Shown: positions 1-27,669 of the stretch, piece after piece | How the letters are laid out: the number at the start of each line of letters is the position of its first letter | How positions within the stretch are numbered: position 1 is the first letter of the stretch | From: a virus | Strand: one strand, 5' to 3' | Length of the DNA: 27,669 nucleotides | Virus record (IMG/VR): IMGVR_UViG_3300042301_002047 | Span: 1 to 27,669 of that record | The notes under the pieces: generated by a model | Databases searched by the model: none | What the model was told of the DNA's origin: nothing | The model's input: only the letters and a program-made list of their open reading frames with translations | Position numbers and translations under genes: made by a program

Positions 1-127
1 AGGACACCAGCGGATACGTCCGTGGCATCGGCTCCTACGCCCTGTATGGCATCAACCACAGCGCCGGGCAACTGGTCGTTCTGGCGAGCGAACCGACCTC
101 GTCCGACTTCAACAAGTATGTGACCGC
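1..127. repeat. Terminal direct repeat, left copy (circular contig overlap)
   Basis: These 127 bases are repeated exactly as the last 127 bases of the window (27543-27669). The repeat lies inside a gene whose reading frame continues without a break across the join, so the two ends are one place on a circle. A perfect 127-base end overlap is what a de Bruijn assembler with a k-mer of 127 leaves on a circular contig. It is more likely an assembly signature than a true packaged terminal repeat, though it cannot be excluded that the phage DNA is circularly permuted. Confidence 0.9.
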
Positions 128-236
128 CAAGGCCAAGGCCGATGTTTGCGCCCGCTACGATCACATCGTCGAGTACCGCGATATCGGTCCGGCCAAAAAG
201 CCCAAGGTCACCATCCTCTGCTGGGAACTCGCCTAA
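1..236 (+). CDS. Unknown small protein, C-terminal part (gene continues from 27440 across the circular join)
   Basis: This is the 3' part of a gene that starts at 27440. Base 1 is the second base of a codon, and the frame runs to a TAA at 234-236. Joined to the right end and counting the overlap once, it encodes a 112-residue protein starting MKPTTKPKATLVSDK and ending TILCWELA. The N-terminal third is basic. The rest alternates short beta-like stretches (RGIGSYALYGINH, GQLVVLASE, KVTILCWEL) with a helix around KAKADVCARYDH. I recognise no family. The next gene starts four bases after the stop, so it belongs to the early small-gene run. Confidence 0.85.
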   Translation, partial: DTSGYVRGIGSYALYGINHSAGQLVVLASEPTSSDFNKYVTAKAKADVCARYDHIVEYRDIGPAKKPKVTILCWELA

Positions 237-240
237 AGCC

Positions 241-555
241 ATGCCCGACCCAATGTCCCACGTCCCCGACATGATTGCGTCCCCCGCCCATGTCATCCGC
301 GGCCTCTCCTACCAAATCGCCTATGCCCGTGATCGCGTCCTCCAAGGCGACTGGACGGAGAAGTACGCCCGCGAGCGTATCCAAGTGAGCGCCGCCGTTG
401 CTGAAGAGAACCTCCGCGAGTCCCACAACTGCATGGCGGTCTCCATCTACGCCAACCTCACCACCGGCTGTCGTGCCCTGTTCACTTGGTACTACATCGA
501 CCGCAACGGCAATAAGGAGGCAGGCTCGGTACACCCGACGATGGACGGACGATGA
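241..555 (+). CDS. Unknown 104-residue early protein
   Basis: The start is taken at ATG 241, four bases after the preceding stop. The same frame is open further upstream, but that would overlap the previous gene by about 95 bases. The protein begins MPDPMSHVPDM, has a helical centre (roughly residues 20-60) with alternating charged residues, and a more beta-like, aromatic-rich end (ALFTWYYIDRNGN). There is no signal peptide or membrane segment. The stop overlaps the start of the lysin gene (ATGA at 552-555), which suggests translational coupling. No family recognised. Confidence 0.75.
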   Translation: MPDPMSHVPDMIASPAHVIRGLSYQIAYARDRVLQGDWTEKYARERIQVSAAVAEENLRESHNCMAVSIYANLTTGCRALFTWYYIDRNGNKEAGSVHPTMDGR

Positions 556-998
556 GAACCCTAGCCCTCCTCCTCGCGGCGACCTCCCTCGGCTACGCCA
601 TCACCCCTGGACAAGTCGAGGCCATCATCTTCGTCGAGTCCTCCGGCAACCCCAAGGCCATCGGGCGACTCGGGGAGCGTGGCCTCGCTCAGTTCTTCCC
701 TGCTGCGTGGGCCGATACGACCCGCTGGCGTGCCCGCCACGGCCTTCCGACCTACGGGTACAGCACTTGGGCCACGGACGAAGGGGTCGGGCGGGAATAC
801 GCCACCTCTTGGCTGACCCTCCTCGAGGAACGGCTGACCACGGCGCTAGGCCGACAGCCCACCCTTGGGGAAGTCTACGCCGCCCATCAGCTCGGCTTTG
901 CGGGCTTTAAGTCTAAAGGGTTTGACCTAAGGAAATGTCCGACCATCACTCGGGTCGTGGTTGCTCGCCTTAACCGAGACCCACGCTCCACCAAATGA
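552..998 (+). CDS. Exported lysozyme / lytic-transglycosylase-like lysin
   Basis: A 148-residue protein with an N-terminal signal-like segment (MRTLALLLAATSLGYA) followed by an SLT/lysozyme-like core. The segment IIFVESSGNPKAIG...GERGLAQFFP (about residues 25-49) has the glutamate (E29) and the G-L-x-Q-F pattern of soluble lytic transglycosylase domains. These cleave peptidoglycan between N-acetylmuramic acid and N-acetylglucosamine. The size is small for that family, so only the minimal catalytic fold is present. With its own export signal it could reach the periplasm without a large-pore holin, or be a signal-arrest-release type endolysin. On the circle it lies about 1.5 kb downstream of the holin-like gene (26214). 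It overlaps the resolvase gene by four bases. Confidence 0.8.
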   Translation: MRTLALLLAATSLGYAITPGQVEAIIFVESSGNPKAIGRLGERGLAQFFPAAWADTTRWRARHGLPTYGYSTWATDEGVGREYATSWLTLLEERLTTALGRQPTLGEVYAAHQLGFAGFKSKGFDLRKCPTITRVVVARLNRDPRSTK

Positions 999-1465
999 AC
1001 AAGCCAACCATCGTCGCCGTCGACCCGGGCGTTAACGGAGGCATCGCCGTCTTCACTCCTTCCGAGGGGACGACCGAACTCCACAAGATGCCCCCGACCG
1101 ACTGGGACGTCGTGAACCTAATCAAGTCCATCCACATGAACGCAGGCCGCGTCATCCTGTACCTTGAGGAGCCTCCGCTCTTCGCCGGCAAGAACATCCC
1201 CGGCTCTGCCATCGGCAAACTGATGTGGAACACGGGCGTCCTCTACGGCTCCGCAGTCGCCAACGGCTGGGAAGTCCACCGCGTGAAGCCCGCGATCTGG
1301 ATGAAGGCCCACCCTGTCGGCACCAAGGGCGAACGCACCTCGACCCAATGGAAGAACGTTCTCAAGGCACGGGCCTGCGAACTCTTCCCAGACGAGGACG
1401 TGACCCTCTGGAATGCCGACGCTCTCCTAATCCTTGACGCTGCCAAACGCGGCGCCATCAACTAA
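995..1465 (+). CDS. RuvC-like Holliday junction resolvase
   Basis: A 156-residue protein with the RNase H-like layout of RuvC-type resolvases. It has the first acidic motif AVDPGVNGGIAVF with D10, a glutamate in the third strand (LYLEEPP, E58 or E59), and the C-terminal helix motif WNADALLILDAA with D142 and D148. These residues bind the two metal ions that cut branched DNA. In phages of this kind the enzyme would resolve recombination or replication junctions before packaging. It sits directly ahead of the ERF annealing protein and RecE-like nuclease, which fits a recombination module. It starts within the lysin stop (ATGA). Confidence 0.85.
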   Translation: MNKPTIVAVDPGVNGGIAVFTPSEGTTELHKMPPTDWDVVNLIKSIHMNAGRVILYLEEPPLFAGKNIPGSAIGKLMWNTGVLYGSAVANGWEVHRVKPAIWMKAHPVGTKGERTSTQWKNVLKARACELFPDEDVTLWNADALLILDAAKRGAIN

Positions 1466-1475
1466 CCCCCCTCCC

Positions 1476-1694
1476 ATGCTTAAGAAACAACCCAAGCCCA
1501 CCCCTGAAGTCAAAGTCCCCGCGACCTACCGCGAACTCTCCGGCTCCTCTTATATCGTCCTCTCCGACGGCACGGTCGCCCGCAAGCTGAAGCCCCGCCC
1601 CGCTGGGCAGACCCGCTATTGGTTCCTGTCCCACGATAACCGCCTCCGCTGCGTCTCCCAGAAGACGGTGGACGAGATGACCTCCTTCCCCTAA
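1476..1694 (+). CDS. Unknown 72-residue basic protein
   Basis: Start taken at ATG 1476, ten bases after the resolvase stop. Upstream codons in this frame would overlap the resolvase gene. The protein is basic (MLKKQPKPTPEVKVP at the N-terminus) and has a compact beta-like segment, YIVLSDGTVARKLKP, followed by RYWFLSHDNRLRCVSQKTV. That pattern is loosely reminiscent of the NUMOD4-type or AP2-like DNA-binding pieces found near HNH nucleases, but no nuclease motif is present, so this is only a resemblance. It lies between the resolvase and ERF genes. Confidence 0.65.
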   Translation: MLKKQPKPTPEVKVPATYRELSGSSYIVLSDGTVARKLKPRPAGQTRYWFLSHDNRLRCVSQKTVDEMTSFP

Positions 1695-1726
1695 TCCTTC
1701 CCACCCAACCCACACCACAACAAGCC

Positions 1727-2323
1727 ATGAGCAAAAAAGAAACCCCCACCGCAGTTAGCCAGGAGCAGTCGAACCCCTACTTCGACCTGATTACCGCCCT
1801 CTCCTCGATGGAGAACGTCGGCGCCAACCGCATCAACCCAGCCTTCAAGGCACGCTATGTCTCGCTCGACGCCCTGCTCGACGCGGTGAAGCCTGTCCTG
1901 CAAGCGAACAACCTCGCCCTCGTCCAAGTCCTTGAGACCGAGGAAGGCAAGGTCGGCGTCTCGACTTCCCTGCTTCACACCTCGGGCCACCTCTTCGCCT
2001 TCGGGAAACTGATGGTCAAGGCTGACGGCCTAACGGCGCAACAGGTCGGCGGAGCCATCACCTACATCCGCCGGCAGTCCATCCAGACGGCTTGCGGCAT
2101 CTCGGTGGACCTCGACGACGACGGGCATCAAGCCTCCGCCCCTAAGCCTCAAGCCCCGAAGGTCTTTATGGGCGAACTCCGCTTCGAGAAGGCCGCCGTG
2201 GAGATCCTCACGCTCAAGGGCTGGCTCAAGCCTGGACAAGGTTTGAAAGACCTCAGCGCTGAACACCTCGCCGCCATCAACACCCACGCCTTCGAGCAGG
2301 CCGTCCGCAACGCCGCCAAATGA
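1727..2323 (+). CDS. erf: ERF-family single-strand annealing protein
   Basis: A 198-residue protein matching the ERF superfamily of phage recombinases. The N-terminal part carries NPAFKARYVSLDALLDAVKP (about residues 37-56), the usual 'F.YvsL..i...v.p.l...gl' signature. This is followed by GGAITYIRRQSIQTACGI and an acidic DLDDDG, matching the 'tYarRyal...lgi..ddDdG' signature. ERF proteins form rings and anneal complementary single strands during phage recombination. A low-complexity QAS/APKPQAPK linker leads to a C-terminal helical domain (about residues 140-198). The leader before the ATG is C/A-rich without a Shine-Dalgarno sequence. The stop overlaps the next start (ATGA at 2320). Confidence 0.85.
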   Translation: MSKKETPTAVSQEQSNPYFDLITALSSMENVGANRINPAFKARYVSLDALLDAVKPVLQANNLALVQVLETEEGKVGVSTSLLHTSGHLFAFGKLMVKADGLTAQQVGGAITYIRRQSIQTACGISVDLDDDGHQASAPKPQAPKVFMGELRFEKAAVEILTLKGWLKPGQGLKDLSAEHLAAINTHAFEQAVRNAAK

Positions 2324-2670
2324 ACATCGACGACATCATCGAGAACGCCCAGCTGAAGGGTCGTATCATCGCCCTCGACGCTCAGGTCGAAACCCTCACG
2401 GCTGAGGTCCGTTGCCTTGAGGCCGTCATCCGTGCGCACGAACGCGTGGACTGCCTTTCGGTGACCAGCCTTAAAAAGCAACTGGTGGAGGCTGATGCCG
2501 AGAACGCCCGCCTCAAGGCCGAGGTGGCTGATTTAAAGTCTACGGCTGACCGATTTAAAGCCGAGGTCGAGCGGCTCCGCAAACTCGGCACCGAGATGGG
2601 CAAGCACCTCCCCGACACCGACGAGGCGAACCGGGCTTACATCGACTTTGAAGCGGGAGGTAAGTCGTGA
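2320..2670 (+). CDS. Coiled-coil protein of unknown function
   Basis: A 116-residue protein that is almost entirely heptad-like. Residues about 12-95 repeat leucine, isoleucine and valine at coiled-coil spacing with charged residues between (for example LDAQVETLTAEVRCLEAVI and VEADAENARLKAEVADL). The tail (TDEANRAYIDFEAGGKS) is not helical. There is no signal peptide or membrane segment. It is translationally coupled to the ERF gene upstream and to the next gene downstream by four-base overlaps. A structural or partner role in the recombination module is possible, but no function can be assigned. Confidence 0.8.
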   Translation: MNIDDIIENAQLKGRIIALDAQVETLTAEVRCLEAVIRAHERVDCLSVTSLKKQLVEADAENARLKAEVADLKSTADRFKAEVERLRKLGTEMGKHLPDTDEANRAYIDFEAGGKS

Positions 2671-3008
2671 CCACCTCGACCACCTCCGAGCGGGATGCCC
2701 GGCAACCCATCAATGTCATCCTCCTCGACCACACCATCGTCCTCATGTGGATCGTCAAGACGGAGGCCATCCGCCAATACTCCATCCAGGACATGAAGCA
2801 GGCCGAGGTCGAACTCGCCGACTTTGAGGCCGTCATCCTGTCCAAGCAGCGCAAGCACATCCCCGAACTGACAGGGGCGACCTTTGAACTGAACGGAAAC
2901 GCCTACGTCATCGACGCGGTCAGCCAATCGGTCGCCGACAAGATAAACAAAAAAAGTGTTTATCTGACCCCTATTTGGCTCTCCGCACGCTCCTTTTTCC
3001 CAAGATGA
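2667..3008 (+). CDS. Unknown 113-residue protein (GTG start)
   Basis: Starts with GTG at 2667, overlapping the previous stop (GTGA) and preceded by GGGAGGT, one of the few Shine-Dalgarno-like sequences in the window. The central part (PINVILLDHTIVLMWIVKTEAIRQYS) is hydrophobic but broken by charged residues, so it is more likely a buried beta sheet than a membrane segment. A helical stretch (MKQAEVELADFEAVILSKQ) follows. Near the end the coding sequence contains an A7 run inside the loop of a perfect 8-bp inverted repeat (2941-2965). The stop overlaps the ATG of the next gene, which is in the -1 frame. Confidence 0.7.
   Translation: MTTSTTSERDARQPINVILLDHTIVLMWIVKTEAIRQYSIQDMKQAEVELADFEAVILSKQRKHIPELTGATFELNGNAYVIDAVSQSVADKINKKSVYLTPIWLSARSFFPR
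2941..2965 (+). other. 8-bp inverted repeat with A7 loop inside a coding region; possible slippage site
   Basis: AGATAAAC (2941-2948) and GTTTATCT (2958-2965) are perfect reverse complements, with the loop AAAAAAAGT between them. The A7 run falls at two lysine codons of the 2667 gene. Reading in the -1 frame after this run is open with no stop until it joins the next gene (start 3005). A slip here would fuse the two proteins. The stem encloses the run instead of lying downstream of it, which is unlike classic frameshift stimulators. Confidence 0.45.
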
Positions 3009-3274
3009 CGCCGAAATCCGTCCCATCTTCGGTCTACAAGACCGCCCAAGCCTACGTCGACCAACGCAAGCCCTTCGCCCTTATCATCCTCCTCGACTCC
3101 ATGCTCTACGTCGAAGTGTCCGCCAAGACGGCAATCGTCTTTGAGCGCCTCCTCAAGGACTGGACCGCCGAGACGATGCCCACCCTCTACCGCTCCAACC
3201 TCCGCACCTTCCTAGTCCTCAAAGGCGAGGTGAAGGAGGTCACCCTTAACCGCATCCGCACCATCCTCAAATGA
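3005..3274 (+). CDS. Unknown 89-residue protein
   Basis: Start taken at ATG 3005, which overlaps the preceding TGA (3006-3008) in the ATGA arrangement used repeatedly in this genome. The frame is open upstream to at least 2954 but offers only weak start codons there. The protein (MTPKSVPSSVYKTAQAYVDQ...) has a hydrophobic strand (PFALIILLDSMLYVEVS), then helix-forming and basic segments (LNRIRTILK at the end). It resembles the previous protein in size and in having a central LLD-type hydrophobic strand, so the two might be related or once fused. No family recognised. Confidence 0.7.
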   Translation: MTPKSVPSSVYKTAQAYVDQRKPFALIILLDSMLYVEVSAKTAIVFERLLKDWTAETMPTLYRSNLRTFLVLKGEVKEVTLNRIRTILK

Positions 3275-3606
3275 CCTCCCAAGACCGCCTAGCCGCCACC
3301 CTCCGACGGCTCCAGAACGAGGCCCGCAGCCTCTCCGCCTACCAAACGACCTTCGTCACCCAGCACGATATCCACCGCGTCAGCATCGACGCCGACCGCC
3401 TCCTCTCCGTCCTCGCGATCACGGACGCGACTCACATCGACGACCCGGCTGACTTGGTCGAGCTGCGGGAACGCCTCAACATCGTCCGTGCGGACTTGGC
3501 CTCACTCCTGGTCAGCGTCCAGAACCTCCACGAGAAGGCCGAGGACATGGACAAGACTTTGAATGACGCCGAGAACCTTGTGGACAACCCAGACGAGGTG
3601 CTGTAA
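3271..3606 (+). CDS. Unknown 111-residue helical protein
   Basis: An acidic, predominantly helical protein with heptad-like leucines in the N-terminal third (RLAATLRRLQNEARSL) and C-terminal half (LRERLNIVRADLASLLVSVQNLHEKAEDMD). It is coupled to the upstream gene by an ATGA overlap. No signal peptide, metal-binding motif or nucleotide-binding motif is visible. The segment 2320-3606 is thus four coupled small genes between ERF and the nuclease. Confidence 0.75.
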   Translation: MTSQDRLAATLRRLQNEARSLSAYQTTFVTQHDIHRVSIDADRLLSVLAITDATHIDDPADLVELRERLNIVRADLASLLVSVQNLHEKAEDMDKTLNDAENLVDNPDEVL

Positions 3607-3632
3607 CCCTTTCCCACCAACCCACCAAAGCC

Positions 3633-4463
3633 ATGTATACCATCGCACAGTTCAACGAACGCATCGCCGCACGCACCCGAGCAGAGTACGACGCTATCGA
3701 CGCCCTCAACCAGACCTCCGCCAAACTCCTCCTCAAGGCGCCGGCGAAATACGCCCACGACAAGGCCAACCCCCGCAAGGACTCCAAGGCCCTCCGTGAA
3801 GGCATCATGACCCACGCCGCCGTCCTCGACCCCGAGGCCTTCGCCAAGTTCAAACCCGAACCAGAAGCCGACAAGCGCACGAAGGAAGGCAAGGAGGTCC
3901 ACGCCTACTGGGCGTCCACCCTTCAGCCCGATGACATCCGATGCAAGGCTGACGAGTATGACAACGCTCTGTCCTACTCTGACGCGGTGAAGGCCGCTAT
4001 GGGACGATATAACATCGTGCCGGTCGCCACCGAAGTCATGCTCAAGGCCGACTATATCGTCCCCATCAAGGGGTCTATCGACCTGATCGCCGAGGACGGC
4101 TACCTCTACGACATCAAGACGACGATGGAAGAGGCCACGCCCAAGGGCTTCGGCAAGCAACTGATTTGGTCGGACGACTTCAAGCTACAGGCCGCTTGGT
4201 ATCTCCTCCTCTGCAAACTCAACTTCGGTGTCCGCCCCAAGGGGTTCCGTTTTCTGGTCGTTGAGAAAGAGGCGCCATTCCTGACCGCCGTCTTTGAACT
4301 GCATCCCGACCTCATCGCCGAAGGGGAAGCGTTGATGCTCTCCGCGATGAAGGCTTACGAGGTCTGCAAGTCGTTTAACGAGTGGCCCGCCTACCCGTCC
4401 GAGGTCATCACGATTGCCCGCCCTACCTCCACCGCTCCCCTCGCCCCCATCAACTTCGCCTAA
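3633..4463 (+). CDS. RecE-like PD-(D/E)XK exonuclease
   Basis: A 276-residue protein with the layout of phage RecE/exonuclease VIII-type (PDDEXK-like, DUF3799 type) nucleases. Residues 56-70 (EGIMTHAAVLDPEAF) give the conserved 'G.a.H...L.P' helix with H61. KGSIDLIAEDGYLYDIKTT (147-164) provides D150 and the D160-x-K162 catalytic pair. LQAAWYLLL (185-193) is the following helix with the conserved Q186. Such enzymes resect one strand of double-stranded DNA so that an annealing protein can pair the exposed single strands. The ERF protein upstream is the natural partner. The leader (CCCACCAACCCACCAAAGCC) has no Shine-Dalgarno sequence. Confidence 0.85.
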   Translation: MYTIAQFNERIAARTRAEYDAIDALNQTSAKLLLKAPAKYAHDKANPRKDSKALREGIMTHAAVLDPEAFAKFKPEPEADKRTKEGKEVHAYWASTLQPDDIRCKADEYDNALSYSDAVKAAMGRYNIVPVATEVMLKADYIVPIKGSIDLIAEDGYLYDIKTTMEEATPKGFGKQLIWSDDFKLQAAWYLLLCKLNFGVRPKGFRFLVVEKEAPFLTAVFELHPDLIAEGEALMLSAMKAYEVCKSFNEWPAYPSEVITIARPTSTAPLAPINFA

Positions 4464-4475
4464 CCCACAACCAAC

Positions 4476-4901
4476 ATGGAAAACCAAAACGACCGCCCGC
4501 CCCTCACCACCATCGCCGCCTCCGGCAAGTACGTCCTGAAACTGTCCCTCCCCAAGGAGGACAAGGTCAAGGTCTACGACGACGGCGTCTCCGCCCGCCT
4601 GTTCTTCAAGACCGCCGAGGGCCTGTGCTTCTCGAAGTCCTACGGCACGAAGTACGGCAAGTCCCTCGCCATGCTCGTCGGCAAGATCAGCGGGAAGTTT
4701 GTCAGCGAACCGAAGGCCGACCTCTCCGTGCCCGACTTCCTGGACTACCTCCGCCCCGCCACCAACGTCTACTTCGAGGTCGAGGTGGAAGTGACCCCCG
4801 ATGGCGAATGGCAGGGCAAGCCCCAGTTCAAATACAAGATGAACTTCCCCAAGGGCAAGGGCGTTGCCGCGTCGACCATCCCGACCCCGACCGACTGGTA
4901 G
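4476..4901 (+). CDS. Possible OB-fold ssDNA-binding protein (unproven)
   Basis: A 141-residue protein that starts after a C/A-rich leader. Residues about 15-120 read as alternating beta strands (SGKYVLKLSL, VKVYDDGVSARLFFKTAEG, TNVYFEVEVEV, PQFKYKMNF) with one helix (YGKSLAMLVGKISG), which is compatible with an OB fold. The short C-terminal tail is not acidic as in cellular SSB. Its place directly after an ERF and RecE-like pair is where phages often encode an ssDNA-binding protein (for example DUF669-type). The role is inferred from fold impression and context only. Confidence 0.6.
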   Translation: MENQNDRPPLTTIAASGKYVLKLSLPKEDKVKVYDDGVSARLFFKTAEGLCFSKSYGTKYGKSLAMLVGKISGKFVSEPKADLSVPDFLDYLRPATNVYFEVEVEVTPDGEWQGKPQFKYKMNFPKGKGVAASTIPTPTDW

Positions 4902-4904
4902 TCT

Positions 4905-5471
4905 ATGCGCCGCATCATCAAAGCCCCACAGACCATCGTCCTCCTCTCCGGCTATGCCCGCAGCGGGAAGGACACGTTTGCGGAAGGCATGACCCGCTAC
5001 AGCGTGGACATCAAACGCATCGCCTTTGCTGACGCCCTCAAGGACGCCGCCAATGACTTCGCCTATCAGCTCGGGCTGACGGCTAACTTCTTCGACGAGA
5101 CGTTTAAGAAAGAACACCGCGACACCTTGGTCGCCATGGGTCGGTTCGCCCGCTCCATGCACAAGGACGTCTTCATCTTCAACCTCACCGAGGCCGCCAA
5201 GAAGGAGCAAGGCCACGTCGTCGTACCCGACACCCGCTACATCAATGAGGTGGTCGTGACCAAGCAACTGATGGGCGAGGTCCGTGGCTGGCGCGTCATC
5301 CATCTGCACATCGAGACCGAAGGCGTCGGCCCGGCGAACGACGAGGAGGCCGCCAGCATCCGCGAGATGCTCGAAGGCACCATCCCCGACCAGACCTACG
5401 TCTTTAAACCCAACACCGCCGTGACGATCCGCGAGGTCGGTGCGTCCGTCGCCAAGCACCTACAACTGTGA
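4905..5471 (+). CDS. Deoxynucleoside monophosphate kinase
   Basis: A 188-residue P-loop protein. GYARSGKDT (residues 16-24) is the Walker A loop with the G-K-D-T form typical of phage dNMP kinases. FADALKDAANDFAYQLGL (about 41-58) matches the 'FAdplK......lgl' substrate-side helix. VVVPDTRYINEV (about 105-116) matches the conserved 'itDvRfpnEa' segment. These enzymes phosphorylate deoxynucleoside monophosphates to feed phage DNA synthesis in the cytoplasm. Start at ATG 4905 right after the previous stop (4901). The alternative ATGs inside would cut the beta strand before the P-loop. Its stop overlaps the next gene (GTGA). Confidence 0.85.
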   Translation: MRRIIKAPQTIVLLSGYARSGKDTFAEGMTRYSVDIKRIAFADALKDAANDFAYQLGLTANFFDETFKKEHRDTLVAMGRFARSMHKDVFIFNLTEAAKKEQGHVVVPDTRYINEVVVTKQLMGEVRGWRVIHLHIETEGVGPANDEEAASIREMLEGTIPDQTYVFKPNTAVTIREVGASVAKHLQL

Positions 5472-5752
5472 GCCGCAAACAAACCAAGCAGGAACGCATC
5501 GAGGAGCTGGAGAAGCAGTTGGAACAGGTCAACGCCCTCAACAAGCAACTCGCCGACGTCCTCAAGATGACCGAGGACGGGCAATGGGTCGTCATCTCCG
5601 AGAAGGACTTGAACCGCTACCGCAACGGCATCGATGTCCTCATCAAGGCCGGCAATGCCCTCGACGAACACTTGGGCGAGTTTGACCCGACCGAGAACGG
5701 CTTTGCCGTGCGCCAAGTCTGGAAGCAAGCCAAGGAGTCAGACAAGTTCTGA
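5468..5752 (+). CDS. Unknown small protein with N-terminal coiled coil (GTG start)
   Basis: A 94-residue protein starting with GTG at 5468 and overlapping the kinase stop by four bases. Residues 8-35 (KQERIEELEKQLEQVNALNKQLADVLKM) form a clear coiled coil, and a mixed helical region (ISEKDLNRYRNGIDVLIKAGNALDEHLGEF) follows. It is charged with no export signal. No family recognised. It resembles small phage regulatory or scaffold-like proteins only in general composition. Confidence 0.75.
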   Translation: MSRKQTKQERIEELEKQLEQVNALNKQLADVLKMTEDGQWVVISEKDLNRYRNGIDVLIKAGNALDEHLGEFDPTENGFAVRQVWKQAKESDKF

Positions 5753-5753
5753 C

Positions 5754-6305
5754 ATGGCAACCCCCACCGACGACGAGCTGGAGGAGATGTCGAGGTGCTG
5801 GGGCGTGAGTATCGACCGCCTCCGCTTCCTTGCCACCTGTCCCCACTACGACTCCAAGCCACACATCCGGGTCGACGACTACAAAGACCCGACCGACCGA
5901 CACATCGCCAAGGCCATCCGCGAGGCCATCCGTGGCTCGTGGCTCCCTTCCGATGCCGCCAAGATAGGCAAGGTCACCCTCAAGACCATCGAGGCCTTCG
6001 TCTGCCGTCACGGCATCATCTGGCCTCCCGGCTGTCGGCGCCGTCTCGAATGGGGACGCGGCACGACCCACACGCACCGCCTCAACGAGGAACACGCCAA
6101 CCTCCTAGCCAAGGGACGGCTGACGATGGCACAGGCCGCCGCCAAGGGCGTAGAGGAAGGGCTGACCGCCACCGAGACCGCCGAGAGGTTTGGCTTCTCC
6201 GCTCCAGGGATGTACAACGCCGCCGTCCGTCAAGGCCTCCGCTTCCGCAGCCACAAGGAGAAGTACGGCACCCGCAAGGGTAAGCCAAAGACGCCAAGTG
6301 TATGA
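5754..6305 (+). CDS. Helix-turn-helix protein, probable DNA-binding
   Basis: Start at ATG 5754, one base after the previous stop. The open frame upstream overlaps that gene and is not native. The 183-residue protein appears to hold two HTH-like units. The first is around PSDAAKIGKVTLKTIEAFVCRHGI (about residues 64-87). The second is around LTATETAERFGFSAPGMYNAAVRQGLRFRS (about 137-166), which reads as helix-turn-helix. The C-terminus is basic (HKEKYGTRKGKPKTPSV). A transcriptional or replication regulator is plausible. The next gene starts inside its stop codon (ATGA). Confidence 0.7.
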   Translation: MATPTDDELEEMSRCWGVSIDRLRFLATCPHYDSKPHIRVDDYKDPTDRHIAKAIREAIRGSWLPSDAAKIGKVTLKTIEAFVCRHGIIWPPGCRRRLEWGRGTTHTHRLNEEHANLLAKGRLTMAQAAAKGVEEGLTATETAERFGFSAPGMYNAAVRQGLRFRSHKEKYGTRKGKPKTPSV

Positions 6306-7057
6306 GCCGCCTGACCAAGTTCATCTTCGCCTCGGACAGCCACGGCGATATGGCAGACCCCGAAGCCCTGTCGGCCCTCTACGAGTTCACCAAGGACTTT
6401 AAGCCCGACGTCAAGGTGGCTGGGGGCGATCACTACGACTTCCGCAGTCTCCGCAAGGGCGTTGGTTCCGACAAGGAAGGAGCTGAGTCTCTCCAAGAGG
6501 ACATCGAGGCCGGCGAGGACTTCTTCGCCAAGTGGAAGCCTACCGTCTACCTCTGGGGCAACCACGAACACCGCCTCGACTCGATGCAGGGCCACGGGCA
6601 GGCCATCGTCCGCGACTACTGCACCGACCTAAAGGACCGCATCAACCGCGTCGCCCGCCAGAACGGGGCCAAGGTCATCCTACCCTACCACGCCGACAAG
6701 GGCGTTTATCGTCTCGGCCCTGTTGCGATGGTCCACGGCTACGCCCACGGCGCTAACGCTACAGTCGTCCAGGGACTCCACTACAGCCCCCACGGTGGGG
6801 CTTTGATACACGGACACACACACAACCTCGCAAGCGTAGCCTTGACCAAGCACGGAGGCGGGAACGCCTTCTCCGCTGGTTGCCTCTGCCGTAAGGACGA
6901 GATGGACTACGCGTCTCACCGCCTCGCCACCTCCCGCTGGGGTTCGGGGTTCGTTGCCGGGTTCGTCACCAAGGGCGGCGACTATAAGGCTTGGCTCGTC
7001 CACAAGATGGGCGGCGTCTGGATCTGGCAAACGGAACTCAAAACCTTCACCCCATGA
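6302..7057 (+). CDS. Calcineurin-like metallophosphoesterase
   Basis: A 251-residue protein with all the blocks of the dimetal phosphoesterase fold: SDSHGD (D12 and H14), GGDHYD (D43), GNHEHR (residues 86-91), the single histidine in MVHG (H145), and GHTH (171-174). Known members include nucleases such as SbcD/Mre11, phosphatases and nucleotide hydrolases. The sequence does not decide which substrate this one uses. Its location between two HTH genes and just before the helicase suggests a DNA or nucleotide substrate. No signal peptide. It overlaps both neighbours by four bases. Confidence 0.85.
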   Translation: MSRLTKFIFASDSHGDMADPEALSALYEFTKDFKPDVKVAGGDHYDFRSLRKGVGSDKEGAESLQEDIEAGEDFFAKWKPTVYLWGNHEHRLDSMQGHGQAIVRDYCTDLKDRINRVARQNGAKVILPYHADKGVYRLGPVAMVHGYAHGANATVVQGLHYSPHGGALIHGHTHNLASVALTKHGGGNAFSAGCLCRKDEMDYASHRLATSRWGSGFVAGFVTKGGDYKAWLVHKMGGVWIWQTELKTFTP

Positions 7058-7320
7058 GACAGCGCAAACTCGACCCGCTCCTGGTCAAGGTGATGGCCGC
7101 CATCCACCAAACCGCCGAGACCCCACCGAAGGGCTTCCGCACCATCAACGGCTGGGCCAAGGTCTGGAACATGGAGCGCACGGCTGCACGCATGACCCTG
7201 CACAAGGGCGTTAAACTCGGCCTCATCGAGAAACGCATTTATCGCATCGTCATCCGCAAGGACGCCAAACCCTACCCGACTGCCCACTTCGGAGAAAAGG
7301 CTCGACCTCGTAAGACCTAA
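7054..7320 (+). CDS. Winged-helix-like small DNA-binding protein
   Basis: Start at ATG 7054 inside the previous stop (ATGA). The frame is open upstream but inside the phosphoesterase. The 88-residue basic protein reads as a winged helix: helix KLDPLLVKVMAAIHQ, helix-turn-helix FRTINGWAKVWNMERTAARMTLHKGVKLGLI, then a two-strand wing IEKRIYRIVIRK. This is the typical 'partitioned helices then beta hairpin' layout of small regulators. It stands immediately before the helicase gene, so a role in replication or its control is possible but not shown. Confidence 0.7.
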   Translation: MRQRKLDPLLVKVMAAIHQTAETPPKGFRTINGWAKVWNMERTAARMTLHKGVKLGLIEKRIYRIVIRKDAKPYPTAHFGEKARPRKT

Positions 7321-7349
7321 GCACCTTAGTCCCCCCTCACCTCCAAGCC

Positions 7350-8696
7350 ATGGAACAACCCCCACCTTCCGCCCTCGACGCGGAACGGCATATCCTTGCC
7401 GTCTCTATCGCCCAAGGGCTTCCGCTGCCCGACGGCCTCATCCCGTCCGACTTCTTCGAGCCGACCAATCAGGACATCGCCTCCGCGATCACGGCGCTCA
7501 TCGACGAGGGCACGACCCCCGACGAGCTGACAGTCAGCCAACGCCTTCGCCAACTCGGCTCACCTGTCGAGGCCTTCGCGGTCTCGGACTTGTCCACCAC
7601 CGGGCAGTTCATTCAGCCGAACCCCGCATGGAGCCGTGCGGTGATTAAAGCCCTTAACCTACGCAAAATTGCGGAGAATAGCCGAGCCGTCCTCAAGGTC
7701 ATCAATGAGGCAGGGGCTGACCCCGATGCCATCCTCCTCGCCCAAGAGCAACTTGCCAAGTCTCTCACACGGCGCAAGGGGCAGGGGAAGGAAACCTCGC
7801 AGGCCTTCGACTTCCGCACGATGGTCACCTCCGACAAGGAGCAAGACCCGTCCTGCGTCCTCGGTAACCGCTTCCTCTGCCGCGGTGGCTCCTGCCTCCT
7901 CGTCTCGCAGACGGGCGCCGGCAAGTCCGCCCTCGTCACCCACGCCGCTCTGTCCCTCGCCCTTGCTCCTGGTCATGACTTCTTCGGCATCAAGTCCCGC
8001 AAGGGTCCGCTGACCTCGGTCATCATCCAATCGGAGAATGACGAGATGGACGTCGCCGAGTCTATCCAAGGGACGCTCGACGGCATGGGCATCGCCCGTG
8101 GCTCCCAAATCATCGACCAACTATCCGACCGCGTCTTCTACTACCGCGAGGCCGTGAAGACAGGCGAGGCCTTCGGGGTTCTCCTCCGTGAGCTAGTGAC
8201 CCGCCATAAGGCCGACCTCGTATGGATTGACCCTATCCTCGGGTTCGCCGGCGTTGACCTATCCGATCAGGAGGCCGCGTCCCACTTCCTGCGCCACATC
8301 ATCCAGCCCGTCCTTCAAGACACGGGCGTCATCCTCTTCTCCGTCCACCACACGACCAAGCCCGCCAAGGACAAGTCGACGACCCTTGCCGACCTCGCCT
8401 ACGCTGGGGCAGGCTCCGCCGAACTCGCCAACTGGCATCGTGCCGTTATGGTTTTAACAAAAGACCCGACCGCCGAGGGCATGGAGGAGCAGCCGTTCTA
8501 CACCCTCCGCATCCCTAAGCGCGGTGGCCGTGCCGGCCTCAAGGACGACCAAGGGAATTACACCTCAGCCATCCCCCTCCGCCACGCTCGGGAGCAGGGA
8601 CGCATCGCTTGGGAACGTAGAAGTCAGTCCGCAGTCGCTACCCAGACCCCTCATTCCAGCCCCGCCAAGGGGTCGCCAAGGCGTTTTAGTGCCTAG
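7350..8696 (+). CDS. Replicative helicase: DnaB-type N-terminal domain joined to a RepA/AAA_25-type motor
   Basis: A 448-residue protein. Residues 8-140 resemble the DnaB N-terminal domain (LDAERHILAVSIAQG...PSDFFEPTNQDIASAITALIDEG...DELTVSQRLRQLG, and later LRKIAENSRAVLKVI). Residues about 165-400 form a RecA-like ATPase of the RepA (RSF1010) / AAA_25 kind. SQTGAGKS (186-193) is Walker A, IIQSENDEMDVAESI (225-239) is the typical second block, LVWIDP (290-295) is Walker B with D294, and SVHHTTK (331-337) is a sensor. It would unwind the phage replication fork as a hexamer. The C-terminal tail (about 410-448) is basic and disordered-looking. The leader is C-rich without a Shine-Dalgarno sequence. 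Confidence 0.85.
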   Translation: MEQPPPSALDAERHILAVSIAQGLPLPDGLIPSDFFEPTNQDIASAITALIDEGTTPDELTVSQRLRQLGSPVEAFAVSDLSTTGQFIQPNPAWSRAVIKALNLRKIAENSRAVLKVINEAGADPDAILLAQEQLAKSLTRRKGQGKETSQAFDFRTMVTSDKEQDPSCVLGNRFLCRGGSCLLVSQTGAGKSALVTHAALSLALAPGHDFFGIKSRKGPLTSVIIQSENDEMDVAESIQGTLDGMGIARGSQIIDQLSDRVFYYREAVKTGEAFGVLLRELVTRHKADLVWIDPILGFAGVDLSDQEAASHFLRHIIQPVLQDTGVILFSVHHTTKPAKDKSTTLADLAYAGAGSAELANWHRAVMVLTKDPTAEGMEEQPFYTLRIPKRGGRAGLKDDQGNYTSAIPLRHAREQGRIAWERRSQSAVATQTPHSSPAKGSPRRFSA

Positions 8697-8751
8697 GTTG
8701 GTATCCTCGTAGCCATCACCCCCCTAAGCCCCCCTTAGCATCCTGCCTCCC

Positions 8752-8883
8752 ATGGCACTTAAAATCCTACTTAAAATCCGTCTCTATCCCTTCGGGAGAG
8801 AGTTAGGGTACTCCCTAAGGTCGCCTTACGGCTCCTCGGTCGACCCTTCTGGCGAGAATAATAAAGTCACCGCGTATGCCTAG
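8752..8883 (+). CDS. Possible 43-residue ORF in the origin-like region (doubtful)
   Basis: An ATG at 8752 with a C-rich leader opens a 43-codon frame (MALKILLKIRLYPFGRE...) ending at TAG 8881-8883. It overlaps the start of the next gene by eight bases. The frame runs through direct repeats and three inverted repeats that look like non-coding structure, and the encoded composition is not like its neighbours. I list it so the interval is covered, but it is more likely chance. Confidence 0.25.
   Translation: MALKILLKIRLYPFGRELGYSLRSPYGSSVDPSGENNKVTAYA
8757..8866. other. Candidate replication origin: direct repeats, hairpins and AT-rich segment
   Basis: Just after the helicase gene, ACTTAAAATCC occurs twice in tandem at 12-base spacing (8757-8767 and 8769-8779), iteron-like. 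Three inverted repeats follow: TCCC-TTC-GGGA (8787-8797), TTAGGG-TACT-CCCTAA (8803-8818), and TCGCC (8821-8825) with GGCGA (8851-8855), the last enclosing the palindrome GGTCGACC (8838-8845). An AT-rich stretch (GAGAATAATAAAG) lies at 8854-8866. Iterons, palindromes and AT-rich DNA next to the replication helicase gene are usual origin features. They could instead be a terminator, promoter or operator region. Confidence 0.45.
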
Positions 8884-9238
8884 AGTTACCCGCAAGTCAG
8901 CCTGCCCCGCTAAGATACTTGCCCGCCTCGCGTTGACTAGGCGCCGTCAGAAGGCTTGGAGGGAAAGACCCGAACATATGGAGGCCATCAGGCAGAAGGC
9001 TACAGCCAAGGCCCGAACCAAGAAACAGCAGGACACCCAACTGCTCAGGAGTTACTTCTCGGAACTGCCAAGCCAGATGACCAGGAGCGAAGTCTTCGAG
9101 CTGATCGGCAAGGACTACTGCAAGGAGCGTAAGGTCAGCGAGCAGGCTTTCTGGCAACAGGTGCGTAACCACCGGCTACTGTCCTATGACGGCGCAGTCG
9201 GCCTATGGGTAAACCTCTCCAAAGAAGTGAAAGCATAA
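8876..9238 (+). CDS. Small basic protein, probable nucleic-acid-binding
   Basis: A 120-residue protein with a very basic N-terminal half (residues 1-52, rich in R and K, for example LALTRRRQKAWRERPEH and KATAKARTKKQQ). The C-terminal half is a mixed domain (LRSYFSELPSQMTRSEVFELIGKDY...VSEQAFWQQVRNHRLLSYDG) that resembles a small winged helix. Codon choice is less C-ending than in the flanking early and late genes, hinting at different origin. It follows the candidate origin directly. No family recognised. A regulatory or replication-initiation role would be guesswork. Confidence 0.7.
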   Translation: MPRVTRKSACPAKILARLALTRRRQKAWRERPEHMEAIRQKATAKARTKKQQDTQLLRSYFSELPSQMTRSEVFELIGKDYCKERKVSEQAFWQQVRNHRLLSYDGAVGLWVNLSKEVKA

Positions 9239-9278
9239 TTTCCTTACGCTGTGCTAAAGTCCTCAACAGTCTTCCCCT

Positions 9279-9425
9279 GTGTCCAAGAAGTCCAAGCCTC
9301 GCAAGCCGATGCCAAAGCCTTCAAGGCCTATGCCATCACGCGTTGACAAGGAACGTCAACGGCGCTTCAACGCCTATCTCAAACTCTGGCGGACGATACA
9401 GGACAGGGAGGGAGAGACAGTCTGA
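9279..9425 (+). CDS. Short basic protein, 48 residues (GTG start)
   Basis: A GTG at 9279 opens a 48-codon frame ending in TGA at 9423-9425. That stop overlaps the ATG of the next gene by one base (TGATG), an arrangement used elsewhere in this genome. The peptide is strongly basic (MSKKSKPRKPMPKPSRPMPSR...), with a proline/lysine-rich N-terminus and a helical C-terminus (KERQRRFNAYLKLWRTIQDREGE). It fills an otherwise empty gap between two genes. A longer frame at 9205-9432 overlaps it but has no sensible composition. Confidence 0.55.
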   Translation: MSKKSKPRKPMPKPSRPMPSRVDKERQRRFNAYLKLWRTIQDREGETV

Positions 9426-9955
9426 TGGCTAAGCTCAACGACATGACCGCACCGGCTAAGGACTCCAAGACCTTCGACGATTGGTTCTTCAAGCAGCCGA
9501 AGAAAGCCCAGGACAAGATGCGGGAGAACGGCGTGCTGCCTTACCGCGAGATGGTGCCAAGCAAGCACGTCTTTGACATCGACCCGAACCATCCAGCATG
9601 GGCGCACACCGACACGCCTAGCGTGCGTACTGAGGTCGACTCGTTCATCTCCCGCGATCATGTGGGCGTGATGCTCAAGGCCTTCATCGATGCCATCGCT
9701 TACTCGAACTCAATGGAGTTCCGTCGGCACGTCGAGCTGGTGCGGTGGGCGTTGTCCCTGCCCGGATGCCTGGACTCCCGCACCATCGGGAAGATGCATG
9801 GCATCAGCCACTTCACCATGCGGTACAGAGCGAGAAAGATTATGCGCTTGGTGAACTCTGACGCGTGCGGCCTGTTCCCTCACGTCAACGTCCGCCGCGA
9901 TAAACACCGCAAAACCCCCAAGGAACACCCCCTCCCCCGGGAGGAAGTCTCCTAA
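9425..9955 (+). CDS. Helix-turn-helix protein ahead of the packaging genes
   Basis: A 176-residue protein. The C-terminal part (VRWALSLPGCLDSRTIGKMHGISHFTMRYRARKIMRLV, about residues 101-138) reads as a helix-turn-helix of the sigma-factor region 4 or RNA-polymerase-regulator kind, followed by a basic tail (NVRRDKHRKTPKEHPLPREE). The N-terminal part (FDDWFFKQPKKAQDKMRENGVLPYREM) has no recognised fold. A G/A-rich Shine-Dalgarno-like run (AGGGAGGGAGA) lies about ten bases before the ATG. It is the last gene before the late packaging block, so control of late transcription is a reasonable hypothesis, not shown. Confidence 0.7.
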   Translation: MAKLNDMTAPAKDSKTFDDWFFKQPKKAQDKMRENGVLPYREMVPSKHVFDIDPNHPAWAHTDTPSVRTEVDSFISRDHVGVMLKAFIDAIAYSNSMEFRRHVELVRWALSLPGCLDSRTIGKMHGISHFTMRYRARKIMRLVNSDACGLFPHVNVRRDKHRKTPKEHPLPREEVS

Positions 9956-9963
9956 GACCCCCC

Positions 9964-10009
9964 CCACGCATCGCGTGGTTCGACACCCCGGCTCTTTTTT
10001 ACAAAAGAG
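9964..10009 (+). terminator. Two consecutive hairpins before the terminase genes (terminator or regulatory)
   Basis: CCACGC-ATC-GCGTGG (9964-9978) is a perfect 6-bp hairpin. Fourteen bases later CTCTTTT-TTAC-AAAAGAG (9992-10009) is a perfect 7-bp, AT-rich inverted repeat that contains a T6 run. The second repeat could act as the U-tract of a terminator for the early transcript or as an operator. It lies in the 78-base gap between the HTH gene and TerS. Confidence 0.5.
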
Positions 10010-10033
10010 ACCCCCGAAAACCCTGTATTTACA

Positions 10034-10585
10034 ATGCCCAGCCAAACCGACATCGCCGACGCCCTTGGTCTGACCCGCCAACGCGTCTCGGTCCTGGTCA
10101 AAAAAGGAATGCCCATCGACTCGGTCGAAGCGGCCGTCGCGTGGCGTCAAGCGCAGGACGATGCCCGCGTCCGAAGGGCACCCATCGCGGCGCCGGCGCA
10201 ACTCGACGACGGCACCCTCGCCGACACCATCGCCGAACACCGCCGTCTTGTCGGTCGTGCCCGTGGCGTCTGGCTTGGGGCGATGGACTCCGGCGATCCA
10301 AACCAAGGCAAGTACCAGACGGCCTACAACCAATCCCTCAAAACCTTGGTGAACCTTGAGGAGGAGCAGGAGCGTCGGCTCATCCTCGCGAAGGAATACA
10401 TCAGCTCCAAGGAGGCGAGCGAGGCGATGCGCCAGATGACGGGCGAGGTCGTCAACCGTCTCGACAAATTGGCGCTCGATGTCGCCGAGGCCTGCAACCC
10501 CGAGAACCCAGCCAAGGCCGTGAAAGCAATCGAGGCTTGGGTCCGCAAAACGAAGGCAGACCTTTCCGCGAATGACGAAGGATGA
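10034..10585 (+). CDS. terS: Terminase small subunit
   Basis: A 183-residue protein directly before the large terminase. Residues 4-26 (QTDIADALGLTRQRVSVLVKKGM) form a Nu1-type winged helix-turn-helix for recognising phage DNA, followed by MPIDSVEAAVAWRQAQ as in lambda Nu1 (the 'mP...l.ea..W' segment). The centre and C-terminus are helical and would form the ring-assembly and TerL-binding parts. The leader TGTATTTACA before the ATG is AT-rich and has no Shine-Dalgarno sequence. Its 3' end overlaps the TerL gene by 14 bases. Confidence 0.8.
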   Translation: MPSQTDIADALGLTRQRVSVLVKKGMPIDSVEAAVAWRQAQDDARVRRAPIAAPAQLDDGTLADTIAEHRRLVGRARGVWLGAMDSGDPNQGKYQTAYNQSLKTLVNLEEEQERRLILAKEYISSKEASEAMRQMTGEVVNRLDKLALDVAEACNPENPAKAVKAIEAWVRKTKADLSANDEG

Positions 10586-12365
10586 CCTCTTGGCGGTAGG
10601 TCGAAACGTGCTGCGTCCGTCCGACTCTGGCGACGTGGTGGATTGGCTTGAGGAGAACGTCCTCGCCATCCCCGACTCACCGATGCCCGGGCCGTTCCGC
10701 TCGGACCGCACGCCGTGGATCGCGGAAGCCTTACGCATCGCCGCCGACCCCGAGACGAAACTCCTCACGGTTCTCGCCAGCATCCAATCGGGTAAGTCTC
10801 TCTTTGCCCGCCTGTTTACCTGTCACATCGTGGCGAACGCTCCAGGGCCGACGATGGTGCTGCAGGCGACCGACGCGGAAGCCAAGGACTTTTCAATCCG
10901 TTACCTTCGCCCCGTCTGGAACAACTGCCCGCCTGTAAAGGCTCGCCTATCGGCCGACGACCTTGACCGCTCGACGACCGCTGACTTCGACCGCATGACG
11001 GTCTATTGCCGTGGCATCTGGAACGAGGCAAACCTTCAACGACTATCGCTCCGATATACAATTGCAGATGAATGTTGGATGGCACCGAGCGGGCACCTTG
11101 CGGAACTCAGCGCACGCGTCACGGCCTTCGGCTGGATGGGCAAACGCATCTTTATGTCGCAGGGCGGGACGGCTGGACAGGAGTTCCATCAGCTGCACGA
11201 GTCCACCGATCAGCGGGACTGGCATATGAAATGCCCATCGTGCGGTCATCTCCAGCCTTGGATTTGGGAGCAAGTCCGCTTCCCCGAGGAAGCCAAGGCA
11301 AGCGGCACATGGGACTTAGCCAAGGTGAACGACGGCACGACCTACGAGTGCGCTGGCTGTAAGACGCGACTGCCCGACACCAACGCGAGCCGCCTGCAGG
11401 CCAATGCCGGGGGGATGTTCGTCCCGACCGCCATCTCATCGAACAAGGGCCACATCGGTCTGCATTGGAACAGCCTTGCGACGATGTCCTGGGGAGAGCT
11501 TGGGGTGCTGATGCTCAAGGCGAAGGAGTCGTCGGACACCTACGGCCTCGATGACTTGCGTCGCCAATTCAAGCAGAAGAGGTTGGCGATGGCATGGTCG
11601 GACGATGGCGGCTCAATGACCGCACCCGTCAACGCGTCAGACTACGCCCTTGCCGACGACTGGGCGGAGGAAGCAGTCATCACTCCGAAGGCCCAAATCG
11701 CTACCCGCGAGAATGCCCCCGCTGGGAGCATCCCCTTCCGTACGCTCGGCATCGACGTCCAGCGTGGTCACTTCTGGGCGGTGGTTCGGCGCTGGAGCCG
11801 TACAGGTCAAAGCCGTCTAATGGCTTTTGAGAAGATTGAAACGTGGTCAGGCCTCGACGACCTCGCCCGAAAAATGGGCGTCCACAAGGCCCTTGTCGCG
11901 GTGGACTCAGGGGACAACACGCAAACCGTCTATGCCGAGTGTTGCCGGCGAGGCTGGAAGGCCTTCAAGGGTTCGGGCGCCGAGGACTTCGCGATCACCT
12001 CGTCGAACGGCCAGACGACCCGCCGCTTCTACTCCGACCCGCAGGCCATCGTCGTCCCTGGACAGCCGACCCGCGTCTCTTTGATTGTCCACTCGGCCTC
12101 TGCCGGCAAAGACCTCCTGCACGGCCTCCGCGTCCGTAAACTGCACACCTACCCACGTGACGCGGTCGAGGACTACGCCAAGCAGCTGAACTCCGAAGTC
12201 CGCATCAAGGACAAGCGCACGGGGAAGCCTATGTGGATTTTACCCCAAGGCGTCTCGGACAACCACGCCCTCGACTGCGAAGTCCTCGCCATGCTCGTCG
12301 CCGTCCGCTGGGGCGTCGTCGGTCGGGAGGCCACGACTACGGAAGCCGAAGCACCTACAACTTGA
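10572..12365 (+). CDS. terL: Terminase large subunit, lambda GpA family
   Basis: A 597-residue ATPase-nuclease that drives DNA into the prohead. ASIQSGKS (residues 69-76) is the Walker A loop, YTIADE (162-167) is Walker B with the catalytic D166-E167, and a zinc knuckle is formed by C221-x2-C224 and C260-x2-C263. All are typical of lambda gpA. The C-terminal nuclease domain has GIDVQ (D395), AVDSGDNT (D445) and DNHALDCE (D563/D568). The length is close to the usual 600-700 residues. GpA-type enzymes usually cut at cos sites, so packaging of unit-length genomes is likely but unproven. The start at ATG 10572 overlaps TerS. Confidence 0.95.
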   Translation: MTKDDLLAVGRNVLRPSDSGDVVDWLEENVLAIPDSPMPGPFRSDRTPWIAEALRIAADPETKLLTVLASIQSGKSLFARLFTCHIVANAPGPTMVLQATDAEAKDFSIRYLRPVWNNCPPVKARLSADDLDRSTTADFDRMTVYCRGIWNEANLQRLSLRYTIADECWMAPSGHLAELSARVTAFGWMGKRIFMSQGGTAGQEFHQLHESTDQRDWHMKCPSCGHLQPWIWEQVRFPEEAKASGTWDLAKVNDGTTYECAGCKTRLPDTNASRLQANAGGMFVPTAISSNKGHIGLHWNSLATMSWGELGVLMLKAKESSDTYGLDDLRRQFKQKRLAMAWSDDGGSMTAPVNASDYALADDWAEEAVITPKAQIATRENAPAGSIPFRTLGIDVQRGHFWAVVRRWSRTGQSRLMAFEKIETWSGLDDLARKMGVHKALVAVDSGDNTQTVYAECCRRGWKAFKGSGAEDFAITSSNGQTTRRFYSDPQAIVVPGQPTRVSLIVHSASAGKDLLHGLRVRKLHTYPRDAVEDYAKQLNSEVRIKDKRTGKPMWILPQGVSDNHALDCEVLAMLVAVRWGVVGREATTTEAEAPTT

Positions 12366-12493
12366 CACCGTGCCCGACCTTATCACCTTAAACGCAAGCG
12401 AGTCGGGGGTTTGTGGGGACCTACAATGGCTTGGAGGTTCGGATCGTTGGCCCTCGGCTCGCCCCCTTTCCTTCCAATCGGAGCAAGTTTAAC

Positions 12494-12754
12494 ATGGCTT
12501 CCGGCATCTTTATCGGCCTCACCGAGTGCGAACTCCTTGCAATCCGTACCAAAGCGGTGGCCCTTATCACCGAAGGCAAGACCCTCATGTCCTACTCGGA
12601 CAGCGGCTCGTCGGCGTCGAAGTCTATGGTCATGCCCGCCAAGGAGATGCTCGCGGAAGCACAGTACGCCCTCGGCATCCTCGACCCCCAGCAGTATCCT
12701 GGCTCGGTCCGCACCAAGGTCATCGCCGTCCGCTGGGATAACCGACAAATCTAA
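12494..12754 (+). CDS. gpW-like head-tail joining protein
   Basis: Start taken at ATG 12494 with the AT-rich leader GTTTAAC. A GTG at 12413 in the same frame would add an unlikely extension. The 86-residue protein has the gpW pattern: a first helix (CELLAIRTKAVALITEGK), a beta hairpin (TLMSYSDSGSSASKSMVM), and a second helix (PAKEMLAEAQYALGIL). In lambda this small protein seals the portal and starts head completion, and lies between TerL and portal just as here. The C-terminal tail (VRTKVIAVRWDNRQI) is extra. The 128 bases before the start hold no other gene I can support. Confidence 0.7.
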   Translation: MASGIFIGLTECELLAIRTKAVALITEGKTLMSYSDSGSSASKSMVMPAKEMLAEAQYALGILDPQQYPGSVRTKVIAVRWDNRQI

Positions 12755-12756
12755 AC

Positions 12757-14313
12757 ATGGCATTACCCAAAAAGAAGCCCGCGATCAAGAAGCCAGCCCC
12801 TCCTGTCAAGGCGACGAAGGGAACGCCCAAGGCGTCGGCATGGTCGTCTAACTTCCAGAACGCCGGTATGTCATTCGCCCGACGTGCTTGGTACGGCTCG
12901 GCGCCTCAAGACGCCCGCAAGGACGTCAACTCCTACGACCGACTGCAGCTTCTCCAGAAAGCCCGCTACGCCGAGAAGAACTACCCTTCGATGGTGCAGT
13001 ACGTAAACGACATGGTGATGTACGTCGTCGGCGATGGCATGAAGCCTACGAGCCACGCCCAAGACCCGCTCAAGGCGCGTCTCTACGAGGACTATTACTA
13101 CCGCGAAACCCGCAAGGCAGACATCACGGGACGCTTCACGGGCGAACAACTGCAAAGGATTATCGTCCACACTTGGGCGGTCGACGGCGAGATGTTCGCC
13201 CTCAAGGTCCGTGACGCCGCCGGCAAGGCCAAGACTCAGCTCATCGAAGGCCACCGCGTCATTAGCCCGACCGAGGCCAAACAGATTACCCCAGACACTT
13301 GGGACGGTTTCGTCTTCGGTCCCTACGGCGAACTGAAGGGCATCTGGGTGCAGAACACGGACACGACCTTCTCCTTCATCTCTGCCGAGTCGGTCCTGCA
13401 CATCGCCAACCAGCAACGTATCTCGGCGGCGCACGGCATCCCTCCGATGCAGCAGGCCTTGAACTCGATGCAGGACCAGAGCGAGATCATCGAGCTGGAG
13501 AAGCGGGCCGTCAAACAGGTGACGGACGTGCCTTCGGTGCTGACCAAGAACGGGGGCTTTGCCGACAACAGCCTCGTCGCCGACCTCAACGGCGTGACCG
13601 CCTCCGATATGTCGAACATCAGTTCGCAGATGGGCGGGAAACTCTTGGTCCTTGAACCAGGAGAAGACCTCAAGAGCGTCACCCCGAACTTCCCTCGCCA
13701 GTCGATGGATATGTTTAACACCATCCTTGCCCGCATGATCGCAAGCGGCGGCCTGCCCTACGAGGTGGTCGGAGACGGTAGCAAGGCCGGTTCGGCTTTG
13801 GTTCGTCTGGTCCTCGGTAAGGCTGACCGATATGTCGGTCAAATCCAATGCATGGTGCATGACGAATACTGCGTCCCCGACTGGCAATGGCGCATCGCCG
13901 ACGGCATCGCCAAGGGCGAACTGCCTGACGACCCGAATTGGGCGGACGTTGAGTTCAGCGTCCCGCAAACCCCTTCCATCGACAACGGCCGCGACTCCGC
14001 CAACGACCGCGAAGACCTCCGGGCAGGACTTACCTCCTTCTCTGCAATCTCGAAGAAGCGAGGCGGTGACTTCCGCAAGACCTTCAAGGAACTAGTCGAG
14101 GACATCGTCTTCGCCAAGGACATGACGGCCGCAACTGGCGGCAAGGTCTCCTTTGAAGAGGCGATGCAGCGCTTCACCAATATGCAACCAAAGCCCGAAA
14201 TGGAGGAGTCTCCAGAGGACGAGGCCGAGGACGCAACGGAAGCGGTCGACGACCCTGAGGACGAACCCTCTAACCTTGGGATGCCCGGCAACAACGACAC
14301 CCTTCCCGCCTAA
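12757..14313 (+). CDS. Portal protein, lambda gpB type
   Basis: A 518-residue protein following gpW-like and preceding the S49 protease, the lambda B-C order. Its N-terminal region is very basic (residues 1-25). The body carries RLQLLQKARYAEKNYPSMVQYVNDMVMYVVGDGMKP (the usual 'aR.l..n.p....i......vVG.G' segment), HTWAVDGEMFALKV, a stretch around IPPMQQALNSMQDQSEIIELEKRAVKQ, and GLPYEVVGDGSKAGSALVRLVL. The C-terminus is strongly acidic (about residues 475-518), possibly for contact with the protease/scaffold. It forms the dodecameric DNA channel at the head vertex. Confidence 0.9.
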   Translation: MALPKKKPAIKKPAPPVKATKGTPKASAWSSNFQNAGMSFARRAWYGSAPQDARKDVNSYDRLQLLQKARYAEKNYPSMVQYVNDMVMYVVGDGMKPTSHAQDPLKARLYEDYYYRETRKADITGRFTGEQLQRIIVHTWAVDGEMFALKVRDAAGKAKTQLIEGHRVISPTEAKQITPDTWDGFVFGPYGELKGIWVQNTDTTFSFISAESVLHIANQQRISAAHGIPPMQQALNSMQDQSEIIELEKRAVKQVTDVPSVLTKNGGFADNSLVADLNGVTASDMSNISSQMGGKLLVLEPGEDLKSVTPNFPRQSMDMFNTILARMIASGGLPYEVVGDGSKAGSALVRLVLGKADRYVGQIQCMVHDEYCVPDWQWRIADGIAKGELPDDPNWADVEFSVPQTPSIDNGRDSANDREDLRAGLTSFSAISKKRGGDFRKTFKELVEDIVFAKDMTAATGGKVSFEEAMQRFTNMQPKPEMEESPEDEAEDATEAVDDPEDEPSNLGMPGNNDTLPA

Positions 14314-14322
14314 TTTTACACC

Positions 14323-15117
14323 ATGCGCTTCCTCAATAACGGACTCAAAGGCCGCGAGCCTCTGCTCATCGACCCAGCCAAGGCGACCGACGCCAAGGCA
14401 TTGACCGAAAAGTACGCCTTCACGGATATGCTCACCAAGCTCTTCGGCGACCGCCCTCAAGCCTATGTGCGTGCGGACGGCATCGGCGTCATCCCCGTGA
14501 TGGGGGTAATCGGCAAGGGCGTCTCGCCCCTGGAGCAGATGATGGGCGCCGCCGACATCGACCAGATTTCCGCCGACATCGACGCGATGGAAGCCGACCC
14601 TGCCGTCAAACGCGTTGCTTTCCATATCATCTCTCCTGGCGGTACTGTTACGGGCGTGCCTGAACTTGCCTCCAAGATGCGCCGCATGAAAAAGGCAACC
14701 CGCTCCTTTGGCGAGGAAGCCAACAGCGCCGCCCTGTGGATCGGTGCGGCCGCAGACAGTTTCGTGGCCCTGCCATCTGGCTCTATCGGTTCCGTGGGCG
14801 TCTACATGGTCATCCCAGACTACAGCCAAGCCTACGCCGACGCTGGCGTGCGGATGGTGGTCATCAAGTCCAGCCGCTCCCCTCTGAAGGGCGCCGGCAT
14901 CGAAGGCACGTCCTTGACCGCCGAGCAGATTGCCGACCTCCAGAAGCAAGTCGACGCAATCGACGAGGACTTCATCGAGTCCATCAAGATGACCCGCGTC
15001 AACGCCAAGGACGCCGCCTTCACGGGTGGTTCGTTCTCTGGCAAGGAAGCCGCCAAACTTGGTCTAGTCACCGGCCTTGCCGACTCGCTTGAGGAAGCCC
15101 TCAGCACTTGGGCTTAA
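14323..15117 (+). CDS. S49 family head maturation protease (lambda gpC type)
   Basis: A 264-residue protein of the SppA/gpC serine protease family. IISPGGTVTG (102-111) is the oxyanion-hole motif, NSAALWIGAAADSFVALPSG (134-153) places S135 as nucleophile, SIGSVGVYM follows, and RSPLKGAG (185-192) offers the catalytic lysine (K189, or K182 as an alternative). It cleaves scaffold and capsid proteins during prohead assembly. It is shorter than lambda gpC (439 residues) because the scaffold part is not fused to it. The next gene is a separate coiled-coil protein that probably serves as scaffold. The start follows an A/T-rich leader (AATTTTACACC). Confidence 0.9.
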   Translation: MRFLNNGLKGREPLLIDPAKATDAKALTEKYAFTDMLTKLFGDRPQAYVRADGIGVIPVMGVIGKGVSPLEQMMGAADIDQISADIDAMEADPAVKRVAFHIISPGGTVTGVPELASKMRRMKKATRSFGEEANSAALWIGAAADSFVALPSGSIGSVGVYMVIPDYSQAYADAGVRMVVIKSSRSPLKGAGIEGTSLTAEQIADLQKQVDAIDEDFIESIKMTRVNAKDAAFTGGSFSGKEAAKLGLVTGLADSLEEALSTWA

Positions 15118-15151
15118 CCCCTCGGCTTATTCCAAACAAAGCAATTACAAG

Positions 15152-15592
15152 ATGACCATCGAAGAACAGCTCTCGACCGTTGAAACGCTCGCCCAGGCGT
15201 TGACCGCCGAACGCGACGACCTCCGCTCCACCGTGGAGAAACTCACCGTCGGTGCCGCTGACGAACTGACCGCCGTAAAGGCCGAAGTCGTCACCAAGGA
15301 CGCCCGCATCTCCGAGCTGACCGTGGCCTTTGAGGCCGCCACCGCTGAGATCGCAACGCTCAAGGCTTTGGTCTCCGACCTCGAGGCCTCAAAGGTCTCC
15401 GCTTCCAAGGAAGCCGCCAACATCGTCGCCAAGACCGGCTCGCAGCCCGTCCTTGCGGAACAGCCCTCCGTGCAGACCGAAAAGTCGGTCGAGCAAATCC
15501 GCGAGGAGTACTCCGCTATGAAGCCCAGCGGCGAACGTGTTGCCTTCCTCAAGAAGCATCAATCGGCCATCCTCTACGGCCGCACCAAATAA
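15152..15592 (+). CDS. Coiled-coil scaffolding protein candidate
   Basis: Start at ATG 15152 after an A-rich leader (upstream codons in the same frame overlap the protease gene). The 146-residue protein is coiled coil from about residue 5 to 95 (for example VETLAQALTAERDDLRSTVEKL and VVTKDARISELTVAFEAATAEIATLKALV), then a low-complexity linker (AKTGSQPVLAEQPSV). It ends in a conserved-looking C-terminus with REEYSAMKPSGERVAFLKKHQSAIL, the kind of helical C-terminal segment that in scaffolds binds the capsid shell. Its position between protease and major capsid protein and its size support scaffold. I infer the role from context. Confidence 0.65.
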   Translation: MTIEEQLSTVETLAQALTAERDDLRSTVEKLTVGAADELTAVKAEVVTKDARISELTVAFEAATAEIATLKALVSDLEASKVSASKEAANIVAKTGSQPVLAEQPSVQTEKSVEQIREEYSAMKPSGERVAFLKKHQSAILYGRTK

Positions 15593-15626
15593 TTTCCCTT
15601 CACCCCTAAATACCTAATATACTACC

Positions 15627-16493
15627 ATGGCTAATTCTGGTTTCGACCTCGCTCCAGCCGCTCTCGCCGACATCATCGTCGCCGACGTCCGTCCGAAGCT
15701 CCCTATGCTCGACGTCTTCACGACCCTCGCGCAATCCCCTACCGATCGCGGTATCTCCATCGACGTCCCGTTCGTCGCTGGTGACGACGCCATCGTCTTC
15801 GACAAGGCTTCCGGTGGCTACCACCAGACCGGCGATGCCGACATCACCAAGGCTACGGTGAACCTCGTTCACTACCACGCCACCCGCTCGTTCGACGCGC
15901 AGGAACTCGCCGCTTGGGGCCCAGAAGGCGTCATCAACGCTTTCAAGGAAGAAGTCCAGGCTAAGATCGTGAAGAAGGTCAACGCTGCCGTTGCCGCCCT
16001 CGTCACGAACGCCAACTACTCCAGCAACATCGTCATCGCCGCTGCTGACTTCGACTACAATGACGTGGTCGACCTCGACATCGCCCTCGATGACCTCCTC
16101 GCTCCTGAACAGCGCGGTCTCGTCCTGAACTCCTCGTACATCGGCGCTCTCCGTAAGGACGCCAAGCTGACCTCCGCGTTCAACACGCAGGGCGACAACA
16201 GCGTGGTCCGCACCGGCATTGTCGGCAACATCGGCACCCTGCAGATCATGCAGTACGCTGGTCTCCCGAACAACAGTGAAAACCTCGTCGGCTTCGCGGC
16301 CGCCAAGGACGCCATCGCTATCGGCACCGGCTCGGTCTGGTCCGTTGGCACCAACTCCGCTGTCGCTACCATGGGCGGCCTCTCCGTCATGGTTGAGTCC
16401 GAGTACACGGGTGGTATCCTCTACTTGACCGCCGCAATTCGCTTCGGTGCCGCTAAGGGCCGTTCGAACTTGAAGCGTATCAAGAGCGCCTGA
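15627..16493 (+). CDS. Major capsid protein (HK97-fold, inferred)
   Basis: A 288-residue protein directly after protease and scaffold, with an A/T-rich leader (CTAAATACCTAATATACTACC) that probably gives strong initiation. It has the general layout of a HK97-fold capsid: N-terminal helical arm, extended loop-like segment (about residues 50-90), a central domain (VNLVHYHATRSFDAQELAAWGPEG), then GLVLNSSYIGALRKDAKL and GGLSVMVESEYTGGILYLTAAIRFGAAKG, the 'G.pv..s......g........' region. The sequence is not close to a family I can name, so the call rests on position, length and fold impression. Codons are highly C/T-ending and regular, as in highly expressed genes. A strong terminator follows. Confidence 0.75.
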   Translation: MANSGFDLAPAALADIIVADVRPKLPMLDVFTTLAQSPTDRGISIDVPFVAGDDAIVFDKASGGYHQTGDADITKATVNLVHYHATRSFDAQELAAWGPEGVINAFKEEVQAKIVKKVNAAVAALVTNANYSSNIVIAAADFDYNDVVDLDIALDDLLAPEQRGLVLNSSYIGALRKDAKLTSAFNTQGDNSVVRTGIVGNIGTLQIMQYAGLPNNSENLVGFAAAKDAIAIGTGSVWSVGTNSAVATMGGLSVMVESEYTGGILYLTAAIRFGAAKGRSNLKRIKSA

Positions 16494-16498
16494 ACAAC

Positions 16499-16554
16499 GC
16501 GGCTCAAGCCGCTTAACGAGACCCCCTTGGCTAACCCCTTGGGGGTCTTTCGTT
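16499..16554 (+). terminator. Rho-independent terminator after the capsid gene
   Basis: A small hairpin GCGGC-TCAA-GCCGC (16499-16512) is followed by AGACCCCC (16519-16526) and GGGGGTCT (16541-16548), an 8-bp GC-rich stem with a 14-base loop. T-rich sequence TTCGTTTT follows. This would stop or attenuate transcription behind the capsid gene so that head proteins are made in excess over tail proteins. It sits in an 82-base gap. Confidence 0.8.
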
Positions 16555-16575
16555 TTCCTACCAAAGCGGGCATAT

Positions 16576-16959
16576 ATGATGAGCCTCTACGGAACCGAGT
16601 TTCTTAATGACGCAAAGGAGATGATTGCCGACTTCGGCGTGGCTGGTTCCGCCAACTCGGGGGCCATCACCTTTCAATGCCTCATCTCCGACCCCGCCGT
16701 CCAGACCGTCCTTGAGGCAGGGGGGTATATGGAGCGGACCCAGTACACGGTAAGGGTGCCAGCCGTAACGGCCTCCTGGAGCCTCCCAGATGGGTCTAAT
16801 GGGGCATCGGCGGCCCTACTGTCCGCTGGCGTCCCCATCGCCTCCTTGGGCCAAGGGAAGAAAATCGTAGCCGGCGGGAAGAACGTCCGCATCACGACCC
16901 AGACCTACAAGCCTGCGTCGGCTTGGATCACGCTCGTCGTCATCGACGACAACCAATAG
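16576..16959 (+). CDS. Head-tail connector/closure protein candidate
   Basis: A 127-residue protein with two tandem ATGs (16576 and 16579). After an N-terminal helix (LNDAKEMIADFGV) the rest is beta-rich: GAITFQCLISDPAVQTVLEAGGYMERTQYTVRVPAV, then GKKIVAGGKNVRITTQTYKPASAWITLVVIDD. This is the pattern of lambda gpFII-like head completion proteins ('...G....f...v......p..G..v...g..Y.V......w..l.l'). Such proteins form a ring on the capsid connector where the tail attaches. Position fits head completion, first gene after the capsid. Confidence 0.6.
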   Translation: MMSLYGTEFLNDAKEMIADFGVAGSANSGAITFQCLISDPAVQTVLEAGGYMERTQYTVRVPAVTASWSLPDGSNGASAALLSAGVPIASLGQGKKIVAGGKNVRITTQTYKPASAWITLVVIDDNQ

Positions 16960-16962
16960 CCC

Positions 16963-17910
16963 GTGGGAGTAACTCACGCGACAGTCGCCAGTTTCAATTC
17001 AGCCCTCTCATCCTTGGCCAAAGAGGTGGGCTGGACCATTGAATACGCATCCCTCCGCGAGGCCGCTTTGATGTGCCGGGATGCCATCGTCTTCACCCCT
17101 CCCTTCGTGGACGGGGGTGGCAAGGGCGAGACCAAGCAAGCCGAGCTTGTCGGCAAGGCCGCCGTCAAGAGGGACATCAACTCCATTTTCGTAGCCCAAA
17201 ACGATAAGTCCCGCGTCACGGGGTCAATGCACCTCAAAAGCCTGCAATATAACGCAGGAACTAGGAACTTCGCGAACTTCACGAAGGCACGCTCCGCCGC
17301 CCGCCTGTCCGGCATTGATTTCGTGAGCGGTATCCTCAACAAGATCGTGAAGGACTCGGACGACCAGCGGGCCTTCGCCAAGGCCACGAACTATTTCGGC
17401 GCCTCCTCGGTCAAGCAAGACTACGAGGTGGTCCAGGACTTGGAGCCAATCCATCGTCGGCTCAAGATTACCAACCGACAAGGTAAGACCAAAATCATCA
17501 AGAACCAAGGCAGTTATGGCACCAACAAGTTCTTGGTCCAGTCCAAGACCCAACTGAACGCCTACATCAAGAAGGAGCAGGACCGGGTCGGCAAACTGAA
17601 GTCGGGCTGGTGGAACGCCATGCAAAGCCTTCCCAAGCCCAAGAAGAAGGGGGTCGACCAGACCTTCGGGCGCAAGGGCGTCGCGGCCTACGTCAAGAAG
17701 TTCTCCGGCAACGTCATTCAGAGCGTCAAGAGCAGCCCGACCGCCGTGGACATCCGCGTGGGCAACCTAATCGGCGACAACGACAACAAGGCGACCAACA
17801 ACAACGTCCTGCAGCTTGTCTATGGAAACGCCGTTCAACGCATTGAACTCGACCTGGAGAGGTTCCTCCAGCGAGATGTACGCAACTTCAACAGCGGCCA
17901 AATCCGCTAA
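16963..17910 (+). CDS. Tail-completion-like structural protein candidate
   Basis: A 315-residue protein with a GTG start at 16963, three bases after the previous stop. It is strongly basic, lysine-rich and helical. The C-terminal half has KLKSGWWNAMQSLPKPKKKGVD, reminiscent of the 'agW..a' turn in gpZ/HK97 gp10-like tail completion proteins, and a final helical segment with a charged tail (LDLERFLQRDVRNFNSGQIR). It is larger than usual members (about 150-190 residues). Its slot (connector, this, tail terminator, tube) supports a neck or tail-completion role. No closer family can be named. Confidence 0.55.
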   Translation: MGVTHATVASFNSALSSLAKEVGWTIEYASLREAALMCRDAIVFTPPFVDGGGKGETKQAELVGKAAVKRDINSIFVAQNDKSRVTGSMHLKSLQYNAGTRNFANFTKARSAARLSGIDFVSGILNKIVKDSDDQRAFAKATNYFGASSVKQDYEVVQDLEPIHRRLKITNRQGKTKIIKNQGSYGTNKFLVQSKTQLNAYIKKEQDRVGKLKSGWWNAMQSLPKPKKKGVDQTFGRKGVAAYVKKFSGNVIQSVKSSPTAVDIRVGNLIGDNDNKATNNNVLQLVYGNAVQRIELDLERFLQRDVRNFNSGQIR

Positions 17911-17916
17911 ACCTTT

Positions 17917-18348
17917 ATGGGCACCAAATCCATCCGCCACATCGTAGAGTCCACCCTTGCGACCTACCTCTCGACCCAGACGGGGCTGACCTCGGTCACC
18001 TTCCTCACGGGCGACAGCGCCGTCACCCAGACCCAGCCCAAGGCCGTCGTCCTATGCGACTCCGCCCGCCCGCCCGCAAGCCTCCAAGAAGGCGAGGGGA
18101 ACTACGACTGCTCGGTCCGCATCACCCTGTTCTCCAACGCCGACGACACGACCCTCGCCGATCACCGCTCCCGCTGCGCCGCCTTGGTCGGGAATATGCG
18201 GGACATTGCCAGCATTAAGGCCGCCTTCGTCTCTGGCGGGGACGCGACCTGTTACGACGTCAGCATCCTCTCCGAGGACGAGGGTATCGACGAACGCTCC
18301 TGGGCTACCTCCTTCGCCTTCTCGGTCTGGACCTGTCTGGCCCCGTAA
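17917..18348 (+). CDS. Tail terminator-like protein
   Basis: A 143-residue protein, start ATG 17917 with leader ACCTTT. The pattern is as seen in tail terminator (gpU-like) proteins: an N-terminal helix (SIRHIVESTLATYLSTQTG), a strand pair (AVVLCDSARP, GNYDCSVRITLFS), a helix (ADHRSRCAALVGNMRDIASIKAAF) and a final beta strand with the 'r.w...f.f.v.t' ending (RSWATSFAFSVWTCLAP). These cap the tail tube and stop its growth. The position just ahead of the tube protein is right. Confidence 0.6.
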   Translation: MGTKSIRHIVESTLATYLSTQTGLTSVTFLTGDSAVTQTQPKAVVLCDSARPPASLQEGEGNYDCSVRITLFSNADDTTLADHRSRCAALVGNMRDIASIKAAFVSGGDATCYDVSILSEDEGIDERSWATSFAFSVWTCLAP

Positions 18349-18372
18349 TTATTCCAAAACGGGCAAAGACAA

Positions 18373-18750
18373 ATGGCCGCCGTATCTACTGGAACCACTT
18401 GCCTCTTCGGCATCAATGGCACCGTCTCCAACCTGTTCGTGCAGTCTTACTCGGTCAACACGACTTTCAATCTCTCTGCCACGGTCACCGACGAGACGGG
18501 TCTGACCAAGACGGCCCGCTACGACGACCGCAAGACTGAGATCACGGTGGACGGCATCTGCAAGACCTCTGCTATGCCTACTCTCGGCGCTAGCTTCTCC
18601 TTCACGATTAACGCGGACACGGCTTACCCAAGCGGCACGGCTTCGGCTTCCTACGTCGGCACCATCACCGCCATCTCCCAGAAGGGTTCCAATAAGGACT
18701 TTACCTCGGTCTCTATCACCGCGGTCGACTACGAAGGCGTCACGCCTTAA
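18373..18750 (+). CDS. Major tail tube protein candidate
   Basis: A 125-residue, almost entirely beta-strand protein (TTCLFGINGTVSNLFVQSYSVNTTFNLSATVTD, KTARYDDRKTEITVDGICKT, FTSVSITAVDYEG). It is rich in T and S with few charges, typical of tail tube subunits that stack as hexameric rings. The size is at the low end for tube proteins. It lies after the tail terminator and before the chaperone and tape-measure candidates, the canonical siphovirus order. The ATG follows an A-rich leader (GGGCAAAGACAA). Confidence 0.65.
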   Translation: MAAVSTGTTCLFGINGTVSNLFVQSYSVNTTFNLSATVTDETGLTKTARYDDRKTEITVDGICKTSAMPTLGASFSFTINADTAYPSGTASASYVGTITAISQKGSNKDFTSVSITAVDYEGVTP

Positions 18751-18758
18751 TTGACCCA

Positions 18759-18773
18759 GCCCCAAGGAGGGGC
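18759..18773 (+). promoter_or_regulatory. Hairpin holding an AAGGAGG sequence before the next gene
   Basis: GCCCC-AAGGA-GGGGC (18759-18773) is a perfect 5-bp hairpin in the 34-base gap after the tail tube gene. The loop and right arm contain AAGGAGG, a good Shine-Dalgarno sequence that pairing would hide, ten or more bases before the GTG at 18785. It could lower translation of the following minor protein relative to the tube protein. Confidence 0.4.
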
Positions 18774-18784
18774 ATAGTCCAGGC

Positions 18785-19354
18785 GTGGACCATCGCTTTC
18801 TTAACGCCTTCATCGACCCGGCTCCCTTCAAGTTGCTGGGTCGTTCGCTTTATCCGTGGTGCCTCAAGTACCGCGTCCGACTGATGGCCTTCAAGTCCCC
18901 TCTGATCACGGGGGAACGCGGCATCACTCCCGCCGACCTTATCTTTGCCTGTCAGGTGTGCGCCGAAGAACCGCTTGGGCAAATCGGTTTGCTCGACAAG
19001 CTGCGCATCCTCAACCTCAAACGAAACCCCGCCAAGTTTGAAACCCTGCTCAACGCCTTTGCCGGCTATATCCTAATCCACGACTGGCCTAAGTTCTGGG
19101 AGCAGGACAGCAAGAAGAGCGGAGGGGACACGGGCGTCCCTTGGCCCTTGGCTATCGTCGCCAACCTAATCGCGTCGGGCATCCCAGAGCAGCGGGCTTG
19201 GGAGATGCCGGAATGCCAAGCCATCTGGCTTAACTCAGCGCTAGCCATCCGCAAGGGGGCAGAGGTCAAGATAATGACCCCCGAGGAGGAGGCCTATATG
19301 GCAGCCGAGCAGGCCGCGTCTGCTTCCAATCCAGCAAAGGAGAAGACCTCCTGA
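18785..19354 (+). CDS. Tail assembly chaperone candidate
   Basis: A 189-residue protein with a GTG start at 18785. It lies between the tube and tape-measure candidates, the usual slot for the tail assembly chaperone. The N-terminal region (LGRSLYPWCLKYRVRLMAFKSPLITGERGITPADLIFACQVCAEEP) is followed by a helical region (ILIHDWPKFWEQD) and by PLAIVANLIASGIPEQRAWEMPECQAIWLNSALAIRKGAEV, a pattern seen in phage proteins of this slot. The acidic/alanine-rich tail (EEEAYMAAEQAASASNPAK) is disordered-looking. I see no second overlapping frame for the classic -1 frameshift, so it may be a single-product chaperone. Confidence 0.55.
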   Translation: MDHRFLNAFIDPAPFKLLGRSLYPWCLKYRVRLMAFKSPLITGERGITPADLIFACQVCAEEPLGQIGLLDKLRILNLKRNPAKFETLLNAFAGYILIHDWPKFWEQDSKKSGGDTGVPWPLAIVANLIASGIPEQRAWEMPECQAIWLNSALAIRKGAEVKIMTPEEEAYMAAEQAASASNPAKEKTS

Positions 19355-19355
19355 C

Positions 19356-20138
19356 ATGGCCCAATCCCTCGAAGTAAACATCAAGACGACCTCGGACGTC
19401 CCGCAGGCTATGGACAAGGCCAAGGCGGCTACGTCTAGTTTTCAAAATCAGTTAGACGCCATTGGTAAAAAGTTCAGCACCGCTTTCAAGGACATCGCCC
19501 TGGGCTTCATCGCCCCGATGATTATTCTTCAGTCAGCCATCTCCTTCATCAGCGCCGCCATCGCTAAGGCTAAACAGGAAGCCAAGGACGCTTACGACTT
19601 TGCCGTCAAAGGAGAGTCAAAGTACCTAGACCAAACTACAGTCAAACTTGCCCAAGATCGCAGGACCAAAGAAGACGACGCCAAGGAACAGGAAATGGCT
19701 AAGAAAGCCAAAGAACAAGAGGCCGAAAAGTTCTTAGAGCAGGACGGTATGCGCAGCAAAGTAGCAGACGAAATCGGGGGCTTTCGTGGCTTCCGTATCA
19801 AGTTCGGTTTAGACGCAAACTCTGCTGAAGCCTTGTCCAAACAGAAAGACGTGCAGGATGCCATTTCTCGGATGGTCAACCCAAACGGTGAAACCAAGGC
19901 TGAAGTCGCAGCTGGCCCAACTGGCCCAACCTCATTCAAAGGCCCCGAAGGTTTCGGCAACGTCGTCGGCGTCGGAGCCAACCCTGTCATGGAGGCAATG
20001 ACCCTTCAGCTCGATGAGTCCCGCAAACAGACGGCCCTGCTTGAAAACATTAGCCGCGGAAGCGGTGGCGGTGTCCCTGTTGACTTCACTAAAACCCCAA
20101 CCCCCTCCCGGGCATCTTTGCTCCAGGGCGGTAAATAA
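19356..20138 (+). CDS. Very short tape-measure-like protein
   Basis: A 260-residue protein, one base after the previous stop. It starts with strand LEVNIKTTSD, then an alpha-helical stretch with a hydrophobic segment (DIALGFIAPMIILQSAISFISAAIAKA, about residues 46-72) and a long charged helix (DRRTKEDDAKEQEMAKKAKEQEAEKFLEQDGM). This mix is typical of tape-measure proteins. It ends with a proline/glycine-rich, non-helical part (GPTGPTSFKGPEGFGNVVG). At about 0.15 nm per helical residue it would span at most about 40 nm. Codon use is visibly less GC-rich than in neighbours. It could also be a different minor tail protein. Confidence 0.55.
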   Translation: MAQSLEVNIKTTSDVPQAMDKAKAATSSFQNQLDAIGKKFSTAFKDIALGFIAPMIILQSAISFISAAIAKAKQEAKDAYDFAVKGESKYLDQTTVKLAQDRRTKEDDAKEQEMAKKAKEQEAEKFLEQDGMRSKVADEIGGFRGFRIKFGLDANSAEALSKQKDVQDAISRMVNPNGETKAEVAAGPTGPTSFKGPEGFGNVVGVGANPVMEAMTLQLDESRKQTALLENISRGSGGGVPVDFTKTPTPSRASLLQGGK

Positions 20139-20147
20139 CTCTATCCA

Positions 20148-20996
20148 ATGGCTATCGTAAACACCGGCAACGACCTAGTCGCCCCAATCCTTCAATCTGG
20201 CTGGACGGTCGTCGCTGACGGCTTCGGCCTGAACACCTCGGTCAGCGTCTTCAAGGGAGACACGACCACCGACGTGGACGCCTTCCTCGTCAAGGGTAGC
20301 GCTCACCCAGACACGGTTTACTCCTATCTCAAACTCGACAAGTGGCGCATCAGCTGGGACGCCCTCAACGTCTGCACGATCACGGTGGACTACGTCGGCA
20401 TCGACCCTGCCATCAATGAAGGTGCCAGAACCAACCCGAACACATCCTCAGCCAACGGCTTGACGAGCGAACCAATCACCTCGCACCCAAGTTTCTTTAC
20501 TGCGGCGGCTGGATATGCCGGTGCCATTGCAGGCCCTGCACCTTACAGCCAAAGCAGCACTGGTCCGCTTGTTCCTTCAAAGACGAGTTCTCCACTTGGA
20601 GCACCCACCAAATCCTACATGGGAACCGCTGGTGCCTGCTTTGAGTCAGAAGACGGTGGTCGCTTCATCGGCTTCGTCGACCCGACCTTCCCAAGCCTCT
20701 ACGGCAAGACCAACTATCTCGCCACGACCACCTCCTATTCTGGAATTATTTACAGCACAACCCTTGCCGACGTCCAAGCCCTTCTTGCCCTACTTAACTC
20801 GGCAACCGCCACGAACTCTTGGGGCATCTTTAATTTGCTTCCCGCGTGGGCACCCATCGGAACGGTCGCAGGGGTAGGTCACAAGAACCTTCTTTCCCAA
20901 GTAAACGTCGAGCAGTTTGGGGCACTCTACAAAATCAACTACGAGATCCGCTACGCCAAGAACGGCTGGGACGCCTTTGTATATACAAACATCTGA
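20148..20996 (+). CDS. Unidentified tail or tail-tip protein (282 residues)
   Basis: A beta-rich protein without recognised family, starting at ATG 20148 after CTCTATCCA. The N-terminal part (residues 1-85) is strand-rich and charged (WTVVADGFGLNTSVSVFKGDTTTDV...LKLDKWRISWDALNVCTITVDYVG). The middle is serine/threonine/glycine-rich and loop-like (about 85-165). The C-terminal part is again folded (FIGFVDPTFPSLYGKTNYLATTTSYSGIIYS...INYEIRYAKNGWDAFVY). Position after the tape measure is where distal tail protein and hub genes lie. The stop overlaps the next start (TGATG). Confidence 0.6.
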   Translation: MAIVNTGNDLVAPILQSGWTVVADGFGLNTSVSVFKGDTTTDVDAFLVKGSAHPDTVYSYLKLDKWRISWDALNVCTITVDYVGIDPAINEGARTNPNTSSANGLTSEPITSHPSFFTAAAGYAGAIAGPAPYSQSSTGPLVPSKTSSPLGAPTKSYMGTAGACFESEDGGRFIGFVDPTFPSLYGKTNYLATTTSYSGIIYSTTLADVQALLALLNSATATNSWGIFNLLPAWAPIGTVAGVGHKNLLSQVNVEQFGALYKINYEIRYAKNGWDAFVYTNI

Positions 20997-21868
20997 TGAG
21001 CATTCAGCCTGGAGTCGGGTTTTCCTTTAAGTCGTCTAGCCACGGCACAACGCTGGACATCGACCCGGTCTGGTCGAACCTCACAAGCACCCAACCGCAA
21101 ATCACCCCCGACGGTGGTGGCGAGGTATTCGTCGAAGACGACGAGCCGACCGGAACGGTCAACGTCATGGTGGCGAAGATGCGCGTCCTCATCCAAGACC
21201 GATGGGAGGGCACGGGCTACGACCTCACGACCGCAGAATACGCCATCAATGGCATCTATGCTTACCCGACTGGGTCAAAGGTAGCCGGCACCGATGTCAC
21301 AAGCATCTTCTGCGACGACGGCTCAAAGTTTGTTTTAGCCAACGCAGCCAACGGAGGTTCGGACATTTGGTACGTTTGTTTAATCAGGCAGCCGATGAAC
21401 CAGACGGGCGAACTCCTCGGGCCTCAGCTCGTGATCATGTCGCCCGACTCTGACGCGTACGCAAAGACGACCCCTTGGGGCGAGGCCGACACGACCGACT
21501 GCATCCGCCTGCTTAACATCGCGACAACCAACGAACTCGACGTGGACGGCACGACCTACAGTTTTATCACCAACATTACCGCCACGCCTACGCAGTATAA
21601 CTACAACTGCCAACGCGTCATCGTAGCCACATTGACCTTTTCTGGTTCAGCCATTGTCCTTAACCAGCATTTAACCGGAGCCATCACCCTGCCGAACGTG
21701 GTCCAATTCTTCGGCACCGAGTCGATCCCTGTGGGCGACCCTTCGCCGCCTACCGCTTGGCCGCAGTATAGTTCCGAGAGCGACGACTGGAATGGGGCTT
21801 GGACGGGGTACACCAAGGCGTCCACCTTTGTATCCAGCCCAATCTCGCCCCCTGGCTTCCCGAACTGA
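20996..21868 (+). CDS. Unidentified tail-tip or baseplate-like protein (290 residues)
   Basis: Start at ATG 20996, which overlaps the previous TGA. Upstream codons in this frame overlap the preceding gene by 150 bases and are not native. The 290-residue protein is beta-rich and acidic (for example GGGEVFVEDDEPTGTVNVMVAKMRVLIQDRWEGTGYD), with a C-terminal proline/serine-rich segment (SPPTAWPQYSSESDDWNGAW...ISPPGFPN). No family recognised. It is followed by two fibre-type genes, so it may be the adaptor between tail tip and fibres, but this is context only. Confidence 0.6.
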   Translation: MSIQPGVGFSFKSSSHGTTLDIDPVWSNLTSTQPQITPDGGGEVFVEDDEPTGTVNVMVAKMRVLIQDRWEGTGYDLTTAEYAINGIYAYPTGSKVAGTDVTSIFCDDGSKFVLANAANGGSDIWYVCLIRQPMNQTGELLGPQLVIMSPDSDAYAKTTPWGEADTTDCIRLLNIATTNELDVDGTTYSFITNITATPTQYNYNCQRVIVATLTFSGSAIVLNQHLTGAITLPNVVQFFGTESIPVGDPSPPTAWPQYSSESDDWNGAWTGYTKASTFVSSPISPPGFPN

Positions 21869-21901
21869 CCCCCCTTCCAATCCCAGCAACATTAAGACCC
21901 G

Positions 21902-22216
21902 ATGACCTGCTCGACCTCAGTCACCTTCAAACGCGGCACGACCTTCGCGGCGACTGTCACCTACACCCCCGAGGCCGGCGGCCCTGCTAATCTCCTTAGC
22001 ACCACGGTGACCTCGGACATCATCGACTACGCGGGCAACGTCTACCCCTGCACAATCACGATGGCGGGCAACGGCCTTTCCTTCGTGGCCTCCTACAGCC
22101 CGACCGCCAACTGGACGCTCGGCTCGGCCCGCTGGGACATCAAGTTCGCCTACGGCACGACGGTCTTCTACTCGGAGACCATGCGCCTCAACGTCATCGA
22201 CCAAGTCACGGCCTAA
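21902..22216 (+). CDS. Small beta-sandwich protein of phage tail-fibre loci
   Basis: A 104-residue protein with FKRGTTFAATVTYTPEAGGPANL, then ...FVASYSPTANWTLGSARWDIKFAYG and a final strand SETMRLNVIDQVTA. This matches the widespread family of short phage proteins with the 'f.rGdtf...vtyt...g.p.dLtg...w...lp.G.yrwDi...dg....t..G.l.V..dvT' pattern, found beside tail fibre genes. The function of the family is not known to me. A structural adaptor or fibre base is plausible. The next gene starts five bases after the stop. Confidence 0.65.
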   Translation: MTCSTSVTFKRGTTFAATVTYTPEAGGPANLLSTTVTSDIIDYAGNVYPCTITMAGNGLSFVASYSPTANWTLGSARWDIKFAYGTTVFYSETMRLNVIDQVTA

Positions 22217-22221
22217 GCCCG

Positions 22222-23238
22222 ATGCCCATCTCCATCTCTTCGCAAGTCCTGGGGACGCTCTCGGTCACGGTGGCGGAGACAACTGGGACGCTTGAGGTCG
22301 CCGTCCTTGCGACCGCCCCTGCCGTCCTTTCGGTGGAACTCGGTACGCCCGGCCCTGCGGCGACTGTGGCGGTGGGTACGACTACGACCCTGTCCGCTGG
22401 CTCCTCGGCGACGGTGACCAATGTCGGCACCTCCCTCGCGGCGGTCCTAAACTTCGGCATCCCGCAAGGCATCCAAGGCCAGACAGGCCAGACGGGCCAG
22501 ACGGGTGCGACTGGGGCCACCGGGGCTACGGGCACGGCTGCCACCATCACGGTCGGTTCGACGACCACGCTCACCCCTGGCTCCTCCGCCACGGTCACGA
22601 ACTCGGGCACCTCTTCCGCAGCCGTCCTCGACTTCGGCATCCCTTCGGGCTCGACAATCCAAGTCCAAGCCCAAGTCCGTAACGAGACGGGGGCGACCCT
22701 CACGAAGGGCACGGTGGTCTACATCAACGGCGGGGCAGGCAACAAGGTCACGGTCACGAAGGCCATCGCCACGGGGGACGCGACCTCCGCCCAGACCTTC
22801 GGCATCATCATCACGGACATCCCGAATAACCAGAACGGTTATGCCTGCGTCCTTGGTCTGCTGGAGAACCTCAACACCTCGGCCTACACCGAAGGCCAGC
22901 AGCTCTATCTCAGCCCGACGACCGCCGGCGCCTTCACGACCACGAAGCCCTCGGCCCCCGACCATATGGTCTACGTCGCCATCGTGGAGCGGGTACACGC
23001 CAACCAAGGCACCATCCTCGTCCGTATCCAGAACGGCTACGAGCTGGAGGAACTGCACAACGTCGCGATCTCCTCGGTGGCGAACAACCAAGGCCTCTTC
23101 TACGAGTCCTCGACCTCCCTCTGGAAGAACAAGTCCATCGCCACCATCCTCGGCTATACGCCCCTGGCTGACGCCCCTTCCGACGGCTCACCCTACGTCC
23201 GCAAAAACGGTGCTTGGGAACAACTCGTAATCTCTTAA
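22222..23238 (+). CDS. Tail fibre protein with duplicated module and collagen-like stretch
   Basis: A 338-residue fibre-like protein. Residues 46-83 and 106-143 are two copies of a 38-residue module (VGTTTTLSAGSSATVTNVG... and VGSTTTLTPGSSATVTNSG..., each ending FGIP-G), separated by a collagen-like Gly-X-Y run (residues 83-104, GIQGQTGQTGQTGATGATG). Residues 150-280 form a beta domain with TKGTVVYINGG and a 'GQQLYLSPTTAGAFTT' segment typical of phage capsid or fibre decorations. The end (LGYTPLADAPSDGSPYVRKNGAW) is the classic 'LGYTP...sdG..Y.R.nG.W' fibre tail motif. Probably trimeric, part of the host-recognition apparatus. Confidence 0.8.
   Translation: MPISISSQVLGTLSVTVAETTGTLEVAVLATAPAVLSVELGTPGPAATVAVGTTTTLSAGSSATVTNVGTSLAAVLNFGIPQGIQGQTGQTGQTGATGATGATGTAATITVGSTTTLTPGSSATVTNSGTSSAAVLDFGIPSGSTIQVQAQVRNETGATLTKGTVVYINGGAGNKVTVTKAIATGDATSAQTFGIIITDIPNNQNGYACVLGLLENLNTSAYTEGQQLYLSPTTAGAFTTTKPSAPDHMVYVAIVERVHANQGTILVRIQNGYELEELHNVAISSVANNQGLFYESSTSLWKNKSIATILGYTPLADAPSDGSPYVRKNGAWEQLVIS
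22482..22533 (+). repeat. Collagen-like Gly-X-Y coding repeat
   Basis: Short near-repeats of 9 bases (for example CAGACAGGC, CAGACGGGC, CAGACGGGT) code for the G-Q-T and G-A-T triplets of the fibre. Such repeats can vary in number by slippage and so change fibre length. Confidence 0.5.
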
Positions 23239-23247
23239 AACAACCGC

Positions 23248-24888
23248 ATGGCCATCAACCTCTATAGCAAAGCCTCCGTCGACTCGCTCCTCACGGCGAA
23301 GCTCTCCATCTCGTCCCTGTCCAACGCGGCGGCAACGACCCTGAACGGAACGGCCCCGACCACCGGGCAAGTCCTGTCCTTCGACGGAACGGAACTCAAG
23401 TGGGCGACTCCTGCTGGTGGCGGTACTTGGGGTAGCATCACGGGCACCCTGTCCTCGCAGACCGACCTTAACACGGCGCTCAACGCCCGCGTCTCCACGG
23501 CTGGGGACACGATGGACAACAACGCCCTCCTAGAGTTTAACGACACGGTCAACCTATCTCACCTCGGCATCAATGGCAACGGCGTCACCGTTGAGGGTGT
23601 TGCAGGCTTGGCTGGGCTTTCGTCCAACTTGAACATGGACAGGCTGTCGATCACGGACGGCACGGACACGGCGGAGTTTGGACTAAGCGGCATCGAGTTT
23701 GCGGACGGGACGACCCAGACCACGGCCTACACGGGTGGCGCCACCTACCTTGGCGACCGCATCAGCATCTACGCTGGGTACCTTTACAATGAGGACAACT
23801 CGGCCTATGTCTCAACGCTGACCCTTAGCGGTGCGTCCACGATGAACGCCCAGAACTTCACCCTGCAAGCGAGCGGTGGCGGCGTGCTGACCTTCTCGGA
23901 TGCCACGACCCAATCGACCGCGGCAATCGGCATCCCTACGGCTGGGGCTACGGGGCAAGTGCTGACTAAAAACTCCGGCACCAACTACGATGTCTCTTGG
24001 GTCGCTCCGAGTGGCTGCGTCGTGAACACCTACGGTTCGTCCTCCACGTCTGGTTCCTTCACCTGGACTAAGCCTGCTGGGGCGAAGTGGGTTGAAATCT
24101 TGCTCTACGGAGGCGGCGGCGGCGGTGGTTCTGGTTCTCGTCGTGCCACACTTACCGCCCGAGGCGGAGGCGCTGCTGGTGGCGGTGCTGGCTATTGCCA
24201 CGCCATCCTGTCGGCAGACTTCCTTTCATCGACTGAAAGCGTCAGCGTAGGCGCTGGAGGTACTGCGGGTACGGCGCAAACGGTCGACTCATCTGGCGGC
24301 AACAATGGAGGCAACGGAGGAAATACCACATTTAAGGATTTTCGCGCACTTGGTGGAAACTTCGGGTCTGCTGGAAATGTTGGATTTGTTTCTGGTGGTG
24401 CCGCAATTATCAGTTCAAATCTTTGGCTTGAAGGATCGACGACTGGCTCGCTTGGCGGTAGCGGTCAGGCTACCGCTGGCGGAGCAGGAAGCTCGCGAAA
24501 CAATAACTGCGATATCCCAACAGGTGGCGGGGGAGGTGCCGGTGCCGGTGCGGCTTCAACCACGAACGCAAGCGGCGGAGATGGTGCTGGAATTATCCTC
24601 AATTCAATCCGCTGTGGCCTTCTCAGCGCAATCTCTGGAGGGACTGGAGGAAGCCCGACAACCCCAACGCAAGCAACCGCAGGAACCTCGGCGACCACGC
24701 GTTATTTCCAAGGTGGCACGGGCGGAGGCGGTGGATATTACAAGACCGCAGCCGCAGGCGGAACGGGCGGTGCAGGAGGCTGGCCCGGTGGTGGCGGCGG
24801 TGGCGGCGGTGCCAGCGATAATTCCTTCGCCTCAGGAGCAGGCGGTAACGGCGGTAACGGCTTCGCAATCATCATCACCCACTTCTAA
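23248..24888 (+). CDS. Tail fibre / receptor-binding protein with glycine-rich tip
   Basis: A 546-residue protein. The N-terminal part (MAINLYSKASVDSLLTAKL and repeated GQVL...W motifs at about 39-53 and 235-251) looks like a fibre shaft. A strand, TSGSFTWTKPAGAKWVEILLYGGGGGGG (about 268-295), introduces a glycine-rich domain reaching almost to the C-terminus (about 288-540), with G-G-N-G-G, GGGGGAGAG and similar runs. Glycine-rich tips with polyglycine sandwiches bind receptors in other phages (for example T-even gp38-type adhesins). Part of the tip (about 24305-24660) is visibly less GC-rich than its surroundings, as expected for an exchanged host-recognition segment. No endopeptidase or chaperone domain is seen at the end. 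Confidence 0.8.
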   Translation: MAINLYSKASVDSLLTAKLSISSLSNAAATTLNGTAPTTGQVLSFDGTELKWATPAGGGTWGSITGTLSSQTDLNTALNARVSTAGDTMDNNALLEFNDTVNLSHLGINGNGVTVEGVAGLAGLSSNLNMDRLSITDGTDTAEFGLSGIEFADGTTQTTAYTGGATYLGDRISIYAGYLYNEDNSAYVSTLTLSGASTMNAQNFTLQASGGGVLTFSDATTQSTAAIGIPTAGATGQVLTKNSGTNYDVSWVAPSGCVVNTYGSSSTSGSFTWTKPAGAKWVEILLYGGGGGGGSGSRRATLTARGGGAAGGGAGYCHAILSADFLSSTESVSVGAGGTAGTAQTVDSSGGNNGGNGGNTTFKDFRALGGNFGSAGNVGFVSGGAAIISSNLWLEGSTTGSLGGSGQATAGGAGSSRNNNCDIPTGGGGGAGAGAASTTNASGGDGAGIILNSIRCGLLSAISGGTGGSPTTPTQATAGTSATTRYFQGGTGGGGGYYKTAAAGGTGGAGGWPGGGGGGGGASDNSFASGAGGNGGNGFAIIITHF

Positions 24889-24893
24889 ACCCT

Positions 24894-25112
24894 ATGCCCT
24901 ACACCGACCAAAACAACCTCCTCTGGACTCGCTCCGAAGACCTCACCTCCATCACTTGCGAAGACGGACGCCAAGTCCTCGGCAACGCCGAGATGTCCGA
25001 CGAGTATCTCGTCAGCGTGGCCTACCAATCTGCCGAACCCGTCAAGACTGACGCCGAGCGGATCGCGGAACTCGAAGCCCAACTCGCCGCCCTCCTCGCT
25101 AAACTTTCCTAA
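24894..25112 (+). CDS. Small protein with C-terminal coiled coil after the fibre gene
   Basis: A 72-residue protein, five bases after the fibre stop. An N-terminal beta-like part (YTDQNNLLWTRSEDLTSITCEDGRQVLG) is followed by a strong short coiled coil (AERIAELEAQLAALLAKLS). Small coiled-coil proteins right behind fibre genes are sometimes fibre assembly helpers, but this is not shown. The composition is typical of the phage. Confidence 0.7.
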   Translation: MPYTDQNNLLWTRSEDLTSITCEDGRQVLGNAEMSDEYLVSVAYQSAEPVKTDAERIAELEAQLAALLAKLS

Positions 25113-25115
25113 CCT

Positions 25116-25256
25116 ATGTCCTACCTCATCCTCTTCATCACCGGCCTCCTCATCGGTTTCGTCGCTGGCCTTCTCGTTTACAGAAAGCACTCCGACCGCA
25201 TCAAGTCCACCGAGGACAAGGGCAAGACCATCATCGACGCGCTCAAGGGTCGCTGA
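25116..25256 (+). CDS. 46-residue single-membrane-segment peptide
   Basis: ATG 25116, three bases after the previous stop, opens a frame ending TGA at 25254-25256. The peptide MSYLILFITGLLIGFVAGLL is a clear transmembrane helix, followed by VYRKHSDRIKSTEDKGKTII and a basic end (DALKGR). The N-out or N-in orientation cannot be settled, though the positive tail favours C-in. It is the first of a run of membrane genes and could be a small holin-like or antiholin-like peptide, or a spanin helper. Confidence 0.7.
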   Translation: MSYLILFITGLLIGFVAGLLVYRKHSDRIKSTEDKGKTIIDALKGR

Positions 25257-25283
25257 CCTTAAAACGGTTAAGACCAATTTACG

Positions 25284-25997
25284 ATGCATCGCATTTTGGT
25301 CATCTCTCTTCTCCTGGCTGGATGTGCCACGACTCCGCCTGTCCCTGAACCTGTCCCGCAGGAGGGGACGCTGGAGGTCGTCGGCAAGAAGGAGGACAAG
25401 TTGGAGTCCCGCACCTCCGCCGCCGTTGCCGTAGCCAAGGCCAACGCAGACCAGCCAGCCATCGTCCGCTCGGAGTTATCCGTTGCCGAGGCAGGCTTGC
25501 CTCCCCCGTCCGCTGCCGACCTCGCCTACGCCCAAGCCCGGGCCGCCAAGCAAGACCCTAAGGCCTACGAGTCCAGCATCGCCAACGCCGCCAAGGCCAA
25601 GGCCGACATCGACGCCATGTGGCACAAGCTCGAAGCCGAGCAGAAACAGAACGCCGAGGTCATGTCGAAGATGGTCGGTGAAATCGACACGTTAAAGAAA
25701 CACGTCGAAGAGGCGAAGAAGGAAGGCCAGCGGAACCTCTACGCGATGGTCGCCGCGGGGATGATGGTCCTCGGTGGTTTCGCCATCGCCTTCGGTCGCG
25801 TCATGATCGGGGCGGGCCTCCTCGTCTCTGGCGTCTGCATCGGCGCCGTTCCCTTCCTCCTCGACTCGCCTTGGTTCCTGCCGTCCGTGGGCGGTCTCTT
25901 CCTTGTCGGCCTCCTTCTCGGGGGATGGCATCTCTACAGCGGACACCTCAATAAATCGCATGGCCCTCAAGAAGAAGATAAAAATCAAGGAGGCTAG
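25284..25997 (+). CDS. Lipoprotein with coiled coil and three membrane segments (spanin-like candidate)
   Basis: A 237-residue protein starting at ATG 25284 after an A/T-rich leader. Residues 1-14 (MHRILVISLLLAGC) are a lipoprotein signal with lipobox L-A-G-C14. The +2 residue is alanine, which favours outer-membrane sorting. A proline-rich linker and then a long helical, coiled-coil-prone region (about 98-150, IANAAKAKADIDAMWHKLE...KKHVEEAKKEGQR) lead to three predicted membrane segments (about 153-170, 173-193, 197-218). A lipoprotein joined to membrane helices by a coiled coil is the plan of unimolecular spanins, which bridge and fuse inner and outer membrane in the last step of lysis. Having three helices instead of one is unusual. 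Confidence in the spanin role is moderate. Confidence 0.7.
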   Translation: MHRILVISLLLAGCATTPPVPEPVPQEGTLEVVGKKEDKLESRTSAAVAVAKANADQPAIVRSELSVAEAGLPPPSAADLAYAQARAAKQDPKAYESSIANAAKAKADIDAMWHKLEAEQKQNAEVMSKMVGEIDTLKKHVEEAKKEGQRNLYAMVAAGMMVLGGFAIAFGRVMIGAGLLVSGVCIGAVPFLLDSPWFLPSVGGLFLVGLLLGGWHLYSGHLNKSHGPQEEDKNQGG

Positions 25998-26217
25998 GAT
26001 GGGGCGGCGTCTCTTGGGTCAGGCCATCAAGGAGGGTGACTCCTACACCATCCGCATCAACTCGAACCACGGCACGGAAAGGTCACGGCTGAACACGGTC
26101 GTCCACGAAGCCCTGCACGTCGGCGACTTCGACCTTACGGAAGCCCACGTCCGCTCCCTGACCTCCGTCGTCACCGAAGTCCTCTGGCGGGAAGGCTACC
26201 GCCGCATCAAGCAATGA
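25960..26217 (+). CDS. Small HExxH protein, putative metallopeptidase
   Basis: An 85-residue protein. The ATG at 25960 overlaps the end of the previous gene by 38 bases. An alternative ATG at 25999 has a good AAGGAGG (25987-25993) at five bases' spacing, and would remove the first 13 residues (ALKKKIKIKEAR), a likely beta strand. HEALH (residues 49-53) is a zinc-binding HExxH motif, with D56, D58 or E61 as a possible further ligand. It is followed by a helix ending SVVTEVLWREGYRRI, a widespread phage small-protein pattern ('iHE.lH....l.e..v..l...l...L.r.GyR'). In the lysis cassette a role in lysis or in protein processing is possible. The next gene overlaps the stop (ATGA). Confidence 0.7.
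   Translation: MALKKKIKIKEARMGRRLLGQAIKEGDSYTIRINSNHGTERSRLNTVVHEALHVGDFDLTEAHVRSLTSVVTEVLWREGYRRIKQ
25987..25993 (+). promoter_or_regulatory. Strong Shine-Dalgarno sequence inside the lipoprotein gene end
   Basis: AAGGAGG, five bases before the ATG at 25999, is one of the very few canonical ribosome-binding sites in this genome. It favours the shorter start of the HExxH gene or a second, shorter product. Confidence 0.5.
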
Positions 26218-26582
26218 GTCCTCCCCCGCCCATCGACAGCGACTCCACGCAGTCCCTCGTCAAGGATGGCCTTGTGGCCTCGATCCTCGGAGGCCTCGCG
26301 ATGACGGCACGGCTTCTCCTCTCGACCGAGCCTGTCTCACCGGGCTGGGTACTACGCCGTATTACTGCCGCCGCCATCACCGCGGCCCTTGTCGGCTACG
26401 GCATTGCCGACCATATCTCTTCCCCTGGACTACGGATGGCAGTCGTCGGTGCGTCTGGCTACGCTGCCCCCGAGGTCATGGACTACGTCCTGAAGTATAT
26501 CAAAGCCCGCGGCGAGGCCGAGGTCGCCAAGGTGACCAAGAAACCCAATGGCAAAAAGAAACCAGCCAAGCGCAGGAAGTGA
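26214..26582 (+). CDS. Holin-like membrane protein
   Basis: A 122-residue protein starting in the stop of the HExxH gene (ATGA). Two to three membrane segments are visible: LVASILGGLAMTARLLLS (about 19-36), ITAAAITAALVGYGIAD (about 50-66) and MAVVGASGYAAPEVMDYVL (about 75-93). They are followed by a highly basic tail (KKPNGKKKPAKRRK), the layout of phage holins of the LydA/superfamily III kind ('vk.gl.a.lgg.a...r......... r....a...a...g......').  Holins form lesions in the inner membrane at a set time. The exported lysin at 552-998 is its likely partner via the circular join. Confidence 0.75.
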   Translation: MSPPPPIDSDSTQSLVKDGLVASILGGLAMTARLLLSTEPVSPGWVLRRITAAAITAALVGYGIADHISSPGLRMAVVGASGYAAPEVMDYVLKYIKARGEAEVAKVTKKPNGKKKPAKRRK

Positions 26583-26589
26583 GTCTAAC

Positions 26590-26874
26590 ATGATGTGGGC
26601 GACGGTGGCCCTGCTTGTTTGCTCTGCCGTGGGGGCTTTCAGCGTGGCCTATATCAGCTCGTACATCCTCGACTCCTTTCAGAACACAACTGCGATGGTC
26701 ATGCTGATCACGGACGCCGGCACGAAGTCGGACGACGCGAACCTTGAGCGCCAACTGTCCGTCGCCACCTTGGGGCTGAAGGCCTGCCGCGACCTTGGCT
26801 GGGCCTTGGCGGTCGGGTGCCTAGGGGTGGGGGTGGCGGTCTTCCTACGCTTCCGCCGTCAAAACGCCTCCTAG
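26590..26874 (+). CDS. Small two-segment membrane protein (second holin or antiholin candidate)
   Basis: Start taken at ATG 26590, eight bases after the holin stop. ATG 26548 in the same frame would overlap the holin by 35 bases. The 94-residue protein has membrane segments MMWATVALLVCSAVGAFSVAYI (about 1-22) and GWALAVGCLGVGVAVFL (about 71-87), with a charged loop between and a short basic end (RFRRQNAS). Directly behind a holin this could be an antiholin, but there is no sequence evidence beyond topology. Confidence 0.65.
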   Translation: MMWATVALLVCSAVGAFSVAYISSYILDSFQNTTAMVMLITDAGTKSDDANLERQLSVATLGLKACRDLGWALAVGCLGVGVAVFLRFRRQNAS

Positions 26875-27033
26875 GGCAAGCCAAGGGGGTCAAATGGGGG
26901 TTTCCATAACTCCCCCCAGTCGGCTTCCTTTGCCAACTAAAGGGGGGTAAAGTGTCCAATCTAAGCCCCTTAGAAGATTGTGCTTGTGTTTAAATCTAAA
27001 GCCTTCAGAAAAGAGGAGTACCCAATACACCAC
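26875..27033. promoter_or_regulatory. 159-bp non-coding region between late and early genes
   Basis: This gap, the second longest in the window, contains runs of G and C (GGGGG at 26896-26900, CCCCCC at 26912-26917, GGGGGG at 26942-26947) that can pair in alternative ways. It also contains a perfect 6-bp hairpin TCTAAG-CCC-CTTAGA (26960-26974) inside CAATCT...AGATTG (26957-26980), then an A/T-rich stretch (GTGTTTAAATCTAAAG). The late transcript probably ends here and an early promoter probably lies in the A/T-rich part. No convincing -35/-10 pair is visible, and no U-run follows the stems. Confidence 0.5.
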
Positions 27034-27300
27034 ATGACCACCACGACCGATAAGCAAGCCACCACCGAACACCTCATCCGCGCTCTTTACGCCGCCAAGG
27101 CCGAGTTCAAGGATGCCGCTGCCGCTGTTGCCACCGCAGAGCATGAACTGCAGTCCGTCCTCGCCGATGCTTCTGCCTGTGCCGGCGATCGCAACGACGC
27201 TTCCTGCGTCCGAGTCAATGCCTTGTCCCGCTACGAAGAAGCCGAAGTCGCCTATCAAGCCATCCACCGCGTCTGCCGCAAACTTGCCCTTGTCTCTTAA
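27034..27300 (+). CDS. Unknown 88-residue helical early protein
   Basis: Start at ATG 27034 after the leader AGAGGAGTACCCAATACACCAC. The frame is open upstream to 26980, but that part lies in the hairpin region and has a different composition. The protein is a mostly helical, alanine-rich chain (LIRALYAAKAEFKDAAAAVATAEHELQSVLADAS and YEEAEVAYQAIHRVCRKLAL) with three cysteines. No family recognised. First gene after the putative early control region. Confidence 0.7.
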   Translation: MTTTTDKQATTEHLIRALYAAKAEFKDAAAAVATAEHELQSVLADASACAGDRNDASCVRVNALSRYEEAEVAYQAIHRVCRKLALVS

Positions 27301-27324
27301 CCCCCAACCAACCCACCCAACCAC

Positions 27325-27426
27325 ATGAAACTCCTCCTCGCCCTCCTCGCCGGTCTCGCCCTCGCGGCCTACATCCTCGCCCTCGCCGACGGCCCCAGCC
27401 TCGTCGACATCATCAACAAGTTCTAA
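27325..27426 (+). CDS. 33-residue membrane-anchored peptide
   Basis: ATG 27325 follows the striking leader CCAACCAACCCACCCAACCAC. The peptide MKLLLALLAGLALAAYILAL is one hydrophobic segment with a short polar end (ADGPSLVDIINKF), too short for the ORF search used by most tools. It could insert in the inner membrane or be a cleaved signal-like peptide. It sits between two clear early genes and has the same C/A-rich leader type, which supports translation. Confidence 0.55.
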   Translation: MKLLLALLAGLALAAYILALADGPSLVDIINKF

Positions 27427-27439
27427 TCTCCCAACCCAC

Positions 27440-27669
27440 ATGAAACCAACCACCAAGCCCAAGGCCACGCTCGTCTCCGACAAAGCGATGGTCGAACTCC
27501 TCACCCGCCGCGTCGCTAACTTCCGCGAGACGGCTAAACTCAAGGACACCAGCGGATACGTCCGTGGCATCGGCTCCTACGCCCTGTATGGCATCAACCA
27601 CAGCGCCGGGCAACTGGTCGTTCTGGCGAGCGAACCGACCTCGTCCGACTTCAACAAGTATGTGACCGC
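27440..27669 (+). CDS. Unknown small protein, N-terminal part (continues at base 1)
   Basis: Start ATG 27440 after the leader CTCCCAACCCAC. The gene reads off the right end and continues in frame at base 1 of the window after subtracting the 127-base overlap, ending at 236 (112 residues in total). The N-terminus is basic (MKPTTKPKATLVSDKAMVEL). See the 1-236 entry for the C-terminal part. The intact frame through the join supports a correct circular assembly. Confidence 0.85.
   Translation, partial: MKPTTKPKATLVSDKAMVELLTRRVANFRETAKLKDTSGYVRGIGSYALYGINHSAGQLVVLASEPTSSDFNKYVT
27543..27669. repeat. Terminal direct repeat, right copy (circular contig overlap)
   Basis: Exact second copy of bases 1-127. 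Base 27543 corresponds to base 1. Removing one copy gives a circle of about 27,542 bp with an intact gene over the join. Confidence 0.9.

Follow-up and report, generated by a model that had tools for sequence, protein, structure and literature searches.

What is the function of a phage gene whose product combines, within a single chain, an N-terminal lipobox, a coiled coil and three C-terminal membrane helices? The gene occurs near the end of an IMG/VR viral record, IMGVR_UViG_3300042301_002047 (termed here the window, that is, the whole stretch of 27,669 nucleotides that was analyzed), and its product (termed here the candidate) is considered likely, on the evidence below, to be a unimolecular spanin (u-spanin) of new build: one chain with an alpha-helical stalk and three transmembrane (TM) helices. 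If so, it probably breaks the outer membrane at host lysis, a reading drawn from sequence comparison and gene context.

The two ends of the window carry the same 127-base repeat (1-127 and 27543-27669), so that the record closes into a circle of 27,542 bases. The candidate's open reading frame (25284-25997, plus strand) starts with the ATG at 25284, ends with a TAG stop at 25997 and encodes 237 residues. A short, basic, hydrophobic N-terminus leads into the lipobox L11-A12-G13-C14; this signal peptide and lipobox occupy 25284-25325, with the codon of Cys14, the residue predicted to be lipidated, at 25323-25325. There follow, all on the plus strand, a Pro-rich linker (residues 15-28; 25326-25367), which is the fastest evolving segment; a periplasmic helical N-domain (residues 29-91; 25368-25556); a coiled-coil-like periplasmic stalk (residues 92-150; 25557-25733); TM1 (residues 151-171; 25734-25796), predicted to run from out to in; TM2 (residues 172-193; 25797-25862), predicted to run from in to out; an acidic periplasmic turn (residues 194-201; 25863-25886), in which F198 is invariant; TM3 (residues 198-220; 25875-25943), predicted to run from out to in and the weakest of the three, with a median hydrophobicity score of 1.50; and a short, charged, Lys/Arg-bearing cytoplasmic tail (residues 221-237; 25944-25994).

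The periplasmic part was examined using two AlphaFold2 monomer models, the first built on 15 aligned sequences (mean pLDDT 71.1) and the second on 25 (72.8). Helices were predicted at residues 29-53, 58-71, 77-89, 92-169, 173-193 and 198-224, the fourth of these being single and continuous, so that the periplasmic stalk runs on into TM1 as one rod. The N-domain is modeled at a pLDDT of about 82-94; because values for the membrane part are about 64-76, helix packing is unreliable and the model was used for secondary structure only. The heptad contrast of window residues 92-150 was equalled by 4 of 1000 shuffles, and a similar result was obtained for seven of eight other cluster representatives (1 to 55 per 1000; 214 in the eighth, L054). 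Within the N-domain the contrast was reached by 786 of 1000 shuffles--that is, no heptad pattern is evident. The coiled coil that an earlier note, made from the sequence alone, had placed in the middle of the chain thus stands as regards its heptad pattern but not its position: it makes up only the latter half of what lies in the periplasm, and residues 29-91 form a helical domain of their own, under strong constraint.

Whether this architecture characterizes a family was addressed by seeking relatives within 2.9 million viral contigs, using as queries the window protein, an alignment, the HEALH neighbor described below and divergent members. (In one scan 212 of 218 pattern matches were confirmed, and the best 80 of the 212 were used.) From 131 matching ORFs, five with a cut start, one without a stop and 14 duplicate loci were dropped. 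The search among uncultured phages that the earlier note proposed thereby yielded a complete gene on at least 111 distinct contigs, the window included, whose products are 24-97% identical to the window protein and fall into nine clusters when grouped at 70% identity; at 80%, the effective number of sequences is 13.8. The gene is therefore conserved, and is not a chance reading frame. Two architectural claims of that note proved sound across the family: the Cys of the N-terminal lipobox (LAGC at Cys14 in the window) is invariant in all 111 complete homologues, the motif being atypical (LQTC) in L054; and the three C-terminal membrane helices, seen in the window as hydrophobic segments 152-170, 175-193 and 197-215 that each exceed 1.6 on the Kyte-Doolittle scale (19-residue span), score at least 1.2 in 111/111 and at least 1.4 in 101/111, against at most 0.81 for soluble segments of the same proteins. 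A periplasmic Cys occurs in none of the 111 (the one flagged in L037 is its own lipid Cys).

A distant branch, L056 and its relatives (L056 itself is counted within the 111), possesses the lipobox, the Pro linker, the coil, the three TM helices and the surrounding gene cassette, which fits the spanin reading as far as predicted architecture can; the N-domain is not evident there (A4). Profile-profile comparison of the main family with this branch gave an E-value of 1.3e-15. The main-family profile matches one distant-branch member, G402, at 6.8e-16, and misses the three others tested (G398, G399 and G401).

The candidate gene evolves under purifying selection. Relative to ten homologues, the window gene has a dN/dS of 0.125-0.317 in nine comparisons and of 0.626 against L028, the most distant of the ten; the median over 300 pairs sampled from 2886 is 0.198. 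By segment (49 disjoint pairs, eight of them within the window's clade), dN/dS is 0.46 for the linker, 0.33 for the signal, 0.28 for the juxtamembrane stretch, 0.24 for both the coil and the tail, 0.21 for TM3, 0.18 (0.183) for TM1, 0.14 (0.137) for the N-domain, 0.11 for the turn and, lowest of all, 0.078 for TM2. That the strongest constraint falls on TM2 is more than a pure anchor would call for, and is suggestive of a membrane domain whose role may exceed anchoring.

The orientation of this domain can be read from its charges. The TM1-TM2 loop contains Lys or Arg in 99 of 111 proteins and acidic residues at a mean of 0.00, whereas the TM2-TM3 turn contains Lys or Arg in 1/111 and a mean of 1.67 acidic residues; at the start of the tail (15 residues after position 217), Lys or Arg is present in 111/111, together with about as many acidic as basic residues (2.71 against 2.77). 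This positive-inside pattern fits an N-out/C-in topology with three crossings, in which case the stalk and coil should be periplasmic and the tail cytoplasmic. An outcome that the earlier note named as refuting it, a coil left in the cytoplasm, is thus not the one to which the charges of the 111 proteins point. Because the juxtamembrane stretch preceding TM1 is net basic in 83/111, the rule is weaker on that side, and it is the signal peptide that argues for an N-out start.

A periplasmic coil could also arise if the lipid and the helices sat in one membrane and the coil formed a periplasmic loop, as in a lipoprotein retained at the inner membrane. The +2 sorting rule for lipoproteins is an E. 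coli rule that may not be the host's, and the Lys found at +2 after the lipobox Cys in 45/111 is uninformative; Asp, however, occurs at +2 in 0/111, and the long stalk is kept across all branches, so that this arrangement appears very improbable. A tether from outer to inner membrane in one chain, as first proposed, is favored instead by the lipobox, the +2 residue, the charge topology and the absence of a periplasmic Cys, with lipidation and outer membrane sorting as predicted elements.

Lysis enters the argument through gene context. The gene order within the window is: a 46-residue TM protein, the candidate, a protein with an HExxH motif (HEALH), a holin-like protein, a two-TM protein and then an SLT-domain lysozyme, all on the plus strand; from the candidate through the two-TM gene, each gene overlaps the next. 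The 46-residue single-TM protein (25116-25256) matches PHROG 3879, of unknown function, at an E-value of 4.4e-11; its gene is present in 106/111 loci, at a median gap of 10.5 nt from the candidate gene, and it is itself a candidate pinholin or antiholin. The 85-residue HEALH protein (25960-26217), whose gene overlaps the candidate's 3' end, matches PHROG 1516 (unknown) at 1.3e-5; it accompanies the candidate in about 106/111 loci, and in the distant branch as well, and its motif raises the possibility of a small metalloprotease-like lysis factor. The holin-like gene (26214-26582; 4-nt overlap with the HEALH gene) owes its name to weak profile matches to the 'holin' families PHROG 6384 and 785 (1.6e-4 and 3.8e-3 for the window; 3e-5 for the L037 homologue and 1e-3 for L042); it is found in 104/111 loci and is never absent where more than 1500 nt of downstream sequence exists. 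The two-TM protein (26548-26874; overlapping the holin-like gene), which is without a database name, is counted within the lysis block by context only; it occurs in 94/111 loci, and the region between its helices is conserved. Some contigs (the L042 group) have a different order, in which the candidate is followed by the holin-like, the two-TM and then the HEALH gene.

The lysozyme (552-998) lies about 2.1 kb downstream of the candidate, across the circular junction; it scores 27.0 bits against the Pfam SLT cut-off of 21.3 and has an N-terminal hydrophobic signal. A homologue was found within the available flanks of 54 loci out of 111, with a hydrophobic N-terminus in 49 of the 54, and no match was found in 35 loci despite more than 1500 nt of downstream sequence; missing matches are due partly to flanks that end early and partly, perhaps, to the use of another lysozyme. 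Since the lysozyme seems to be Sec-exported, large-hole holins may be dispensable for these phages. Directly after the lysozyme, both in the window (995-1465) and in L054, is a protein that we take, by its motif, to resemble a RuvC-type resolvase.

The constraint on the membrane domain and its proximity to a holin-like gene bear on a further explanation: that the three-TM N-out/C-in domain itself permeabilizes the inner membrane in the manner of a holin, forming or gating lesions there, so that one chain would both set the timing of inner-membrane damage and breach the outer membrane through its lipid-anchored coiled-coil stalk. If true, this would couple two lysis steps that in characterized phages are performed by separate proteins. 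N-out/C-in is also the topology of the lambda holin S105. The candidate's TM2 and TM1 values may be set against those for TM segments in its holin-like, two-TM and 46-residue neighbors (0.138, 0.169 and 0.352, respectively; a rough comparison, as other pair sets were used), and the number of TM helices equals the three TMDs given for lambda S105 in the accessible literature. Sub-threshold matches to Pfam Phage_holin_3_6 (0.021 and 0.0098) point the same way, but proteins that combine a coil with TM helices yield weak holin matches through composition, hhalign comparison of the candidate with S105 revealed no similarity, and all 104 loci whose downstream sequence is long enough carry a holin-like gene besides the candidate. 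Such a dual function is accordingly judged improbable, and the candidate is better viewed as a probable u-spanin.

If the candidate is a spanin, is it the only component? All ORFs, from all starts and on both strands, were scanned for lipoboxes in the window and in eight other records of 28-46 kb. Under a strict rule the window yields the candidate gene alone; under a looser rule it yields in addition one short opposite-strand ORF inside another gene. An Rz1-like ORF with a lipobox embedded within the candidate gene was sought and not found, nor does the window encode a second convincing lipoprotein that could serve as the o-spanin of a two-component pair. The candidate's homologue is the sole convincing lipoprotein in seven of the eight other records (G396 also shows a 92-residue opposite-strand lipobox ORF, judged spurious); the eighth, G392, encodes elsewhere a second lipoprotein of 83 residues (L161:1787-2038), which counts against the spanin reading, plus a spurious 48-residue ORF. 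It follows that a lipoprotein spanin, if these phages use one, is this protein, and we infer a single-component function from the absence of another candidate.

The same scan, applied as a control, recovered gp11, Cor and one other ORF from T1, and Rz1 and Bor from a lambda stretch. Cor and Bor are phage lipoproteins that are not spanins, and by their example the candidate might be an envelope tether or regulator that does not disrupt the outer membrane--for instance, a holder of the lysis proteins or a superinfection-exclusion lipoprotein. Cor and Bor, however, lack a TM helix after the lipobox, and the candidate gene is fixed in the holin/lysozyme block; this role is judged unlikely. The proposal of a new spanin variant thus draws strength from the lysis cassette and from the lack of another convincing lipoprotein; because lipidation, outer membrane sorting and lysis function are predicted, we strongly infer, rather than observe, the lysis role and the term 'spanin'.

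Database searches added little by way of names. The window protein had no match in 50,697 phage records, and two divergent members had none that was credible; Pfam, NCBIfam and PHROG returned nothing for the family beyond weak coil or lipobox matches. Among those rejected because they follow only the coil or lipobox were PHROG matches of family members to an anti-repressor (5e-4), a head protein (4e-4), a hemolysin (5e-3) and an Rz-like spanin (1e-3 to 0.25), as well as PDB matches to myosin, nucleoporin, Rad50, tetherin, TraN and CsgG. Foldseek found nothing in the PDB below an E-value of 1 and, in BFVD, only two unnamed uncultured-phage proteins that stood out (36% and 24% identical; 5e-13 and 2e-5).

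Relatedness to u-spanins was examined with the T1-type family only. Alignment of the candidate with T1 gp11 by hhalign gave an E-value of 2.1e-4 at the TM2-TM3 turn and TM3, better than that of any non-family member of a set of 350 C-terminal-TM ORFs (the runner-up gave 0.0052; 22 rows of this set belong to the family or to its distant branch, and many of the rest are spurious ORFs). Homology was nonetheless rejected: the juxtamembrane resemblance is specific to T1, since eight T1-type proteins lack conservation ahead of the TM, and six of the eight align to the family via the lipobox rather than the TM. Other considerations also weigh against the spanin reading, namely that no relative is annotated, that the periplasmic part is predicted to be alpha-helical rather than beta-rich and that three TM helices exceed what an anchor needs.

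As to the host, a terminase relative (73%) lies on an Opitutae MAG contig that also holds a candidate homologue (E-value 3.4e-72); this contig could be phage sequence that was placed in the bin of its host. A second terminase relative (62%) occurs in a Verrucomicrobiota MAG, in which a candidate homologue was not found. Three of 387 Verrucomicrobiota genomes matched the candidate, the Opitutae contig included; the other two matches (3e-4 and 6e-4) are partial and were not credited. A prophage search of genome contigs with the candidate-family query A1 gave no match. The terminase relatives and the homologue within MAGs make a Verrucomicrobiota host likely, though not certain.

These observations suggest how the candidate might work as a u-spanin. 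Export of the chain would be followed by removal of the signal peptide just ahead of Cys14 and by lipidation of that Cys, which would then be directed to the outer membrane; the three C-terminal helices would remain in the inner membrane, N-out/C-in, and the alpha-helical domain and coiled-coil stalk would bridge the peptidoglycan. The tether is probably an oligomer, whose chains would be held together by the coil and by the TM1-TM2 hairpin, which is tightly conserved. If Rz/Rz1 and T1 gp11 are a guide, cutting of the wall by the exported SLT lysozyme would free the tethers to cluster and collapse, and their collapse would pull the outer and inner membranes together and thereby disrupt the outer membrane. 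A widespread alpha-helical three-TM u-spanin-like family, if true, would mean that there is a second way to build a tether from one chain; it would give Verrucomicrobiota-linked phages a candidate protein for outer-membrane lysis and assist the annotation of phages currently classed as lacking a spanin (91 of 677 genomes, according to the accessible text of PMC6139136 (Kongari 2018)). It also poses the question of whether a multi-helix membrane domain matters for outer-membrane disruption.

How does this build compare with known systems? In the accessible parts of the literature, no multi-TM u-spanin was found. As far as those parts go, the u-spanin definition in PMC6139136 does not include a single TMD, and all 58 published u-spanins treated there lack a periplasmic Cys; PMC12596118, which reports 261,425 spanin matches in IMG/VR, accepts unimolecular spanins with a lipobox and a TM and names no TM number; and PMC7830690 tabulates the u-spanin with one TMD, N-out/C-in, the described examples being beta-rich and the TM being thought an anchor only. 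The premise of the earlier note, that known u-spanins have a single C-terminal helix, agrees with that tabulation and with the one TM measured in 8/8 T1-type u-spanins, as opposed to the candidate's three. Like T1 gp11, the candidate is the product of a single gene that adjoins lysis genes, with an N-terminal lipobox, a C-terminal membrane anchor of N-out/C-in topology and no periplasmic Cys; unlike gp11 (133 residues, and beta-rich as described in the accessible text), it is 237 residues long, with an alpha-helical, coiled-coil periplasmic part and a strongly constrained TM region. The class I holin lambda S105 shares its three TM helices, but not its lipobox or its periplasmic part of about 136 residues. 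Like lambda Rz1 it has a lipobox and a Pro-rich stretch, like Rz a coiled-coil periplasmic part, and like the Rz/Rz1 pair it would work across the periplasm; in contrast to that pair, it is one chain with C-terminal TM helices, lacks a Cys for disulfide-linked dimers and bears no sequence relation to Rz. Relative to the spanins compared, namely T1-type u-spanins and lambda Rz/Rz1, its build is new.
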